Part shown: positions 1-64,000 of the stretch, piece after piece
How positions within the stretch are numbered: the stretch's first letter is position 1
How the letters are laid out: every line of letters begins with the position of its first letter
Source: Bacillaceae bacterium
GTDB lineage: Bacteria; Bacillota; Bacilli; JACDOE01
Direction of reading: 5' to 3'
Assembly: GCA_017656255.1 (NCBI GenBank)
Contig: JACDOE010000005.1
Coordinates: 1-64,000, forward strand
DNA: 64,000 nt
Translations under genes and position numbers: made by a program
Notes under the pieces: model-generated
Database searches by the model: none
What the model was told of the DNA's origin: nothing
What the model saw: the letters and a program-made list of their open reading frames with translations, nothing else

Positions 1-6
1 AATTTT

Positions 7-40
7 AAAATAGGGCTAAACCGACGTTTAGCCCTATTTT
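7..40. terminator. Bidirectional rho-independent terminator
   Basis: A perfect 14-bp inverted repeat (arms 7-20 and 27-40) with a 6-nt loop. The arms begin and end in A/T runs, so it can stop transcription from either side. It lies downstream of the minus-strand oxidoreductase gene and of whatever lies left of the window. Confidence 0.85.
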
Positions 41-75
41 AATCGACAGTCTCATAAATTCCGCTATTCTAAATC

Positions 76-103
76 CGACCTCTGACCTCCGACCTCCAAC
101 TTC
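76..103. repeat. Four tandem 7-bp units (YRACYTC)
   Basis: Four head-to-tail heptamers, cgacctc, tgacctc, cgacctc and caacttc, lie between the terminator and the end of the oxidoreductase gene. They form a short degenerate simple repeat with no coding role visible. Confidence 0.6.
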
Positions 104-106
104 CAG

Positions 107-1111
107 TCAGACTTTAACAAGCTGTTTACCCAGATTCTCCCCTTTAAATAATCCCAAGAACGCATCGACCGTATTGTCGAACCCCTCCACGATAGTTTCC
201 TTTGTCTTCAATTTTCCTTCCCGATACCAGGTCGTCAGGTCACGGTAAGCTTCAGGGAACCGCTCCGCATAGTCTGTCACAATAAATCCTTTCATCAGGG
301 CGCTGTTGATCAGGAGAAACGACTGGATACGCGGACCCACATCAGGTTTTTCCAGATTATACAGGGCGATCTGTCCGCAAAGGGGAATGCGTGCTCCCCG
401 GTTAATAAGCGACAGGGCGGCATCAGAAACCGGTCCTCCCACATTATCAAAATAGATATCGATCCCGTCCGGACATGTCTTTTTCAACGCCTCACGCATA
501 TTTTCCGTGGTTTTATAATTGATTGCGTCATCAAACCCAAGTTCTTCTTTCAGGTACTGTACTTTTCGGTCGGAACCGGCGATGCCGACGACCCGTGTGC
601 CTTTCAATTTCGCAATTTGTCCCACCGTCATACCGACAGCTCCAGCAGCACCGGAGATGACAACGGTTTCCCCTTCCCGTGGTCGACCGATGTCCAGCAA
701 ACCGAAATAAGCGGTGAGTCCGGGCATTCCCAGAGTACCGAGGGCGGTTGTGACGGGTGCCAGATCGGGATTTAATTTTCGGGCTTTCCTGGCAGCTACT
801 ACAGCGTGTGTCTGCCATCCGTAATCACTTTCGACGATATCCCCTTTTTTAAAATCCGGCGATTTTGACTCGACGACCTCGGCCACGACACCACCGGCGA
901 TCACGTCATGAAGCGGGTACGGGGGTACATAAGATTTGCGGTCGCTCATTCTACCTCTCATGTAAGGGTCGACGGACAGGTAGAGGGTTCTTAACAAAAG
1001 CTCATTTTCTCCCGGTTCAGGAATGGGAGATTCCACCCACTCAAAGTTTTCCCTGTCGGGCATTCCGATGGGTCTGCTTTTTAAATGGATCTGCCTGTTA
1101 ATTCGGTCCAT
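107..1111 (-). CDS. NADP-dependent oxidoreductase, MDR superfamily (CurA/YncB/leukotriene B4 dehydrogenase-like)
   Basis: A 334-residue zinc-independent medium-chain reductase. The N-terminal GroES-like half contains SVDPYMRGRM, typical of the prostaglandin-reductase/CurA branch. A Rossmann motif, SGAAGAVGMTVGQ, lies near residue 150, followed by the family's YFDNVGG. Such enzymes reduce the C=C bond of enones and other activated alkenes with NADPH in the cytoplasm; the substrate here is unknown. I chose the ATG at 1111 because aaggaggt lies just upstream; a longer frame to 1213 has no ribosome site. It stands about 600 bp from the phenylacetate operon on the same strand and may be its own unit. 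The family call is firm, the substrate is not. Confidence 0.85.
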   Translation of the reverse strand: MDRINRQIHLKSRPIGMPDRENFEWVESPIPEPGENELLLRTLYLSVDPYMRGRMSDRKSYVPPYPLHDVIAGGVVAEVVESKSPDFKKGDIVESDYGWQTHAVVAARKARKLNPDLAPVTTALGTLGMPGLTAYFGLLDIGRPREGETVVISGAAGAVGMTVGQIAKLKGTRVVGIAGSDRKVQYLKEELGFDDAINYKTTENMREALKKTCPDGIDIYFDNVGGPVSDAALSLINRGARIPLCGQIALYNLEKPDVGPRIQSFLLINSALMKGFIVTDYAERFPEAYRDLTTWYREGKLKTKETIVEGFDNTVDAFLGLFKGENLGKQLVKV

Positions 1112-1737
1112 CAAGGAAACCTCCTTTTTAATTAATTGACCGGTTAGTATGTGAGGGCTAGATGATGTATATGATTGGGTACAAGTTAAAATGCCATCTA
1201 GAAACTGGTACATTGAAATACCTTATCTACTTACTTCAATAAGATTCGGAGATTTCCTTTTTAGAGGAAATCCTTTATTTAATCTTTCATTTCAGTTTCA
1301 TATCATCCATAACATCAAATCAGGGGGCGGTGACATGCCATGGTCTCACATAAATGGGTCAGGTATATCCTGATCGGAGGGAATACTTGTTATCAGCCCT
1401 ATTATTAGCCGTCATCATGTTCAGTTTTGTCGACATTATTTTTCTCCTTGCAGGAGAAAATCCGAACACATGAATTCATCCACCACGATTAAAAAATTCT
1501 ATCTGTAGTGCTATTGCTTGCGATCGGACTGGAATTAATTATATTCATCATTTAAAAAGATGTGTTTCTGTGCTGGATATTCTAATTCTGGTGAATGCCC
1601 AAAAACACATATGAAGAGAGCAGGAACATGTTTATAGTGTGATTTCCATACTGCTTCTTTTGACTATTAAATGGCTGGTTCCCAGTCTAAATCATAAAAA
1701 AAGCTGCTGATCCGATCAGAGTCAGCAGCTTACTACC
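1112..1737. other. Intergenic gap with a possible 28-residue membrane peptide or gene remnant
   Basis: No confident gene is present. On the plus strand a frame from TTG 1387 to the stop at 1473 encodes 28 residues that are almost entirely hydrophobic (LLSALLLAVIMFSF...), with ggagg at 1376-1380 placed correctly upstream. An ATG at 1340 would need a one-base shift to join it. It could be a tiny membrane peptide or the decayed end of a membrane protein. The rest is A/T-rich, with no RNA gene that I recognise. Confidence 0.3.
1694..1731 (-). terminator. Terminator of the paa operon
   Basis: A 10-bp inverted repeat, AAGCTGCTGA (1701-1710) with TCAGCAGCTT (1722-1731). Read on the minus strand it is followed by a U run (plus-strand A run from 1694). 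It lies just past the paaD stop codon. Confidence 0.85.
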
Positions 1738-2226
1738 TTACACAGGTTTTATCGCTTCAAATGGATTTTTACACTTGTTGCAGTAAAAGATACTACGGCA
1801 GGCGGTAGGACCAAACATATTGTCCAGTACAGTTCGGGTGGAACCGCAGTAGGGACATTCAATTTCCCAGGCTCCCTGCTCGTGGGCGTGCAGCGGAGGC
1901 GGGGCGATTCCGAACTCCTTCAACTTCTCTCTTCCTTCCGGTGTGATCCGGTCAGACGTCCAGATCGGATCTTTGACGAAAATAACGTCCACTTCGTCAA
2001 TCCCGTCAATTTCGGAGACAGCTTTCACCACATCTTTTTCCATCATGTCCAGGGCAGGGCAACCGAGATAGGTGGGAATCAACTTTACGGTTGCTTTTGA
2101 ACCGTTTACTTCAATGTCATCAAGCATTCCCATTTCAATCAAGCTGACGGATGTAATCTCAGGGTCTTTGACTTCCTGAACTTTGTCCCGAACTTTCTCT
2201 TCCAGAGAAGAAAGGATTTTGGACAT
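1738..2226 (-). CDS. paaD: 1,2-phenylacetyl-CoA epoxidase subunit PaaD
   Basis: A 162-residue protein of the PaaD/MIP18 (DUF59) family. The N-terminal half carries the DPEI...SLIEMGML signature of the DUF59 fold. The C-terminal third has a Cys pattern (CPYCGS near residue 120, then AC...YCNKCKNPF) that looks like a zinc or Fe-S site. PaaD is needed to mature the phenylacetyl-CoA epoxidase complex, probably as an Fe-S carrier. It is the last gene of paaABCD and starts 15 bp after paaC. The second ATG (2226) was chosen because aggag touches the first one (2235) and is 9 bases from the second. No paaE reductase gene follows; a terminator does. Confidence 0.92.
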   Translation of the reverse strand: MSKILSSLEEKVRDKVQEVKDPEITSVSLIEMGMLDDIEVNGSKATVKLIPTYLGCPALDMMEKDVVKAVSEIDGIDEVDVIFVKDPIWTSDRITPEGREKLKEFGIAPPPLHAHEQGAWEIECPYCGSTRTVLDNMFGPTACRSIFYCNKCKNPFEAIKPV

Positions 2227-2241
2227 GTTTATCATCTCCTA

Positions 2242-3069
2242 TTACCAGGAGGCCTGCGGATCCATTTTGTAAACCTCACTCAGGTGATTCAAAGCATCCA
2301 CAAACTCCTCAGAATGACGTCCTTCACGACCCGTTTCACTCAATGGCTGAGGTTCACCGGGCCAGATCAAGCCGGAGTTCTCCATTTTCGCTTTAAACTG
2401 GTCCATGAATTTCTTTTTCAGCATTTCCCCGGATTCCAGGAGTCCATATTCGACAATTTGATCGCCTTTCGGTCCCAGGTCAAACAGGGAGGCAACATCT
2501 TCCCAGGTTTTCTGGATCGCATTATTCAGGCGCTTCTGTGCTTCGTCCGTACTGTGAGCAAGCTGGTCGATCCAGACTTCCCAGTGATAAAGGTGATAAT
2601 ATTGTTCACGCTTGATCTTTCTTGCCGTATCGGCAAGAGGAACAAAGGAAGATTGCTGAAGGGCTTCCAGACGGATTTTCTTGAATAACTCATAGGCATA
2701 ATTCCGAATGATGGCATAACCGAAGTCATAATCCGGGTTCTCTTTATAATCACCGGTACCGTTGACACGTTCAACAAGGCGGGCATTGCGGTATTCTTCC
2801 GGTTTTCTCAGATGTGCCAGATCATCCGCTTTTCCGACACCCAGTTCTTCAAGCAGTTCATACAGCATTGCGGCATGACCCATGGTGTTCTGGGTGATGG
2901 ATGAATAGGCGACGTCTTCTTCAATGTGAGGCGCCAGTCCCAGCCATTCAGAGCCGCGATGGCTGATCAGCAGATCATCGTCCGCTAATTGAAAGATCAA
3001 TTCTTTGAGTGTATCAAGATATTGTTGATCCTGTTTGGCTTCTTCCGGAGTATTGTATTTTTTAACCAC
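2242..3069 (-). CDS. paaC: 1,2-phenylacetyl-CoA epoxidase structural subunit PaaC
   Basis: A 275-residue ferritin-like helical protein that pairs with PaaA in the multicomponent mono-oxygenase converting phenylacetyl-CoA to ring-1,2-epoxyphenylacetyl-CoA. PaaC is the structural subunit and lacks the full di-iron ligand set of PaaA. The stretch DLLISHRGSEWLGLAPHIEEDVA near residue 35 is typical of PaaC, as is the later YYHLYHWEVWIDQL segment. The order A-B-C-D is the conserved paa order. Its start follows a purine-rich site in the paaB-paaC gap of 18 bp. The length is near the family norm. Confidence 0.93.
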   Translation of the reverse strand: MVKKYNTPEEAKQDQQYLDTLKELIFQLADDDLLISHRGSEWLGLAPHIEEDVAYSSITQNTMGHAAMLYELLEELGVGKADDLAHLRKPEEYRNARLVERVNGTGDYKENPDYDFGYAIIRNYAYELFKKIRLEALQQSSFVPLADTARKIKREQYYHLYHWEVWIDQLAHSTDEAQKRLNNAIQKTWEDVASLFDLGPKGDQIVEYGLLESGEMLKKKFMDQFKAKMENSGLIWPGEPQPLSETGREGRHSEEFVDALNHLSEVYKMDPQASW

Positions 3070-3087
3070 GGTCCGATCCCTCCTTCA

Positions 3088-3423
3088 TTATACGGATGCT
3101 TTCGGTGCATTTTTTTCTTTTAGTTCTCTCCACTTCGACGGGATATAACCGTAATGGGACGGTTGACGATAATCCTTATTGTCAAGGCGAAGAAGAGCTT
3201 TCCGCTTTTCAGGCGGCATAAAATGAATATTTTCTCTTTTTACCACGAACAGATTGGAAGGTACTTCTTCCCGACGCATAAAGTTTTCCTGTGCCATCGC
3301 CAGTGCAACATCTGCATTGGGTGCGAGCAGACTGAACTGGCTTTCAAATTTTCCGGTCGGTTCTTTTTGGCTGAAAACCTCATAAACATCATAATCTTTA
3401 ACATCCTTGCTCACAGAAATCAC
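3088..3423 (-). CDS. paaB: 1,2-phenylacetyl-CoA epoxidase subunit PaaB
   Basis: A 111-residue PaaB-family protein. The N-terminal YDVYEVFSQKEPTGKFESQFSLLAPNADVAL is diagnostic: PaaB subunits open with a V/E-V-F motif followed by H or E before the VGS/FSL strand. A C-terminal tail with SHYGYIPSKW is also present. In the known complex PaaB bridges PaaAC heterodimers and is essential for activity. It lies 7 bp after paaA, so the two are translationally close. The length is slightly above the usual ~95 residues. Confidence 0.9.
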   Translation of the reverse strand: MISVSKDVKDYDVYEVFSQKEPTGKFESQFSLLAPNADVALAMAQENFMRREEVPSNLFVVKRENIHFMPPEKRKALLRLDNKDYRQPSHYGYIPSKWRELKEKNAPKASV

Positions 3424-3430
3424 TCCCCTT

Positions 3431-4399
3431 TTAGCTGATTGCTTTCTGGTTGTGAAGCAGCGCTTCTCTTACCCACTCGTTATTATCAAAACCGATTTTT
3501 CTCAGATTCAGGCGGTTTTGAGAACGCGGTCCCTGGTTTTTGGCGATCACATCACGCAGGTAGGTGTAGTCCGGATGCGTGTAAACCCATTGTTTCTTGG
3601 TTTCGTCGTAGTAGATGTTATCATCCGGTACTTCAAGGCCAAGAGCGCGAATTTGCGGTACATATTTATCAAGGAATTCCTGTCTTAATTCTTCGTTGGT
3701 TTTGCTTCTGATTTTGTAACGGATGTTGATTTCCTGGTTACTCTTGATTTCACCGTTTTCCGGCGGACCAAAGAACATCAACAGAGCCGGCCACCAGCGA
3801 TTGAGAGCATCCTGCATCATTTCACGCTGTTGTTCGGTACCGTCACCCAGAGCGATGACCATGTCTTCACCGTGATAGGCATGAAAACGTTCTTCAAGAA
3901 TGATACGCTTCAGGGCGCGAGCATAAGGTGCGTAAGATGTATGAGCCAGCATCTTCTGTGTGACGATGGCGGCACCATCAACCAGCCAACCGATTAATGC
4001 GGCGTCAGCCCAGCTGGGTGCAGGCATATGGAATACGTTGTGGAATTTCAAACGGCCGGAGAACAGATCTTCGATTAAATCTTCCCGTGTTTTTCCAAGC
4101 GGATGCATCAGGTCTTCCGCTACACGGATCAACAGCTGTCCGTGTCCCACTTCGTCCTGAACTTTCGCCATCAGTGACAATTTCCGTTTTAAAGTCGGAG
4201 CTTTCGGAACCCATTCCTTTTCCGGAAACGCTCCCATAATTTCACTGATACCGTGCATGGCGATCAACTTTATCAACTGAAGGCGATAATCATCCGGCAT
4301 CCAATCATCCACTTCAATTTTTTCCCCGTTTTCAATGCGCTCCAGAAATTCCTGAACGCGGGGATCATCAGAATGAATGGTAATTTCAGGCTTGAACAT
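3431..4399 (-). CDS. paaA: 1,2-phenylacetyl-CoA epoxidase catalytic subunit PaaA
   Basis: A 322-residue catalytic di-iron subunit that uses O2 to epoxidise the ring of phenylacetyl-CoA. Carboxylate/His ligands are visible in the ferritin-like core: KVQDEVGHGQ near residue 80 (E..H), then EERFHAYHGEDM near 170. It is first in paaABCD and lies behind a promoter with three TAACGTT boxes. The ATG at 4399 has aaaggagg upstream. The downstream paa genes (ligase paaK, isomerase paaG, hydrolase paaZ) and the electron donor paaE are not in this window. The fatty-acid operon at 13.8-21.5 kb could supply thiolase and dehydrogenase steps, but that is inference. Confidence 0.95.
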   Translation of the reverse strand: MFKPEITIHSDDPRVQEFLERIENGEKIEVDDWMPDDYRLQLIKLIAMHGISEIMGAFPEKEWVPKAPTLKRKLSLMAKVQDEVGHGQLLIRVAEDLMHPLGKTREDLIEDLFSGRLKFHNVFHMPAPSWADAALIGWLVDGAAIVTQKMLAHTSYAPYARALKRIILEERFHAYHGEDMVIALGDGTEQQREMMQDALNRWWPALLMFFGPPENGEIKSNQEINIRYKIRSKTNEELRQEFLDKYVPQIRALGLEVPDDNIYYDETKKQWVYTHPDYTYLRDVIAKNQGPRSQNRLNLRKIGFDNNEWVREALLHNQKAIS

Positions 4400-4430
4400 G
4401 GAAGTATCCTCCTTTTTCGTTGCGTTTGTA

Positions 4431-4496
4431 TAACGTTTTTAATGCGTAACGTTTTTCTAACGTTATATTATAATATATACACAAAAACGTCAATTC
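4431..4496 (-). promoter_or_regulatory. paaA promoter with three TAACGTT operator boxes
   Basis: On the minus strand a TTGACG -35 (plus 4488-4493) is followed after 15-17 bases by TATAAT/TAATAT. Between this and the paaA ribosome site are three TAACGTT boxes (4431-4437, 4447-4453, 4458-4464), plus a TGCGTTTG half-site at 4421. Their position just downstream of the -10 suits a repressor. From memory, the TetR-type PaaR of Thermus binds AACG/CGTT half-sites, which would fit; no regulator gene is in the window. Confidence 0.65.
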
Positions 4497-4671
4497 CCAA
4501 TTATAAAATATTTTTAAAATTCGTGATGAAAAAATAACCAGTCCCTGCTTGGCTTCATATCAATCGTTGGTTCTTTCGGACAGCTATATGTTGAGGTTGG
4601 TTTGGTGTATAAGTAACAGGACTCTGACCCATCATAAGGAAAGAAAAAACATAAGATATGGAGGTTCCTGT

Positions 4672-5532
4672 ATGCAACCGGGAAATCTGAAATGGCCGGT
4701 ATTGTCCGGAATTCTGTTATTGACGCTTGTTTTATTCTCCACCTATTTTACGGGTGATGAGAACCGGGCCCGGCCAGGTGGGGCAGCACCATTTAACCTT
4801 GAATCTGAACGTGGTCCGGACGGAAACCAATACTACCCCCTGTTTGCATTAATGGAAGAATTGAACTACCAGCAAAAATATATCGAAAAAGAAAACGTGT
4901 ATCAATTCGGATTTACGGATCCACAGATTGAATACAGGCCGGACGAGCAAAAAATCCGTGTGATGGAAGAGGATCGCTGGCAAAACGTATGGATGCAAAA
5001 TGGACAGGCCTATGTTTCTGAAAAAGACATCGGGGATCTGTTTGACTGGGTGTCGGTGAATCAGATTGAGACTCTGGAGGCAACTGATCTGGAACGGCTG
5101 GCACATGATGATGGGCAACGGGAGCAGAGGTTTACGGCTCAGGCACGATTCAACCCGAATCGCCTGATCGAGAGGGCGAAACGCCAGTTAAACACACCGT
5201 ACGTTTTCGGGGCCCCTTTCGGAACCACGCGTATTTTTGATTGTTCAACGTTTACTAAATATGTGTTTGCAAAAGAAGGGATCCACCTTCCCCGGACGTC
5301 ACGAGCCCAGGCCCGTGTAGGGAGAAGAGTTTCGATAGACAATTTGCGACGGGGCGACCTGTTGTTCTTTTATGTACCGGGTCGTTACCGCAGCAACCGC
5401 GTTGTCGGTCATGTGGCCATCTACATGGGGAACGGCCGGATGATTCATGCGTATCCGCCGGATGTGAAAATCGACAGCTTGAATGAACCCACTTTTCGTG
5501 AGACGTTTTTGTTTGCGAAGCGAATTCGGTAA
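4672..5532 (+). CDS. Secreted NlpC/P60 family cell-wall hydrolase
   Basis: 286 residues: an N-terminal membrane anchor or signal segment (about residues 8-26), a middle region that may be a copper-amine-oxidase-like or SH3-like N domain (PDEQKIRVMEEDRW...), and a C-terminal NlpC/P60 peptidase from about residue 164. Catalytic residues are visible: Cys191 in FDCSTFTKYV, His247 in VVGHVAIYMG and His259 in MIHAYP. The family cuts peptide stems of peptidoglycan outside the cell. The start chosen is the ATG at 4672, with tggagg upstream; the open frame runs back to 4549 without a ribosome site. It is a single gene followed by a strong terminator. Confidence 0.88.
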   Translation: MQPGNLKWPVLSGILLLTLVLFSTYFTGDENRARPGGAAPFNLESERGPDGNQYYPLFALMEELNYQQKYIEKENVYQFGFTDPQIEYRPDEQKIRVMEEDRWQNVWMQNGQAYVSEKDIGDLFDWVSVNQIETLEATDLERLAHDDGQREQRFTAQARFNPNRLIERAKRQLNTPYVFGAPFGTTRIFDCSTFTKYVFAKEGIHLPRTSRAQARVGRRVSIDNLRRGDLLFFYVPGRYRSNRVVGHVAIYMGNGRMIHAYPPDVKIDSLNEPTFRETFLFAKRIR

Positions 5533-5546
5533 ACATGGGAAACTAC

Positions 5547-5583
5547 AAAAAACCGGGAGCGATGACAAAGCCCCGGTTTTTTT
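5547..5583 (+). terminator. Rho-independent terminator after the NlpC/P60 gene
   Basis: An A-rich left arm ending in ccggg (to 5557) pairs with ccccgg and a run of seven T (5571-5583). It is A/T-tailed on both sides. Confidence 0.8.
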
Positions 5584-5686
5584 GGGAAAAAGCTCATTCT
5601 GTGGCGGCAAAAGTGGATTTTGATGACAAGTCCTTCCGGTTGTGCATAAGTTAACAGCAAATTACCGGATAGAGGAGCAGATTCTG

Positions 5687-6961
5687 TTGACAGAACATCG
5701 GGTTTTCATCCATCTTCCTTTCCAGTCGCCGATACCGGAAGAACAAATTGATGTTGATGAAAAATGGATTCGTAAAAAAATAGGTCGTGTGATGCGATTT
5801 CCGGTGCAGAGCCTGACAAACCAGACCGATCAGCGGTTTCAGGCTCTGGTTACGTTTGAGCAGGAATGGGAGGATATTGTTAAGGACGAACTGACTTTAT
5901 ATCCACTACTTCCGGATCATATTCAGTTCGTACCACATCAACAGATTGAACAAATTCCTGTTCAATTTCAACATCATACCCCTTACTATTTGTTCATCCG
6001 CCTGGATGAACAAATCCTGCTTCATAAATCTGTTGTAGCCCAATTGCTTAAGTATCAACCACGTGATCCGAATGAAGTCCTGATGTATGAAAAAGGGTAC
6101 TTATATGATGCCAGGAAAATGAGGATGGCAAAAGTTCAATCGGCTGCTGCCCCATTTTATATACGCGTGCTATTTGCGGAGGATCAATTAAAAAAGGTCT
6201 TTGACAGTCAACCCGATGAAGAAAGAGCGTTTCGGACCAGCCTGCCGGGACGCTATTTCACCCGGGTTTCATATCGGGGGAATGATCCCTGGATCAAACA
6301 GGTTCCGTGCGAGGACCGGATCAACCCATCGCGGGTGATGACAAAACTGGAACGTTTTGTAGGGCCGCAGGACTTCAGGGACATTCAGGTGCGAAAAACA
6401 GATAAAAAAGTTGAAACCGTGGTCAATCCCACCTGTTTTCCGGAAGTGGGCAACGGGCGCCAGGGTGTGGTCTACCGGATTTCCCCCCGCAAATGTGTTA
6501 AAATCTACGATTCCAGAAAACAGGCGATGAAAGAAATCAAATCCTATATTATGGCACAGGGATCATCCATTACGCCGAAGATCCATGAATTTGGGTCGCG
6601 GTATATGTTGATGGAATATTTGGATGGGAAGAATTTAAACAAATATCTTCGTGAAAAAGGAAAAATTAGCCGATCCATGACCCGTAAAATCCTCAAACTG
6701 CTGAAAAAAATGAAAAAATCCGGTTTTGTGGACCGAGATCCCCGACTGCGCCATATTTTCATCACCCGGAGAGGAAAATTAAAGGTGATCGATCTGGTTA
6801 ACGTCTACAAAAGAAAGCGAAAATATCCAATACGCATGATTAAAGATCTGTCCAAAATCGGCCTGGACCGGGCCTTTCTGAAAAAAGTCAGGAAATTGGA
6901 GCCTGACACGTACAAACGGTGGAAAAAGGAGTTGAAGAAACAGACATCTTCAAAAAAATAA
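5687..6961 (+). CDS. Protein with C-terminal protein-kinase-like domain
   Basis: About 424 residues. The first ~260 residues match no family I know; the rest looks like a small protein-kinase/RIO-type fold. Visible marks are a glycine-rich loop, GNGRQGVVY; the following VKIY with the candidate ATP-binding Lys; MEYLDGKNL as the hinge; DRDPRLRHIFIT in place of the HRD catalytic loop; and KVIDLVN in place of DFG. It could phosphorylate a protein or small molecule, but the loop is unusual and activity is unproven. The N-terminus is charged and has no signal. I chose the TTG at 5687 because agaggag lies 9 bases upstream; an upstream GTG at 5642 has no ribosome site. Confidence 0.65.
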   Translation: MTEHRVFIHLPFQSPIPEEQIDVDEKWIRKKIGRVMRFPVQSLTNQTDQRFQALVTFEQEWEDIVKDELTLYPLLPDHIQFVPHQQIEQIPVQFQHHTPYYLFIRLDEQILLHKSVVAQLLKYQPRDPNEVLMYEKGYLYDARKMRMAKVQSAAAPFYIRVLFAEDQLKKVFDSQPDEERAFRTSLPGRYFTRVSYRGNDPWIKQVPCEDRINPSRVMTKLERFVGPQDFRDIQVRKTDKKVETVVNPTCFPEVGNGRQGVVYRISPRKCVKIYDSRKQAMKEIKSYIMAQGSSITPKIHEFGSRYMLMEYLDGKNLNKYLREKGKISRSMTRKILKLLKKMKKSGFVDRDPRLRHIFITRRGKLKVIDLVNVYKRKRKYPIRMIKDLSKIGLDRAFLKKVRKLEPDTYKRWKKELKKQTSSKK

Positions 6962-7036
6962 ACAGCCGTCACCCTCCCATCCGCTCATGCATAGAATATG
7001 GCACATATGTCAGATAGGCTTCTGGGAGGGATCGGT

Positions 7037-7939
7037 TTGCTTCAAATCGCTGGTACCCCGGTTCAGGCAGATGAACTGACGGAATTTGAGCCGGGGAGTC
7101 TGGAATATGAGATCGTTCAAAAAATGGCGGATAGTGAAACGGTCTACGGCTATCAAAGTTTACAGGACCTCAGATTTGAGCTTCAGTTCCGGAGGGAAAT
7201 TGTACGAGGCGCGAGGGCACTTGAAAAAAGCGGGCCGCGTTTTGCTGATTTCGAGAACACACGAGGAAATCCGGCTTATTGGGAGGTCACGGAACAGGGC
7301 GGGTTGCAACTGAAAGAAGGGGTCAGCCCGGCTACAGGTATACGGGACATATTTGCAAACGGAAGAGCCTATGCTTTTGAATGTGCAACGGCGATGACGA
7401 TCGTGCTTTACCGTGCTTTTCTGGAGGTATTGGGAGAAGCAGCATTCAATCGTCTTTTTGCCGGCTTGTATTTGTTCAGCTGGTATCATGACCAGGATCT
7501 CCACCTGACGACTGCCAGACGACCGGATTATTTCCCGGGTGATATCCGCTATGTGAAAAATCCGGAGGTGAATCCGGAAACACCGGAATGGCAGGGAGAA
7601 AATGTTGTCGTTCTGGGGGACGACCTTTATTACGGACATGGAATCGGCATCACCGGCGTAAAACGCATCATTCATCATTTAAATAAACATCGTCGTCCGG
7701 GGGCCACTCAATCTGCCTATTTAATGGATAATGCGACACGCCCCGATTTCCAGGCTGTGCAGCAATATGTTCGCTCTGCGGATGAAGAGGGACGGTTTGT
7801 TCCAGGACCTAAAAAGAAGCCTTCCTACCTGAACAACGTTAATCCTTCCATCCCGCACGATGAATATGTTCAACTGAAGAAACCGGAAAAGAAAGTGACG
7901 ATTACGGTCAAAGTTGGAGGAAAGACATTTCAGGTGTGA
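7037..7939 (+). CDS. tgl: Spore-coat protein-glutamine gamma-glutamyltransferase (transglutaminase) Tgl
   Basis: 300 residues that align well with B. subtilis Tgl, which makes epsilon-(gamma-glutamyl)lysine crosslinks between coat proteins during sporulation. The active-site Cys falls at residue 116 (AFECATAM), exactly as in B. subtilis. GDDLYYGHGIGI near residue 200 carries the conserved His, and GATQSAYL is also conserved. The TTG start at 7037 gives the same N-terminal length as the known protein and has ggaggg upstream; the ATG at 6998 does not. The protein carries a Lys/Pro-rich C-terminal tail of about 50 residues beyond the usual 245. Its presence says the organism forms spores. Confidence 0.93.
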   Translation: MLQIAGTPVQADELTEFEPGSLEYEIVQKMADSETVYGYQSLQDLRFELQFRREIVRGARALEKSGPRFADFENTRGNPAYWEVTEQGGLQLKEGVSPATGIRDIFANGRAYAFECATAMTIVLYRAFLEVLGEAAFNRLFAGLYLFSWYHDQDLHLTTARRPDYFPGDIRYVKNPEVNPETPEWQGENVVVLGDDLYYGHGIGITGVKRIIHHLNKHRRPGATQSAYLMDNATRPDFQAVQQYVRSADEEGRFVPGPKKKPSYLNNVNPSIPHDEYVQLKKPEKKVTITVKVGGKTFQV

Positions 7940-7968
7940 GGTGCCGCCACATTGCGGCACCTTCTTAT
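7940..7968 (+). terminator. Terminator after tgl
   Basis: A perfect 8-bp stem, GGTGCCGC/GCGGCACC (7940-7947, 7954-7961), with a 6-nt loop and T-rich tail. Confidence 0.85.
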
Positions 7969-7995
7969 TTTTGAGGGAGATCGGGACTGTTATAT

Positions 7996-9231
7996 TTATA
8001 TTGAAGGAATGGATGTTTCTCTTGAAGGACTGGTATTAAGCACGGCATGGATCAGAAAACTGATCACAGCCAGTGAGGATAACAGTACGGTCAGTAGAAA
8101 GATCGGTTCAGCTCCCTGAAGATCATATAAATTACCATAGATATAAGGTCCCAGCAATCGACCTGTACTGCCTATGGCTCCGACGACCCCGAGGTAAAAA
8201 GGGGCCGCCAGCCCGGTTTTTTCTGTAATAAACGTTGGAACAGCAGGGGCAATTAACATTTCTCCGAATGTGGTAATGATCATCCCGATCATAAATTGTA
8301 CATAGTCATGATGAAAGAGATAAATGTAGGTATACCCCGTTGCATAAAAGATGGCACTCGCCACCAGCTGGGCGGTCAACGTTCGTGACAGGGTTTTCTT
8401 TAACAGACTGATCAACGGCTGGCCGATGAGAATGATGATCCCGTTCAGGGTCCAGAGAAAGCTGAATGCAGCGAGACTGTACCCATTTTCGTCCAGATAG
8501 GGGGCCACACCTGACCCCCACTGAGAAGTAGAAAACCAGATCAACAGGGATCCCAGTCCCAGAAAAAGATAGATTTTATAGTTCCACAACAGTTTTCCGA
8601 CTGGAAGGGAAACGGATTGTTTATCGTGTGAAAAAGAGATGGTGTCAGGTTCGTTAAGCCTGATATGTTTCATCAGGACATAAAAATAGATCGCAAAAGC
8701 GAACGTCGACAAGCCGTTTAACAAAAAGGTCAACTGAAAAGAGTATGTCGCAATCAATCCGGAAAGACTGGTGCCGAGCGCGACCCCGATATTGTTGCTA
8801 ACATAGACGACATTAAATAAACGACTGCGTTCTTTTTTCCATTTGAATCCGATAAAAGCATTGATGGCCGGCATCGTGACGGAAACAAGGAATCCCAGCA
8901 GGACCATAAGCAATACATATTCCGGCCAGCCTGCAAAAACGAGCAGGATTTGCATCATGCCAGTCAACACCAGTGACCCGATGATTAAAATCCGGGGACC
9001 CAGCCGGTGGAACAAACTTCCTCCTGTAAATTGCCCGACGATCCCTGCGAGAGATTGAAGTAAAAGTACCAGCCCCGCATCCCCGTATGATCGGTGGAGT
9101 TCATTATGTACATAGAGGGTTACCAGCGGCCACATAAAAGCGCTTCCGGTGGAATTGACCAGGCTGGCCAGAACAAAAAAACGAATTTCTTTTGGATACT
9201 GGCTCAAACGGGATGAAATAAATGTTTTCAC
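7996..9231 (-). CDS. Major facilitator superfamily (MFS) transporter
   Basis: 411 residues with about 12 predicted membrane helices. The helix 2-3 loop is GGSLFHRLGPR, the MFS motif A position in a diverged form. Family members of this size are drug or metabolite exporters; the substrate cannot be read from the sequence. The start is the GTG at 9231 with an AGGG-type site upstream; no better ATG exists before the first helix. It is a monocistronic gene convergent with tgl. The C-terminus is a short polar tail after the last helix. Confidence 0.82.
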   Translation of the reverse strand: MKTFISSRLSQYPKEIRFFVLASLVNSTGSAFMWPLVTLYVHNELHRSYGDAGLVLLLQSLAGIVGQFTGGSLFHRLGPRILIIGSLVLTGMMQILLVFAGWPEYVLLMVLLGFLVSVTMPAINAFIGFKWKKERSRLFNVVYVSNNIGVALGTSLSGLIATYSFQLTFLLNGLSTFAFAIYFYVLMKHIRLNEPDTISFSHDKQSVSLPVGKLLWNYKIYLFLGLGSLLIWFSTSQWGSGVAPYLDENGYSLAAFSFLWTLNGIIILIGQPLISLLKKTLSRTLTAQLVASAIFYATGYTYIYLFHHDYVQFMIGMIITTFGEMLIAPAVPTFITEKTGLAAPFYLGVVGAIGSTGRLLGPYIYGNLYDLQGAEPIFLLTVLLSSLAVISFLIHAVLNTSPSRETSIPSI

Positions 9232-9423
9232 ACCAAACCCTACTTTCTAAATAAAAATGTTTAGTAAGTTCATTTTAAATATACGACGATCTTTTAACTT
9301 AGTCAATATAAATATCTAAAAAGTTATTTTAATTAACTTACCTTTACAAATCGCAGAGTATGTACCAATATATAGACAATAAAGGATGAGATGAAAATCG
9401 AGGTCGTGAGAGGGGGAATAACA

Positions 9424-9969
9424 TTGTTTACATATGATCTGACGGAAGATCTGTATTTAAAAAAACTGGAACTTAGAGATGCCCCAGAACTGTTTATCCT
9501 GATCGAACAATCGAGAGATTACTTGAGAGAGTGGTTGCCCTGGGTAGACGACACCCGTCATCCGGATGACACCCGCCGGTTTATTCAAACGGCCATCAGG
9601 CAGGACGCTTCCAATGACGGATTCCATGCCGGGATCTGGTATCAGGGGAAGATAGCCGGAGTGATCGGTTTTCATCGGATTGACTGGGCTAACCGCTCTA
9701 CCAGTATTGGATACTGGCTGGGACAACATTTTCAGGGCCGGGGAATCATGACGCGCGCCTGTAAAGAGATGGTCGATTATGCCCTGAATGAACTGGATTT
9801 GAACCGTGTTGAGATTCGATGTGCGGTGGAGAACAGAAAGAGCCGGGCCATTCCGGAAAGACTGGGATTTGTGGAGGAAGGCTGTGTGCGGCAAAACGAG
9901 TATCTGTATGATCATTATGTGGATCATGTGATCTACGGGATGCTCAAGCAAGACTGGCAACAACAATAA
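9424..9969 (+). CDS. GNAT N-acetyltransferase (RimL/YdaF-like)
   Basis: About 181 residues with the GNAT fold of ribosomal-protein-serine/alanine acetyltransferases. LKKLELRDAPELFILIEQSRDYLREWLPWVD is the family's N-terminal signature. The acetyl-CoA loop is seen as YWLGQHFQGRGIMTRA near residue 105, and NRVEIRCAVENRKSRAIPERLGF as the last conserved block. Relatives acetylate ribosomal proteins or small amines; the target is unknown. The TTG at 9424 has gaggggg 7 bases upstream. The ATG at 9391 is the alternative and would add 11 residues. A terminator follows directly. Confidence 0.85.
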   Translation: MFTYDLTEDLYLKKLELRDAPELFILIEQSRDYLREWLPWVDDTRHPDDTRRFIQTAIRQDASNDGFHAGIWYQGKIAGVIGFHRIDWANRSTSIGYWLGQHFQGRGIMTRACKEMVDYALNELDLNRVEIRCAVENRKSRAIPERLGFVEEGCVRQNEYLYDHYVDHVIYGMLKQDWQQQ

Positions 9970-9975
9970 AGGAGG

Positions 9976-10027
9976 AGGGGCGGAACCACGGAGGCTGTCC
10001 GTCCGCCTGGATCCGCCCCTTCTTTAT
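9976..10027 (+). terminator. Terminator after the GNAT gene
   Basis: Arms aggggcgga (9976-9984) and tccgcccct (10012-10020) enclose a G/C-rich loop and are followed by a T-rich tract. Confidence 0.8.
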
Positions 10028-10042
10028 TTAAAGGAAGGATTT

Positions 10043-10207
10043 TCAGGTTACATCCCGAAGTAAGATATAGGAACAATCAGGAACATCTAAATATCCGTCC
10101 AGCGCGTTACACCCCAATTCAGCATCAAATGAAACTATCTCCATCATTCGTTTCCTCGCACTTTTGTTCAACTTACATATTTTATTCAACGATGTCGTAA
10201 GCTTCAT
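10043..10207 (-). CDS. Possible small protein of 54 residues, unknown
   Basis: In the ~310-bp gap before the PP2C-like gene, the minus strand has an open frame starting at the ATG at 10207 with gggaga upstream. The product would begin MKLTTSLNKICKLNKSARKR and end in an acidic segment with two Cys (GCNALDGYLDVPDC). The composition is protein-like. The frame stays open another 12 codons upstream (to a stop near 10245), so it may be the end of a decayed gene. I recognise no family. The rest of the gap shows only a 5-bp inverted repeat, ACACA-AG-TGTGT, near 10260. Confidence 0.3.
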   Translation of the reverse strand: MKLTTSLNKICKLNKSARKRMMEIVSFDAELGCNALDGYLDVPDCSYILLRDVT

Positions 10208-10338
10208 AGAACCAACTTTCTCCCAGTAATTAAGACATGCCCCTTTTTACGATTTTACACAAGTGTGTTTAAGCTCACGGCTTTGGCCGGGAGATCATCA
10301 TAAAAGTTTTTTATAGATCACAAGGAAAGGGAGGAAAC

Positions 10339-11166
10339 ATGCAGATAATAGAACAGTTTGTCAAAGGCAAGTATGATGATGAAAAACTTTGCGAAGATGC
10401 CATTGCGGTAACGGATGATTTTGCGGCCGTGATTGACGGCGTTTCCAGCAAAACAAACACGCAAATTGATGATAAGACAACGGGAAAAATCGCCTCTGAA
10501 ATACTGGCGGAATCGCTGCCTGAATTGGATCGGGATATGGATTATCTCGATGCCTTCCGTTTTTTAAACAGCCGGCTGACAGGCTGGTACGAAGAAAAAG
10601 GGCTCCTGGACAGGATGAGAGAAGAACCGATGGAGCGCCCATCTGCTTCCATGACCATCTATTCACGCAAGCATCATCAAATCTGGTCAATCGGAGACTG
10701 TCAGGCACTATGCGGTGATTATCTCATCTATCAGAACCTGAGGGTGGATGAATTATCATCCGAGATTCGCAGCAGAATGATTGAATTTCTGCTACAGACC
10801 GGATACACGGAAAGAGACCTGTTAAAACAGGACCTGTCACATGAATTTCTGGAGCCCATTTTTAAAAGACAACCCTACATTCAGAACCGGATTTTCAATT
10901 CACCTTATGACTACACGGTACTGGACGGTTTTGAAATGCGGGAAGATTTGATCCGTTGTGTCCCGCTCCCGGATGATGTGGACGAAATCATCCTGGCGAC
11001 GGACGGTTATCCGAAGTTGATGCGGACACTGGAAGAGTCGGAAGCCTACCTCAATGAGGTGCTGGAAGAGGATCCGCTCTGCTATAAGGTGTTCCGGCAT
11101 GTGAAAGGGAAGTATGAAGGTATGGTGTCCTATGATGACCGGGCTTATGTGAGGGTTCAGCTGTAA
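10339..11166 (+). CDS. PP2C-like phosphatase domain protein
   Basis: 275 residues with scattered PP2C (PPM) metal-site motifs: EDAIAVTDDFAAVIDGVSSK near residue 20 (Asp/Gly of motif 2), WSIGDCQ near 117, ILATDGYPKL near 217 (DG motif) and SYDDRAYV near 265 (terminal DD). These positions match the Asp residues that bind Mn/Mg in PP2C phosphatases, but the rest is diverged and shorter or rearranged in the middle. It is cytoplasmic, with no signal. It may remove phosphate from a Ser/Thr protein. The kinase-like gene at 5.7 kb is the nearest candidate partner, which is speculation. A strong ggaaaggg site precedes the ATG. Confidence 0.65.
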   Translation: MQIIEQFVKGKYDDEKLCEDAIAVTDDFAAVIDGVSSKTNTQIDDKTTGKIASEILAESLPELDRDMDYLDAFRFLNSRLTGWYEEKGLLDRMREEPMERPSASMTIYSRKHHQIWSIGDCQALCGDYLIYQNLRVDELSSEIRSRMIEFLLQTGYTERDLLKQDLSHEFLEPIFKRQPYIQNRIFNSPYDYTVLDGFEMREDLIRCVPLPDDVDEIILATDGYPKLMRTLEESEAYLNEVLEEDPLCYKVFRHVKGKYEGMVSYDDRAYVRVQL

Positions 11167-11196
11167 ACGTTAAACATGTTTCATGATGATCATGCA

Positions 11197-11231
11197 AAAC
11201 TCCCCGGATTCCTAAGAAACCGGGGAGTTTG
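11197..11231. terminator. Bidirectional terminator
   Basis: An 11-bp perfect stem, AAACTCCCCGG/CCGGGGAGTTT (11197-11207, 11220-11230), lies between the convergent PP2C-like gene and SLH/OppA gene. Confidence 0.85.
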
Positions 11232-11249
11232 TTGATGTTGCGAACATCA

Positions 11250-13418
11250 TCATGGCTTGTCGATATAGATGGATTTCAGAATCAAATTGGAAAAGGCATC
11301 CAGATATCCACCCTTTACTGCATTATGGTTAAACCACACATTGGCATGTTCATAAATCGGTATGACCGGCATTTCATCCATAATGATTTGTTCAGCCGCG
11401 GACAGTAATGCCATGCGTTTGACGGGATCCGTTTCATAATTTGAAGAGACGAGCAGATTATCATACTGCGAATTCTCCCAGCCTGTATTATTCAGTCTGT
11501 TATAACTGGTAAACAGCGCGAGAAAGCTAATGGGATCATGAAAGTCCGCCATCCAGCCCATACGTGCAATCTGAAAATCTCCCTGGCGTAGGCGGCTCAA
11601 ATATTCAGCCCAGGGGTAACCTTCAGTCTTTACACGAATATTGAAGGCTTTTTCCCATTGATCGGCGATGATCCGGGTCATGGTTTCATTTGTTACCGAA
11701 TCACTGTATGTGATGGTGATTTCCGGAAGTTGCGAGGCGTCGTTAAGCCCCATTTCCTCAAGTCCCTGTTCAAACAGTTCTCGTGCCGTTTCCAGGTCTG
11801 TATCTGTAAAATAAGGTTTACCGCCTCCTTCCATGGTCGAAGGAATGATGGAAGTGGCCGGAATATGGTCAAACCCGATTTCAAGGAACAATTGATCGCG
11901 ATCAATGGCATAGGCAAAAGCTTTTCGCATTTTTTTATTCTGGAAAGGCGCCGAGTCTGTATTAAACTCATACCAGTATATACCTGGGATCGAGGTGATA
12001 TGGGCTTCTTTTTCAATTAACATTTTGCCTTTCGGGGTATGTAAAGGCTCGCCGAACCAGTCAAACGCTCCCTTTTGAAATTCGGCATAGGCGACATCCG
12101 GGTCGGGGACAACACTGAACACAGCCTTGTTCAGGTAAACGTGTTCAGCATCCCAGTAATGTTCATTCTTAACCAGTTCGATTTGTTTGCCTGCCGTCCA
12201 GTCAGAAAGTTTAAAAGGTCCGTTACTGATCAGATTCTCCCCGCTGTATCCCCACTGTGTACTGGATTCAACCGCATCTTGATGTACGGGATAAAAGGTG
12301 TAGAAAGAGGTCAGGTGCAAAAAGTAGGGAGCAGGTTCTTCCAGTGTGACCTGCAGGGTTCGATCATCCAGCGCCTTAATCCCGACGTCATCGAGGGGAA
12401 CTTCCCCCTGTTTCGCGGAAAGGGCATTTTTAATAATAAATAATTGAAACGCATAAATGGATTCAAATTCGGGATCCAGTACGCGTTTCCAGGCGTATTC
12501 AAAATCATGGGCGGTTACAGGATCACCGTTACTCCACTGGCTTTCCCGAAGAGTGAACGTATAGGTCATCAGATCATCCGATATCTGAATCTCTTTCGCT
12601 AAAGCCGGATAAGGTTTTCCGTCTTTTCCAAGCCGGGTCAGCCCTTCAAAAAGATTTTCAACGAATGTCCCGGACAGGCTGTCAGCTATGAGACCTGGAT
12701 CAAGCGCCACCGGATCATTCATCATCGGTACCCTCATTACCTGATCTTCCGGATTGAGTTCAGAAAGGACACGATCCTGATAATCCAGCATACGAATGAT
12801 CATCACTGCGGCCTGAGCCCGCGTAGCTGATTCATCAGGTCGGAATGTCCCATTTGGATAACCGCTGATAATTCCAGCCTCAATCGCTCCTCCGATAAGG
12901 CCGCGATAAGACGGATGAATCTGATCAATATCTTTGAAATTAAGGCTGTTTTCATCCGGGGTTAACTCAAGGGCCCGGGCAATAAACAACGCCATCTCCT
13001 GGCGCGTGATGTTCGTTCCGGGAAGGAATTGCGGACCGGTCTCATCTTCCAGAATGATTCCGGATTTAACGGCTGTCTCGATATATCGGTAAGACCAGCG
13101 CGTTGACGGAACATCAACAAACGTATCACTGCCAATAGTCAGTGATGATCGATTTGCTTCAATTAGCATTTTGACGAACTGTTCCCGGGTGACTTTCCCT
13201 TCCGGTTGAAACGTCCCGTTGTCAAATCCGGATACAATTCCGAGTTGAACCAGACGTTCTATAGAGTCCCGGGCCCAGTGATTTTCAATGTCGGAAAACG
13301 TTTTTTCGCCGGCACGGGCGGGAGAAGATAGGGGAGATAGAAACAATTGAAATAGAAACAAAATGATGAGTCCATAAGGTAAGACCTTTCTCAGGACAGG
13401 GTGTTTCGGTGTAATCAT
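11250..13418 (-). CDS. SLH-domain-anchored oligopeptide-binding protein (OppA/SBP_bac_5 fusion)
   Basis: 722 residues. Residues 1-36 are a signal peptide ending ARA-GE, with no lipobox Cys. Three SLH domains follow (about 41-85, 100-147, 161-210), each with an NG/PG-TF-P...TR(E/A/Q) pattern. From about residue 226 to the end is a solute-binding domain of ABC peptide transporters: VPMMNDPVALDPGL at its start, then YTFTLRESQWSNGDPVTAHDF and AYAIDRDQLF. OppA proteins are normally lipoproteins. Here SLH domains would hold the protein on pyruvylated wall polymer, so it may scavenge or deliver peptides at the surface. No opp permease or ATPase genes are adjacent. The gene is monocistronic; the ATG at 13418 follows gaaaggaga. 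Confidence 0.9.
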   Translation of the reverse strand: MITPKHPVLRKVLPYGLIILFLFQLFLSPLSSPARAGEKTFSDIENHWARDSIERLVQLGIVSGFDNGTFQPEGKVTREQFVKMLIEANRSSLTIGSDTFVDVPSTRWSYRYIETAVKSGIILEDETGPQFLPGTNITRQEMALFIARALELTPDENSLNFKDIDQIHPSYRGLIGGAIEAGIISGYPNGTFRPDESATRAQAAVMIIRMLDYQDRVLSELNPEDQVMRVPMMNDPVALDPGLIADSLSGTFVENLFEGLTRLGKDGKPYPALAKEIQISDDLMTYTFTLRESQWSNGDPVTAHDFEYAWKRVLDPEFESIYAFQLFIIKNALSAKQGEVPLDDVGIKALDDRTLQVTLEEPAPYFLHLTSFYTFYPVHQDAVESSTQWGYSGENLISNGPFKLSDWTAGKQIELVKNEHYWDAEHVYLNKAVFSVVPDPDVAYAEFQKGAFDWFGEPLHTPKGKMLIEKEAHITSIPGIYWYEFNTDSAPFQNKKMRKAFAYAIDRDQLFLEIGFDHIPATSIIPSTMEGGGKPYFTDTDLETARELFEQGLEEMGLNDASQLPEITITYSDSVTNETMTRIIADQWEKAFNIRVKTEGYPWAEYLSRLRQGDFQIARMGWMADFHDPISFLALFTSYNRLNNTGWENSQYDNLLVSSNYETDPVKRMALLSAAEQIIMDEMPVIPIYEHANVWFNHNAVKGGYLDAFSNLILKSIYIDKP

Positions 13419-13505
13419 GACATATGTCTCCTTTCAAATTTATATAAAAAATGGTTAAAAAACTAATATCACTTTGTATTCGATAAAAATTTACTCATTC
13501 CTCTT

Positions 13506-13539
13506 TGTTACATCCATACCCGTGGGTATGGGTGTAACA
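13506..13539. promoter_or_regulatory. 34-bp near-perfect palindrome, probable operator
   Basis: TGTTACA-T-CCATACCC-GT-GGGTATGG-G-TGTAACA reads as a dyad with a single mismatched pair (13513/13532). It is not followed by a T run on either strand, so a terminator is unlikely. It sits between the divergent SLH/OppA gene and the acyl-CoA operon, 36 bp upstream of the plus-strand -35. The ATACCC/GGGTAT core resembles operators of CsoR/CstR-type repressors, which is only a resemblance. Confidence 0.6.
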
Positions 13540-13575
13540 GAACATGCTTGATTTTTCTGAAAATTAAAAGGATTT

Positions 13576-13604
13576 TGTACACAGGTCTCGTATTATATAA
13601 TAGG
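13576..13604 (+). promoter_or_regulatory. Promoter of the acyl-CoA catabolic operon
   Basis: TTGTAC (13576-13581) is followed by TATAAT at 13597 (15-bp spacer) or TAATAG at 13599 (17-bp spacer). It leaves a leader of nearly 200 bases that contains the cre box. Confidence 0.55.
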
Positions 13605-13675
13605 TACCATTTTACCAGATACAACCTGAACATCTCCGGTATTTCCTCACTAGAATATTTCCCGTCGCCTTAAGT

Positions 13676-13689
13676 TGAAAGCGTTTACA
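13676..13689 (+). promoter_or_regulatory. cre box (CcpA catabolite-repression site)
   Basis: TGAAAGCGTTTACA matches the cre consensus TGWAAGCGYTWNCW at all 14 positions. It lies about 75 bp downstream of the predicted -10, where bound CcpA would block elongation (roadblock). Confidence 0.8.
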
Positions 13690-13801
13690 AACATCAATCC
13701 AATCTGAAAAACAACATTCTGAAACTTCCCCCATTTGAATATGAATTTTAAATAGGGACAGGTTTTCAATTCATTGACACATAAACTGGGAGGTCATGTT
13801 C

Positions 13802-15367
13802 ATGTATGCAACCATCGGACAGGCGCTGGAACAAACGGTAGCCAAATACCCTCGTAAAGAAGCACTGGTTGACAGAAACCGCAACAAAAGGTGGAGCTAT
13901 CAGGAATGGAACCAGGATGTCAACCGGCTGGCCCATGCCTTTTTAAAAGCCGGGGTCAAAAAAGGGGACCGGGTGTCAACCTATCTGTTCAACACCAGTG
14001 AACTGGCAACGGCCTATTTTGCCTGCGCCAAAATCGGCGCAGTAATCAATCCGATTAATTTCCGCCTCAAATCTCAGGAGCTGGCATTTATTCTGAAAGA
14101 TGCGGAGCCGAAAATTCTCATTTTCGAAAAAGCGTTAAAAGACCAGGTGGATAAGATTTACGGAGAGTTTCCCGATACGTCATTCTGGTACATTGAAGCG
14201 GATGTGCCCGATTACGCTGTTGATTTTCATGCCGAACTGAACGCCGGATCTCCCGAACCGCCGCAGCTGGCTGAACCGGTGGACGAAAACGACCTGTATG
14301 CCATCATGTACACCAGTGGCACCACCGGTCGCCCCAAGGGCGTGATGCATCGTCACCGGGATATGATGGAACAGAGCCTGATCTGTATTTCGGCAATGAA
14401 ACTGACGCCGAACGACCGTGGTCTGGTTACTGCGCCCATGTTTCACTGTGCCGAGCTTCACTGCTGTTTCCTTCCCCGCGTGCATATCGGAGCCAGTAAT
14501 GTGATCATTCACCATTTTGATCCCAAACAGGTCCTCAACACGGTCCAGGAAGAGAAGATCACCATCTTTTTCGGTGCGCCCACCATGTGGAACATGTTGC
14601 TGCAGGAGGATCTGGAACAGATTGACTTGAGCTCCCTCCGCATGGGGCTTTATGGCGCGGCACCGATGCCGCCCGTTCTGGTTCGGGCCTGTAAAGACAG
14701 ACTGGGTATCGATCTGGTACAGGCATACGGCCAGACGGAAATGGGCCCGGCCGTCACCTTTCTGTTCGAAGATGAGCAGATCTCGAAGTCGGGCTCTGCG
14801 GGAAAAGTGTGTTTAAACCACGAATTGCGGGTTGTTCGCCCGAGGGAAGACGATCCTTCTGATCCGGAAGACGTTCAGCCTCCCGGTGAGGTGGGTGAAA
14901 TTCTGGTGAAGGGCCCCTGTATGATGGCCGGCTATTACAAACGGGAAGAGGCAACGGAAAAAGCGTTGTATAAAGGTTGGTACCATTCCGGCGACCTGGG
15001 TTATCTGGACGAGGACGGTTACCTCTACGTGGCGGACCGGGTGGACGACATGATTATCAGCGGCGGGGAGAACGTGTACCCCCGCGAGGTGGAAGATGTG
15101 TTGCATGAGCATGAAGGGGTGCTGGATGTTGCGGTACTGGGTGATCCCCATGAAAAATGGGGCGAGCAGGTGATGGCCGTGGTCGTGAGGAAGGACCCTT
15201 CGCTTACAGCGGAAGAACTGGAACGCTTTTGTAAAGAAAGTGACCGGCTGGCCAATTACAAGCGCCCGAGACGGTATGAATTTGTGGATGAACTGCCGCG
15301 CAACGCCAGCGGTAAAATTCAAAAGTTTATCCTGCGCGAACAGTTTCACGCTGAAAAAACATCCTGA
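13802..15367 (+). CDS. Acyl-CoA synthetase (AMP-binding, long/medium-chain fatty acid-CoA ligase)
   Basis: 521 residues of the ANL superfamily. The ATP loop YTSGTTGRPKGVM is near residue 165 and YGQTEMGP near 310. The hinge block YHSGDLGYLDEDGYLYVADRVDDMIISGGENVYPREVE is near 395, and the catalytic Lys lies in RNASGKIQKF near the C-terminus. The enzyme activates a carboxylic acid with ATP and CoA in the cytoplasm. It opens a six-gene operon for acyl-CoA breakdown, so a fatty or branched acid is the likely substrate. The ATG at 13802 was chosen because gggagg is 8 bases upstream, against 2 bases for the ATG at 13796. A cre box in the leader suggests glucose repression. Confidence 0.9.
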   Translation: MYATIGQALEQTVAKYPRKEALVDRNRNKRWSYQEWNQDVNRLAHAFLKAGVKKGDRVSTYLFNTSELATAYFACAKIGAVINPINFRLKSQELAFILKDAEPKILIFEKALKDQVDKIYGEFPDTSFWYIEADVPDYAVDFHAELNAGSPEPPQLAEPVDENDLYAIMYTSGTTGRPKGVMHRHRDMMEQSLICISAMKLTPNDRGLVTAPMFHCAELHCCFLPRVHIGASNVIIHHFDPKQVLNTVQEEKITIFFGAPTMWNMLLQEDLEQIDLSSLRMGLYGAAPMPPVLVRACKDRLGIDLVQAYGQTEMGPAVTFLFEDEQISKSGSAGKVCLNHELRVVRPREDDPSDPEDVQPPGEVGEILVKGPCMMAGYYKREEATEKALYKGWYHSGDLGYLDEDGYLYVADRVDDMIISGGENVYPREVEDVLHEHEGVLDVAVLGDPHEKWGEQVMAVVVRKDPSLTAEELERFCKESDRLANYKRPRRYEFVDELPRNASGKIQKFILREQFHAEKTS

Positions 15368-15416
15368 TTGCGGCAGAACGCGATGACGAAAGGGATGGAA
15401 AAGAGGATGGAGATTC

Positions 15417-16562
15417 ATGACAGCCCGTTATCTTAAAGAAGAACATTACATGTTTAGAGACGCATTACGGAAGTTCCTGGATCAGGAAGCACGTCCGCAT
15501 TATGACCGATGGGAACAAGAACGGATCATCCCGCGCGAGTTCTGGAGGAAAATGGGGAAAAACGGCTTTCTATGCCCCTGGGTGGATGAAGCGTACGGCG
15601 GCTTCAATGCGGACTTTGCTTATTCGGTGGTTCTCAATCAGGAACTGGAGCGGGTCGGTACCGGTCTAATCGGCATCGGGTTGCACAATGATATTGTCGT
15701 GCCCTATCTCAATCGATACGGAACGGAAGAGCAGAAAAAACGCTGGCTTCCCGGTTGTCTCAGCGGTGACACGATCACGGCCATCGCCATGACAGAACCG
15801 GGGGCCGGCTCTGACCTGGCCGGGATCCGGACCACTGCCCGCAAACAGGGAGATACCTATATCGTCAACGGGGAAAAAACGTTCATCACCAATGGCATTC
15901 ATGCCGACCTGGTGATTACGGTCGTGAAAACCGACCCCCGTGCCGACCCGCCTCACAAAGGGATTAGCCTGCTGGTGGTGGAACGGGACACGCCCGGTTT
16001 TTCCAGGGGCAGACAACTGGAGAAAATCGGTCAGCACAGCCAGGACACTGCCGAGCTGATTTTTGATGACGCGGAAGTTCCGTCCCATAATCTGCTGGGG
16101 GAAGAAGGAAAAGGCTTTTATTACTTGATGGAGCAATTGCAGCAGGAACGACTGGTGGTCGCCATCGGCGCGATTGTAGCGGCGGAAGAGATGCTCAACC
16201 GAACCATGCAATATGTGAAGGAACGCAAAGCCTTCGGGCAGACGATCAGCCGGTTTCAGACCGTCCAGTTCCGTATCGCCGAGATGGCAACGGAGCTTGA
16301 GGTGGGACGTGCCTTCGTCGATGATCTGATTATGCGGCACATGGAGGGGGAAGACATCGTCACCGGTGTGTCCATGGCCAAGTGGTGGACCACGGAGATG
16401 GCCAAACGGGTGGCGGCGGAGTGTCTTCAGTTGCACGGCGGATACGGTTATATGGAAGAATTTGAAATCGCCCGCCGCTACCGGGATATTGCGGTAACTT
16501 CGATCTATGCGGGAATCAATGAAATCATGAAGTCGATTATTGCCCGGAACCTGGGGCTGTGA
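15417..16562 (+). CDS. Acyl-CoA dehydrogenase
   Basis: 381 residues with all acyl-CoA dehydrogenase landmarks: ITAIAMTEPGAGSDLAGIRTTA near residue 120 (FAD/substrate loop), ERKAFGQTISRFQTVQFRIAEM near 275, CLQLHGGYGYMEEFEIARRYRD near 338 and IYAGINEIMKSIIAR at the end. The EIMK context holds the Glu-like position of the active-site base in the long-chain branch. It makes the trans-2,3-enoyl-CoA and passes electrons to ETF. It lies 49 bp after the ligase gene and 22 bp before the CoA-transferase start. The ATG at 15417 follows agaggatggag. Confidence 0.92.
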   Translation: MTARYLKEEHYMFRDALRKFLDQEARPHYDRWEQERIIPREFWRKMGKNGFLCPWVDEAYGGFNADFAYSVVLNQELERVGTGLIGIGLHNDIVVPYLNRYGTEEQKKRWLPGCLSGDTITAIAMTEPGAGSDLAGIRTTARKQGDTYIVNGEKTFITNGIHADLVITVVKTDPRADPPHKGISLLVVERDTPGFSRGRQLEKIGQHSQDTAELIFDDAEVPSHNLLGEEGKGFYYLMEQLQQERLVVAIGAIVAAEEMLNRTMQYVKERKAFGQTISRFQTVQFRIAEMATELEVGRAFVDDLIMRHMEGEDIVTGVSMAKWWTTEMAKRVAAECLQLHGGYGYMEEFEIARRYRDIAVTSIYAGINEIMKSIIARNLGL

Positions 16563-16584
16563 TGAGGAGAAGGAGCGAACATGT

Positions 16585-17735
16585 ATGTTGCTGTCAGGAA
16601 TCCGAGTACTGGATTTTTCTCACTATATTCCGGGTCCCTATGCCAGTCTCAGGCTGGCGGAAATGGGGGCGGACGTGATCAAAATCGAACCGCCGGAGGG
16701 CGATGCAGCACGGCCGGCTGAAAGACGTCCAGCGGAAGACGCGGTGTTTTTCGCTCATAACCGCTATAAAAAAGTGTCGCAATGGACCTGAAAAAAGCGG
16801 AAGGTCGTCGACTCGCCCTGGCGTTAATCGAGAAAAGTGATGTGGTGCTGGAGAGTTTTCGGCCCGGGGTGATGAAACGGCTGGGCCTGGATTATGACCG
16901 GGTCAGACAGGTTAAACCGGATATTGTCTACTGTTCCATTTCTGGTTACGGACAGGATGGCAACCTGTCGCATCTGGGCAGCCATGACCTCAATTATATG
17001 GCGTTAAGCGGTATCCTGTCCCAGTTGAAAGATGAGCGGGGCAGGCCGGTACATCCCGGTGTGACCCTGGCCGATTTTATCGGGGGAATGGCGGCAAGTG
17101 AAGCGATCCTGCTCGGGCTGTTTCAGAGAGAGCGGACGGGGGAAGGGCGATTTCTCGATATGGCTCTGCAGGATGTGCTGGTTTCCTTTATGAATCCGCA
17201 TGAACGCATCTATCAACAAATGGGACGGAAAAACGGCATCTCGGTGCTGACGGGGGGTGCCATCTGCTATCACCTTTATGAAACAAAGGATCGGCGCTAT
17301 GTGTCAATGGCCGCCCTGGAGCCCAAATTCTGGCGTCATTTCTGTGAAGCCCACGGTCGCACAGACTGGATTCCGGCGCAGTTCAGCCAGCCGGCACGGG
17401 ACAATCCCGTTTTTGAAGAAATTAGAATGCTATTTCACAGCCGGACTCTGGATGAATGGATCCAATTCAGCCAGGAAGTAGATTGTTGTATGGCGCCGGT
17501 GCTGGAACCGGGCGAACGAGAACGGCATCCCTTTTTTAAAGAGAGTGGTCTTCTGTCCGGTTCGGCACCTGAGGACATTCAGGCAGCTACGCGACGTGAT
17601 TGCCATTATAACGAGGAAAAGCCTGTTTCGCCACCCCGTTTGGGGGAACACAACCGGGATGTGTTGAGGGGGCTGCTGGGTCTCTCTGAAGAAGAGATCG
17701 AACAATTGCTAATGTCAGGTGTTCTATCAGAATGA
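16585..17735 (+). pseudogene. Class III CoA-transferase (CaiB/BaiF), frameshifted at an A6 tract
   Basis: The gene is in two frames. Frame one, from the ATG at 16585, gives MLLSGIRVLDFSHYIPGPY...NRYKK and then runs to a stop at 16791. The continuation, DLKKAEGRRLALALIEKSDVVLE, is in the -1 frame from 16782. The family reads NRxKKS(V)ALDLKxxEGR across this join, so one A is missing from the run at 16768-16773. Repaired, the protein is about 383 residues, near the usual CaiB length. The aspartate nucleophile is expected in the DLNYMALSG region. Members move CoA between acids, here possibly to the acid used by the flanking ligases. It could be a real mutation or a sequence error; the rest is intact and shows no other damage. 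Confidence 0.8.
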
Positions 17736-17767
17736 GTCTATTTTAATAGAAAAGGGAGGAATGCAGG

Positions 17768-19387
17768 ATGATGAATGTACCTTTGACGCTGTCATCCATG
17801 ATGGAGCGAGCTGAAACCTATTTTGCCAAAAAACAGGTGATTTCCAGGACCTCATCGGGGGTTCATACCTTCACCTACCGGGAGATTGGAGAGCGAACCC
17901 GGCGACTGGCCAGTGCCCTTGAAAAACTGGGTGTGAAAAAGGGGGAACGCGTGGGGACGCTGGCCTGGAATCATCACCGTCACCTGGAGGCGTATTTTGC
18001 GATCCCCGGCCTGGGTGCGGTGTTGCATACCATTAACATTCGGCTTGCGCCACAACAAATCGTTTATATTATCAATCATGCCGAAGATCAGGTGCTCTTA
18101 ATAGATGATGATCTGGTTCCGTTGATTGAAAAGGTGAAAGATGAGTTAAAAACGGTGAAGGCCTTTGTGATTATGACGGATAAGGATGAACTGCCGGAGA
18201 CGTCGCTTGAACCGGTCTATCATTATGAAAACCTGCTGGAAGAAGGCAATCCCGGATTTGAATTTGTAAAAGATATCGATGAAAACGATCCGGCGGGTAT
18301 GTGTTATACATCGGCGACGACGGGAAATCCAAAGGGTGTTGTCTACTCCCACAGAGGGATTGTGTTGCACAGCATGGCACTGGGCCTGGCCGATACGGCA
18401 GCCCTTTCAGAACGGGATGTGGCGATGCCGGTGGTGCCGATGTTTCACGTTAATGCCTGGGGACTTCCTTTTGCGGCGGTCTGGTTTGGGACGACTCAGG
18501 TGATGCCCGGGCCCTATTTTACTCCGAAACTGCTGGCGGACATGATCCAGGAACATCAGGTAACCCTGACTGCCGGTGTACCCACCATCTGGCTGGGCCT
18601 CCTGAAAGAATTGGAGGAAGGCGATTATGATATGTCCAGCCTGCGGGCCATTTTGTGCGGAGGATCCGCCGCTCCGAAAGGGTTGATTCACACGTTTGAA
18701 TCCAAATACAAGATTCCTTTTGTTCATGCCTACGGGATGACGGAAACCAGTCCGCTGGTGGTGCTGTCCCGTCTAAAAAGCTATCAGCAGGATCTGCCGG
18801 AAGAAGCGCGTCTTGATATACGGGCCAAACAGGGGGGACTCGTACCCGGCGTCGAAATGAAAGTGGTCGGTAAAGACGGAAAAGAAGTGGCCTGGAACGG
18901 GGAAGAAATGGGAGAATTGCTACTGCGCGGTCCCTGGATTGCCGATGAATACTATCAGGATGAGCGGACGAAGGAAGCGTTTCAGGATGGGTGGCTTCAT
19001 ACCGGTGATGTAGTGACGGTTGATGAGGAAGGCGTGATCAAGATTGTAGACCGGACCAAAGATTTGATCAAAAGCGGGGGAGAATGGATCTCTTCCGTGG
19101 ATCTTGAAAATGCATTGATGGCGCACGAGGATGTGTTTGAAGCGGCCGTGGTGGCGGTACCCCATGAAAAATGGCAGGAACGCCCGGTGGCCTGTGTGGT
19201 GCTGAAAGATAACGCCAGAGGCAAGGTCACCAAAGAAGAACTGTATGATTATCTGAAACCCCAGTTTGCGAAATGGTGGCTGCCTGACGACATTGTTTTT
19301 ATGGATGAGATTCCGAAAACGTCGGTGGGTAAATTTTTGAAGCGGGCACTGCGGGAACAGTTAAAAGACCACCATTCGGCTTCATAA
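17768..19387 (+). CDS. Acyl-CoA synthetase (AMP-binding, AlkK-like medium/long-chain ligase)
   Basis: 539 residues; the second ANL ligase of the operon and only distantly like the first. The ATP loop appears as [19 protein letters not shown] near residue 180, [11 protein letters not shown] near 320, [35 protein letters not shown] near 410, and the Lys motif [15 protein letters not shown] near the end. The SGGEWISS variant is typical of the AlkK/FadK-type medium-chain branch. It lies 32 bp downstream of the CoA-transferase gene, with gggagg before the ATG at 17768 (17771 is an alternative). Two ligases in one operon suggest two acid substrates or chain-length ranges. Confidence 0.9.
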
Positions 19388-19442
19388 GCGAAGTAAAGGA
19401 GCAGGTCAAAAATCGGCTCCAAAGGAGGATAGCATTTAAAAA

Positions 19443-20288
19443 ATGACACAAAAAATCAGTGTGATCGGCGCAGGATTGATGGGAAGTGGCATCGCCCAGG
19501 CACTGGCCATGGGGTCGAAGTCTGTAAAGTTGTATGATATCTCGCAGGATGCGATGGATAAAGGGATGGCCATGATTCGAAAAAGCTTGTCCCGGTTCGT
19601 GAGAGCCGGGCATATCACTGAGGATCAGTCCGGGGCAACGCTGGAGCGGATCCAGGCAACACTGAATCTCCAGGACGCCTGTCGTGATGTGGATTTGATT
19701 GTAGAGGCTATCCCGGAAAATATGGAACTCAAGCAAAAGGTGTTTGCCGAGATGGATCAATATGCCGCGGCACATACGGTTTTTGCGACCAACACGTCAG
19801 AGTTGAGTGTCACGGCCATCGCTTCTGCAACAAAACGACCGGAAAAGGTGATCGGCATGCACTGGTTTAATCCGGCACCAGTGATGAAACTGATTGAAAT
19901 CGTGAGAGGAACGGATACATCTCAGAAAACCGTCGATCTGATCCGCCGGGTTTCCGAAGAGATCGGCAAGGAAACGGTTCTGGTGGAGGATCGGCAGGGG
20001 TTTGTCACCAGCCGGGCTCTGGCCGCGCACATCCTGGAGTGCATGCGCATCTATGAGGAAGGGGTCGCCAGTAAGGAAGACATTGATAAAGCGATCCGGC
20101 TTGGGTTGAACTATCCGATGGGACCGCTGGAACTGGCCGATTATGTGGGACTGGATACCCTTCTTTTTGCCAGTGAGGGCATGGTGGAGGCATACGGTGA
20201 TCGGTTCCGGCCCCCGCAGATCCTTCGTAAACTAGTGGAAGCGGGGCATTTCGGCATCAAAACAGGGAAAGGATTTTATGATTATTAA
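19443..20288 (+). CDS. 3-hydroxyacyl-CoA (3-hydroxybutyryl-CoA) dehydrogenase
   Basis: 281 residues, the single-domain length of Hbd/MmgB/PaaH proteins. The NAD motif [15 protein letters not shown] is at residues 7-21. [10 protein letters not shown] near 90 and [12 protein letters not shown] near 120 are conserved. The catalytic His/Glu pair lies in [17 protein letters not shown] near residue 139. It oxidises L-3-hydroxyacyl-CoA to 3-oxoacyl-CoA. No enoyl-CoA hydratase gene is in the operon, so that step must come from elsewhere. aaggagg precedes the ATG by about 12 bases. The thiolase follows after 31 bp. Confidence 0.92.
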
Positions 20289-20319
20289 TTAACACTGCCT
20301 GGTAAAGGGGACTTGAAAA

Positions 20320-21474
20320 ATGACGCGAAACGTTGTGATTGTAGAAGCGGTACGGACACCGGTGGGGAAACGAAATGGAGTGTTTCGTAACGTTCATCCC
20401 GTTCACATGGCAGCCCGGGTACTCGATGAGGTGGTCCGGCGAGCCGGCATTGAATATGGGGCCGTCGAGGACATTGTCATGGGCTGTGTAACGCCCAAAG
20501 GCGAACAGGGGTATAATATCGGCCGGCTGGCCGCCCTTGACGCCGGTTTTCCGGTGGAAGTGCCGGCGGTCCAGATCAATCGCATGTGTGGGTCCGGACA
20601 ACAGGCGATTCATTTTGCCAGTCAGGAAATTTTGTCGGGGGATATGGATGTCACGATTGGTGCGGGTGTGGAAAACATGACCCGAGAACCCATTTTAAGT
20701 GACGGGAATGAACGGACGATCCCGCCTTCCCTCCATGAAAAATTTGACATGGTCCATCAGGCGATTTCCGCGGAGTTGATCACGGAGAAATACGGATTAA
20801 TCCGGGAAGAACTGGATGCGTATTCGCTGGAAAGCCATCGGCGGGCGCTGGCTGCTCAGAAAGCGGGACGGTTTGACCGGGAGATTGTACCCCTGGAAGG
20901 CGAAGATGCGGACGGCAACAAGATCCGTGTAACACAGGATGAGGGACCCCGTCCGGATACCTCCTTGGAGGCACTTTCCGGACTGAAGCCTGTGTTTAAG
21001 GAAGACGGGGTGATTACCGCCGGCAATGCCAGCCAGATGAGTGACGGAGCGGCGGCGGTATTATTGATGGAAGAAAAGCGCGCGCAGGAATGGGGATTAA
21101 GGCCCCGGGCACGGATCGTCAATCGCGTTGTGGTGGGTTCGGACCCGACCATGATGCTGGATGGCGTAATCCCGGCAACCCGCAAAGTGTTGCAGAAATC
21201 GGGTCTCACGATAGATGAGATTGATCTGGTGGAAATTAATGAGGCGTTTGCACCGGTAGTTTTGGCCTGGCAAAAGGAGATCGGGGCGGATCTTTCAAAG
21301 GTTAATGTCAACGGCGGTGCCATTTCGCTGGGACATCCACTGGGCGCCACCGGGGCCAAGTTGATGACCACACTGCTTCATGAACTGGAAAGACGAGAGG
21401 GGCGTTACGGACTCTTGACCATTTGTATCGGCCATGGGATGTCGACGGCGGCGGTGATTGAGCGGTTGGATTGA
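20320..21474 (+). CDS. Acetyl-CoA C-acyltransferase (thiolase)
   Basis: 384 residues with the complete thiolase active site: nucleophile Cys in NRMCGSGQQAIHFA near residue 88, NEAFAPV near 309, GGAISLGHPLGATGAK near 335 (His), and the second Cys in LTICIGHGMS near 371. It cleaves 3-oxoacyl-CoA with CoA to give acetyl-CoA plus a shortened acyl-CoA. It is the last gene of the six-gene operon and is followed by a terminator shared with the sortase operon that runs towards it. The length is near the family average. Confidence 0.93.
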   Translation: MTRNVVIVEAVRTPVGKRNGVFRNVHPVHMAARVLDEVVRRAGIEYGAVEDIVMGCVTPKGEQGYNIGRLAALDAGFPVEVPAVQINRMCGSGQQAIHFASQEILSGDMDVTIGAGVENMTREPILSDGNERTIPPSLHEKFDMVHQAISAELITEKYGLIREELDAYSLESHRRALAAQKAGRFDREIVPLEGEDADGNKIRVTQDEGPRPDTSLEALSGLKPVFKEDGVITAGNASQMSDGAAAVLLMEEKRAQEWGLRPRARIVNRVVVGSDPTMMLDGVIPATRKVLQKSGLTIDEIDLVEINEAFAPVVLAWQKEIGADLSKVNVNGGAISLGHPLGATGAKLMTTLLHELERREGRYGLLTICIGHGMSTAAVIERLD

Positions 21475-21516
21475 TCGTGTTCCGGAGTTGCTTGCTTGAA
21501 TCGGGTTGTTAAATAC

Positions 21517-21558
21517 AAACATCCCGTTCCACATAATAGGTGGTTCGGGATGTTTTTG
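21517..21558. terminator. Bidirectional terminator between thiolase and sortase genes
   Basis: Arms AAACATCCCG (21517-21526) and CGGGATGTTT (21546-21555) with a 19-nt loop. A/T runs lie on both sides, so it serves both convergent operons. Confidence 0.85.
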
Positions 21559-21561
21559 TTT

Positions 21562-22278
21562 TTAGTCTGTTTTATTATTTTCATCTGGTAAAAGTTCGGC
21601 TGTTAGAATATATCGCTTGGGAGCATTGCCGACGTAGTTGAATGGATAGCAGGTGATCATGGTTAAGATTGGTTTGTCCTGGGGTTTGACGACGGAGAGG
21701 TCTGTTTTTTCCACAATCTGATGATCTAGAATGCGATACGTAAAGGTTCCGGCCAGAGTCTTAATGGTGACGGTATCCCCCGGATTCAATTTTCCCAGCC
21801 CACGAAAAACCCCGTCTCGATGCCCGGCAAGGACCGTATTGTTGTTTTGACCGGGCAAAACGGAGTCCATGTAGTGGCCGACGCCTTTTTTTAATTCTTC
21901 ATATCCGGTTCCTGCAATGATGGGAAGTTGTTTGTCGAGACGGGGGATGATCAGTTTGCCGAAAACGTCACCTTTTTCTGGTTGGGACGGGTAAAAAGGT
22001 TCGGTGGAAATGGTCTGGTGGCGATTAAATTTGTTCGGCTGTGTTTCTGAAGAGGTCGATGACCGGGGTTGTCTGGGTTCTTTAAATTTGTTTTCGTCAA
22101 TAAGGGAAGCTGGATTTTCTTGTTCGGAGTTGATAGATCGTTGTTTGGTTTCCCACTCTTTCAACGCCTGCCGGGTTTCAGCAGCACTTGAGTAAATCTG
22201 ATAGATCGAAAAAATGAGAAAAAAAAGCGAGAGAAAAAAGATTCCTCCCGCTGTGATCATGAGCCATTTTTTGTTCAA
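21562..22278 (-). CDS. srtD: Class D sortase
   Basis: 238 residues. One N-terminal membrane helix (about residues 5-27) is followed by a polar linker and a sortase beta-barrel from about residue 95. His lies in VLAGHRDGVFRGL, Cys in TMITCYPF (about residue 210) and Arg in APKRYILTA. The TLTMITCYPF-type context and short size fit class D, whose members attach proteins with LPNTA-type signals. The gene just upstream on the same strand encodes an LPNTA protein. The TTG start at 22278 has gggggg 6 bases upstream; an ATG at 22296 has no ribosome site. The enzyme acts outside the membrane. Confidence 0.9.
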   Translation of the reverse strand: MNKKWLMITAGGIFFLSLFFLIFSIYQIYSSAAETRQALKEWETKQRSINSEQENPASLIDENKFKEPRQPRSSTSSETQPNKFNRHQTISTEPFYPSQPEKGDVFGKLIIPRLDKQLPIIAGTGYEELKKGVGHYMDSVLPGQNNNTVLAGHRDGVFRGLGKLNPGDTVTIKTLAGTFTYRILDHQIVEKTDLSVVKPQDKPILTMITCYPFNYVGNAPKRYILTAELLPDENNKTD

Positions 22279-22303
22279 GTGTTTCCCCCCATTCAATTCG
22301 TAT

Positions 22304-25087
22304 TTAATTTTTTCTTAATCTCCAGAGGATGGAACCTGAACCGATCAATAACAGGCCACTGAGGAAGATCATGTTGTACCAGGGACTGGCTGTGTTGGGC
22401 AATTCCTCTTGTGCAGGAGGTGCAGGTTGTGGGTCTTCTGGTTCAGTCGGTTCTTGTGGTGGCTCCTGAGGTTGAGGCGGGGTTTCCTCATCTGTCGAGT
22501 CATCGTCTGGCTTTTCGCCTTCATTGGTCTGGCAGGGTTCTCCCTGATTTTTGCTGGTGACATCAAATTCATAGTCTTCGCCGTAATGGACTGTTAGGGT
22601 TGTGGTGTTTCCTTCAGCCGCTTCTGTTTCAAGTGTGATGCTGCTTTCGGCTGGTATGGAAACGGGTTCGCTTTCAAATTCGGTTTCTTCGACTTCCCAG
22701 AAGATTTTTAACTCTTCGTCATTGGGATTGTAAACTTCCCACCGGCGAGTCTGATTGGGGTCTTCTGAACATAATGCAGTCAGTTCAGGAGATTCCGGTT
22801 CGTCTTTTTGGGGTTCGTCATTGTCGTCATCATCGCGTTTCGGCGGGTCATCCGGGTCGTCGGAAGGCGGGGGCGGGTTGTCATTACATTTCTCATCGCT
22901 GCTTGCCGCTTCTATAACCAGTCCTTCACCGGTGGTAACCGTTACTTTTAATGTGGTTGAACCTTCGGAATAGGTTTCTGCGGTTACCGTTGTACTTTCG
23001 CCTGACTCAAGGTCAATTTCATATTTATGTTGGCCTGTTTCGATGATTTCCCAGTTTAACCAGATTTTATAATCATTGGGGTTATGCACTTTCCACTTTC
23101 TTTCTTGATCCGGGTTGTCGGAACAAAGCGGCGTGACATCCAATTCCGGTGTTGGTTCTTCTGGCGTCTGACATGGTTTGTAACTGCTTTCTGCGATAAC
23201 GCTTTGTCCGTGACCGTATGTGACTTCGATGGCCGGGTATGGTCCATCAGGTGAGGTGCTGACTGTAATCGTTTTTTCATCACCGGGATCCAGCGTAATC
23301 GGTTCAGAACTGCTGGTGTCGGTTCCGAGAATCTTCCATTCAAAGTCAATGGACTGGTCACTGGGGTTTTTAACGGTCCAGGAAATGGTGTTTGGTTTCT
23401 CGGAACATACTTGATCGACATCCAGGATCGGACATTGTTCGTCGGTGCTATCAGAAGAAACTTTATGACCATCTCCATACTCAATCACCAGGGTGGTTGA
23501 CCCATCAGGATTTGTAACGGCTTCAACAATTTTTTCTTGCCCGGGTAGTAAAGTGATATGCTGTATATCGTTGCCATCAGATTTGGTTTCATCAATGTAC
23601 CATGAAAAAGACCATTCACGGTCAAACGGGTTCTGAACAATCCATCTGCGTGTTTGATCCGGGTTTTCCGAGCAGATCGGGGTCACACCGGGCTCTGGTT
23701 CTTCTGGCGTCTGACATGGTTTGTAACTGCTTTCTGAGATAACGCTTTGTCCGTGACCGTATGTGACTTCGATGGCCGGGTATGGTCCATCAGGTGAGGT
23801 GCTGACTGTAATCGTTTTTTCATCACCGGGATCCAGCGTAATCGGTTCAGAACTGCTGGTGTCGGTTCCGAGAATCTTCCATTCAAAGTCAATGGACTGG
23901 TCACTGGGGTTTTTAACGGTCCAGGAAATGGTGTTTGGTTTCTCGGAACATACTTGATCGACATCCAGGATCGGACATTGTTCGTCGCTGCTATCAGAAG
24001 AAACTTTATGACCATTTCCATACTCAATCACCAGGGTGGTTGACCCATCAGGATTTGTGCCGGCTTCGATAATTTTTTCTTCCCCTGATTTTAAGGTTAT
24101 AGATCCATCATCGTTGAATTGTTTAGTTTCAGGAACATACCAGTCGAAAGTTATATCAGTATCGTTAGGATTGTGTACAATCCATCTGCGTGTTTGATCC
24201 GGGTTTTCCGAGCAGATTGGGTCTATGGTTGGCTTCGGTGGCTGAGGAGTGTTGACGATTAAATCGACTGAAGCAGAATCATTACCGAATTCGGGACCGC
24301 CTGATGGCCTGGTAATCTTAGCTGTGTTTTCAAATGTATAGGTTCCAACATCCGCACTTTGGTTTGTTATTTCATAGCTGTATTTAATTGTCTGTTCAGA
24401 GGAAACATCCCAACTTAAATCATCAGCCCCTATTAAATTGAAAGTGAAACCATCAATTTTTGTGTTTGTATCTTCGACAACAGCATTTTGCCAGGCTTCA
24501 GTTGGACTGTCAGGGAGATTAAAACTTTCCTTTGGACCTATTTGCCATTCCTCATCACCAGAATGATTGGATATTGAAATTTTTGCTACAACTCGATAAG
24601 CCGTTGCTTCAGGTATTGGGTCAAAAGGAATATCATAATTAAAATATTTGCTTTCACCAGATTTTAGTTCTTCTCCGTTGTTGATGCCGGTATCTTTTTC
24701 ACTGGTATCTTTAAATTTGCTAAATGATTGAGTTTTGTATTGTAATACAACATCAACATTCAAATCTTCCGTCATGACGTCTCCAGTATTTTCAACATAC
24801 ACATCACCGGAAACTCTTGCTCTTTCATTAATTGTTTTAGTAATATCCAGTGTGTAATGAACGGTTCCTGTTTCCCCGGGATTTAAAGTTAATTGATCAG
24901 GATCAGCTGTTTTGGTGATTTCCCACATATGAAAGTTGAATAAGTATGGCTCAGCTGATATTTCAGCAACTAATGATGTACCATTTCTCCCCTTATCACT
25001 GGTGGCATTAACCGGCTGAAACAAAAACCCTTCTACTACAAGTAAAAACGTAAGAAAAAATGAAATAATGTTTGAAGTTTTTTTCAT
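22304..25087 (-). CDS. Large repetitive surface protein with C-terminal LPNTA sorting signal
   Basis: 927 residues. A signal peptide (about 1-29, ending near VNA) is followed by about 260 residues rich in beta-type sequence (NPGETGTVHYTLDITKT, resembling DUF11/conserved-repeat folds). Six modules of roughly 70-90 residues follow. Each opens with a Cys in (I/V/L)CS(E/D)xP and closes with another Cys before an acidic Pro-rich linker, so one disulfide per module is likely. Modules 1+2 and 3+4 are recent duplicates at DNA level. The end is a Pro/Glu/Gln linker, LPNTA at 896-900, a membrane helix and RLRKN. It should be cut and wall-linked by the adjacent sortase D. Charge and repeats suggest an adhesin or matrix role; no enzymatic domain is seen. 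Its promoter matches that of the pilus operon. Confidence 0.88.
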   Translation of the reverse strand: MKKTSNIISFFLTFLLVVEGFLFQPVNATSDKGRNGTSLVAEISAEPYLFNFHMWEITKTADPDQLTLNPGETGTVHYTLDITKTINERARVSGDVYVENTGDVMTEDLNVDVVLQYKTQSFSKFKDTSEKDTGINNGEELKSGESKYFNYDIPFDPIPEATAYRVVAKISISNHSGDEEWQIGPKESFNLPDSPTEAWQNAVVEDTNTKIDGFTFNLIGADDLSWDVSSEQTIKYSYEITNQSADVGTYTFENTAKITRPSGGPEFGNDSASVDLIVNTPQPPKPTIDPICSENPDQTRRWIVHNPNDTDITFDWYVPETKQFNDDGSITLKSGEEKIIEAGTNPDGSTTLVIEYGNGHKVSSDSSDEQCPILDVDQVCSEKPNTISWTVKNPSDQSIDFEWKILGTDTSSSEPITLDPGDEKTITVSTSPDGPYPAIEVTYGHGQSVISESSYKPCQTPEEPEPGVTPICSENPDQTRRWIVQNPFDREWSFSWYIDETKSDGNDIQHITLLPGQEKIVEAVTNPDGSTTLVIEYGDGHKVSSDSTDEQCPILDVDQVCSEKPNTISWTVKNPSDQSIDFEWKILGTDTSSSEPITLDPGDEKTITVSTSPDGPYPAIEVTYGHGQSVIAESSYKPCQTPEEPTPELDVTPLCSDNPDQERKWKVHNPNDYKIWLNWEIIETGQHKYEIDLESGESTTVTAETYSEGSTTLKVTVTTGEGLVIEAASSDEKCNDNPPPPSDDPDDPPKRDDDDNDEPQKDEPESPELTALCSEDPNQTRRWEVYNPNDEELKIFWEVEETEFESEPVSIPAESSITLETEAAEGNTTTLTVHYGEDYEFDVTSKNQGEPCQTNEGEKPDDDSTDEETPPQPQEPPQEPTEPEDPQPAPPAQEELPNTASPWYNMIFLSGLLLIGSGSILWRLRKN
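23152..23515. repeat. In-frame 364-bp direct repeat, copy A
   Basis: Nearly identical to 23695-24058, with about three mismatches in 364 bp by eye. The offset of 543 bp equals 181 codons. It encodes the module beginning CPILDVDQVCSEKPN. Confidence 0.85.
23695..24058. repeat. In-frame 364-bp direct repeat, copy B
   Basis: Partner of the copy at 23152-23515. The high identity implies recent duplication or gene conversion, and the gene can be expected to vary in module number. Confidence 0.85.
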
Positions 25088-25203
25088 GCAAACGACTCCT
25101 TTTCAAAAAAATTCATCACCTCTTTTTTGCGGGTTAAAAATAGAGCTAAATTTTCTGGACCCCTCCTTTTTAATGAAATTGGCAATAGTACAGCATCTTA
25201 ATT

Positions 25204-25256
25204 GTTCGTTTTAACGAATACAAAGACAGTATATAGGCATTTTTTAATAAATAAAA
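25204..25256 (-). promoter_or_regulatory. Promoter and proximal SinR-like operator of the surface-protein operon
   Basis: On the minus strand TTTTAT (plus 25251-25256), a 17-bp spacer, TATACT (plus 25228-25233), then 9 bp and TTCGTT-AA-AACGAAC (plus 25204-25218). The operator covers the expected start point. The same hexamers, spacer and 9-bp gap recur before flp at 30602-30654. Confidence 0.7.
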
Positions 25257-25275
25257 ACTCTCAAACACGCCAAAA

Positions 25276-25289
25276 TTCTTTATAAAGAA
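25276..25289. promoter_or_regulatory. Distal SinR-like operator, TTCTTT-AT-AAAGAA
   Basis: A perfect 14-bp palindrome that contains GTTCTTT (minus strand, 25284-25290), an exact match to the B. subtilis SinR consensus GTTCTYT. It starts exactly 71 bp from the proximal operator, the same distance as in the flp promoter. Confidence 0.65.
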
Positions 25290-25339
25290 CGATGGAGGTC
25301 TACTTTTCTCTGCCATCCTCCTTCCATCGCTGTTTTTCG

Positions 25340-25376
25340 TTCTTTAAAAAGAATAATAACGTTCAATAAAAAGAAC
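25340..25376. promoter_or_regulatory. Further SinR-like boxes
   Basis: TTCTTT-AA-AAAGAA at 25340-25353 with GTTCTTT at 25339, and a minus-strand GTTCTTT at 25370-25376. They lie in the ~370-bp gap between the LPNTA gene and the M23 gene, which otherwise holds only the M23 terminator. Confidence 0.5.
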
Positions 25377-25387
25377 AAAACAACCCC

Positions 25388-25419
25388 AAAAAACCGGAGG
25401 ATGCTTAAATCCCCCGGTT
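25388..25419 (-). terminator. Terminator after the M23 peptidase gene
   Basis: On the minus strand AACCGGGGGAT pairs with ATCCTCCGGTT (one mismatch) and is followed by a T run. Confidence 0.75.
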
Positions 25420-25455
25420 GTCGTTAGCAGTTTAAGTTAATAGATGGGTCTAATA

Positions 25456-26625
25456 TTATTCTTCCAGATTCCTTTTCTCATCCATTATTGTTTCATCCCG
25501 CTTATCATCCAGCCAGTGAAAAGGAGTCGTGTTTAAAAACAGATTGGGATTGACCGGCACGTTGTGGGCCCAGAAGGTAAAATGCAGATGCGGTCCGGTG
25601 GAAAAACCGGTGCTGCCCACAAGGCCGATGACATCCCCTTTTTTCACAGAATCGCCGGTTTCCACCAGCAACTTTGACATATGAATGTATTGCGAGTACA
25701 GATCCATGCCATGGTCAATATAGACAGAATATCCGGTCAGGTGCAGGTAATCGGCAAGAGCAACAACGCCGTCATTTGTCGCTCTCACCGGCGTTCCTTC
25801 CGGCGCAGCCCAATCGATGGCGCGGTGACTGCCGGAATATTTGCCATTCACGTAACGTGTGAAACCGAAGGGAGTGGTTACACGTCCTTCCATCGGCTGC
25901 ATAAACGGTGAATCGGCGGGGAAAAGAAATTCAGCGGCGCTGTGATTGCGGGCTTCGTCAATTTTTTTCTGGTCTTTCTGGATTTGTTCGGTATCCTGTA
26001 AAATACTTTCCTGCTTCTCGGTGACCTGAAGATAATCGGTTTCGAAGACTTTTTCCTCGATCGTCAGGGTCTGAGTTCCGATCGTATATTTGCCGGGTTC
26101 AATACCGATGGGAACCGGCAGATAGGTATAAAATCCGGTACCAAAGGGTTTTAGGGGATAAGTCTTTCCCTGCCAATCGATGTGATCCTCCTGTTGTGAA
26201 CGCACAAGAATGACGTCACCAGGATGTACTGTCTGTGGCATAAGTGTCCAACTTGAGGACAGAGCAAGTTCAGCCCGTTTTTCTGTACCAAAATAGGTGC
26301 GTTCCATCTGCTCCGCCTGCTGTCGTTCTTCTTCTGTAGGGGAAGAAGATGCCTTCCGGTGGTCCTGCGATGTGTATGAAATCGACCGGACACCTTTGTT
26401 CACGGAATCCGCCTGATCAGGGTGTTTTTTCTGCTCGATCTCATCTGATTTTTCACTGTTTAACGGGTTATTTGAGGACAGGGTACTGCTGGGAGGGGCT
26501 TCGACGTTTACCTGTGCAACGGTAAAAATGACAAAGATAATGGCAGTAAGGAATGTAACATATAGCCACAGCCTGTGAGTCGAATGGGCCTTACGATGAC
26601 GGTGAAAGGTTTTTCGTGATCGCAT
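25456..26625 (-). CDS. Membrane-anchored M23 (LytM/gametolysin) family metallopeptidase
   Basis: 389 residues: a basic N-terminus rich in His/Arg, a membrane helix (about residues 20-40), a long polar linker, a beta region at about 130-200, and a C-terminal M23 domain from about 240. Zinc ligands are visible: His and Asp in SGSHRAIDWAAPEG and the last His in GPHLHFTFWA, with YSQYIHMS carrying the other catalytic His. It should cut peptide crosslinks of peptidoglycan at the cell surface. The ATG at 26625 has aggaggg 6 bases upstream, better than the ATG at 26658. It sits between the surface-protein operon and the sinR cassette, and may open the wall for surface structures. Confidence 0.9.
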   Translation of the reverse strand: MRSRKTFHRHRKAHSTHRLWLYVTFLTAIIFVIFTVAQVNVEAPPSSTLSSNNPLNSEKSDEIEQKKHPDQADSVNKGVRSISYTSQDHRKASSSPTEEERQQAEQMERTYFGTEKRAELALSSSWTLMPQTVHPGDVILVRSQQEDHIDWQGKTYPLKPFGTGFYTYLPVPIGIEPGKYTIGTQTLTIEEKVFETDYLQVTEKQESILQDTEQIQKDQKKIDEARNHSAAEFLFPADSPFMQPMEGRVTTPFGFTRYVNGKYSGSHRAIDWAAPEGTPVRATNDGVVALADYLHLTGYSVYIDHGMDLYSQYIHMSKLLVETGDSVKKGDVIGLVGSTGFSTGPHLHFTFWAHNVPVNPNLFLNTTPFHWLDDKRDETIMDEKRNLEE

Positions 26626-26680
26626 GATGATCCCTCCTGAGGATGTAGGATGGTTCACAAAGTACGACCTTATGCAAGGG

Positions 26681-27022
26681 CTACACTATAATTCGTTCTC
26701 CAATTTGAAAATCGTATTTTTTGATAGTGCCTGCCTTAAGTTCAAGGGTAGAAAAAGCAGGGGGAACAGGAGGAATGATGGTCCAGGGGCGAACATTTTC
26801 TCTCAATTGGACAATGTGCAAATGTTTGTCCAAAAAAACAGCATCGATGGGGAAACGCATAAAAAACATATGGATCGAATTGCAGGGGGTGATCAGTAAC
26901 CCTTCGTTTTCAGGTAATGTTTTCTTAAACATTAACCCTCTCAATCTGGGAAAAAAAGAATCCGCCTTCTTAGTCTGAATCGGGATCTCACGGGAGAAGT
27001 CCCCTTTTATGAGTATCACCAT
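26681..27022 (-). CDS. DUF192 family protein
   Basis: About 113 residues, the usual size for DUF192. The family block is clear: FFPRLRGLMFKKTLPENEGLLI, then PCNSIHMFFMRFPIDAVFLDK. The C-terminal AFSTLELKAGTIKKYDFQIG matches the ALELPAG...GD end of the family. The function is unknown; some members follow a signal peptide, and this one has none. The ATG at 27022 follows gaaagga; the frame extends to 27112 but overlaps the sinR terminator. It is a separate unit from sinR because a hairpin terminator lies between them. Confidence 0.8.
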   Translation of the reverse strand: MVILIKGDFSREIPIQTKKADSFFPRLRGLMFKKTLPENEGLLITPCNSIHMFFMRFPIDAVFLDKHLHIVQLRENVRPWTIIPPVPPAFSTLELKAGTIKKYDFQIGERIIV

Positions 27023-27052
27023 GATCATTCCTTTCACAGCGTCGACATAAAT

Positions 27053-27077
27053 AAAAAACCTAACCTTTACGTTAGGT
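27053..27077 (-). terminator. Terminator of the first sinI-sinR cassette
   Basis: A 7-bp stem, ACCTAAC/GTTAGGT (27058-27064, 27071-27077), is followed on the minus strand by a T run. A similar AACCTAA/TTAGGTT stem ends the second cassette. Confidence 0.8.
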
Positions 27078-27090
27078 AAAGTCATACATC

Positions 27091-27417
27091 TTATATTTGC
27101 TGTTTTTGCCATTTCTGAAATGCCAGAAACTCTCGAAACTGGTCTTTGCTCACTCCGGAATCCATCGCTTCCCGTGCTAGTTCAAGCCACTCCTGGTCCA
27201 GTTCTTCATCATGGGTTTCATTTTCCGAATTGAGAAGTGCCTCCACACTAACATCCAGGACACGGGCAACTTTCTCCAAAAACTGGATGGATGGATTGGA
27301 TTGAATGTCACGTTCAATTGAACTGAGGTACGATTTAGCAACACCTGCACGATCAGCAAGCTCTGAGAGCGAGAGCCCTTTTTCCAGCCGTTTTTGTTTG
27401 ATACGTTTGCCGATCAT
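27091..27417 (-). CDS. sinR: SinR-like biofilm/matrix repressor, copy 1
   Basis: 108 residues. The N-terminal XRE helix-turn-helix is almost that of B. subtilis SinR: MIGKRIKQKRLEKGLSLSEL, then AGVAKSYLSSIERDIQSNPSIQFLEKVARVLDVSV. The C-terminal half carries the SinI-like oligomerisation helix pair LDQEWLELAREAMDSGVSKDQFREFLAFQKW. SinR tetramers repress matrix operons and are disarmed by SinI, which swaps into this C-terminal interface. It lies 161 bp after a sinI gene, the B. subtilis order. A TATAAT at plus 27454-27459 (minus strand) may give it its own promoter, as in B. subtilis. Confidence 0.93.
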   Translation of the reverse strand: MIGKRIKQKRLEKGLSLSELADRAGVAKSYLSSIERDIQSNPSIQFLEKVARVLDVSVEALLNSENETHDEELDQEWLELAREAMDSGVSKDQFREFLAFQKWQKQQI

Positions 27418-27453
27418 GAGACATCCCCTTTTCCTTTAAAAAATATTAAGTAA

Positions 27454-27459
27454 ATTATA
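27454..27459 (-). promoter_or_regulatory. Probable internal promoter of sinR copy 1 (-10)
   Basis: TATAAT on the minus strand about 35 bp before the sinR start, preceded by TGG two bases further up. The second cassette has TGGTATAAT at the equivalent place. The -35 is weak. Confidence 0.5.
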
Positions 27460-27526
27460 CACCATTTTTTAACCAGGTTATAAAAATGTATGCTTTGTTG
27501 TTCATAATTTTCGCACAATAAAATCA

Positions 27527-27542
27527 GGGAATGTCCGTCATT
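27527..27542. repeat. 16-bp box shared by both sinI-sinR intergenic regions, copy 1
   Basis: Identical to 30061-30076. It contains GAATG-N5-CATT dyad symmetry and sits 37 bp past the sinI stop (42 bp in copy 2). It is conserved while its surroundings are not. Confidence 0.55.
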
Positions 27543-27578
27543 CTCATTTTTTGCACTGGCAGAGCCTGTCAACAGGAA

Positions 27579-27731
27579 TTAGCGGTTTTTCTTCTGGTAG
27601 GCAATAAACTGGCGAATATCTTCCGGTTTAATTCCGATTTTTTTGGCTTCTGCCATTAATTGAATCCACTCTTTATCCAGTTTTTTTTTATTACCAGATT
27701 GGCGACCGGAGTGTGGGTTGGCTGAACTCAT
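27579..27731 (-). CDS. sinI: SinI-like antirepressor, copy 1 (50 residues)
   Basis: A 50-residue frame starting at the ATG at 27731 with gaggaggt upstream. A Ser/Asn-rich leader of about 17 residues is followed by LDKEWIQLMAEAKKIGIKPE and DIRQFIAYQKKNR. This matches B. subtilis SinI (LDQEWVELMVEAKEANISPEEIRKYL) across the whole SinR-binding helix-turn-helix. SinI binds SinR one to one and prevents DNA binding. It lies immediately upstream of sinR and directly downstream of a GEMM-like riboswitch, so its level may answer to c-di-GMP. The gene is too short for most ORF callers. Confidence 0.9.
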   Translation of the reverse strand: MSSANPHSGRQSGNKKKLDKEWIQLMAEAKKIGIKPEDIRQFIAYQKKNR

Positions 27732-27754
27732 ACCTGACCTCCTCTATACTATTC

Positions 27755-27826
27755 TGGCAGTCCAGCCGTCTAACCGACATTAGACCTGAGACTTTGCGAA
27801 CCTGACATGACAGGGTTGCCTTTATC
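27755..27826 (-). promoter_or_regulatory. GEMM (c-di-GMP-I type) riboswitch upstream of sinI copy 1
   Basis: On the minus strand: AAAGGCAACC, a small CCTG/CAGG hairpin, TTCGCAAAG, then CAGGTCTAA, and finally GACGGCTGGACTGCCA. These are the conserved GEMM elements in order (GGCAAACC, CGCAAAG, GGxCTAA, GGCxGGxxTGCC), with GGCA/TGCC closing the outer stem. Only about 20 bases separate it from the sinI ATG, with the gaggaggt site inside, so control of translation is likely. It is not followed by a terminator. A GEMM variant binding cGAMP cannot be excluded. Confidence 0.75.
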
Positions 27827-28016
27827 ATAATATGTTGGTTTGATGGTGGTTATGATGGGGGATAAAAAATCCCCACTGTGGTAACCGTGGTGATGAGCTG
27901 AAATTCTCTAGATTTTTTTCGGTGAATATTATTTTTAAGAAGATTTTCAATTATTGCCATTATACGTGAACAGGCGTTACACTATTGTTACAAAGCAGGA
28001 AAAAGGAGGGTTGCAT

Positions 28017-29534
28017 GTGCCTGCTATTTTTAAAGAGGATGATCAAATTTATTATCAGTTTATGTATGATGAGGATAAGAAAGAGACCCTTATTTTTATA
28101 CACGGGATCGGTTTGGACCATACGGTGTGGGACAGTTTTGTTCCGTTTTTTCAACAGGAATACAATATCTTAACCTATGATTTGCGCGGTCACGGATACA
28201 GCGATCCTGGGGTCAAAAAAATAAGCTGGCAGACTTTTTATGAGGATCTGTTGTATTTGATCGACACTTTAAACATACTGAATCACCAGGCCATCCACAT
28301 CATAGGACACGGATTCGGTTGTAACATCGCGGCCAGGTTTACCCTGTTGAATCCGGATATCGTTCAATCCCTTACGCTACTATCATTCACCGGTTTTTAT
28401 CCACGATCCTATGCCGAAAAAATCCGGAAATTTCGCCTTGAACTCTCACAAAAGGAGTCCATGACATCGGTCGGTCAACACATTATTCAATTTGCAACAA
28501 AACTTCCGAAAGGTAGCAGGGATTTTCAAAAACTGGCGGCAACTTACACCCGCGTTTCAAAACAAATTTATTTTGAGATTGTAGATTTAATGATTGCGTC
28601 CAGACCTACCCGTGATTTGCATCATATCAATGTTCCATCCCTGATTCTTGCCGGTGAACTGGATCTGATTTATCCACCTTACCTCTCCGGGCTTTCCGCC
28701 TTTTATCTGTCAAAATTTAATTTTCTTATTGTTCCTGATGCATCCAATATGATGTTTATCGATCAGCCTGCTACCACATATCAGTGGATTCATAACTTTG
28801 TTCGAAAGTCGTACAGAGATACCGGTCCGGTACAGGATGAAAGTTTTCTGGACTTTTTTGAAGAATTAAGGTCAAAAATTCAAGTTATTCTTGAGGAAGG
28901 GATCAAGAAAGCCGATTCAATCGATGAGTTAAAAGTAGAATTGCTCGGAACATTTCGTGTACATATCAACGGTGAGGAAATACTGGAAGGATGGAACCAA
29001 CGCCACGCCAAGCAAATTCTGGTTTATTTATTATTTCACCCTTCTGTCACGAGAGCGCAGCTTTGTGATGACCTGTGGCCGGATGTTCCGTTCAGCAAAT
29101 CAAGAAATAATTTAAGAGTGTATCTGTCCCATTTAAAGAAATTACTTGATCAAGAAGCGAGTTCAACCCCTTTTCTGGTCATGGATCATGAACACATACA
29201 TCTAAAGGGGAAGGTAACATGTGACTTGATTGATTTTATAGAAGAAATGGAAACCGCTTATCTCGAAACAGAAGTCGAGCAGAAATATCTCCTTTCACAG
29301 AAGGTGCTCAACAAGCTGCCGCAAAATCCGTTTAACGAACTCTATTATGATTGGAGCCTGAAACGAAGAGACCAGTTGGAGCATAAATTGTTTCAGTTAG
29401 CTAAATGGATGGGGGATTTTCATTTTGGTAAACAAGAAGATGTAAAAGCACTTGAATATTATAAACGTGCCAGTGATTTTAATCTGGACGATGAAGACAT
29501 TCATCAAAAAATCACCGTACTGTCTAAACGCTGA
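28017..29534 (+). CDS. Regulator: degenerate alpha/beta-hydrolase sensor fused to SARP-type DNA-binding and BTAD domains
   Basis: 505 residues. About 1-265 form an alpha/beta-hydrolase: FIHGIGLDHTVWD near 28, YDLRGHGYSDP near 54, and the elbow GHGFG at 97-101. The nucleophile Ser is Gly99. The acid is present (Asp216, AGELD), but the catalytic His position is Asn244 (PDASNMMFIDQP). A charged linker leads to a winged helix (about 305-400, VELLGTFRVHINGEEI to LRVYLSHLKKLL) and a TPR-like BTAD region (about 400-505) as in SARP/AfsR activators. I infer a ligand-binding pseudoenzyme that controls transcription. The GTG at 28017 has aaggaggg 6 bases upstream. It lies between, and opposite to, two sinI-sinR cassettes. 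Confidence 0.85.
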   Translation: MPAIFKEDDQIYYQFMYDEDKKETLIFIHGIGLDHTVWDSFVPFFQQEYNILTYDLRGHGYSDPGVKKISWQTFYEDLLYLIDTLNILNHQAIHIIGHGFGCNIAARFTLLNPDIVQSLTLLSFTGFYPRSYAEKIRKFRLELSQKESMTSVGQHIIQFATKLPKGSRDFQKLAATYTRVSKQIYFEIVDLMIASRPTRDLHHINVPSLILAGELDLIYPPYLSGLSAFYLSKFNFLIVPDASNMMFIDQPATTYQWIHNFVRKSYRDTGPVQDESFLDFFEELRSKIQVILEEGIKKADSIDELKVELLGTFRVHINGEEILEGWNQRHAKQILVYLLFHPSVTRAQLCDDLWPDVPFSKSRNNLRVYLSHLKKLLDQEASSTPFLVMDHEHIHLKGKVTCDLIDFIEEMETAYLETEVEQKYLLSQKVLNKLPQNPFNELYYDWSLKRRDQLEHKLFQLAKWMGDFHFGKQEDVKALEYYKRASDFNLDDEDIHQKITVLSKR

Positions 29535-29585
29535 TTGGTTTTACCTCCAAACGAATCTTTTTTCCCTCTTTCTATGTCTTCAAAA

Positions 29586-29614
29586 TAAAAAAACCTAACC
29601 TGAACGATTAGGTT
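29586..29614 (-). terminator. Terminator of the second sinI-sinR cassette
   Basis: AACCTAA (29592-29598) pairs with TTAGGTT (29608-29614); on the minus strand a T run follows. It may also stop the convergent regulator gene. Confidence 0.75.
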
Positions 29615-29618
29615 GACA

Positions 29619-29951
29619 CTATTGATTTTTTCTGTTTTTTTGCCATTTTTGAAACTCCAGAAACTCTCGAAACTGATCTTTGCTGATTCCGGAATCCATC
29701 GCTTCCCGTGCAAGCTCAAGCCACTCCTGATCAAGTTCTTCATCAAGGGATTCATTTTCCGGATTGAGAAATGTTTCTACACTTACATCAAGGACACGGG
29801 CTACTTTTTCTAAAAATTGAATGGATGGATTGGATTGAATGTCACGCTCGATTGAACTGAGATATGATTTGGCAACACCTGCACGATCAGCAAGTTCTGA
29901 GAGCGAGAGCCCTTTTTCCAGTCGTTTCTGTTTGATACGTTTGCCGATCAT
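29619..29951 (-). CDS. sinR: SinR-like repressor, copy 2
   Basis: 110 residues, differing from copy 1 at only a handful of positions, mostly between residues 60 and 75 and at the C-terminus. The DNA-binding helix is identical, so both proteins should bind the same sites. The C-terminal LDQEWLELAREAMDSGISKDQFREFLEFQKW forms the SinI-binding domain. It sits after its own sinI, with TGGTATAAT (plus 29992-30000) upstream as a possible private promoter. B. subtilis keeps one SinR plus the diverged SlrR; here the two copies are far more alike, suggesting a recent duplication of the whole cassette. Confidence 0.93.
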   Translation of the reverse strand: MIGKRIKQKRLEKGLSLSELADRAGVAKSYLSSIERDIQSNPSIQFLEKVARVLDVSVETFLNPENESLDEELDQEWLELAREAMDSGISKDQFREFLEFQKWQKNRKNQ

Positions 29952-29991
29952 GAGACATCCCCTTTTTCTGTGTTAAATATAACTGAATTTA

Positions 29992-30000
29992 ATTATACCA
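29992..30000 (-). promoter_or_regulatory. Probable internal promoter of sinR copy 2 (extended -10)
   Basis: TGGTATAAT on the minus strand is an extended -10 element about 40 bp before the sinR start. No clear -35 is seen. Confidence 0.5.
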
Positions 30001-30060
30001 TATTTTTGTAAAATGTTTGTAAAGTGAAAGTTTTGCATTTATTTTTCGTACCATATTACG

Positions 30061-30076
30061 GGGAATGTCCGTCATT
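30061..30076. repeat. 16-bp box shared by both sinI-sinR intergenic regions, copy 2
   Basis: Identical to 27527-27542, 42 bp past the sinI copy 2 stop codon. Confidence 0.55.
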
Positions 30077-30117
30077 TCACTTTTATATGTTATGTATATT
30101 CGGGCTTGTCACAGGTA

Positions 30118-30273
30118 TTAATTGTTTTTTTTCTGAAGGGCAATGTACCGGCGAACTTCTTCCGGTTTAATGCCGATTTTTTTAGCTTCTGCCAATAACT
30201 GAATCCATTCTTTATCCAGTTTTTCTTTGTTTTTTGACGACGAATGATCGGACGATTGACTGGCTGAACTCAT
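30118..30273 (-). CDS. sinI: SinI-like antirepressor, copy 2 (51 residues)
   Basis: A 51-residue frame from the ATG at 30273. A Ser-rich leader (MSSASQSSDHSSSKNKEK) is followed by LDKEWIQLLAEAKKIGIKPE and EVRRYIALQKKNN, again the SinI fold that captures SinR. The first four codons and the ribosome site are the same as in copy 1. The leader lengths differ by one residue, and most differences lie in the leader and the last helix. It follows a second GEMM-like riboswitch. Either SinI could act on either SinR. Confidence 0.9.
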   Translation of the reverse strand: MSSASQSSDHSSSKNKEKLDKEWIQLLAEAKKIGIKPEEVRRYIALQKKNN

Positions 30274-30296
30274 ACCTGACCTCCTCTATACTATTC

Positions 30297-30369
30297 TGGC
30301 AGTCCAGCCGTCTAACAGAACATTAGACCTGGGACTTTGCGAACCTGTTATGACAGGGTTGCCCTTATC
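30297..30369 (-). promoter_or_regulatory. GEMM (c-di-GMP-I type) riboswitch upstream of sinI copy 2
   Basis: The same element order as copy 1. The small hairpin is CCTGT/ACAGG here instead of CCTG/CAGG, and the GTC-C-CAGG and TGTTCTG segments differ, changes that fall in stems or loops. The conserved CGCAAAG and GGTCTAA are unchanged. Similarity to copy 1 continues about 30 bases further upstream (CATCATAAC and AAACCAACAT). The remaining ~180 bases towards the flp promoter are A/T-rich with no gene seen. Confidence 0.75.
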
Positions 30370-30568
30370 AAACCTATGTTGGTTTTATTGTAGTTATGAT
30401 GCGGGCAGGTTTCAATGATAAATAATCAAAAAATTACGACAATATAGATGTAAATATTTGTAGAAATTTGTGCTTGATTTGTAAAAGGGTCAGTTTGCTG
30501 TAGCTATGTTCAGAAAATTTTAAAAATGAGTAAACGGGAGATATAAGGAGTATTTTATAGCCTTGTAG

Positions 30569-30582
30569 TTCTTAATAACGAA
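30569..30582. promoter_or_regulatory. Distal SinR-like operator of flp, TTCTTA-AT-AACGAA
   Basis: It starts 71 bp upstream of the proximal operator, as in the surface-protein promoter. One position departs from perfect symmetry. Confidence 0.5.
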
Positions 30583-30601
30583 TTTATGGGGATTTTGGTT
30601 G

Positions 30602-30654
30602 TTTTATTTAGAGAACAAACATAATATACTGTTGGTGTATTCGTTATAACGAAC
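30602..30654 (+). promoter_or_regulatory. flp/tad promoter and proximal SinR-like operator
   Basis: TTTTAT (30602-30607), a 17-bp spacer, TATACT (30625-30630), 9 bp, then the perfect palindrome TTCGTTATAACGAA (30640-30653) followed by C. The layout and most bases match the LPNTA-operon promoter. Confidence 0.7.
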
Positions 30655-30683
30655 ATATTTAAATTTTTGAGGAGGTTTTTAAC

Positions 30684-30869
30684 GTGCTGGAAAAATTGAA
30701 GCGTTTGCTGGTTGAAGAGGAAGGTCAGGGGTTGAGTGAGTATGGATTGATTATTGGATTGGTGGCGCTTGCTGTGATTGCTTTGCTTGCCACTCTTGGG
30801 GATCAACTAAAAAATATATTCAATTCTATTATAAATACGTTATCGAATAATGGAATTTCTACAAGTTAA
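30684..30869 (+). CDS. flp: Flp-type pilin (Tad pilus major subunit)
   Basis: 61 residues. A charged leader (MLEKLKRLLVEEEG) ends at a predicted prepilin cleavage after Gly14, giving a mature start QGLSEYGL with Glu at +5 and Tyr next, the Flp hallmark. A hydrophobic stretch, LIIGLVALAVIALLATLG, forms the assembly helix, with a short polar tail. The GTG start has gaggagg upstream. It is first in the tad operon, so it is the most abundant product; a hairpin just downstream may favour this. Pili of this class promote attachment. Confidence 0.92.
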   Translation: MLEKLKRLLVEEEGQGLSEYGLIIGLVALAVIALLATLGDQLKNIFNSIINTLSNNGISTS

Positions 30870-30885
30870 CACTATCAATAACTTT

Positions 30886-30911
30886 GCAGCTCCACCATGC
30901 CGTGGAGCTGC
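30886..30911 (+). terminator. Stem-loop between flp and tadV (partial terminator or 3' stabiliser)
   Basis: A perfect 10-bp stem, GCAGCTCCAC/GTGGAGCTGC, with a 6-nt loop but no T run after it. It probably protects the flp message or only partly ends transcription, giving excess pilin over assembly proteins. Confidence 0.6.
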
Positions 30912-30932
30912 CTTCCAGGGAGAAGTGAATCT

Positions 30933-31427
30933 ATGGACTACATTCTCATACTGGTTTTAATCATTTCCTTCTTGACCGATCTCGACGCAAGAAGAATTTT
31001 AAACATCGTCACTATTCCCGCCATGATTCTGGGGATTTCATACCATCTTATTACGGCAGGTTGGTCCGGATTCGTGTTCAGCATGGAAGGATTGCTTCTG
31101 GGACTGGGTCTCCTGCTGATTCCTTTTTTACTGGGTGGAATGGGAGCGGGAGATGTCAAACTGCTTGCTGCCATCGGAGCAATCAAAGGTCCGGCATTTG
31201 TATTTCAGGCCTTTATATTTACCGCCATCATCGGGGGCCTCATCTCACTTATCCTCATCCTTAGAAAATACAACCTGCGGGAACTCCCCAGACAGATATA
31301 TGTTTCCCTCACCTTCCTGCGCAGTGAAAACGGCTCATACAAACCTTCATCATCGGGCAGATCTTTTCCCTACGGAGCCGCCATTGTACTAGGCACCTTC
31401 TGTACATATTTCTGGGGGAGGTTCTGA
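30933..31427 (+). CDS. tadV: Tad prepilin peptidase (A24 family, TadV/CpaA)
   Basis: 164 residues, mostly membrane helices. The two catalytic aspartates of A24 peptidases are visible, one in FLTDLDARRI near residue 15 and the second in the GxGD motif GGMGAGDVKLLAAIGAIKG near residue 73. It cleaves the leader of Flp and of TadE-type pseudopilins. It lacks the methylase domain of type IV PilD, as TadV proteins do. The start at 30933 has gggagaag upstream; an earlier ATG at 30897 lies inside the hairpin. The stop overlaps the tadE start by one base. Confidence 0.9.
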   Translation: MDYILILVLIISFLTDLDARRILNIVTIPAMILGISYHLITAGWSGFVFSMEGLLLGLGLLLIPFLLGGMGAGDVKLLAAIGAIKGPAFVFQAFIFTAIIGGLISLILILRKYNLRELPRQIYVSLTFLRSENGSYKPSSSGRSFPYGAAIVLGTFCTYFWGRF

Positions 31428-31810
31428 TGAAATCACAAAAAGGGCAGTCAACGGTGGAATTGGCATTAAGTATGATGGTCCTGTTGCTGATTTTGTTCGG
31501 TATTACGGACTTTGGCCGAGTATTTCATGCTTACCTGACGCTGGAACATGCCAGCCGGGAAGCAGCCCGGTTGGCCAGCGTCGGAGGCGATAATTCCGAG
31601 ATTATTCAAAAGGCGAAAGATGCTGCAGCCAGTCTTGATCTGTCTCAATTGACCATTTCTATTACGCCGACCGATTCTTCTAAACGCGTCCGCGGGAGTA
31701 CGGTATCCGTCCAGTTGGAATATCAGATTGATTTTTTGACGCCTCTGATTCAGCCGGTGTTTCCGGACCCTTTTTCTTTAAAAAATCAGGCGGTTATGAG
31801 GGTGGAATAA
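31427..31810 (+). CDS. tadE: TadE-like pseudopilin
   Basis: 127 residues. MKSQKGQSTVELALSMMVLLL shows a prepilin-like cleavage site (Gly6/Gln7) with Glu at +5, then a hydrophobic helix. FGRVFHAYLTLEHASREAARLAS is the conserved TadE block. TadE and TadG are minor pilins or pseudopilins needed for pilus assembly or adhesion. ATG overlaps the tadV stop, and tadG follows after 3 bp. Confidence 0.88.
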   Translation: MKSQKGQSTVELALSMMVLLLILFGITDFGRVFHAYLTLEHASREAARLASVGGDNSEIIQKAKDAAASLDLSQLTISITPTDSSKRVRGSTVSVQLEYQIDFLTPLIQPVFPDPFSLKNQAVMRVE

Positions 31811-31813
31811 CCG

Positions 31814-32869
31814 ATGAAAAAATTATCTTTTTTTAAAAATTTAAAAGAAGAGACCGGTTCTGTTCTGGTTCTGGTTGCTGCCGCTATGGTGGCATTGCTG
31901 GGTCTCTCAGCGATCGTGATTGATGGGGGGCGGCTATATTATGAAAAAAGTAAGCTCCAGAAGGCTGTTGATGCCGCAGTGCTTGCAGGTGCCCCTCACG
32001 TATTAAATCAAAGTACCGATGTAGTTAAAGAAGTAGTAAAAAAATATATCAAAAATAATGGCATGTCGGACTTTTCATTAACTGATTTTCAAATCACACA
32101 TGATAAGAATCGTCTTCATGTTGAAGCCCAAACAGGGGTTGCCTTAACCTTTGCCAGGGTAATTGGTTTTTCCAATCAAGATGTCAGGGCAGCCGCCACG
32201 GTAGAACTCAGCGCATTGGTGTCTCATAAGGGTAAAGGGTTAATCCCGCTGGGGATCAATGTAACCAAATTTGAAGATTTTGAAAAGGAAGAAGAACTGA
32301 CACTGAAGTTTGAGGATTTCGATAGCAGTAAAGATCCGGGATGGTTCGGACCGTTGTTGTTTGAACCGGTGGAATATCTGGAGGAAGAAAAGGAAGAAGG
32401 AGAAGCCGGGCAATTCAGAGCAGCAATACGGACAGGATCAAAATATCCCATCAAGGTTGGCGATATCCTTGAAGTTGCAGACGGGGTTAAACATGGTCCC
32501 ACCATTCAGGGTTTCAAAGGGAAAGGCAATGAATTAAACGGATTGTTTGGAACCTGTACGGATGATCCGGACTGGATTGAAGATGTGGAAGACGTGAACC
32601 AGTACCTGGAGGATACTGAAAATACGGATTGTCATAATCGGTTGGTCATTGTTCCTGTCTATGAACCCCATACGTATGAAAATACAGAAAAGGATAAAAA
32701 GGTTATTGATGTAGAAGTGTTAGGCTTTGCCACGATTTTTATCACTGAAGTTCAAGAAAAAGGTGAAAAGGCAACTGTTCGCGGCGTTTTTATGGATTAT
32801 GCCGTCTCTGGTGAGGGTTCAAAGAATGTCCCGGAGTATGGTGCATATACATTTAGATTAATAGAATAG
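31814..32869 (+). CDS. TadG-like pilus assembly protein
   Basis: 351 residues. The N-terminal ETGSVLVLVAAAMVALLGLSAIVIDGGRLYYEKSKLQKAVDAAVLAGA is the putative Flp-assembly TadG/TadE N-domain (PF13400): one membrane helix, then the conserved D-G-x-Y...L-Q-x-A-x-D-A-A-x-L-A. The remainder is an acidic extracellular region with two Cys in GTCTDDPDW and NTDCHNR that may pair. No von Willebrand domain is evident. It follows tadE in the operon and probably works with it at the cell surface. Confidence 0.82.
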   Translation: MKKLSFFKNLKEETGSVLVLVAAAMVALLGLSAIVIDGGRLYYEKSKLQKAVDAAVLAGAPHVLNQSTDVVKEVVKKYIKNNGMSDFSLTDFQITHDKNRLHVEAQTGVALTFARVIGFSNQDVRAAATVELSALVSHKGKGLIPLGINVTKFEDFEKEEELTLKFEDFDSSKDPGWFGPLLFEPVEYLEEEKEEGEAGQFRAAIRTGSKYPIKVGDILEVADGVKHGPTIQGFKGKGNELNGLFGTCTDDPDWIEDVEDVNQYLEDTENTDCHNRLVIVPVYEPHTYENTEKDKKVIDVEVLGFATIFITEVQEKGEKATVRGVFMDYAVSGEGSKNVPEYGAYTFRLIE

Positions 32870-32896
32870 TACATTTATAAAAAAGCAGGAGGCATT

Positions 32897-33508
32897 ATGA
32901 AAACACGAAAAATCTGGATTTGGGCCATCCTTTTCGGTTTGATGGCCTCGATTACGTTATATTTCACCGTTTTTCTCAAATACACTCCCGGTTCGGCACA
33001 AACCGGAACGCCGGATACGGTTCCTGTTACGTCCGATTCCAACAACGAAGATCCTGCCAGCCAGGATCAAACACCGAAAGATCAGGACGCAGAAGCTGAT
33101 ACCACAGCCAACAAAATAATCCCCATAGAAGAAGGAAAAAGGGCGATCTCCATCAAGGTCAACGATGTGCAGGGCGTTTCCGGGTTTGTGAAACCGGGGG
33201 ATCATGTCGATCTGGTCTCTATCATCCGACCGCCCGAGGAAGCGATTCAACAGGGGCAACATGCAGCAGCTCAGATCCTGCTGCAGAATGTGAAGGTGCT
33301 TGCCGTTGGCCATGCGGCGGACCACGAAGAGGAGGCAGCCCGCTATACATCCGTCACCATTGAAGTGACTCCCCGAGAAGGATTGTTTGTTGGGTTTGCC
33401 ACTAAACATGAATTATATCTGATGCTACGTAAAACGGGGGATGAGACACTTGAACCAGAGCACACGCATGTGCATGAAGATGAGCTCCATGAAGGGGTGT
33501 ATCGATAA
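32897..33508 (+). CDS. cpaB: Flp pilus assembly protein CpaB/RcpC (SAF domain)
   Basis: 203 residues: an N-terminal membrane helix (about 6-26), a Pro/Asp/Thr-rich linker, then a SAF-like domain. IPIEEGKRAISIKVNDVQGVSGFVKPGDHVDLVSI is the CpaB signature and ILLQNVKVLAVG its second block. In Gram-negatives CpaB/RcpC lies at the secretin; this Gram-positive operon has no secretin gene, so the role is probably in the wall or at the membrane. The C-terminal tail is His/Glu-rich. It abuts cpaE directly. Confidence 0.88.
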   Translation: MKTRKIWIWAILFGLMASITLYFTVFLKYTPGSAQTGTPDTVPVTSDSNNEDPASQDQTPKDQDAEADTTANKIIPIEEGKRAISIKVNDVQGVSGFVKPGDHVDLVSIIRPPEEAIQQGQHAAAQILLQNVKVLAVGHAADHEEEAARYTSVTIEVTPREGLFVGFATKHELYLMLRKTGDETLEPEHTHVHEDELHEGVYR

Positions 33509-34720
33509 ATGGAAATCAAATGGCTCGGTCTGACAGACAACACAAGATCGGTATCCCGTGTCGACATCGCTGTTAAAAAAACGGAAAATACGCTGACCTG
33601 GTATACCAGAGAAGACGCACTGCGGCGTGAACTTGAAAACGTGGAACATGCCGTGGTTTTTCTTAAAGCGGCTACTTCCTACGACATCTATCAATTATGC
33701 CGTGAATTTTCTCTTTTTTATCCCCTGGTCTGCACCGTACTTCTAGTTCCAGAAGACGAACTGGATCTGAAAAAAGCGATGCGCGTCGGGGCCGTCGATG
33801 TTATCCGGCTTTCCTCCAGGGAGGAAGAAATCGTTGATGCCATAAAAGAAGCGGAAAATGCCGTCAAATTAAAATCGACTCAGGTGAACCATGCCCGAGA
33901 GGAGGAAAAAAAAGAATACGCCAGAGTGATCACCATCACCAGCACCAAAGGGGGAGTGGGAAAATCGACGATTGCAGCCAATCTGGCGACCGCTTTTGCC
34001 AGAAAATTGCTAAAGGTAGCGGTTCTCGATCTGGATTTGCAGTTCGGTGATATGGCGATTCTATTTGATGTCAAGCCCCGAAGAACCATTTACGACTGGG
34101 TCAACGAAGAATACAATGATGCCAAAATTGGCGTAGAGAGGGTGATGATCAAGCATGAAAGCGGTGTTCACATTTTTCCTTCCCCGCTGCGGCCTGAATT
34201 TGCCGAATTTATCAACGGACAACATGTGGATACTCTGATCCATCAACTCAAGGAGACCTATGATGTCGTCCTGGTCGATACATCACCTGCCCTGGTTGAA
34301 ACGGGGCTGGTTGCAATGGAAAATTCCCAGGATATCCTGCTGGTCACGACCAAAGAACTCCCCACACTTAAAAACTCCAAACTTCAAATTGAAACACTGG
34401 AATCGCTGGGACTCAAAGACAATATCCACCTCCTGTTGAATCGGGACTCCAGGGTCAAAGGGTTAAACATGCATATGTGTGAAGAAATTCTGGGCACGAA
34501 GGTGTATGAAAAAATACCGGAAGATGAAAAAGTGGTCCTCCCCTCGGTCAATCAGGGAAAACCGTTTGTACTCTCCAGCCCCCGAGCGCCGGTGTCCAAA
34601 AGTATCTATTCCCTGGCGGATAAACTGAATCCCAGACCCAAACCTCGAGAAAAGAATAAGAAATCTTCCATTTTCAAAAAGATCATACGAAATGGGAGGA
34701 GAGTATCTTGTCTCTTTTAA
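33509..34720 (+). CDS. cpaE: CpaE/TadZ-like MinD/ParA-family ATPase
   Basis: 403 residues. The N-terminal ~125 residues resemble a receiver-like domain (YPLVCTVLLVPEDELDLKKAMRVGAVDVIRLSS), as in CpaE/TadZ. A MinD-type ATPase follows, with the deviant Walker A TSTKGGVGKSTIAANLA near residue 147, VAVLDLDLQFGD and DVVLVDTSP. TadZ places the pilus machine at the pole or membrane. The C-terminus is very basic (KNKKSSIFKKIIRNGRR). Its end overlaps the cpaF start by 13 bases. Confidence 0.92.
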   Translation: MEIKWLGLTDNTRSVSRVDIAVKKTENTLTWYTREDALRRELENVEHAVVFLKAATSYDIYQLCREFSLFYPLVCTVLLVPEDELDLKKAMRVGAVDVIRLSSREEEIVDAIKEAENAVKLKSTQVNHAREEEKKEYARVITITSTKGGVGKSTIAANLATAFARKLLKVAVLDLDLQFGDMAILFDVKPRRTIYDWVNEEYNDAKIGVERVMIKHESGVHIFPSPLRPEFAEFINGQHVDTLIHQLKETYDVVLVDTSPALVETGLVAMENSQDILLVTTKELPTLKNSKLQIETLESLGLKDNIHLLLNRDSRVKGLNMHMCEEILGTKVYEKIPEDEKVVLPSVNQGKPFVLSSPRAPVSKSIYSLADKLNPRPKPREKNKKSSIFKKIIRNGRRVSCLF

Positions 34721-36057
34721 AACGTATAGAAGAAAAAGAATTCAACCAGGATCAAAATGGAGAGAAAAAGCGTTACACCACTCCTGTAAAAAAGAAACCC
34801 CGGCATATGGAGGAAAAAGAGCAAAAGCTTCATAACTACCTGGTCGAAGAATTGAAGAAACACCCCGGTCAGGATGACGCTCATATCAAAAAATTAATTC
34901 GTGACCTCTCAGACCCCTTTTTTGAGCAGGAAGGCGAACGGTTGACCTTTGAACAGAAAAAGCAGTTACTCATCAATGTTGAAAATGAGTTGACCGGATA
35001 CGGACCGATCACACCGCTTCTGGCAGACCCGCATGTGTCAGAGGTCATGGTTAACGGGCCTGATCAGGTCTATATTGAAAAAAACGGACATCTTTACGAA
35101 TCGGATGTGGCGTTTCGCGATGATGAACATGTATTGCGAGTCATCGAAAAAATCGTATCCCCGCTGGGGAGACGCATTGATGAGAGCATGCCGATGGTCG
35201 ATGCCCGGCTTCCGGACGGGTCCCGTGTCAACGCCATCATTCCTCCGCTTGCTTTAAACGGCCCCACACTGACTATTCGCAAATTCTCGAAGGAGCCTTT
35301 TCAGATTCATGATCTGATCCGAATGGGTACGTTGGATAAGAAAATGGCCAAATTTCTGGATGGTTGTGTCAAAGCCAGGCTTAACATGTTTGTCAGCGGG
35401 GGAACCAGCTCAGGTAAAACAAGTACCCTGAATGTCCTTTCTTCATTTATCCCCAACGACGAAAGGATCGTCACCATCGAAGATGCAGCAGAATTGAAAC
35501 TGTACCAGGATCATGTGGTGTCGCTGGAAACGCGCCCATCCAATATAGAGGGCAAAGGAGAAATCAGCATTCGGGATCTGGTGCGAAATTCGCTGAGGAT
35601 GAGGCCGGACCGCATTGTCGTCGGAGAGGTCAGAAGTGCAGAAACGTTGGATATGTTACAGGCGATGAACACGGGGCATGATGGCAGTCTGGCTACCGGA
35701 CACGCCAACTCACCCCGGGAATTGCTGTCCCGTCTGGAAACGATGGTTCTGATGGCAGGAATGGACTTACCGGTCCGCGCCATCCGTGAACAGATAGCCG
35801 GTGCGCTTGACTTGATTATTCACCAGTCCCGGTTAAAAGATGGCACCCGTAAGATTACACACATGACAGAAGTGCTGGGAATGGAAGGGGACACCATCGT
35901 GCTACAGGATATATTTGTGTATCGTCAGACCGGTGTTTCTCCGGATGGAAAAATAGAGGGGAATTTCGTATCTACCGGTATTCGTCCCCATTGCGCCGAC
36001 ACACTTGAGCGATTTGGCATCGACCTTCCGGCAGAATGGTTTCAGGAGGCGTGGTAG
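34708..36057 (+). CDS. cpaF: Tad pilus secretion ATPase (CpaF/TadA)
   Basis: 449 residues of the type II/IV secretion ATPase family. Walker A is FVSGGTSSGKTSTLN near residue 232, the Asp box lies around TIEDAAEL, the His box is NTGHDGSLATGHANSPRE, and the TadA-type VMVNGPDQVYIE is in the N-domain. It powers Flp polymerisation. The start is a TTG at 34708 with gggaggag 6 bases upstream, inside the end of cpaE, so translation is coupled. Confidence 0.95.
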   Translation: MSLLKRIEEKEFNQDQNGEKKRYTTPVKKKPRHMEEKEQKLHNYLVEELKKHPGQDDAHIKKLIRDLSDPFFEQEGERLTFEQKKQLLINVENELTGYGPITPLLADPHVSEVMVNGPDQVYIEKNGHLYESDVAFRDDEHVLRVIEKIVSPLGRRIDESMPMVDARLPDGSRVNAIIPPLALNGPTLTIRKFSKEPFQIHDLIRMGTLDKKMAKFLDGCVKARLNMFVSGGTSSGKTSTLNVLSSFIPNDERIVTIEDAAELKLYQDHVVSLETRPSNIEGKGEISIRDLVRNSLRMRPDRIVVGEVRSAETLDMLQAMNTGHDGSLATGHANSPRELLSRLETMVLMAGMDLPVRAIREQIAGALDLIIHQSRLKDGTRKITHMTEVLGMEGDTIVLQDIFVYRQTGVSPDGKIEGNFVSTGIRPHCADTLERFGIDLPAEWFQEAW

Positions 36058-36058
36058 T

Positions 36059-37051
36059 ATGACGGGCGAACCGGTGGTGTTAGCAGCTGTTTCATTCGTT
36101 TTATTGACGTTTGTTTTCGGTCTATCAGCGGGGACCTGGTCTCGCCGCAGGAACCGTTTGAAGCATCGGCTTGATCACTACCTTTCCATCGGGAAGGGCA
36201 GTGACAGAGAGGCTTCCGGAGGTGCTCATCGCACACGTCAGGATCATCGTCGCTGGCTGTACGGAGTCGTCAAAAAAACAGGGAAGCCGTTTGCCGCCTG
36301 GCAATCTGTCAGGAAATGGGAGGAGAAACTGATTCAGGCAGCCATTCCACTGAGAACAGAAGAGTTTTTTGCCGTTCGTTTGTTAAGTGCGGGCACCATA
36401 ACCCTGTTTTTCTGGTTGCTGGTTCAAGATGGGGTATTTTTACTGATTCTTGTTGCGTTTATCGGTTATATGCTCCCGGTCATCTTCGTAAACCGTCGGA
36501 GAACAAAACGGCTGGCGAGATGTTCAGTACAATTGTCTGAAGCACTCGGTACCATGGCCAACGCGATGAGAGCCGGCTTCAGCTTCATGCAGGCCATGCA
36601 ACTGATTGGAAAAGAAGTCCCGGATCCGCTGGGTCCGGAGTTTGATCGAGCGATCCGCGAAGTCCAGCTCGGTGTCTCCCTGGAAGAAGCGTTTGCCAAT
36701 CTGGAGAGACGCTTGCCCGATGACGATCTGCATCTTGTATTAACATCCCTGCTTATTCAACGGACAACAGGCGGAAATCTGGCCGATCTGCTGGAAACCA
36801 TGCAGGAGACAATTCGGGGAAGGGTACGGATTAAGGAAGAGCTCAGAACCCTGACGGCACAGGGACGTATGTCCTCCTGGATCATTTCCCTTTTGCCACC
36901 CGGGGTGGGCATTTATTTATATGTGATGAATCCGGAATATTTTATGCCGCTCCTGACTCATCCTCTCGGTTGGTTGATGCTGGGATGCGGAACCATTACC
37001 GGCATCACAGGATGGTTGTTTATTCGAAAAATTGTTCGGATTGAGGTGTAA
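36059..37051 (+). CDS. tadB: Tad inner-membrane platform protein TadB
   Basis: 330 residues with membrane helices near the N-terminus, around 110-150 and at the C-terminal end. The cytoplasmic GspF/T2SF domain includes LSEALGTMANAMRAGFSFMQAMQLIGKEVPDPLGPEF, the hallmark of TadB. It pairs with TadC as the platform that the CpaF ATPase rotates or flexes. The ATG at 36059 has aggagg 9 bases upstream; it overlaps nothing and starts 1 bp after the cpaF stop. Confidence 0.93.
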   Translation: MTGEPVVLAAVSFVLLTFVFGLSAGTWSRRRNRLKHRLDHYLSIGKGSDREASGGAHRTRQDHRRWLYGVVKKTGKPFAAWQSVRKWEEKLIQAAIPLRTEEFFAVRLLSAGTITLFFWLLVQDGVFLLILVAFIGYMLPVIFVNRRRTKRLARCSVQLSEALGTMANAMRAGFSFMQAMQLIGKEVPDPLGPEFDRAIREVQLGVSLEEAFANLERRLPDDDLHLVLTSLLIQRTTGGNLADLLETMQETIRGRVRIKEELRTLTAQGRMSSWIISLLPPGVGIYLYVMNPEYFMPLLTHPLGWLMLGCGTITGITGWLFIRKIVRIEV

Positions 37052-37055
37052 GACC

Positions 37056-38012
37056 ATGGCGGCCTTCTTTTTTCTATTATCCAGTTTTTTTAGTATGACC
37101 CTGGTCGGTGCCGGCATCCTGTTTTATCTAAATCGAAGCCATCTCCAAATGGAGCGTCGCGTATCTCTTTTTATTACAGATTCTCAGGACAAAAAAAATG
37201 CCGCCCATCATGATCGTGCAGAACAAAAAAAGAACGTCAACAAAGTTTACCAGAGGGTCGTCCGCCCGTCGTTAAAAAAGGCGCGGACTGTTACCGATCA
37301 GAAAATGGCCGGATACACCCGAAGAGAACTGGCCAAAAAACTGGAGGCAGCCGGTTATCCATTTAACTGGAATCCGGTGGATTTTCGCCTTACTCAAATT
37401 TTCCTGGGACTCACCTTTTTTCTGGTGATTTTTCTCCTGTTCGTTCCGGTGAGTGATGACGCCCGGGCCGGTCGCGTGGTATTGTTATCCGTGGTAGCGG
37501 GTCTTTTCGGCTTTCTTTACCCCAAGTATTATCTGGAGGCCAAAAAGAAGCAACGGGTTAAGGCGATCGAAAGGGGTATGCCGGACTTCTTTGACATGTT
37601 GAATCTGTCGATTGAAGCGGGAATGGGGCTGGACGGAGCCATTGCCAGAGTTTGCAGGCAACTGCAGGGACCGTTGTCTGAAGAATTTCTCCGGACACTG
37701 GAAGATATGAAACTGGGAAAATCACGGCGTCAGGCATTTTCAGAATTAAGGGACCGCGTGCCATCGGATCCCTTTCAGAGTATAATCAATGCGCTGATCC
37801 AGGCGGATCATCTGGGTATCGGAATGTCTAAAGTGCTTCGGTCTCTGACGCAACGCATACGTGAACAGCGGAGGGAGCAAGCGAGGGAGCAGGCGATGAA
37901 AGCGCCGGTTAAAATGCTTTTTCCCATGGTCTTCTTTATTTTCCCCTCTTTGTTTATCGTATTGCTGGGTCCCCTGGTGATATTCTTGATTACCGACGGA
38001 CTGGGATTCTGA
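37056..38012 (+). CDS. tadC: Tad inner-membrane platform protein TadC
   Basis: 318 residues, also a T2SF/GspF-fold protein: MPDFFDMLNLSIEAGMGLDGAIARVCRQL, then FSELRDRVPSDPFQSIINALIQADHLG, and a C-terminal helix pair (MLFPMVFFIFPSLFIVLLGPLVIFL). It starts 4 bp after tadB. It closes the nine-gene unit flp-tadV-tadE-tadG-cpaB-cpaE-cpaF-tadB-tadC, followed by a strong terminator, so the pilus system is complete for a Gram-positive. Confidence 0.93.
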   Translation: MAAFFFLLSSFFSMTLVGAGILFYLNRSHLQMERRVSLFITDSQDKKNAAHHDRAEQKKNVNKVYQRVVRPSLKKARTVTDQKMAGYTRRELAKKLEAAGYPFNWNPVDFRLTQIFLGLTFFLVIFLLFVPVSDDARAGRVVLLSVVAGLFGFLYPKYYLEAKKKQRVKAIERGMPDFFDMLNLSIEAGMGLDGAIARVCRQLQGPLSEEFLRTLEDMKLGKSRRQAFSELRDRVPSDPFQSIINALIQADHLGIGMSKVLRSLTQRIREQRREQAREQAMKAPVKMLFPMVFFIFPSLFIVLLGPLVIFLITDGLGF

Positions 38013-38040
38013 ATAACAAACTATTTCACAGGATGTACAG

Positions 38041-38072
38041 AGAATCGTGTTTGATCACGGTTCTATTTTTTT
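38041..38072 (+). terminator. Terminator of the tad operon
   Basis: AGAATCGTG (38041-38049) pairs with CACGGTTCT (38056-38064) with one G-U, followed by ATTTTTTT. Confidence 0.88.
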
Positions 38073-38088
38073 ATCATCATCCCTGTAC

Positions 38089-38094
38089 TATAAT
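38089..38094 (+). promoter_or_regulatory. -10 box of the MFS/HAD operon
   Basis: TATAAT lies 33 bp before the proposed ATT start and after the tad terminator. The -35 is not clear. Confidence 0.45.
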
Positions 38095-38150
38095 GGCATT
38101 AAAGACATAAAAAGGGGGAAACGATCATTCGTCCCGACCGCATTCTCTGG

Positions 38151-39344
38151 ATGATTTCCATAGCCCAGTTTCTTGCCATGCAGGTGTGGTTCAATTTTTC
38201 CGCGGTCATCCCGGTGGTTGAAACATTGTGGGGATTGACGGCCACCCAGTCCGGGCTGATCGTAGCGTTTTTTCATATCGGGTATGTGATTGCTGTCTTT
38301 TTCTACAGTTTTCTGAGTGACCGTTATAATCCAAGACATTCTTTTATCTTCGGAGCGTTTCTGGCCGGAAGTTCCGGGGTTCTGTTTGCGCTGATTGCGG
38401 AAGGATTCTGGTCGGCTCTCATTTTGCGGACTATCTCCGGTATCGGAATTGCCGGTATCTATGTCCCCGGAATGAAGTTACTCGCTGAGATTTTTCCACC
38501 GGCACAAAGGGGAAAGGCGATCGGTGTCTATGTAGGATCACTGGTGGTCGGGTCCGGATTCTCCCTGCTGGTCTCCGGGGTTTTGATTGATTCCCTGGGC
38601 TGGTCCGGTGTGATTCTCATGACATCCATTTCCTGTCTGCTGGCCTCAGCCCTTGTCTATCTGGCACCCATTCCGCATGACGTCAACCTGAAGCCTGTCC
38701 CTTTTTCCAGGGCATTGTTAAAAAAGGTATTGAGAAAACCGAATCTGCTTGTCAACATCAGTTACTCTGGCCATTGCTGGGAATTGTATGCCATGTGGTC
38801 CTGGATCGGGCCGTTTCTCGTCTATTATTTTAAACTTCACGGATTTGACAGCCAGGATGCGATTCGTTACGGAAATCTGGCCGGTTCCCTGGTGATTATG
38901 CTGGGTGGGATTGCCACCTATATGGGCGGAAGATTATCGGATCGGATCGGGCGTACCCGGGCGATTCAGATTTTTATTGTGATCAGCATTGCCTGCTCAC
39001 TCAGTATCGGCTGGCTGACGTTCGTCCCGGTCTGGCTGATGCTCTTGATTGCGGTCATTTACGGCTATACAATCATTGCAGATTCACCGGTTTACAATAC
39101 ATTTATAACGGAAATCGCAGATCCGTCGACCATTGGGCTGGCACTGGGGATTCAGTCGGTGATGGGATTCAGTGTCACCGCTGTTTCGCCGGTGGTGTTC
39201 GGATTATTACTGGATCATTTTCACTGGGGAATGGCGTTCACAGTGCTGGGGCTGGTAACGCTGGTGACCCCCATCAGTGTGAGTCTGTTGCACAACATGA
39301 TGGAAAAAAAGGATATCGCGAGGGGATTTCATGCTAACCATTAA
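38151..39344 (+). CDS. MFS transporter
   Basis: 397 residues from the ATG, about 12 membrane helices. FLSDRYNPRHSFIFGAF is the motif A loop and GRLSDRIGRTRAIQIF its second-half repeat, so the fold is intact. The family resembles nitrate/cyanate or aromatic-acid type permeases, but the substrate is open. The ATG at 38151 has no ribosome site. The frame stays open upstream, and aaaaaggggga lies 7 bases before an in-frame ATT at 38127, giving an extra IRPDRILW that is typical of this family's N-terminus. A rare ATT start is therefore likely. The end overlaps the HAD gene by 14 bases. Confidence 0.8.
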   Translation: MISIAQFLAMQVWFNFSAVIPVVETLWGLTATQSGLIVAFFHIGYVIAVFFYSFLSDRYNPRHSFIFGAFLAGSSGVLFALIAEGFWSALILRTISGIGIAGIYVPGMKLLAEIFPPAQRGKAIGVYVGSLVVGSGFSLLVSGVLIDSLGWSGVILMTSISCLLASALVYLAPIPHDVNLKPVPFSRALLKKVLRKPNLLVNISYSGHCWELYAMWSWIGPFLVYYFKLHGFDSQDAIRYGNLAGSLVIMLGGIATYMGGRLSDRIGRTRAIQIFIVISIACSLSIGWLTFVPVWLMLLIAVIYGYTIIADSPVYNTFITEIADPSTIGLALGIQSVMGFSVTAVSPVVFGLLLDHFHWGMAFTVLGLVTLVTPISVSLLHNMMEKKDIARGFHANH

Positions 39345-39801
39345 TATACCGGGAAGACAAACCTTTCACTTTGAACATCTCGTACTGGACTTTAACGGAA
39401 CAATTGCCGTGGATGGACGTATACAAGACGGTGTCCGGGAGAGACTCCAGGAACTTCAGTCTGATTTGAACATTTATGTGCTTACTGCTGATACAAATGG
39501 AAGTGTCGAGAAGGAATGCCGAGGACTTCCCGTCAGTGTTCATGTGATCGGTAAAGGAGATCAGGCCGGGGAGAAAAAACGGTTTGTAGAAGCACTGGGT
39601 TCAGGGGGAATCATTGCAATCGGCAATGGAAGTAACGATGAAGACATGTTTCGCACGGCAGATCTTGCGATCGCTGTTCTCGGAACGGAAGGATGTGCGC
39701 TGGCTTCCATGCTTGCGGGAGACATCGTGGTGACGCGAATTGAGGATGGCCTGGATTTACTGTTGAAACCCCACCGCTTACAGGCCACCCTGCGCAAATA
39801 A
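39331..39801 (+). CDS. HAD-like protein (soluble P-type-ATPase-like)
   Basis: 156 residues. The HAD motif I is LDFNGTIAVDG near residue 19. The first Asp is kept, but the second catalytic acid is Asn, as in small P-type-ATPase-like HAD proteins. YVLTADT is motif II, and IAIGNGSNDEDMFRTADLAIAVLG carries the motif IV acids. A phosphatase role is possible but uncertain, because the usual general acid is missing. It starts within the end of the MFS gene, so the two are co-translated. No cap domain is present. Confidence 0.75.
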   Translation: MLTINIPGRQTFHFEHLVLDFNGTIAVDGRIQDGVRERLQELQSDLNIYVLTADTNGSVEKECRGLPVSVHVIGKGDQAGEKKRFVEALGSGGIIAIGNGSNDEDMFRTADLAIAVLGTEGCALASMLAGDIVVTRIEDGLDLLLKPHRLQATLRK

Positions 39802-39813
39802 AAACGCTTTCAA

Positions 39814-40557
39814 TCAGATCAAACCTTTTTCGCGGAGCATGGTCCGGTTGTTCTGGGTAAAATAGTGCAAGTCTCGTAAATTCCGGACGTTGCGCTGATC
39901 CAGTTCCTCCAGCAGGCGGATCAAGAGGAGAGCGGTCATCCGGGCATCCCCCAGGGCCGTGTGGCGACCTTCCATCGGAATATTAAATTCCTCGATCAGG
40001 TCATCGAGAGATTGAGGGTGCCGATGGTGCAGCATGACGGCCAGGTCAGAAGTGTCGAGCACCTCGTGCGGCAGTTTCTTTTTCGTGTATTTTCGCAGGG
40101 TTTTGTTGATAAAATTCAGATCAAATGAGGCGCAGTGTGCGACCAGGTGATAATGCCGGATGTATTCGAGAAACTCGACCAGGACCGGTAACACGGTGGG
40201 CTGACCTTTTACTTTCTCATCGGTAATACCGGTCAGTTCACTGACCACCGGAGGAATCGGCCGATTGGGATTAATGTATCGATGAAAAGGAGGAATATCG
40301 GAAATCTTCCCGTTTTCCACCACCAGTGCTCCGATTTCAATGATTTCATCTCCGCCATAAGGATCAAATCCGGTCGTCTCCAGATCAAATACCACAAAAG
40401 TCGTGTCGCGGAGCGGTTGACTCATCGGATGCTGGTACTGGCGGACCCGTTGCAACTGTTCGGTGATTCTGGCAACCTCCTGCAGCTCATTACGGGAAAA
40501 TGACTTTTTAGACGACGTGGTCATGAATTGGGACCATACATTTTTGATAAACAGCAT
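39814..40557 (-). CDS. DnaQ-like 3'-5' exonuclease (DNA polymerase III epsilon-like)
   Basis: 247 residues. The DEDD exonuclease core is complete: FVVFDLETTGFDPYGGDEIIEIGAL near residue 52 (DxE), HCASFDLNFINKTL near 138 (D), and GRHTALGDARMTALLLIRLL near 195 (H..D). Such proteins proofread or trim DNA or RNA 3' ends. It lies 41 bp downstream of the cNMP/CBS/nucleotidyltransferase gene on the same strand, a pairing seen in several bacteria, and the two probably form one operon. aggagg precedes the ATG at 40557 by 8 bases. Confidence 0.88.
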   Translation of the reverse strand: MLFIKNVWSQFMTTSSKKSFSRNELQEVARITEQLQRVRQYQHPMSQPLRDTTFVVFDLETTGFDPYGGDEIIEIGALVVENGKISDIPPFHRYINPNRPIPPVVSELTGITDEKVKGQPTVLPVLVEFLEYIRHYHLVAHCASFDLNFINKTLRKYTKKKLPHEVLDTSDLAVMLHHRHPQSLDDLIEEFNIPMEGRHTALGDARMTALLLIRLLEELDQRNVRNLRDLHYFTQNNRTMLREKGLI

Positions 40558-40598
40558 GGGATATTCCTCCTGTTCCTTCTAATCCTCAAACTTCTGAA

Positions 40599-42503
40599 CT
40601 AAACGTTTATATGAAAGTGGCGTCCGGTCATTTGCTGCACCCACTTTACGGTGGTCAGCGATTTTTTTAATTGCCAGCGTTCGTTTTTGTTCAGGGTGTT
40701 CAGGTTCAGGTTGTTATTGAGAGGCTGGTCCTGATCCATTTGATTCAAGTTAAGCCGTACGCGAAGAAGCATCAATGTATTGAACGCGTCCATGATTTCA
40801 CGTTGTTCCCTTTCCTGAAAAACTCTCTTTTCTACCAGACGATTGAGCCGTGCAACCGTGCCGGTGTCCCGGATTCCTTCCCGGAGGGCAAAAATGCGGG
40901 CTGCGTTGACGATGTGCATCACACCCCCGTGCTTCAGATCGATGATCGGGTTGTTCTCGTTATCTTTTTCGGTTACCAGCCTGCCAAAAAGCCCGATCGG
41001 GACGGGATGTCTGCTGTCATCGAGGGCGAGACGGTTAAAAAGAAGGGACTGGCTTTTCGTTTGCCGGATCAAATAATCCCGAATCCCGTCAGCCAGTTCT
41101 GTTTTTCCGTAAACTCCGCGAAAATCCAGGAAAATGGTAAAACTGCGCACTTCATCTCCGTCCAGATTGGAAAGCCAGGCATCGATCTCTTTTTTCCATC
41201 GGCTGAGGGAATGGCGCCATTTTTGATTGATGGCCATCACACCGCCCTCGCAGCGTGGAAAACCGCATGTTTCCAGTCCGCTCACAATTTTTTCAGCCAG
41301 TCTGGCGAAATAGCGGTCTACCTGTTCCTGTTCTGATTCATCTACATCCTCATAAATAATGGCATTATCCTGGTCGGTGGCCAGGGTCTGTTCCTTTCTT
41401 CCTTCACTCCCGAGTGCCAGCCAGCAGTATTCCACCGGCGGGGGACCTTCATTTTCCCGGATCATCGCTTCTTCTGACAGCGTGATGATCCGTCGCAGCA
41501 ATCGGTCGTTCAACTCGGAAATAATGGACGTGATGTCGTGGATGGACGCTTTCTCTTTCAACATCGCATCCAGGACCTGCCTGATCTGGCCTCTTGACCG
41601 GGCCAGTCCCTCGATGGTTGTCTGTCGCTCGATTTCATCAACCACGGACAGGACGGCCATCCCCCTTGCACGGGTCAGGTCCTGCATGGTAACCAGACCG
41701 ACGGGACGGCCTTCGTGTACGACAGGCAAATGTTTAATCTTGTGTTTGATCATCAAGAGCAGGGCTTCGTAGAAGTAGGCATCCGGTGAAATGGAGATGA
41801 TTTTCTTGTGATCGCTGATCTGATCTGCACGAAGAGCGGACGGGTCTTTTTCTCTGGCTACAACCCTCAGGATGTCTTTTTCCGTAACGATGTTTTTGAG
41901 CGGATTCCGCTCATCCTGCAGGATGACGGAACTGACCCTGTTTTCAATCATATGTCTGGCAAGTTCAACGGCGGACGGGTTTCCGGACAGGGTCACCACC
42001 GGGGTCCTCATGATTTCGCCCACTTTTTTTCGAAAAGGGAATGTATCCATTCCCCTGGCCTGATAGGACAACTCGTGGTGCAGGTTATCGTACATGTGAT
42101 GCACCCGCTGGCTGACTTCCCGTGCGATGATTTCAGCAAATTGCACATTTTGGTGAAGCAGATCATTAAAAATGTTGTGCGGGATCACCAGAAAACTGGA
42201 CTTTTCCAGTGTCTGCACAGTAAAATTCATGTTTTGATGAGAAACCGCTGAAATCAGCCCGGCCAGATCGCCGGGTGAATAGAAACGAATCATCATTTCT
42301 CTTCCGTCATCGGTAACAATGGTGTTTTTACACATACCTTCCAGTACCAGAAAAATGTCAGGTTCTGCCTCACTGGAATGAATGACAGTGTGGTTTTTGT
42401 CAAATGTCCGGTATGAACTGTGGTCTAATATCTGTTGCTGTTCGTCCGCTGTCAGATGGCCAAACACAGCATGTTCTTTTAAAAAATGGCGCAGATCTTC
42501 CAT
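40599..42503 (-). CDS. cNMP-binding, CBS-pair and DUF294 nucleotidyltransferase-like protein
   Basis: 634 residues in four parts: a cyclic-nucleotide-binding-like domain (about 1-125, IFLVLEGMCKNTIVTDDGREMMIRFYSPGDLAGLIS), two CBS domains (about 160-285, MRTPVVTLSGNPSAVELARHMIEN and PVVHEGRPVGLVTMQDLTRA), a DUF294 nucleotidyltransferase domain (about 320-460, LGSEGRKEQTLATDQDNAIIYED with the DxD pair), and a DUF294 C-terminal helical domain. Proteins with this order are thought to sense nucleotides; the reaction is not known. The ATG at 42503 follows ggggtg; an upstream frame to 42665 is low-complexity. It is in an operon with the exonuclease. Confidence 0.88.
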   Translation of the reverse strand: MEDLRHFLKEHAVFGHLTADEQQQILDHSSYRTFDKNHTVIHSSEAEPDIFLVLEGMCKNTIVTDDGREMMIRFYSPGDLAGLISAVSHQNMNFTVQTLEKSSFLVIPHNIFNDLLHQNVQFAEIIAREVSQRVHHMYDNLHHELSYQARGMDTFPFRKKVGEIMRTPVVTLSGNPSAVELARHMIENRVSSVILQDERNPLKNIVTEKDILRVVAREKDPSALRADQISDHKKIISISPDAYFYEALLLMIKHKIKHLPVVHEGRPVGLVTMQDLTRARGMAVLSVVDEIERQTTIEGLARSRGQIRQVLDAMLKEKASIHDITSIISELNDRLLRRIITLSEEAMIRENEGPPPVEYCWLALGSEGRKEQTLATDQDNAIIYEDVDESEQEQVDRYFARLAEKIVSGLETCGFPRCEGGVMAINQKWRHSLSRWKKEIDAWLSNLDGDEVRSFTIFLDFRGVYGKTELADGIRDYLIRQTKSQSLLFNRLALDDSRHPVPIGLFGRLVTEKDNENNPIIDLKHGGVMHIVNAARIFALREGIRDTGTVARLNRLVEKRVFQEREQREIMDAFNTLMLLRVRLNLNQMDQDQPLNNNLNLNTLNKNERWQLKKSLTTVKWVQQMTGRHFHINV

Positions 42504-42642
42504 TGACGCACCCCAATCAAAAAAAATGAAAAATTTCAGATTATTTTTATTATACATAAAAAACGGGAAAAAGAAAAAGGGGTGGCAAAAGGGTGACAGA
42601 GGGTCCGAATTTAAACACTTGATTTCAATGGCATTGTCGTTT

Positions 42643-42656
42643 ATGTTAGATAACAT
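42643..42656. promoter_or_regulatory. 14-bp palindrome ATGTTA-GA-TAACAT upstream of the dehydrogenase
   Basis: A perfect 6-bp-arm dyad in the divergent region between the cNMP/CBS gene and the dehydrogenase, about 57 bp before its start. A possible operator; no regulator is assigned. Confidence 0.4.
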
Positions 42657-42712
42657 CATTATCAAGTCCTGGACGGCTTGTGAAGAGAGTCCACGGTAAG
42701 GAGGGGATTGTA

Positions 42713-43771
42713 TTGAAAAAATATGAAATTGCGGTAATCCCGGGAGACGGAATTGGAAAAGAAGTTGTGCCGGCTGCCCTCGAGGTTCTCCAGACCCTGT
42801 CGGCTGTTCATGGGGGGCTTCAGTTTTCGTTCAGGGAATTCCCATGGAGTTGTGACTATTATGTTGAAACCGGTAAGATGATGCCGGATGACGGATTGGA
42901 TATTTTAAAAAATTTCGATGCCATTTTTCTGGGCGCTGTCGGAAATCCGCACCTGGTTCCGGATCACATTTCACTCTGGGAATTGCTTTTGAAAATCAGG
43001 CGTTCCTTCGAACAGGTGATCAACATTCGCCCGGCCCGCTACATGAAGGGACTGGCTTCTCCGCTGCAAAACCCGAAAGATTTCGATTTGATTGTGGTTC
43101 GGGAAAATAGCGAGGGTGAGTACAGCGAAGTGGGAGGAAGAATTCACAAAGGCGAAGATGAGGTCGCCATTCAGAATGCGGTGTTTACGCGCAAAGGGAC
43201 TGAACGGGCGATGCGCTATGCCTTTGAACTGGCCGGAAAAAGAAGAGGCCACGTCACCAGTGCGACCAAATCGAATGGGATTTTTCATTCCATGCCGTTC
43301 TGGGATGAAGTGTTTCAAGAAGTGAAACAGGATTACCCGGAAGTAGAAACTTCCGTCTATCATATTGATGCACTGGCCGCTTTTTTTGTAACCCGTCCTG
43401 AAACCTTCGACGTCATCGTCGCCAGTAATCTGTTTGGGGACATCTTAACGGATATCGGTGCAGCCATCATGGGTAGCATCGGGATTGCGCCTGCAGCCAA
43501 CATTAATTTGAATGGCAAATATCCGTCGATGTTTGAGCCGGTTCACGGGTCTGCCCCCGATATCTACGGTAAAGGAATCGCTAATCCCATCGGACAGATC
43601 TGGACGGCGAAGATGATGCTGGATCATTTTGGAGAATGGGAACTGGGCCATCAATTACTGGATGTGATTGAAGCGGTTATCGCTGACGGCATCAAGACCC
43701 CGGATCTGGGAGGGAGTGCCTCCACTCAGGAAGTGACCGGGGAAATATGCCAAAGATTAAAAGCACTCTAA
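42713..43771 (+). CDS. Tartrate dehydrogenase/decarboxylase or D-malate dehydrogenase
   Basis: 352 residues of the isocitrate/isopropylmalate dehydrogenase family. IPGDGIGKEV at the N-terminus, RENSEGEYSEVGGRIHKG and ASNLFGDILTDIGAAIMGSIGIAPAANIN are typical of the tartrate/D-malate branch (TtuC/DmlA). It oxidises D-malate to pyruvate and CO2, or tartrate to oxaloglycolate or glycerate, with NAD and a divalent metal. The start is the TTG at 42713 with aaggagggg upstream. It stands beside the dicarboxylate-sensing genes, which fits a role in C4-acid use. An ATGTTA-GA-TAACAT dyad at 42643-42656 may be its operator. Confidence 0.88.
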   Translation: MKKYEIAVIPGDGIGKEVVPAALEVLQTLSAVHGGLQFSFREFPWSCDYYVETGKMMPDDGLDILKNFDAIFLGAVGNPHLVPDHISLWELLLKIRRSFEQVINIRPARYMKGLASPLQNPKDFDLIVVRENSEGEYSEVGGRIHKGEDEVAIQNAVFTRKGTERAMRYAFELAGKRRGHVTSATKSNGIFHSMPFWDEVFQEVKQDYPEVETSVYHIDALAAFFVTRPETFDVIVASNLFGDILTDIGAAIMGSIGIAPAANINLNGKYPSMFEPVHGSAPDIYGKGIANPIGQIWTAKMMLDHFGEWELGHQLLDVIEAVIADGIKTPDLGGSASTQEVTGEICQRLKAL

Positions 43772-43775
43772 TTTA

Positions 43776-44837
43776 CTAGAAAGGTTCTTCGTATTTATTC
43801 TGGATTTTTCGAAGTTCTTCAACCAGATTTTTTCCGATCACGGACTCATATTCGGCATATACCGATCTGAGTGTTTTCCTCCACAAATTCCGTTCTTCCG
43901 GTGTTTGAACGTGAATTTGAATGGGGGATTCTTTTTTGATGCGTTCAAGCTGGGCCTGATTCATTTTGATTGCGTTATCACTGAGCCATCGGGTGGTTTC
44001 ATTCATAGCTTCCGTAATGATGTCTTGATGCTCATCGGAAAGACTGTTCCAGAAATCACCGTTCATCAGGACCGTATATCCGATAATCCCGTGATTACTT
44101 AAGGTCATGTACTTTTGTACCGTGTAAAATCTTTTGGAATAGATATTGGAAATGGTATTTTCCTGTCCGTCGAGATATCCGGTTTCCAGGCCCCGATAGA
44201 CCTCATTAAACGACATGATTTCCGTGGTGACTCCCATTTTCGTGAACTGGGATTCGAGTACCTCGCTGGGCATGATTCGGAATCGTTGCCCGCGGAAATC
44301 TTCAGGGACGATCAGGGGCCGCTCGTTACTGGTCACCTGTTTAAATCCGTTGATCCAGAAAGCCAGACCTTTTATGTTTCGGGCTTCAAGTTTCTTAAAG
44401 AGTTGCTTTCCGATTTTCCCTTCAAAAGCTTCTTGAATTGCAGCATGATTGGGAAAGGCATAAGGAAGATCGAGCAGATTCCATGCCGGGAACATGTTTG
44501 AAATTTTTGAGGATGCGGGTGCAATGATTTGCACGTCTCCCCGTTGAAGCGCCTCTATTTCGACTCCGTCTGTATAAAGGATACCGTTCGGAAACACTTC
44601 CACCTGGATCTGGCCGTTTGATTTTTCTTCCACCCGATCGGCAAACATCTGGGCTGCCAGCCCTTTCGGGGTATTTTCCGCCACCACATGACTGAATTTG
44701 ATGACAATTCTGTCGTCAAGGCCCGCCTGGTCGGCATCATAGACTTTCGGCGGGGATGACGGTATACCGAAACCGAGAACCGTAGCGGTCAGAATGCCGA
44801 TAATAATAAAAACAATAATACCGAACAAAGGCTTCAC
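43776..44837 (-). CDS. DctP-family substrate-binding protein, probably a DctB-type co-sensor
   Basis: 353 residues: an N-terminal membrane anchor (about 5-28) with no lipobox, then the TRAP substrate-binding fold (IVIKFSHVVAENTPKGLAAQMFADRVEEKSNGQIQVEVFPNG, later EVYRGLETGYLDGQENTISNIYSKRFY). No permease gene accompanies it, and it is divergent from a DctS-like sensor kinase. In B. subtilis the equivalent protein DctB binds dicarboxylate outside the cell and is needed for DctS signalling. I infer the same here. The GTG at 44837 follows a GAGG element; the frame extends to 44957 with implausible sequence. Confidence 0.82.
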   Translation of the reverse strand: MKPLFGIIVFIIIGILTATVLGFGIPSSPPKVYDADQAGLDDRIVIKFSHVVAENTPKGLAAQMFADRVEEKSNGQIQVEVFPNGILYTDGVEIEALQRGDVQIIAPASSKISNMFPAWNLLDLPYAFPNHAAIQEAFEGKIGKQLFKKLEARNIKGLAFWINGFKQVTSNERPLIVPEDFRGQRFRIMPSEVLESQFTKMGVTTEIMSFNEVYRGLETGYLDGQENTISNIYSKRFYTVQKYMTLSNHGIIGYTVLMNGDFWNSLSDEHQDIITEAMNETTRWLSDNAIKMNQAQLERIKKESPIQIHVQTPEERNLWRKTLRSVYAEYESVIGKNLVEELRKIQNKYEEPF

Positions 44838-44895
44838 AGTGATCACAACCTCGTCTATTCTTATTTCTATTTTATCACAGGGACATCTTACCCTG

Positions 44896-44901
44896 TATAA
44901 T
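44896..44901 (+). promoter_or_regulatory. -10 box of dctS
   Basis: TATAAT about 50 bp before the dctS ATG, in the dctB-dctS divergent gap. The -35 is weak. Confidence 0.4.
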
Positions 44902-44950
44902 GGTAAAATATTTGTAAATGAAGCAAGCCGGGCAACAAGGAGATGTAGCC

Positions 44951-46555
44951 ATGTCATTTCGCCGACTTCCCGTACGCTGGAAAATCACACTACTTACTTT
45001 TGGAATTGTTTTATTCTCTCTTTTACTGGCGGGAATTATTTATCTGGGAAACCTGGTCAAACTAAAAGAAAAAGAGCTGGAACAACGATCCATGATTACG
45101 GCGAGAACGGTATCCCAGATGTCGGAGATTAAAGAGTGGGTGGCCGAACCGGAAGGTTCGAAAAAAATCAATCCCATTGTGGAGAAGATTCGATTAATTA
45201 ATGATGTGGATTATATCGTGGTCATGAATATGCAGAAAGAACGGCTGTCTCATCCGATACCATCCAGAATCGGGACACGGATGGAGGCGGGGGATGAAGG
45301 GGCGGCATTCGCCGAACACATTTATGTATCCAGGGCAAAGGGTGAACAGGGGAACTCAATTCGTGCTTTCGTTCCGATTATGAATGAGGAGCTGGAGCAG
45401 GTGGGCGTGGTGATGGTCGGGAACATCATGCCCAGTCTCATCGATATCGTCAACGAGCATAACAAGGAGATTCCTACCACCCTGTTATTATCCCTGTTGT
45501 TCGGATTATGGGGTTCCTGGCTACTGGCACGGCATATTAAACGACAGATGTTTGATCTTGAACCTTATGAAATTGCTAGAATGCTGAAAGAACGAACAGC
45601 GGCTTTTGATGCGATCCATGAAGGGGTCATTGCCATTGATAACAATGAAAGGATTACGATTATCAATGATGCGGCGAAAAGGATGCTGAATATCAAAGGA
45701 GATCCCAGGGGAAAATCGATTCGAAAAGCGATACCTGATACGCGGCTTCCGGAAGTTCTGGAAACGGGCCAGGCCTTTTACAATCGGGAATTTCAGATTG
45801 GAACGGCTTTGATTATGAGTACGCAGGTACCAATTAAGCTGAACGATATTCCGATTGGCGCCCTGGCCATTTTTCAGGACCGGACGGAAGTCACCCGGAT
45901 GGCGGAAGAATTGACCGGTGTCCGGGCATTCGTCGATGCCCTGCGGGTACAGAACCATGAACATATGAATAAGCTTCATACCATCGCCGGGCTGATTCAG
46001 TTAAATCAGTATGATAAGGCGCTGGATTACGTTTTTCAGGTGACAGAAGAAAAAGGGGAACTCACCCGTTTTTTGAGTAAGCGAATCCATGCTCCGGGAC
46101 TGTCCGGTTTATTACTTGGGAAAGTCAGTAGAGGAACCGAACTTGGCATTCAGGTGGTAATTGACCGCAGCAGTGAATTGTACCGATTCCCGCGCAATCT
46201 GGACCAGCATGATCTGGTCGTGGTCATCGGGAATCTGATTGAAAATGCTTTTGATGCGTTGCAGGAAAAAGACGAAGAACCGAAGAAAGTTTTTGTCAGT
46301 CTTCTTGATGAGGGGGAGTCGTTGCGCATTTACGTTGAAGATAATGGAATCGGTATAGATGACGATACCAGACAGAAAATGTTTGAACGGGGCTTTACCA
46401 CCAAGACACAACCGGGAAGAGGCATCGGGTTATATTTGATACAACAGGTGGTGGAGAAGGGGAATGGAAAGTTGCTTGTGGATTCCAGACCCGGTGAAGG
46501 GACAAGCATCACCATAACTTTCCCCATGGAAAGTGAGGAGGCTCAGTCGTCATGA
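44951..46555 (+). CDS. dctS: Sensor histidine kinase of the DctS/CitA/DcuS family
   Basis: 534 residues. Two membrane helices (about 12-34 and 170-190) bracket an extracytoplasmic sensor of the CitA/DcuS PAS type. A PAS domain follows (about 215-330, AIHEGVIAIDNNERITIINDAAKRMLNI). The SPOB-type dimerisation helix has the phospho-acceptor His in ALRVQNHEHMNKLHTIAGLIQL near residue 336, and the HATPase domain shows VIGNLIENAFDAL and GIGLYLIQQVV. It senses dicarboxylates with the divergent DctB-type protein and signals to DctR, whose start overlaps its stop by 4 bases. aaggag precedes the ATG at 44951. Confidence 0.93.
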   Translation: MSFRRLPVRWKITLLTFGIVLFSLLLAGIIYLGNLVKLKEKELEQRSMITARTVSQMSEIKEWVAEPEGSKKINPIVEKIRLINDVDYIVVMNMQKERLSHPIPSRIGTRMEAGDEGAAFAEHIYVSRAKGEQGNSIRAFVPIMNEELEQVGVVMVGNIMPSLIDIVNEHNKEIPTTLLLSLLFGLWGSWLLARHIKRQMFDLEPYEIARMLKERTAAFDAIHEGVIAIDNNERITIINDAAKRMLNIKGDPRGKSIRKAIPDTRLPEVLETGQAFYNREFQIGTALIMSTQVPIKLNDIPIGALAIFQDRTEVTRMAEELTGVRAFVDALRVQNHEHMNKLHTIAGLIQLNQYDKALDYVFQVTEEKGELTRFLSKRIHAPGLSGLLLGKVSRGTELGIQVVIDRSSELYRFPRNLDQHDLVVVIGNLIENAFDALQEKDEEPKKVFVSLLDEGESLRIYVEDNGIGIDDDTRQKMFERGFTTKTQPGRGIGLYLIQQVVEKGNGKLLVDSRPGEGTSITITFPMESEEAQSS

Positions 46556-47247
46556 GTGATCATATTTACCGTGTACTGTTAATCGAAGATGATCCGATGG
46601 TGCAGGAAGTAAATCGCCAGTTTATTGAAAGAGTGGAAGGATTCAAAGTGGTGGGAACCGCCACCAATGGAGTTCAGGGGATCGAAATGATTCGGGAGCT
46701 TCACCCTGATCTGTTAATCCTCGATATTTACATGCCGAAGCAGGATGGGCTGGAAACATTGTATGCCATACGAAAGGAAAAACATGCGCTGGATGTCATC
46801 GTTGTCAGTGCGGCTGAGGATGTTGACACCGCACATCGCGCTCTGCAATATGGAGCGGTGGATTATATTCTGAAACCGTTCAAGTTTCAGAGAATGAAAC
46901 AGGCCCTGGATAATTATCGTAAATTTGATCGTTTGAAATCAAAAGGGTCAGTGACACAGGAAGAACTGGATCAAATGTTTTATCCCGGGGAGAAAAACCG
47001 GAATGAAGAACTGCCGAAGGGTTTGAACGCCCTCACTTTAAAACAGGTGATGGATCATCTGAGACAGCACAGAAAACCCTTTTCAGCGGAAGAAGTGGCA
47101 AAAGCTGTCGGGATCGCCCGGGTAACAGCTCGAAGGTATCTGGAATATCTCGAAAGCATTCACCAGGTCCGACTCGAAATCCAATATGGCGGTGTTGGCC
47201 GCCCTGTTAACCGCTACATCATCGTTGACCAAAATGAACAAAAATAA
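46552..47247 (+). CDS. dctR: Response regulator DctR (CitB/DcuR family)
   Basis: 231 residues. A receiver domain (LLIEDDPMVQ near residue 9 with the acidic pocket, phospho-Asp in LLILDIYMPKQDG near 58, Lys in YILKPFKFQRM near 105) is joined to a C-terminal helix-turn-helix of the CitB/DcuR type (KPFSAEEVAKAVGIARVTARRYLEYL). Phosphorylated by DctS, it should activate dctPQM just downstream. The ATGA overlap with dctS shows coupling. A cre-like site lies between its stop and dctP. Confidence 0.93.
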   Translation: MSDHIYRVLLIEDDPMVQEVNRQFIERVEGFKVVGTATNGVQGIEMIRELHPDLLILDIYMPKQDGLETLYAIRKEKHALDVIVVSAAEDVDTAHRALQYGAVDYILKPFKFQRMKQALDNYRKFDRLKSKGSVTQEELDQMFYPGEKNRNEELPKGLNALTLKQVMDHLRQHRKPFSAEEVAKAVGIARVTARRYLEYLESIHQVRLEIQYGGVGRPVNRYIIVDQNEQK

Positions 47248-47278
47248 ACAAAATGTTCATATTATTCTCATATCATAA

Positions 47279-47292
47279 TGAAACCGTTATCA
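47279..47292 (+). promoter_or_regulatory. cre-like site upstream of dctP
   Basis: TGAAACCGTTATCA differs from the cre consensus TGWAAGCGYTWNCW only at position 6. It lies 48 bp before the dctP start. An ATGAAC/GTTCAT dyad (47234-47260) just upstream may be the DctR site. Confidence 0.4.
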
Positions 47293-47339
47293 TAGTCGTG
47301 AGTTTAATTATTTAAAATTTTTTGACAGGGGGTTTTTTT

Positions 47340-48404
47340 GTGAAAAGAAAGAGCTGGTTGTTAGTGCTTTCTGTAATCATGATGCTGTCTGTTTTCACGG
47401 CTGCATGTGGCGGTGGTGGAAACCAGGCGGAGCAAACCGGAAGTTCGTCGGAAGGTCAGACAGAAAATAATGCTTCTGAAACGGACGAGCCGATCGTCAT
47501 CAAGTTTTCTCACGTAACATCACCTGACAGCCCGAAAGGGAAAGCGGCTGACCTGTTTAAAGAGCTCGTTGAAGAGCGCCTGGGAGATAAAGTGAAAGTT
47601 GAAGTCTATCCTTCCAGTCAGCTGTTTGATGACGGAAAACTGGTTGAAGAGTTACCGAAAAACACCGTTCAACTGGGAGCTCCTTCTGCTACCAAACTTG
47701 TCGGAATCGATCCGGCTTTCCAGATTGTCGACCTGCCTTTCCTCTTTACCAGTAATGAGGCGGTATATAAGTTCTGGGACGGAGAAGGTGGCGAAATCCT
47801 CTCCAAGAAGCTTGAATCCAGAGGAATCAAGTTGCTTGCTCTCTGGCCCAATGGTGCCAAGCACTTTACCAACTCCGAGCGTCCTCTGACGAAGCCGGAA
47901 GACTTCAAGGGGCTTAAATTCAGAACCCAGACTGGTAAAGTACTGGAAGCTCAGTTTAATGCGTTGGGCGCATCCGCTGTACCGATGGCGTTTGCTGATG
48001 TGTACGTCGCGCTTCAGCAGGGAACCATCGAAGGACAGGAAAATACGTTCAACAATATTGATACGCAGAGTTATGCAGAGGTTCAAAAGTATTTAACGGT
48101 TTCCGGACATGGACGTATCGACTATCCGTTGATCACCAATACCAAATTCTGGGAAGGTCTGCCGGATGATGTGCGGACTGAACTGGAAGCCATCATTAAA
48201 GAGGTTACTGCTCAGCAGCGTCAATGGGCGGAAGAGTTGAACCAGCAATCCTATGAAAATCTGAAGAATACGGATCTTGAAATTTATGAGTTGACCGAAG
48301 AAGATATCAAGGTATTCCAGGATGCTATGGAACCTGTCTATGAAGAATTTAGCGGAGACATCGGTGAAGAGATCCTCGAACTGGCCAGACAGGCAAATGA
48401 ATAA
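47340..48404 (+). CDS. dctP: TRAP transporter substrate-binding lipoprotein DctP
   Basis: 354 residues. The signal peptide ends in a lipobox, FTAACGGGG (Cys near residue 23), and a Ser/Thr/Glu-rich linker follows. The DctP fold starts at IVIKFSHVTSPDSPKGKAADLFKEL and includes DVYVALQQGTIEGQENTFNNI and GLKFRTQTGKVLEAQFNALGA, where the conserved Arg binds the carboxylate. It captures C4-dicarboxylates outside the membrane for DctQM. The GTG at 47340 follows caggggg. A hairpin separates it from dctQ, as expected for an over-produced binding protein. Confidence 0.93.
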   Translation: MKRKSWLLVLSVIMMLSVFTAACGGGGNQAEQTGSSSEGQTENNASETDEPIVIKFSHVTSPDSPKGKAADLFKELVEERLGDKVKVEVYPSSQLFDDGKLVEELPKNTVQLGAPSATKLVGIDPAFQIVDLPFLFTSNEAVYKFWDGEGGEILSKKLESRGIKLLALWPNGAKHFTNSERPLTKPEDFKGLKFRTQTGKVLEAQFNALGASAVPMAFADVYVALQQGTIEGQENTFNNIDTQSYAEVQKYLTVSGHGRIDYPLITNTKFWEGLPDDVRTELEAIIKEVTAQQRQWAEELNQQSYENLKNTDLEIYELTEEDIKVFQDAMEPVYEEFSGDIGEEILELARQANE

Positions 48405-48422
48405 AATCATTTAATGAAAAAC

Positions 48423-48455
48423 AGGCCTGGGCTTGTCAGCCTGGGCCTCATTTTT
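48423..48455 (+). terminator. Intercistronic attenuator between dctP and dctQ
   Basis: An AGGCC/GGCCT outer stem and GGCT/AGCC inner stem around a 4-nt loop (48423-48448), then CATTTTT. It probably lowers dctQM relative to dctP. Confidence 0.6.
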
Positions 48456-48481
48456 CATCCCGAAAAAAGGGGGGGAGGCAA

Positions 48482-49006
48482 ATGGAAAGGACAAAACGTA
48501 TCGTAGAAGCACTTGAAGACTGGATTTCCGGCCTGTTAATCGCTGGAGGACTGGGTCTTATTTTTCTCGGCGTCATCATGCGCTACGTCTTTAATTCTCC
48601 ACTGGGATGGATAGAGGAGATATCCGGCTATATCATCGTATGGGGGATTTTGATCGGTACGGTTGTGGCTCTTCGGGATAACCGGCATATACGGGTTGAT
48701 ATTCTGTACCAATTTATACCCGATACTGCAAAGAAATGGGTAGATGTTTTTTCCAATGTTGTTGGCCTTATTTTTTCATTGTTCTTACTTATTTATGGAA
48801 TCAAGGGGATTTTTCTGGATGAGTTCAGTGTTTATAAGATGAACCTTGTTTCCATCGGGGAAGGAATCACCCTCTGGAAAATCTACATGGTCATGCCGAT
48901 CGTAGGCGCCCTTTTGTCCGCCCGGTTTATCATACGAATTGTGCGTCTGTTGAAGGGCCTCCCTGAGACAGATCAGAAGGATGAAGGCGGTGAATTGATG
49001 TCATGA
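48482..49006 (+). CDS. dctQ: TRAP transporter small permease DctQ
   Basis: 174 residues with four membrane helices, the norm for DctQ. GWIEEISGYIIVWGILIGTVVALRDNRHIRVDIL contains the family block (W-x-E-E...R...H-I-R-V-D). It forms the permease with DctM. A gggggggagg site precedes the ATG. Its stop overlaps the dctM start by 4 bases (ATGA). Confidence 0.93.
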   Translation: MERTKRIVEALEDWISGLLIAGGLGLIFLGVIMRYVFNSPLGWIEEISGYIIVWGILIGTVVALRDNRHIRVDILYQFIPDTAKKWVDVFSNVVGLIFSLFLLIYGIKGIFLDEFSVYKMNLVSIGEGITLWKIYMVMPIVGALLSARFIIRIVRLLKGLPETDQKDEGGELMS

Positions 49007-50271
49007 TGACGTTATCATTATTCCTTGTATTCGCCGCTCTATTCTTGTTAAGGGTGCCGGTCGCTTTTGCACTCGGCTTGTCCGCCCTTCTGTTCTTGCC
49101 ACAACTTAACTATCATTATGAAAGTGCAGTTGTGGAGATATTTTCGGCTATGAACAGTGTGTCGCTTATGGCGATTCCGGGGTTTGTGTTTGCCGGAATC
49201 ATCATGGCACGCGGGGGCATTTCACGTTACCTGATTGAAGGATTGCGTGCCTGGGTTGGCCATATTCCCGGAGGGATGGCTGTCGTAACGATTCTGTCAT
49301 GTACGATTTTTGCGGCCATTTCGGGATCGAGCCCGGCTACAGCAGCGGCTATCGGATCTATAATGATTCCGGGAATGGTACAGGCCGGGTACAGCAAAAA
49401 GTATGCCATGGGTCTGGTTGCCGCAGCGGGTACACTGGGAATCCTGATTCCTCCCAGTATCCCACTGATCATCTACGGGTACGTGGCGGAAACAAGAGCT
49501 ACTATCGGAAACCTGTTTCTTGCGGGGATTATCCCGGGAATCTTTTTATCTGCCATTTTGATTATTACCGCCATCATCTATGCCAGACGGAATAATTTTG
49601 GACGTTTGCCGGCTGAAAGTTGGAATCAACGTCTGGTTAAAAGTGTGAAGGCACTCCCTGGAGCCTTGATGCCGGTATTAATTCTGGGGTCCATCTATGC
49701 CGGAATTGCAACCCCAACCGAGTCAGCCGTGATGTCGGTGGCCTATGCCATCATTGTGTCGCTCATGTATCGCGAACTTAAGCTAAAGGACTGGCGTCCG
49801 CTGTTGAGAGAAACGGTCAACATCACCTCGATGATTTTTATGATCATCGCGGCGGCTATACTGTTTAAACAGTATTTGACTCTGTCACAGGTGCCTCAGG
49901 AAGTTGCCCAGTGGATCATCGACAGCAATTTCAATAAATGGATCTTTTTCCTGATGGTTAATATTATGTTCTTCATCATGGGAACATTCCTTGAAGCGGT
50001 TGCGATCATTCTGATCACATTGCCGGTATTCCTCCCGGTATTGCCGCAACTCGGAATCGATATTTATCATTTTGCCATCATCATGACCGTAAATCTGGAA
50101 ATCGCGATGATTACACCGCCGGTGGGACTGAATCTGTTCGTGGTCAGCGGTGTGGCCAAAGAACCTCTGGAAAAAGTCATTCGGGCGATCGTACCATTTA
50201 TTTTAATCATGCTGATCGAACTATTCATCATAATCGTATGGGAAGGATTATCAACATTCTTGATAAAATAG
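49003..50271 (+). CDS. dctM: TRAP transporter large permease DctM
   Basis: 422 residues and about 12 membrane helices. Typical DctM blocks are IPGFVFAGIIMARGGISRYLIE, AISGSSPATAAAIGSIMIPGM, AAAGTLGILIPPSIPLIIYG and ILITLPVFLPVLPQLGIDIYHFAIIMTVNLEIAMITPPVGLNLFV. It moves dicarboxylate with Na+ or H+ as co-ion. It ends the dctPQM unit; an imperfect hairpin follows at 50309-50341. Confidence 0.95.
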   Translation: MMTLSLFLVFAALFLLRVPVAFALGLSALLFLPQLNYHYESAVVEIFSAMNSVSLMAIPGFVFAGIIMARGGISRYLIEGLRAWVGHIPGGMAVVTILSCTIFAAISGSSPATAAAIGSIMIPGMVQAGYSKKYAMGLVAAAGTLGILIPPSIPLIIYGYVAETRATIGNLFLAGIIPGIFLSAILIITAIIYARRNNFGRLPAESWNQRLVKSVKALPGALMPVLILGSIYAGIATPTESAVMSVAYAIIVSLMYRELKLKDWRPLLRETVNITSMIFMIIAAAILFKQYLTLSQVPQEVAQWIIDSNFNKWIFFLMVNIMFFIMGTFLEAVAIILITLPVFLPVLPQLGIDIYHFAIIMTVNLEIAMITPPVGLNLFVVSGVAKEPLEKVIRAIVPFILIMLIELFIIIVWEGLSTFLIK

Positions 50272-50308
50272 CAATGAACCGTTAAAATGTAGAACCATTC
50301 AGACTGAT

Positions 50309-50341
50309 CAGACTGATAACAGGCGTCGATCAGTCTGTTAT
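50309..50341 (+). terminator. Probable terminator after dctM
   Basis: CAGACTGAT (50309-50317; a second copy starts at 50300) pairs with ATCAGTCTG (50329-50337), followed by TTATT. The T tract is short. Confidence 0.55.
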
Positions 50342-50351
50342 TGGATCAAAA

Positions 50352-50366
50352 TTGGATCCAGTATCC
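50352..50366. promoter_or_regulatory. GntR-type operator 1 (TTGGATCCAGTATCC)
   Basis: One of three copies of TTGGAT-N5-ATCC in the window (others at 53452 and 55080). It lies 28 bp before the DASS transporter start, so it probably controls that gene through the GntR protein encoded at 53.5 kb. Confidence 0.7.
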
Positions 50367-50393
50367 CGTGGGAATGGTATCAGGAGGAAACCT

Positions 50394-51842
50394 ATGAACA
50401 GTCAACCAGCTGTTAATACAACTCCCGGTGTTAAACAGGAAAAAAGTTATATTAAGATCATCACAGCGGTTCTCATATCCCTGATGGTATTCGTTGCCGT
50501 CTTCGCAGGTCTTTCCGGAAAGATGGAATATGAACCGCGCATGACCCTGGCGATAACAGCCTTTGCGATCATGATGTGGGTGCTTGAACCGCTCCCTTTT
50601 TCCATGACTGCCATCATTGTCATGGTGTTATTGCCGGTATCGGGTGCGGTTTCCATTGACCTGGTTTTATCCGGTTTTTCGTCTCCGGCCATCTTTCTGA
50701 TCATAGCGGGGATGATGCTGGCCGCAGGGGTGGACCAGACCGCACTGGGAAAGAGGCTGGCCTATTACCTGTTGTATAAAGTGGGAGATAAACGGGGAGG
50801 AGTCCTGGGTGGGCTTATTCTGATCCCACAGATCATGGCTGTCTTTATTCCGGCGGCAGCGGTTCGCACGACTATGCTGCTGCCGATTGCCCATTCGGTT
50901 CTGAAAATCCTCGGGATTAAGCGGCATGATCAAAGCGGAAGGCAATTAATGATGGGGGTGGCCGTGGGGACAAGTATCAGCGGTACAGCTATCTTGCCGG
51001 CAGCCATCGGAAATGTTATCACCGTCGATTTAATCCAGTATTATCTGGATGAAACGGTGACCTATATCGATTGGTTGTTGATCGCGTTGCCGATCTGGGT
51101 CTTGTTGATACCACTGACGTGGTGGGTTCTATATCGCGCCTATCCATCCCCTGAACCGGATGGTAAGTTGAAAGAAGAGATGCAAAAAATCCTGCAAGAG
51201 CTGGGACCGATTTCGTCCGAGGAAAAAAGAACGATCTTGATCCTGTTCGCTGTTTTTGTGATGTGGTTGCTGGAAGGTATTCACGGATGGCCACCGGTCA
51301 TCCCGGCCTTGATCGGTGCTATCCTGATGGCACTCCCTCGCATCGGCATCACCGGTTGGGAAAAGTTGCTACAAATTAAATTCGGTCCGCTTATCCTGCT
51401 GGGCCTAACACTGTCAATGGGGCGGGCATTATATGAGTCAGGGGCCATTTCCTATCTGTCGAAATGGCTGGAAAACGATTTGACCATGTATCTGTTTTCC
51501 AATCCGTTACTGGCTGTCCTGACAGTAGCCGTTTTAACCCAGTTGATTCATAAAGTGACGTCCAATGTATCAACGGCTGTCATTTCATCGGTACCGGTCG
51601 TCATGGCGCTGTCATCTCATGCACCGGATTCCCCGGCCCTTTTGCTGGCGGTTGTCGCCGGGATGACCTGTCTATTTGGATTTGTCATTGTAGTCGAAAC
51701 GATTCCCAATGTACTGGTCCATGGGACCGGGTGGATATCCCAACGGGATTTTCTGAAAACGGGCCTGTGGCTCACGCTGATTACACTCGCATTAACGGCA
51801 CTGATGGCCGTCACCTGGTGGCCCTGGCTGGGACTGATGTAA
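50394..51842 (+). CDS. DASS/SLC13 family anion:sodium symporter (dicarboxylate transporter)
   Basis: 482 residues and about 12 helices. AIMMWVLEPLPFSMTAIIVMVLLPVSG is the first DASS block. GTSISGTAILPAAIGNVITVDL sits at the substrate SNT-like site, and HKVTSNVSTAVISSVPVVMAL is the second repeat. Relatives take up succinate, malate, citrate or sulfate. With CoA-ligase and lyase genes behind it, an organic C4-C5 diacid is likely. The ATG at 50394 has aggagg upstream. It has its own GntR operator, and the flavoprotein gene follows after 18 bp. Confidence 0.88.
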   Translation: MNSQPAVNTTPGVKQEKSYIKIITAVLISLMVFVAVFAGLSGKMEYEPRMTLAITAFAIMMWVLEPLPFSMTAIIVMVLLPVSGAVSIDLVLSGFSSPAIFLIIAGMMLAAGVDQTALGKRLAYYLLYKVGDKRGGVLGGLILIPQIMAVFIPAAAVRTTMLLPIAHSVLKILGIKRHDQSGRQLMMGVAVGTSISGTAILPAAIGNVITVDLIQYYLDETVTYIDWLLIALPIWVLLIPLTWWVLYRAYPSPEPDGKLKEEMQKILQELGPISSEEKRTILILFAVFVMWLLEGIHGWPPVIPALIGAILMALPRIGITGWEKLLQIKFGPLILLGLTLSMGRALYESGAISYLSKWLENDLTMYLFSNPLLAVLTVAVLTQLIHKVTSNVSTAVISSVPVVMALSSHAPDSPALLLAVVAGMTCLFGFVIVVETIPNVLVHGTGWISQRDFLKTGLWLTLITLALTALMAVTWWPWLGLM

Positions 51843-51860
51843 AACAGGAGGTTTTTTGTC

Positions 51861-53417
51861 ATGGTTGAAAGTATCACGGCAGACGTGGACGTTCTGGTTA
51901 TCGGAGGCGGACAGGCAGCATTAAGAGCTGCCATTGAAGCAAAAAAGCAGGGGACCCGTGTCGCGATGGCTGCGAGAGGAAAAATCGGAATGGGGGGCTC
52001 TTCCGCTATTTCCGATGGCATCCATTCCGCTATTTTTCACCCGGAGGATTCACCCGATAAATTCTGGCAGGATATGATACGGGGAGGACGGGAACTTGGG
52101 AATGCGGCTTTACTCAAGATTATCGCAGAAGAATGTACAGACCGTGTCGCGGAACTGAAAGACATTTTCGGCGTGGAATACTACCAGGAGAAAGAAGTGT
52201 CTACCCCCGGCCATTCCTATCCCCGGCGGATCTACGCAGAAGGTGGAAAAGGCGGTCGCGTCATCCGCAAATTACGCCGGTATGCCGAAGAGCAGGGGAT
52301 TCAATTTTATGAAAAAGTATGGGCCGTAGATCTGCTGCAGGAAGGCGACCGGATTCAAGGAGCCGTATTTCTGGCAGAAGACCGGATCCTGGTAATTCGG
52401 GCCGGAAGTACGATTCTTGCTACAGGTGGAACCGGCGGACTGTATGATCATTCGGACAATCCCCGGGATGTGACGGGAGAAGGGACGGGCATGGCACTCC
52501 GGTACGGAGCAAAGGTTCAGGATATGGAATTTGTCCAGTTTTATCCTTACCGGCTGGTCGAACCTGTCAACATGGATGTCTACACCAAGATATTCGGCAA
52601 GGGAGCTGTCATGCTCAATAGCCAGGGTGAACGGTTCATGGATCCGTTCCCGAAAAAAGAGCTGGAGACCCGGGATATCCTCTGTTATGAAATGTATAAA
52701 CAGGGGGATGTTTATCTGGATGTATCCCACGTACCGGAAGATGTGATTCGGGAAAGCAGTCCGCAACTGGACCGCCTTTTACGCAAGGGATATGATGGTC
52801 CGTTGAAAATGAGCCCCGTGGAACATTATTCCCTCGGCGGGATTAAGGTGGATGACTATGGAAGAACCGGTGTTCCCGGATTGTTCGCCTGCGGGGAATG
52901 CACGGGAGGGATTCACGGTGCCAATCGTCTGGGTGGCGGATCGTTGACGGAATCGCTGGTGTTTGGGACGCGCACCGGATATATGGCGGCGATGGAGGCA
53001 GATGCGGATCTGGCAGACCGCCAGGGAGTAAAAACGATTGATCCTGAAAAGTTTGATCCCGAGACATTCAGGAGCCGATGGGAGTCCGAAACGTTTCAAA
53101 CGATCCGGCGCAACCTGAAAGCCTGGATGTGGACCCATTGTGGTATCGAAAGGCATTTAAATGGTCTGGAACAGCTGGATCAGAATTTGAACCAAATAAT
53201 GAAACAGCTTGAACCCGACACATCACTGGCCGATCAACTGATGGCAGACATGATTCAGGTTTCACGGGCAACCGTGACGGCTGCCCTGATGAGGAAAGAA
53301 AGCAGGGGGGCTCATAGACGGGCAGACGCACCGGATACCCGTTCGGAATGGAAGGGTAACATTGTGTTTGACAGGGAACAAACCCGATTTTATCCGGTGG
53401 AAAGTGACATATCATAA
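51861..53417 (+). CDS. FAD-dependent fumarate reductase/succinate dehydrogenase-like flavoprotein
   Basis: 518 residues. The FAD Rossmann motif is DVLVIGGGQAALRAAIEAKKQG near residue 9, the GGSSAISDG loop near 48, RIYAEGGKGGRVI near 115, and GVPGLFACGECTGGIHGANRLGGGSLTESLVFG near 350 holds the conserved His/Arg region of the family. It is shorter than SdhA and has no linked Fe-S subunit. It could oxidise or reduce a dicarboxylate in the cytoplasm using another electron carrier. L-aspartate oxidase is less likely in this context. It follows the transporter in the GntR-controlled cluster. Confidence 0.85.
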   Translation: MVESITADVDVLVIGGGQAALRAAIEAKKQGTRVAMAARGKIGMGGSSAISDGIHSAIFHPEDSPDKFWQDMIRGGRELGNAALLKIIAEECTDRVAELKDIFGVEYYQEKEVSTPGHSYPRRIYAEGGKGGRVIRKLRRYAEEQGIQFYEKVWAVDLLQEGDRIQGAVFLAEDRILVIRAGSTILATGGTGGLYDHSDNPRDVTGEGTGMALRYGAKVQDMEFVQFYPYRLVEPVNMDVYTKIFGKGAVMLNSQGERFMDPFPKKELETRDILCYEMYKQGDVYLDVSHVPEDVIRESSPQLDRLLRKGYDGPLKMSPVEHYSLGGIKVDDYGRTGVPGLFACGECTGGIHGANRLGGGSLTESLVFGTRTGYMAAMEADADLADRQGVKTIDPEKFDPETFRSRWESETFQTIRRNLKAWMWTHCGIERHLNGLEQLDQNLNQIMKQLEPDTSLADQLMADMIQVSRATVTAALMRKESRGAHRRADAPDTRSEWKGNIVFDREQTRFYPVESDIS

Positions 53418-53451
53418 TTAAATGGGGAAAATGAAGACTGGACTTTTTGGA

Positions 53452-53466
53452 TTGGATCCAATATCC
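53452..53466. promoter_or_regulatory. GntR-type operator 2 (TTGGATCCAATATCC)
   Basis: It lies 41 bp upstream of the gntR start, consistent with autoregulation. Same TTGGAT-N5-ATCC core as the sites at 50352 and 55080. Confidence 0.7.
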
Positions 53467-53506
53467 TGAATACAAAGCCAGATGATAGAAAGGAATCGAG
53501 ACAAGG

Positions 53507-54166
53507 GTGAGTCAAAAAATGGATCTAAAAATTGAAGATCGGGATACGTTACATTTAAAAGTCTGCCGGGTACTCAGGGAAGCGATTCTTCGCGGCGAAT
53601 TCAAACCGGGACAACGACTGGTGCAGGAAGAACTGGCCAACTCGCTGGGTGTCAGTCGCATGCCCGTGAGAGAAGCGCTTCGCAAACTGGAATCGGAAGG
53701 TCTGGTGTCAATCGAACCCCATCGCGGGGCCGTCGTCAAATCATTAACCGTGGAAGATGTTAAAGAAATCTATGTCCTCCGATCCCAGTTTGAAAAAATG
53801 GCCGTGGAAAAAAGCGTGGAACGTATGGGAAAAGAAGACATCCAGGCACTCGAAAATGTGATGGAAGAAATGAAACGGGCCGAAGATGCCGAGGAATTTA
53901 TCGAGAAAAACATTCAATTTCACCGGCTTCTGGTAAAACGTTGCCCCTGGAATCGTCTGCTCTCATTTATTGAAACCCTGTGGAACGGGTTTCCCCAGCA
54001 GACTCCCCATCTTATCTCCGGACAGATTGAAAAGTCCAATGAAGAACATACACAGATCCTGGAGGCGGTCAAAGCGGGCCGGGCGGCAGAGGCTGCAGAA
54101 CTTGTATCAGAGCACATTAAACGCACCGGAGATGCCCTCGTAGAAAGATTGCAGTCGGGAGAATAG
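53507..54166 (+). CDS. GntR-family transcriptional regulator (FCD/FadR subfamily)
   Basis: 219 residues. An N-terminal winged helix (about 10-75) has REAILRGEFKPGQRLVQEELANSLGVSRMPVREALRKLESEGLV, the exact GntR signature. The C-terminal FCD helical domain carries the metal/ligand residues (EIYVLRSQFEKMAVE, then HRLLVKR and H near residues 196-206). FCD regulators usually bind organic acids. Three identical-type operators nearby, one before its own gene, mark its likely regulon. The GTG at 53507 is used; the ATG at 53519 with agggtg upstream is equally possible. Confidence 0.9.
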   Translation: MSQKMDLKIEDRDTLHLKVCRVLREAILRGEFKPGQRLVQEELANSLGVSRMPVREALRKLESEGLVSIEPHRGAVVKSLTVEDVKEIYVLRSQFEKMAVEKSVERMGKEDIQALENVMEEMKRAEDAEEFIEKNIQFHRLLVKRCPWNRLLSFIETLWNGFPQQTPHLISGQIEKSNEEHTQILEAVKAGRAAEAAELVSEHIKRTGDALVERLQSGE

Positions 54167-54196
54167 CAGAAGAACAGAAAGGAGTTTGCACAGCCT

Positions 54197-55063
54197 ATGT
54201 CACTGTATCGATCCTGGATGTTTGTTCCGGGTAATCAACCGAGAAGACTGGAAAAAGTGAAAGAACTGGAGGCGGACGTGATCATCTATGATCTGGAAGA
54301 TTCCGTCTCTGCTGCCGGGAAAGAAGAGGCGAGAAACCTGGTCGCAGAGGCCCTCAATCATAACAGGGAGAAAAGCAATTATGTGAGGATCAATGACGTC
54401 TCTACTTCCTGGTTTGTTGATGATGTGTTTGAACTGGCCGTGGACACAGTTAACGGGTTTATGCTTCCCAAGGCGGAAAAAGCGGACCAGATTCAGTATC
54501 TCGATCATCTTCTCACGGAACTGGAACGAAAGCGAAATCTGGATCCCGGTTCCATTGCCATTGTTCCGCTGATCGAATCGGCAGCCGGACTGTTTCACGC
54601 CTATGAGGTTGCAATGGCGAGCGGCCGCGTCCAACGGCTGGCTTTTGGGTCCGTTGATTATGCCCTTGATATTAATGCCGAATTAACCCGGGAAGGAAAA
54701 GAACTCCTGTATGCCCGTTCGCAACTGGTGGTCGTTTCGCGGGCAGCTGGGATTGAACCGCCCGTTGATGCCGTCTATATGCATGTGAAAGATCAGGATG
54801 GCTTAAAAAAAGAAGCCGAGATGGTCAAACAGCTGGGGTATGAAGGGAAACTCTGCATCCACCCCGCCCAGCTTCCGGTCGTCAATGAGATGTTTGCCCC
54901 AACACCGGAGGAAATAGCGGAGGCCCGGGAGATTGTCAGCGCCTATGAACAAGCGGTCGCTTCCGGAAAGGGAGCAGTTGAGGTGCATGGCAAGATGGTG
55001 GATTTACCGGTGGTGGAAAAAGCGAAAAAGATCATGGAACGAGCGGCAAAACTGGGTTACTAA
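54197..55063 (+). CDS. HpcH/HpaI aldolase-family CoA-ester lyase (CitE-like; citramalyl-/malyl-CoA lyase)
   Basis: 288 residues of the CitE-like family. YRSWMFVPGNQPRRLEKVKELEADVIIYDLEDSVSAAGKEEAR is the N-terminal block with conserved Asp/Glu. VPLIESAAGLFHAYEVA carries the metal Glu, FGSVDYALDINAEL the metal Asp, and GKLCIHPAQLPVVNEMF ends the barrel. Free-standing members cleave malyl-CoA (to acetyl-CoA and glyoxylate) or citramalyl-CoA (to acetyl-CoA and pyruvate). The SucCD-like ligase genes directly after it would make such a CoA ester. The size is typical. Confidence 0.88.
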   Translation: MSLYRSWMFVPGNQPRRLEKVKELEADVIIYDLEDSVSAAGKEEARNLVAEALNHNREKSNYVRINDVSTSWFVDDVFELAVDTVNGFMLPKAEKADQIQYLDHLLTELERKRNLDPGSIAIVPLIESAAGLFHAYEVAMASGRVQRLAFGSVDYALDINAELTREGKELLYARSQLVVVSRAAGIEPPVDAVYMHVKDQDGLKKEAEMVKQLGYEGKLCIHPAQLPVVNEMFAPTPEEIAEAREIVSAYEQAVASGKGAVEVHGKMVDLPVVEKAKKIMERAAKLGY

Positions 55064-55079
55064 AATTTTTACTTAAATT

Positions 55080-55094
55080 TTGGATCCCGTATCC
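55080..55094. promoter_or_regulatory. GntR-type operator 3 (TTGGATCCCGTATCC)
   Basis: The most symmetric copy: TTGGAT-CCCGT-ATCCAA. It lies 30 bp before the CoA-ligase beta start, inside the cluster, suggesting a second regulated promoter for the genes from here to the fumarase. Confidence 0.7.
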
Positions 55095-55124
55095 AATCTG
55101 CTTAACAAAAGGAGGAGAAACACC

Positions 55125-56342
55125 GTGGGGAAAATACTCGAAAACCACAGTAAACAATTGATTCGTCAAAACGGTGTGCCGGCGCCGGAAAGCTGGACGG
55201 TTTCTTCAGCGGAAGAAGCTTATGGCGTTGTCAGTAAAGTGGGGAAACCGGTTGTACTCAAGGCCCTGGTACCCGTTGGAAAAAGGGGGAAAGCAGGCGC
55301 GATCAAGTTTGCCGATACCCCTGAAGAAGCCAGAGAGATGACGGAAACCCTGTTGAACATGACCGTTCGCCATTTTCCGGTTGAAAACGTACTGGTAGAA
55401 GAAAAGCTGGATATCGCGGAAGAGTGGTATGTTTCCATCACCCTCGACAAAAACAGGCAACTCCCCGTCATCATTGCGACCACAGAAGGTGGTGTGGAAG
55501 TGGAAGAACTTGTTCGCCAGCGTCCGGAAAAAGTGGCCATGGTCCATGTCGATCCGTTTATGGGGTTGATGCCCTATCAGGCGAAAGAAATCTGGAGCGG
55601 TCTCGGATTGAGTGGCAAACCGCTTGTTCAAGCTACTGCCATTTTAGGAAAACTGTATGAGATCTTTATCAAATATGATGCCTATATTTTAGAAATCAAC
55701 CCGCTTGTCCTGACGCAGGAAGGAAAAGTCATGGCAGCGGCATCCGTCATGGGCGTGGATGATACGGCACTCTACCGCCAGCCGGAGCTGGAAGGCATGG
55801 TGGAAGTGGGAAGTGAACGGTTCTGGCGCCCGCTGACTCAACTGGAAAAGGATATGATAGCCGTCAATGATGCCGATTACCGGGGAACAGCCCGCTATAC
55901 CGAAATGGAGGGCGGCGATATCGGATTTATGTGCGGCGGTGGCGGAGGCAGCCTACTCAGCTTTGATGCGCTGGTCAAACTGGGTGGAAAACCAGCCAAC
56001 TACACGGAAACCGGTGGCAATCCTCCCGAAGAAAAGGTTTACGGATTAACCCGCGGTATCCTGTCCAAAGAGGGTGTGAAAGGCCTGTACGTGGCACATA
56101 ACATCACCAACAATACGCAGATTGATGTGATGGCCCGTGGTATTGTCAAAGCCGTCAAGGAAATGGGAATCGACCCGGAACAATTCCCGATTGTCGTGCG
56201 GGAAGCGGGTGTCAACGATGCAGAAGGGAAGCGAATATTTGAAGAAGCGGGCATTACGTATTACGGAGAAGAAGTGACCATTGAACAGGCCGCAGCCAAA
56301 ATGATCGAGAGAATGAAGGAGGTCTACGCATGTCAATCTTAA
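55125..56342 (+). CDS. Succinyl-CoA synthetase-like beta subunit (ATP-grasp; malate/citramalate-CoA ligase MtkA-like)
   Basis: 405 residues. The ATP-grasp fold is shown by HSKQLIRQNGVPAPESWTVSSAEEA at the start, VLVEEKLDIAEEWYVSITLDKNRQLPVI in the middle and YILEINPLVLTQEGKVMAAASVMGVDD. The C-terminal ligase domain has FMCGGGGGSLLSFDALVKLGGKPANYTETGGNP, where SucC has NGAGLAMATMD...G-x-P-A-N-F-L-D-x-G-G. It forms a ligase with the next gene and overlaps it by 13 bases. The substrate may be malate, citramalate, itaconate or succinate. The GTG at 55125 follows aaaggaggag. Confidence 0.87.
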   Translation: MGKILENHSKQLIRQNGVPAPESWTVSSAEEAYGVVSKVGKPVVLKALVPVGKRGKAGAIKFADTPEEAREMTETLLNMTVRHFPVENVLVEEKLDIAEEWYVSITLDKNRQLPVIIATTEGGVEVEELVRQRPEKVAMVHVDPFMGLMPYQAKEIWSGLGLSGKPLVQATAILGKLYEIFIKYDAYILEINPLVLTQEGKVMAAASVMGVDDTALYRQPELEGMVEVGSERFWRPLTQLEKDMIAVNDADYRGTARYTEMEGGDIGFMCGGGGGSLLSFDALVKLGGKPANYTETGGNPPEEKVYGLTRGILSKEGVKGLYVAHNITNNTQIDVMARGIVKAVKEMGIDPEQFPIVVREAGVNDAEGKRIFEEAGITYYGEEVTIEQAAAKMIERMKEVYACQS

Positions 56343-57244
56343 TCGGAAAAGAGTCACGCATCGTGATCCAGGGAATTACCGGACGAGAAGCTGCCATGAT
56401 TACCCGTCATACCCTGGACTATGGCACGCCGGTACTGGCCGGGGTGACGCCGGGAAAAAAGGGACAGGATGTGCATGGAGTACCGGTCTATGATACGGTC
56501 CGGGAAGCCGTTGAGAAGCACGGCGTCAATACCAGTGTCGTGGTTGTACCGCCGGCGTTCGCCCTGGATGCCGTCCTGGAATCGATCGGCAACGGCATTA
56601 ACGTCATCGTGGTCACCACGGAAAACATCCCCCAGATGGATGTCATTAAAATGCTGGCCGTTGCCCGAAAAGAAGGCGTTCATATCATCGGCCCCAATAC
56701 CGTCGGCATGATTGATCCAGGAAATCGGATCAAACTTGGGTCTATTGGAGGGGACAATCCGGAAAGATGTTTTGTGCCGGGTCGTGTCGGTGTGATTTCA
56801 CGCAGCGGTGGCATGACGGCTGAAACCTCCTGGATGGTGAAACGGGCCGGTTTTGGTGTCTCAACCAGTATTGGCATCGGGGGCGACAGCCTGATCGGGA
56901 CCAATATCAAAGATTTGCTGGAGCTTTTTGAACAGGATCCGGATACCGAAGCCGTCGTAACGTTTTCCGAACCCGGGACCTCTTTTGAAGAAGAAGCGGC
57001 CGAATTTGTGAAAAACGGCGGATTTACCAAGCCGTTGATTTCCTACGTAGCCGGCCGGTTTACGGAATCGATGCCGGAAGGGACCGTGTTCGGCCATGCC
57101 GGTGCGATGATCTCCGGCGACCACGGACGTCCTTCCGTCAAGATGAAAAAGTTGCAGGAAGCGGGTGCTCATGTGGTCGATCAGTATGATGATATGATCG
57201 ACGTCTTGCGTGATGTTCTGGGTGAGAAAGTGAGGGGAGCTTAA
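56330..57244 (+). CDS. Succinyl-CoA synthetase-like alpha subunit (MtkB-like)
   Basis: 304 residues. ESRIVIQGITGREAAMITRHTLDYGTPVLAGVTPGKKGQ is the CoA-binding start of the SucD family. GRVGVISRSGGMTAETSWMVKRAGFGVSTSIGIGGD holds the CoA site, and the phospho-His lies in FGHAGAMISGDHG near residue 246. With the preceding beta subunit it makes an acyl-CoA from a diacid using ATP or GTP. Its separation from a normal TCA sucCD and its position next to a CitE-like lyase argue for a malyl-/citramalyl-CoA pathway. Confidence 0.88.
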   Translation: MSILIGKESRIVIQGITGREAAMITRHTLDYGTPVLAGVTPGKKGQDVHGVPVYDTVREAVEKHGVNTSVVVVPPAFALDAVLESIGNGINVIVVTTENIPQMDVIKMLAVARKEGVHIIGPNTVGMIDPGNRIKLGSIGGDNPERCFVPGRVGVISRSGGMTAETSWMVKRAGFGVSTSIGIGGDSLIGTNIKDLLELFEQDPDTEAVVTFSEPGTSFEEEAAEFVKNGGFTKPLISYVAGRFTESMPEGTVFGHAGAMISGDHGRPSVKMKKLQEAGAHVVDQYDDMIDVLRDVLGEKVRGA

Positions 57245-58603
57245 ATGGGATTAAGTCATGAACTGGCCCGTTTTATCGCCAATACCGATTATCAGGATTT
57301 GCCGCCGGATGTGGTTGAGTTTACGAAACTGTGCATGCTCGACTGGCTCGGTTCCGCCATCGCCGGAGCCGAGAAAGAGCCGGTGCAGAAAATCTATGAG
57401 ATGGTCACGGAAATCGGGGGAGCTCCCCAGGCCACTCTGGTGCCGGGAGGAAAGTCTTCCGTTATCGGGGCCTCCATGGTAAATGGGGCAGCCAGCCACG
57501 TGGTGGAACTGGACGATATTCACAAAGCATCGATTATTCATGCCGCAACCGTCGTCGTCCCGGCAGCCCTGGCTGTTGCCGAATGGAAGAAAAAGAGCGG
57601 AAAGGATTTGATCACCGCCGTAGCCATCGGCTATGATGTGGCGTTTCGCGTCGGAGAAGCGGTCTCCCCTTCTCACTATTTCTTCTGGCACAACACAGCG
57701 ACATGCGGCACATTCGGGGCGGCAGCCGCTGTGGCCTATTTGCTCGATTTAAATGAGGAACAGATTGTGAACGCGCTTGGCAGTGCCGGTACCCAGGCAG
57801 CAGGATTATGGGAATTTATTGAAGACGGTGCGATGTCCAAGCAACTTCACCCCGGAAAAGCGGCGATGAACGGAACGATTGCTGCCCTGCTTGCCGAAAA
57901 AGGGTTTACCGGTGCGCAGAAGATTCTTGAAGGCCGGCGTGGTTTTTTCAATGCCATGTCCGACAACCCTGATCCCACCCGCATCACAGATGAACTGGGT
58001 GAGCGTTTTAAAATCACAGAGAACTCTTTTAAAATTCATGCTTCCTGCCGTCATACCCATCATATCATCGATCTCATTCTGGATATGCGCCGGGAAAACG
58101 GACTGCAGCCGGAGGAGATTGACCGGATTGACGTTAAAACCTATCAGGTTGTGTTAAATATTACGGATAATCCGGATCCGCAAACGGTTTACGCCTCCAA
58201 ATTCAGTGCCCAGTATTGCACGGCCCTGGCGGCTGTCAAAGGAAGTGCGGGATTGTCCGACTTTAACGAAACCGCACTGTGGGATAAAGAGATCCGGGAG
58301 ATGATGAAACGCGTCAACGTATCGGTTGATCCGGACATGGAAGCCGCTTATCCGGAAAAATGGGGTTCCATCGTTGACGTCACCCTGAAAAACGGAGACG
58401 TGATCACGAAACGAACCGATTATCCGAAGGGAGACCCGGAAAATCCGGTATCGGCGGAGGAGCTGTTGCAGAAATTTAAAGACCTGGCAGCCGGACTGGA
58501 TGATCAACAGGTAGATCTATTGGCAGACCGGATGATGAATGTGCAGGATCTCGAGGATGTTTCTCAATTTTTTGAAATCGAGCGTCAGGGAGGGAAAAGC
58601 TGA
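57245..58603 (+). CDS. MmgE/PrpD family protein
   Basis: 452 residues. The N-terminal helical MmgE/PrpD fold shows CMLDWLGSAIAGAEKEP, VNGAASHVVELDDIHKASIIHAATVVVPAALAVAE with the conserved D-D-x-H, and later GAMSKQLHPGKAAMNGTIAALLAEKGFTGA and HASCRHTHHIIDLIL. The family includes 2-methylcitrate dehydratase, cis-aconitate decarboxylase and iminodisuccinate epimerase, so it may dehydrate, decarboxylate or isomerise a di- or tricarboxylate here. It begins one base after the ligase alpha stop and overlaps the sdhC start by one base, so it is firmly in the operon. Confidence 0.87.
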   Translation: MGLSHELARFIANTDYQDLPPDVVEFTKLCMLDWLGSAIAGAEKEPVQKIYEMVTEIGGAPQATLVPGGKSSVIGASMVNGAASHVVELDDIHKASIIHAATVVVPAALAVAEWKKKSGKDLITAVAIGYDVAFRVGEAVSPSHYFFWHNTATCGTFGAAAAVAYLLDLNEEQIVNALGSAGTQAAGLWEFIEDGAMSKQLHPGKAAMNGTIAALLAEKGFTGAQKILEGRRGFFNAMSDNPDPTRITDELGERFKITENSFKIHASCRHTHHIIDLILDMRRENGLQPEEIDRIDVKTYQVVLNITDNPDPQTVYASKFSAQYCTALAAVKGSAGLSDFNETALWDKEIREMMKRVNVSVDPDMEAAYPEKWGSIVDVTLKNGDVITKRTDYPKGDPENPVSAEELLQKFKDLAAGLDDQQVDLLADRMMNVQDLEDVSQFFEIERQGGKS

Positions 58604-59244
58604 TGGCTGGCCAGCAAATCCAACCTGCTTATAATCAGGCGGACACCCGGCAGTTTATCCTGGGACGGCTTCATTCCCTGGCCGGGATCCTGCCACTGGG
58701 ACTGTTTCTGATCGAGCATCTTTATTCCAATCTGACGGCTGTACTGGGTGCCGACGCCTACAACAGACAGGTTCAGCTGCTTCAGAGCATTCCGTTTTTA
58801 GTTGTATTTGAAATACTGTTTATTTTCATCCCGTTGATTTATCATGCCGGCTACGGGATTCACCTGGCTTATCTGTCTAAAAACAATTCCTTTTCGTACC
58901 GCTATCCCCGCAACTGGATGTTTGTCCTGCAGCGGATCAGTGGCATCGTCACGTTGATTTTTGTGGTCTATCACGTCTGGGCTTTCCGGATTTCGAGTGT
59001 GGTGACGGGGATGGAAGTATCGTTTCAAACCGTTCAGGAACACCTGTCCAATCCGTTGATTTTGTTGTTCTATATCGCAGGGGTTCTGTCGACCACGTTT
59101 CACTTTTCCAATGGTTTGTGGGCCGGCCTGATTACCTGGGGGGTTACGGTCAGACCGGAAGCACAGCGCGTATCAGCACGGATAACGTTCGGACTGTTTG
59201 TGATTCTGGCCTTAACCGGCATCATCACGTTATTCGCATTTTAA
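58603..59244 (+). CDS. sdhC: Succinate dehydrogenase/fumarate reductase cytochrome b558 subunit
   Basis: 213 residues and five membrane helices, the Bacillus di-heme SdhC type. Candidate heme His residues are in GRLHSLAG, FLIEHLYSN, IYHAGYGIH, VVYHVWAF and TTFHFSNG. It anchors SdhAB in the membrane and passes electrons to or from menaquinone. The location inside a dicarboxylate operon is unusual, since sdhCAB normally stands alone; it may work on succinate or methylsuccinate made by this pathway. Confidence 0.9.
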   Translation: MAGQQIQPAYNQADTRQFILGRLHSLAGILPLGLFLIEHLYSNLTAVLGADAYNRQVQLLQSIPFLVVFEILFIFIPLIYHAGYGIHLAYLSKNNSFSYRYPRNWMFVLQRISGIVTLIFVVYHVWAFRISSVVTGMEVSFQTVQEHLSNPLILLFYIAGVLSTTFHFSNGLWAGLITWGVTVRPEAQRVSARITFGLFVILALTGIITLFAF

Positions 59245-59272
59245 CGATATTGAAGAAGGGGTGAGAACAAAC

Positions 59273-61087
59273 ATGCAAAATGAATTTATCGTCGTGGGCG
59301 GTGGTCTGGCCGGATTAATGGCCACAATCAAAATCGCGGAAGCAGGCGAGAAGGTCAAACTGTTTTCGCTTGTCCCGGTTCGGCGTTCCCATTCCGTCTG
59401 TGCCCAGGGAGGCATTAATGGCGCGGTGAATACCAAGGGCGAAGGCGACTCCACCTGGGAGCATTTTGACGATACCATTTACGGTGGCGATTTTCTGGCG
59501 GACCAACCTCCGGTGAAAGCCATGTGTGATGCAGCACCCGACATTATTTATATGCTGGATCGCATGGGGGTTCCCTTTAACCGTACGCCGGAAGGGCATA
59601 TCGATTTTCGCCGGCTGGGTGGCGCCAAATATTCGCGAACGGCTTTTTCCGGAGCGACCACCGGGCAACAGATCCTCTATGCACTGGATGAACAGGTGAG
59701 ACGTTATGAAGCGGAGGGGCTCGTTGAAAAATATGAATACTGGGAACTGGTGTCCCTGGTGATGGACGATGAACCCCGGTGTCGCGGCATTATCGCCCAG
59801 GATCTGAAATCGATGGAAATCAGGGAGTTTCGGGCAGATGCGGTGATACTGGCCACCGGCGGTGTCGGCTATATCTACCGGAAGAGTACCAATTCCGTCA
59901 TCAATACAGGAAGTGCGCACAGTATCGCCTATCAGCAGGGTGTTCATTACGCCAACGGGGAGTTTATCCAGATTCATCCCACTGCGATTCCCGGTGATGA
60001 CAAGTTGCGGCTGATGTCGGAATCGGCACGGGGCGAAGGGGGCCGGGTCTGGGTCTATAAAGACGGAAAACCCTGGTATTTCCTTGAGGAGAAATACCCG
60101 GCCTATGGAAACCTGGTTCCCCGTGATATCGCCACCCGGGAGATTTTCCATGTCTGTGTGGATTTGAAACTGGGCATTAACGGTGAAAACATGGTCTATC
60201 TGGATCTTTCCCACCTGCCGCAGGACCTGCTGGAAAAGAAACTGGGCGGGATACTGAACATCTATGAAAAATTTGTGGGCGATGATCCCCGCAAGCTTCC
60301 GATGAAAATTTTCCCCGCTGTCCATTATTCGATGGGCGGACTCTGGGTGGATTACGACCAGATGACCAATATTCCCGGCCTTTTTGCCTGCGGGGAATGT
60401 GACTATCAATATCACGGTGCCAACAGACTGGGAGCCAATTCGCTTCTGTCAGCAATCTTCGGCGGCATGGTCGCCGGACCGAAGGCCGTCGAGTATGCGA
60501 AAGGACTTGAAGTGGCATCACGTGATGTTCCCGATGCGATATTTGAAAGGGAAAGAAAGAAACAGGAAGAACACGTGCAGAAGATTTACAATATGGACGG
60601 CAGGGAGAATCCGTATCAGTTGCATGTGGAAATGAGTGACTGGATGGTAGAGAACGTCACGGTGGTCCGTTACAATGATCGGCTCAAGCAAACAGATGAA
60701 AAACTGCAGGAACTGATGGAACGCTGGCATCACATTGGGCTGGATGATGCATCCCGCTACAATAACCGCACTGTCTCTTTCGTCCGTCAGTTATGGAATA
60801 TGCTGCAACTGGCCCGTGTGATTACACTCGGTGCCTTAAATCGCAATGAAAGTCGCGGCGCCCACTATAAACCGGAATTTCCGGAACGGGATGATGAAAA
60901 CTGGCTGAAAACAACCATCGCGGATTATACACCGGACGGTCCGACATTTCGTTATGAACCGGTCGACATCCGGCACATCAAGCCGAGACCGAGACGTTAT
61001 GATGTGGTCAAAGAATCCAATGCCGAACAGGAGAGCGGCCAGAATCAGAATGAAGCGGCTGCTACAGGGGAGCGTGAAAACCGGTGA
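59273..61087 (+). CDS. sdhA: Succinate dehydrogenase/fumarate reductase flavoprotein subunit
   Basis: 604 residues, close to Bacillus SdhA. FIVVGGGLAGLMATIKIAEAGEKVKLFSLVPVRRSHSVCAQGGINGAVNTKGEGDS is the FAD site with the flavin-linked His in the RRSHSVCAQGG context, and HPTAIPGDDKLRLMSESARGEGGRVW the substrate site. CGECDYQYHGANRLGANSLLSAIFGG closes the FAD domain, and the C-terminal helical domain is complete. The ATG at 59273 has aaggggtg 9 bases upstream; a GTG at 59261 lies closer to the site. Its stop overlaps the sdhB GTG. Confidence 0.95.
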   Translation: MQNEFIVVGGGLAGLMATIKIAEAGEKVKLFSLVPVRRSHSVCAQGGINGAVNTKGEGDSTWEHFDDTIYGGDFLADQPPVKAMCDAAPDIIYMLDRMGVPFNRTPEGHIDFRRLGGAKYSRTAFSGATTGQQILYALDEQVRRYEAEGLVEKYEYWELVSLVMDDEPRCRGIIAQDLKSMEIREFRADAVILATGGVGYIYRKSTNSVINTGSAHSIAYQQGVHYANGEFIQIHPTAIPGDDKLRLMSESARGEGGRVWVYKDGKPWYFLEEKYPAYGNLVPRDIATREIFHVCVDLKLGINGENMVYLDLSHLPQDLLEKKLGGILNIYEKFVGDDPRKLPMKIFPAVHYSMGGLWVDYDQMTNIPGLFACGECDYQYHGANRLGANSLLSAIFGGMVAGPKAVEYAKGLEVASRDVPDAIFERERKKQEEHVQKIYNMDGRENPYQLHVEMSDWMVENVTVVRYNDRLKQTDEKLQELMERWHHIGLDDASRYNNRTVSFVRQLWNMLQLARVITLGALNRNESRGAHYKPEFPERDDENWLKTTIADYTPDGPTFRYEPVDIRHIKPRPRRYDVVKESNAEQESGQNQNEAAATGERENR

Positions 61088-61830
61088 GTAAAACGATTCG
61101 CATCAAAGTCAAAAGGCAGGACGGTGCCGATCAGAATCCGTACTGGGAAGAATTTGACATTCCCTATCGCCCCAACATGAACGTCATTTCTGCGTTAATG
61201 GAAATTCAGCGCAATCCTGTCAATGTCAAAGGGGAAAAAGTCCGTTCTGTGGTCTGGGAATACAATTGTCTGGAAGAAGTGTGCGGGGCATGCAGTATGG
61301 TGATCAATAACCAGGTCCGCCAGGCCTGTTCAGCCCTTGTCGATCAACTGGAACAGCCGATCGTTCTGGAACCGATGAGCACATTCCCGGTGGAAAAAGA
61401 TCTGGTGGTTAACCGGCAGCAGATGTTTGAGGGTCTGATGAAAATCAAGAGCTGGATTGAGATTGACGGCACGTATTCTCTCGGTCCGGGCCCCCGGGTA
61501 ACTCCCGAAGCTCAACAGGACGCCTATAAATATTCCACCTGTATGACCTGCGGCTGTTGTCTGGAGGCGTGCCCCAACGTCAATGACCATTCACCTTATC
61601 TGGGTCCGCAGGCGATGGCACAGGCCAGGTATTTCAACATGCATCCGACCGGAAAAAGAATGGAGCCAGAACGCCTGCAGGCCGTGATGAGCGGTGAAGG
61701 GATTGTAAACTGCGGGAACTCTCAAAACTGCGTCCAGGTGTGTCCCAAGGAGATTCCGTTGACGACGGCACTGGCAGAGCTGAATGGACAGGTCAACCGG
61801 TTTGCGATGAAAAGGTGGTTGAAAGGGTAG
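61084..61830 (+). CDS. sdhB: Succinate dehydrogenase/fumarate reductase iron-sulfur subunit
   Basis: 248 residues with three Fe-S cluster motifs: the 2Fe-2S set CLEEVCGACSMVIN plus a later Cys in RQACSALV, the 4Fe-4S CMTCGCCLEACP near residue 157, and a second set with CGNSQNCVQVCPKEIP near 215. The sequence RVTPEAQQDAYKYSTCMTCGCCLEACPNVN is that of Bacillus SdhB. It connects SdhA to the heme anchor. The GTG start overlaps the sdhA stop by 4 bases, and the thioesterase gene begins at the next base after its stop. Confidence 0.95.
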   Translation: MSKTIRIKVKRQDGADQNPYWEEFDIPYRPNMNVISALMEIQRNPVNVKGEKVRSVVWEYNCLEEVCGACSMVINNQVRQACSALVDQLEQPIVLEPMSTFPVEKDLVVNRQQMFEGLMKIKSWIEIDGTYSLGPGPRVTPEAQQDAYKYSTCMTCGCCLEACPNVNDHSPYLGPQAMAQARYFNMHPTGKRMEPERLQAVMSGEGIVNCGNSQNCVQVCPKEIPLTTALAELNGQVNRFAMKRWLKG

Positions 61831-62316
61831 ATGTCGGAACAGGATCGCGAGGCATTACTGAAACATCTGCATGACGAAATGAAGGCTCTATCAAAAGAGG
61901 AACTGGCACAAATTCAGCATGTGATTGGGTCCCTGAAAAAGAATAAAGAAGAAACCCTGCACTATCTGGGACATTTTCTGGGGATCGACATTCGCCCTGA
62001 CGGAGATGTATTTATGCATCTGGGCATGCATAATTCAAACACATATGGAAATGCCCAGGGCGGTGCCCTTTATACCCTGGCGGACGTCGCCATTGGCTAC
62101 AGAATCCTTGACGGGCTTGAAGCCGGTGAAAAAGTTTACACCCTCGAGATGAAAGTCAACTATTTAAAGCCGGGACAGGGAAATAGATTAAGAGCCAGGC
62201 CGGAAATTGTGCACCAGGGACGTAAAACCGTGGTGGGACAGTGCCGCATCGAAGATGAGCAGGGAGATCTTGTGGCACAGGCTTTGGGAACCTTTTATAT
62301 TGTTCGTTCACGTTAA
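61831..62316 (+). CDS. PaaI-family (hotdog) thioesterase
   Basis: 161 residues. After a helical N-terminal extension of about 45 residues comes the hotdog fold: FMHLGMHNSNTYGNAQGGALYTLADVAIGYRIL with the conserved N/H-G-G-x-x-x-x-x-A-D pattern, then VYTLEMKVNYLKPGQGNRLRARPEIVHQGRKTVVGQCRI. These enzymes hydrolyse stray acyl-CoA and recycle CoA. In this operon it may remove malyl-, citramalyl- or mesaconyl-CoA by-products. It begins immediately after sdhB. Confidence 0.85.
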   Translation: MSEQDREALLKHLHDEMKALSKEELAQIQHVIGSLKKNKEETLHYLGHFLGIDIRPDGDVFMHLGMHNSNTYGNAQGGALYTLADVAIGYRILDGLEAGEKVYTLEMKVNYLKPGQGNRLRARPEIVHQGRKTVVGQCRIEDEQGDLVAQALGTFYIVRSR

Positions 62317-62361
62317 AGGGTCATGTCATGTTTCGATATATATTGTGAAGGAGGTCTTGTT

Positions 62362-63204
62362 GTGCGGGAGGTATCATACCAGCAGATTGTCAGTGCCGTG
62401 AAAGACATGTGTATTCAAGCCAACTATAATCTGGGCGATGATACACTGAAAGCTTTTCGCGAAGCACTGAAACAGGAAGAATCAGAAACCGGTAAAGATG
62501 TCCTGAACCAGCTGATCGAGAATGCGCAAATCGCCTCGTCCGAACAGGTGCCCATGTGTCAGGATACCGGCATGGCGGTGTTTATCGTTGAACTGGGCCA
62601 GGACTGCCATATTACGGGCGGCAGTCTATATGATGCGATCAACCAGGGAATACGCGAGGGGTATGGTGACGGTTATCTGCGCCAGTCCGTTGTGAAAGAT
62701 CCCCTCGACCGCAAAAACACGGGCGATAATACCCCCGGTGTGGTTCATATCGAACTGGTGGAAGGGGATCGCTGTACGATTCATATGGCGGCTAAAGGAT
62801 TCGGCAGTGAAAATATGAGTCGTCTGCAGATGTTGAAACCGGCTGACGGGCTGGAAGGCGTTAAACAATTTATACTGGAAACGGTGAAACTGGCCGGCCC
62901 CAATGCCTGTCCGCCGATGGTTGTCGGCGTCGGCATCGGCGGGACATTCGAGAAGGCCGCCTATCTAGCCAAAAAATCCCTTTTTCGCGAGGTGGGAGAG
63001 CGAAATCCGCGTCCGGACCTCGCGGAACTGGAACAGGATTTAATCGAACAGATTAACAAACTGGGAATTGGTCCCCAGGGGATGGGTGGACGCACCACCG
63101 CGCTGGATGTTCATATTGAGACGTTTGCCACGCACATTGCGGGGCTTCCGGTGGCGGTCAACATCAATTGTCATGCCACCCGGCACAAAACGGCGGTATT
63201 GTAA
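62362..63204 (+). CDS. Class I fumarase/mesaconase/tartrate dehydratase, alpha subunit
   Basis: 280 residues, N-terminal half of the Fe-S dependent class I hydro-lyases. [23 protein letters not shown] holds the first cluster Cys; [29 protein letters not shown] has the second; [10 protein letters not shown] is at the end. Two-subunit members act on fumarate, mesaconate or L-tartrate. The GTG at 62362 has aaggaggt 6 bases upstream; the frame extends to 62323 without a site. The beta subunit follows after 15 bp. Mesaconate hydration to citramalate would feed the ligase and lyase of this operon. Confidence 0.9.
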
Positions 63205-63219
63205 TAGGAGGTTTTCGAC

Positions 63220-63780
63220 ATGTCAGTCAAAGAAATTAGGGTTCCCGGTGACGAGCAACAATTTTTGCAGTTAAAATCAGGTGATCGCGTCCTGATAACC
63301 GGCACACTCTATACGGCCCGTGATGCCGCTCACAAGCGGATGATCGAAACCCTGGAGGCCGGAGGAGAGCTTCCGATCAGTCTGGACGGCCAGGTCATAT
63401 ACTACGTCGGACCGACCCCGGCCAAACCCGGTCGGGTGATCGGCTCGGCGGGTCCCACAACCAGTGGCAGAATGGACAAATATACACCGCGATTACTGGA
63501 ACTGGGGTTAAAAGGGATGATCGGCAAAGGAAGGCGGAACCAGGATGTCCGCGACGCGATTGTCAAACATAAAGCTGTTTATTTTGCCGCCGTAGGTGGG
63601 GCGGCCGCCTTAATCGCCCGTTCGATTAAGTCCTCCGAGGTGATCGCCTATGAAGACCTGGGAACGGAAGCGATTCACCGGTTACAGGTCGAAAAATTCC
63701 CCGCCATCGTTGTCAATGATGCGTATGGCGGGGATCTGTACGAACAGGGCGAAAGACAATATCGTATTGATGAATCCTAG
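63220..63780 (+). CDS. Class I fumarase/mesaconase/tartrate dehydratase, beta subunit
   Basis: 186 residues, the C-terminal half of class I fumarases. LKSGDRVLITGTLYTARDAAHKRM is the family start; IYYVGPTPAKPGRVIGSAGPTTSGRMDKYTPRLLELGLKGMIGKG is the central block with the active-site region, and YFAAVGGAAALIARSIK follows. It pairs with the alpha subunit. Its stop codon overlaps that of the convergent gene at the window edge. No terminator is visible at the junction. Confidence 0.9.
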   Translation: MSVKEIRVPGDEQQFLQLKSGDRVLITGTLYTARDAAHKRMIETLEAGGELPISLDGQVIYYVGPTPAKPGRVIGSAGPTTSGRMDKYTPRLLELGLKGMIGKGRRNQDVRDAIVKHKAVYFAAVGGAAALIARSIKSSEVIAYEDLGTEAIHRLQVEKFPAIVVNDAYGGDLYEQGERQYRIDES

Positions 63781-64000
63781 TTATGTTTGTTAGCGGCCAG
63801 TTCATTGCCTGCTGCGATAACGGTCTCCCGGATCGGCAAATGATAGGGGCAATCCTGCTGGCACAGCGGCTGTTCACGACAGGGTTCGTATTCGGCACAT
63901 TGCTGATAGAGATCCTGATGCTTTTCAAGAAAACGTGTTCCTTTATCGGCCAGTCCATATTTCCGGTGAACGATGCTGGAAATCATGGTATCCGGAATAC
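63777..64000 (-). CDS. Cysteine-rich protein, partial (runs off the window)
   Basis: The C-terminal ~74 residues of a minus-strand gene that continues beyond the right edge; the frame is open to base 64000, so an ATG at 63986 is not necessarily the start. The visible end reads IVHRKYGLADKGTRFLEKHQ and has five Cys in YQQCAEYEPCREQPLCQQDCPY, a pattern that suggests metal or Fe-S binding. I do not recognise the family. It is convergent with the fumarase operon. Confidence 0.5.
   Translation of the reverse strand, partial: IPDTMISSIVHRKYGLADKGTRFLEKHQDLYQQCAEYEPCREQPLCQQDCPYHLPIRETVIAAGNELAANKHN

Follow-up and report, generated by a model that had tools for sequence, protein, structure and literature searches.

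Does a regulator encoded between two sinI-sinR cassettes bring a signal of its own into the switch that governs biofilm formation, and by what means? This question is raised by a 64,000-nucleotide stretch of contig JACDOE010000005.1 from a Bacillaceae bacterium (assembly GCA_017656255.1), hereafter called the window. In B. subtilis, sinI is activated by Spo0A-P; SinI antagonises SinR, and SinR represses matrix genes. The two cassettes of the window, both on the minus strand (27731-27091 and 30273-29619), do flank the regulator gene, as the initial annotation had described. The features discussed below are collected in Table 1.

Table 1 Features of the regulator locus and its surroundings in the window.
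Feature	Position	Strand	Basis
Pseudo-α/β-hydrolase-SARP fusion regulator gene	28017..29534	+	GTG start, 505 aa, RBS, homologues, AF2 model
Very probably non-catalytic α/β-hydrolase domain, residues 1-265	28017..28811	+	Pfam, active-enzyme alignment, Foldseek, residue census, dN/dS
Linker and connecting helix, residues 266-300	28812..28916	+	pLDDT minimum (268-272 <50), helix 275-300
Winged-helix DNA-binding domain, residues 301-400, recognition helix ~359-377	28917..29216	+	Trans_reg_C sub-threshold, AfsR, conservation
BTAD/TPR-like helical domain, residues 401-505	29217..29531	+	C-terminal model and Foldseek
Inferred SARP operator, two 11-bp direct repeats, TGTAACaatagTGTAAC	27976..27992	-	Pattern search, family conservation, offset test
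-10 box TATAAT of putative SARP-dependent sinI1 promoter	27959..27964	-	Exact match 11 bp after operator
c-di-GMP-I riboswitch aptamer, sinI1 leader	27753..27830	-	Rfam RF01051 47.7 bits, gathering 35
sinI1, 50-aa antirepressor, proposed direct target	27579..27731	-	Pfam SinI 51.3 bits, cut-off 31.4
sinR1	27091..27417	-	HTH_3 and SinI domain above cut-off
Ordinary sigma-A-type promoter of sinI2, TTGAAA-17-TACAAT	30387..30415	-	Just before riboswitch 2
Second c-di-GMP-I riboswitch, sinI2 leader	30295..30373	-	Rfam 44.4 bits, gathering 35
sinI2	30118..30273	-	Pfam SinI 46.4 bits
sinR2	29619..29951	-	HTH_3 and SinI
Flp/Tad pilus locus	30684..38012	+	Flp_Fap, Peptidase_A24, TadE, ParA-like, T2SSE, T2SSF

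A fusion regulator with a SARP-type C-terminal half

The regulator ORF (28017-29534) is a real gene: its GTG start is preceded by a strong ribosome-binding site, AAAAAGGAGG (28000-28009), it runs over 505 codons, and many Bacilli have homologues of full length. AlphaFold2 models the entire 505-residue protein with a mean pLDDT of 88.7. With hydrolase-only matches left out, 13 of 400 sampled Bacilli genomes encode full-length fusions, as do about 31 of the 399 genomes of one order-level sample (~8%, two hydrolase-only matches left out). Named genomes of Paenibacillus, Brevibacillus, Alteribacillus, Lederbergia, Caldalkalibacillus, Alicyclobacillus and Priestia carry them. The gene of Priestia aryabhattai B8W22 is apparently split by a frameshift (L058, 10001-11146 and 11109-11555), and that of a relative (L208) is intact. 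A search of the open-access literature, with subscription journals outside its scope, returned no description of an α/β-hydrolase-BTAD fusion family or of its link to sinI.

Modelled alone, the C-terminal half reaches a pLDDT of 89.5. Its six best PDB matches by Foldseek are AfsR (8hvr/8k60) and EmbR (2ff4/2fez), the next match being 1000 times weaker, and the match to AfsR spans the whole wHTH-BTAD length (TM 0.63-0.66). AfsR is also found by sequence with this half (E 0.0013). The winged-helix domain is the most conserved stretch of the fusion family (0.727). Trans_reg_C matches it weakly, at residues 333-383 (22.6 bits for a threshold of 26.2), and stays sub-threshold in 18 of 21 family members. 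The Pfam BTAD model PF03704 was matched in a single member of these 21, with an E value of 0.13, so that the BTAD assignment rests on the fold. Hence, the original description of this half as a winged helix and BTAD stands by fold, through AfsR and EmbR as the top six matches, and does not stand for the Pfam BTAD model. As modelled, the C-terminal half is a SARP-type winged helix followed by a TPR/BTAD domain.

The catalytic triad is lost across the family

The α/β-hydrolase fold of the N-terminal half is recognised by Pfam (Abhydrolase_1, residues 24-250, 2.6e-21), in the model and by Foldseek, and includes a four-helix cap at about residues 130-202. The catalytic Ser-Asp-His triad is absent. 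The residue numbering given initially is exact, with the GHGFG motif at 97-101, Gly99 within it, Asp216 and Asn244. HMMER alignment to solved active enzymes places Gly99 at the nucleophile Ser (GHSMG in 7dq9, GWSMG in the PHB depolymerase 8ynv) and Asn244 at the catalytic His, with the acid Asp216 kept. The two proposed substitutions and the retained acid are thus borne out.

This loss is conserved family-wide. Gly99 is kept in 24 of the 25 proteins of a first homologue set. In a census of 70 fusion proteins that takes in a few near-duplicates, 54 have Gly at the nucleophile position, five have Ser (Caldalkalibacillus among them) and 11 another residue; seven retain His at its position; none combines Ser with His; and 67 have Asp or Glu as the acid. 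Since the five Ser and seven His are carried singly, the loss is not strictly uniform. Position 244 is variable (Asn, Ser, Phe, His, Tyr, Thr and others). Among standalone hydrolases encoded in the same or related genomes, 22 of 23 have Ser and 21 of 23 have His, and the fusions form one clade against them (support 100/100). In addition, Gly99 is encoded by all four Gly codons across homologues, and close pairs show purifying selection on the hydrolase half (dN/dS 0.07-0.26). A sequence error or a decaying gene is ruled out by the codon usage, this selection and the 70 homologues. Comparison of these sequences places the loss of the Ser-His pair in the common ancestor of the fusion family, with the loss conserved since. 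We therefore hold with high confidence, from sequence comparison, that the hydrolase half is non-catalytic, in line with the first judgement that catalysis was unlikely.

It would be highly improbable that the domain is instead an enzyme of unusual, Ser-independent chemistry, with turnover rather than binding as the signal. The enol-lactonase/esterase fold, the kept acid and the Ser of Caldalkalibacillus and four other members would suit such an enzyme; the variability of residue 244 and the lack of any member with both Ser and His argue against it.

In one clade with tandem arrays, Arg, Ile, Lys or Tyr occupies the nucleophile position. Two or three paralogous regulators are arranged in tandem in family f40 (L215 5698-10790, L217, L220, L221, L222, L213 and L216), whose members have Gly, Ser, Arg, Lys, Ile or Tyr there. 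These arrays often adjoin flagellar hook-basal body and fabZ-like genes, or exopolysaccharide genes. The differing nucleophile residues of tandem paralogues suggest pockets of different specificity.

Foldseek matches the hydrolase half to the feruloyl esterase 7dq9, the enol-lactonase 2xua, 3om8, esterases and KAI2, and a sequence search of the PDB also returns RsbQ, KAI2 and D14. The best NCBIfam enzyme families are PcaD-type, at 84-87 bits for a family cut-off of 255.85. No HSL-type family was among the Pfam matches of the regulator, and GID1 was absent among the PDB matches listed. Kinship with GID1 was rejected, as the HSL/GID1 Pfam family is unmatched; the comparison with this plant receptor is valid as an analogy of logic, not as kinship.

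A dead α/β-hydrolase fold may also serve as a scaffold, as it does in NDR proteins and neuroligins. The hydrolase half could accordingly be ligand-free and hold a dimer or a protein partner, with the regulator controlled by that partner or by its own level. Pfam Ndr, a triad-less α/β-hydrolase family, is matched marginally (23.9 bits for a cut-off of 23.3, residues 19-156 only); the Abhydrolase_1 match is far stronger. The cap is the least conserved part of the hydrolase domain (0.41), and a binding pocket does not follow from the missing Ser and His alone. A pure scaffold, however, has no need of the acid or of the oxyanion-type His-Gly after the first core strands, both of which are mostly kept in homologues, and the tandem paralogues differ at the nucleophile position as differing pockets would. 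We regard the scaffold as rather unlikely. Ligand binding by the hydrolase half is plausible from the sequences, as it fits the fold, the kept His-Gly and acid, the purifying selection and the diversified pocket residue of the paralogues. That the ligand may be a lactone or an ester is a guess by analogy with the fold.

A putative SARP-type promoter faces sinI1

Side-by-side comparison of the family upstream regions brought out a direct repeat with a period of 11 bp; repeats with periods of 10, 12, 21 and 22 bp were not consistent above shuffles in these regions. The pattern RYTACA-N5-RYTACA lies upstream of the regulator, on its own strand and within 350 bp, in 16 of 22 members; allowing one mismatch raises the count to 17. 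With any of the 18 other spacers from 0 to 18, it is found nowhere in the 22 upstream regions, and the remaining 466 kb of family loci hold four copies. The 64-kb window contains one match for 0.03 expected. Two matches are found in the whole 3.4-Mb genome, one at the regulator; the second, antisense beside an MFS gene, was judged a chance occurrence, and a genome-wide regulon defined by the strict pattern was rejected. The pattern is modestly above the reversed control in 20 relatives. With few genome sites and so modest an excess, the regulator's control would be mainly local.

Read on the opposite strand, the site is TGTARY-N5-TGTARY and points toward the neighbour gene. Across 30 representative sites, the match to TATAAT after the operator peaks at 11 bp with a mean of 4.17 out of 6; the score is at most 2.77 at the other offsets from 2 to 21, and the best of 2000 shuffles gives 2.9. 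With a conventional -10 box at -12..-7, the repeats fall at -40..-30 and -29..-19. This inferred geometry is that of the afs box in the AfsR-RNA polymerase structure, which is centred at -29.5, the SARP dimer compensating for a poor -35 box (PMC10936776). Direct repeats of 11 bp are the classical SARP site (PMC5930380). AfsR-type SARPs and the present family hence share repeats that replace the -35 box (PMC10936776, PMC5930380), in our case as a prediction.

The minus-strand promoter of the window, TGTAACaatagTGTAACgcctgttcacgTATAAT, combines a perfect operator with an exact TATAAT at 11 bp and has a predicted start near 27952. It runs into the c-di-GMP-I riboswitch (27830-27753), then sinI1, then sinR1. 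We read it as a putative SARP-type promoter aimed at the riboswitch-sinI1-sinR1 operon, and its geometry predicts an activator role for the regulator. The operator is newly recognised here, as is a c-di-GMP-I riboswitch before each sinI. c-di-GMP-I aptamers bind c-di-GMP.

Over 790 bp, the two sinI-sinR cassettes share 81.6% identity. At the place of cassette 1 that matches the sinI2 promoter, the sequence reads CACCAT, and a promoter-like site was not found there on the minus strand. With its own promoter degraded and without the sigma-A promoter that serves cassette 2, cassette 1 seems dependent on the SARP promoter. The predicted sinI1 leader before the aptamer, about 120 nt, is unusually long and counts against the operator model. 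An inverted repeat, GGGGATAAAAAATCCCC, is found at 27857-27874, between the proposed sinI1 start and the aptamer.

OmpR-family regulators likewise use 11-bp direct repeats, and the PhoP boxes of B. subtilis, TT[ATC]ACA, resemble the repeat described here. The site might thus belong to an OmpR-type response regulator such as PhoP that controls both genes. Yet only two sites occur genome-wide, one of them here, the sites are concentrated at loci of the regulator family across lineages, and the last base of the site is a pyrimidine where the PhoP box has A; we consider this attribution very unlikely.

Further along the window, the Flp/Tad locus of this Bacilli member is divergent from riboswitch-sinI2-sinR2 and shares about 300 bp of intergenic DNA with it. 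Judged from the sequence, this locus is a likely SinR target and downstream output. Three SinR-box-like GTTCTYT sites lie in 93 bp (25284-25376) just upstream of the gene for a 927-residue LPxTG surface protein (22304-25087), and one lies upstream of flp (30610-30616). The window holds 24 such sites for 18.6 by chance, a total that is not above chance; the cluster at the LPxTG gene is notable.

Operators and sinI linkage in other lineages

The operator with its -10 box adjoins the regulator gene in about 30 lineages. The regulator is linked to sinI in the window, in Priestia and in a clade of five genera. The Priestia sinI-sinR genes are divergent from the regulator, with the operator and a TATGAT box facing sinI. 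In the five genera, sinI is the next gene downstream of the regulator, and the operator has shifted from the upstream region of the regulator to the front of sinI (that of L196 requires two mismatches and was identified by eye). A c-di-GMP-I-GGC aptamer lies between operator and sinI in three of these five genera; riboswitches were not found near sinI in L195, L200 and Priestia. The sinI linkage requires three changes on the family tree and is therefore not one inherited arrangement. None of 29 control sinI loci, fetched regardless of the regulator, has the operator with a -10 box. A c-di-GMP-I aptamer was detected nearby in 11 of 20 other Bacilli sinI loci scanned; from these sequences, such a riboswitch before sinI is apparently widespread in Bacilli.

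Other operators face other genes. Giant S-layer-homology (SLH) proteins are faced in L045, L048 and L052, a large Ig-domain surface protein in L039, a PilZ protein gene in L055 (9419-9898), a diguanylate cyclase (GGDEF) in L224 (4800-5843, with the -10 offset at 10) and a protoglobin gene in L056 (6554-7243). Operators adjoin exopolysaccharide (Wzz/CpsB) operons in L194, L213, L219 and L042. Some aim at small genes of no known function, and in one Paenibacillus group at miaB. A recognisable operator beside the regulator is absent in L040, L041, L043, L054 and others.

Several neighbourhoods deserve mention in their own right. The regulator neighbours c-di-GMP proteins (GGDEF, PilZ) or protoglobin in L132 (14608-15732), L224, L055 and L056; as this is seen in several lineages, the c-di-GMP link recurs outside sinI. 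Three related genomes carry a regulator-adjacent family of uncharacterised proteins of about 100 residues with an operator and -10 box directly in front (L205 2911-3213, L206 7693-7998, L209 7699-7995), a candidate new effector in the place of SinI by its position. In Paenibacillus mesophilus and P. hemerocallicola, the gene divergent from the regulator encodes a giant flagellin (L054 5060-9490, 1476 residues; L040 1-4139, at least 1379 residues at a contig end).

The position of the operator bears on whether the regulator might chiefly repress itself, its effects on sinI1 being incidental. The operator of the window sits 25-41 bp ahead of the regulator's start codon, across a weak plus-strand promoter match; the Priestia operator lies just after a plus-strand -10. 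Autorepression is possible, since the operator occupies the regulator's own upstream region. However, the fixed-offset -10 belongs to the neighbour's strand and not to the regulator's, the operators of clade L191-L200 and of L039 stand upstream of sinI or a surface-protein gene instead of the regulator, and autorepression and activation of sinI1 can coexist. A chiefly autorepressive role is thus unlikely, and direct activation of sinI1 by the regulator appears probable from these sequences. The extra input into the biofilm switch that had been proposed at the outset is supported by the SARP operator and consensus -10 aimed at riboswitch-sinI-sinR, and by a sinI linkage that has arisen three times.

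A proposed ligand-gated input beside c-di-GMP

In our best reading, the protein is a SARP activator gated by a ligand; it switches on SinI and so adds a second input to that of c-di-GMP. We give this reading a probability of about two in three. Within it, gating by a ligand through the hydrolase domain is somewhat favoured. The regulator would act as a one-component transcription activator, a small molecule or a protein partner binding the hydrolase pocket or cap and altering how the SARP half dimerises or is exposed. Sigma adaptation is the means by which SARPs recruit RNA polymerase. Here, two protomers would occupy the 11-bp repeats and recruit sigma-A RNA polymerase to a promoter without a -35 box. 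The sinI1 mRNA would then be made, with c-di-GMP further setting its translation or elongation via the aptamer. SinI would antagonise SinR and free matrix, surface-protein and probably Flp/Tad genes. The locus would hence form a two-input gate on one transcript, with the state of the regulator controlling initiation and c-di-GMP controlling expression through the leader.

AfsR and other SARPs of Streptomyces, and EmbR of Mycobacterium, share the winged helix and BTAD/TPR fold with this family. In the defining SARP features that the analysis covered, the regulator agrees with them apart from its Pfam BTAD score. Their sensors are NOD/ATPase, TPR or FHA modules, whereas the putative sensor here is an N-terminal dead α/β hydrolase. 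In addition, the host is a member of the Bacilli, the predicted targets are SinI, surface and exopolysaccharide genes instead of antibiotic clusters, and the operator sequence (TGTARY) differs. Sensor, host group and target are the new aspects of this proposed SARP activator.

RsbQ, KAI2/D14 and GID1 share with the hydrolase half a fold with a helical cap and a signalling role, and GID1 is catalytically dead as well. RsbQ, D14 and KAI2 retain the triad, with slow hydrolysis, whereas the present regulator, related to them in sequence and fold, has lost it; GID1 belongs to the HSL family, which the regulator does not match. Unlike the regulator, none of these proteins is fused to a DNA-binding domain. 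PcaD, the 3-oxoadipate enol-lactonase, is among the best NCBIfam families and a top structural match (2xua), but the regulator falls far below its cut-off and lacks the triad.

The sinI and sinR genes are shared with B. subtilis, with the Pfam SinI domain above cut-off. What sets the window apart from B. subtilis is the duplicated cassette and a sinI1 promoter with a putative SARP operator and a c-di-GMP aptamer. A (c-di-GMP)-sinI arrangement has been reported in Bacillus methanolicus MGA3 (PMC4342826); the pairing with a pseudohydrolase-SARP regulator and its operator is absent from that report (PMC4342826).

What is understood of how Bacilli enter biofilm growth centres mainly on Spo0A-P and its action on sinI. 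Many soil and spore-forming bacteria share the present arrangement, which looks like an undescribed signal input to biofilm formation. If our reading is true, a conserved family with its own sensor addresses sinI through a recognisable promoter, a separate signal route that the sequence by itself reveals. SARPs, known for actinobacterial antibiotic clusters, would be extended to surface and biofilm control in Bacilli, and the regulator would be an example from bacteria of a dead hydrolase acting as a receptor, with a ligand that can be searched for. More broadly, and with the chances evenly balanced, the family may be hormone-receptor-like: a dead enol-lactonase/esterase fold would bind a diffusible metabolite, and the fused SARP would directly fire sinI, or in relatives exopolysaccharide, S-layer, PilZ or diguanylate-cyclase genes, as a dedicated chemical input that is independent of Spo0A and is combined with c-di-GMP on one sinI transcript.
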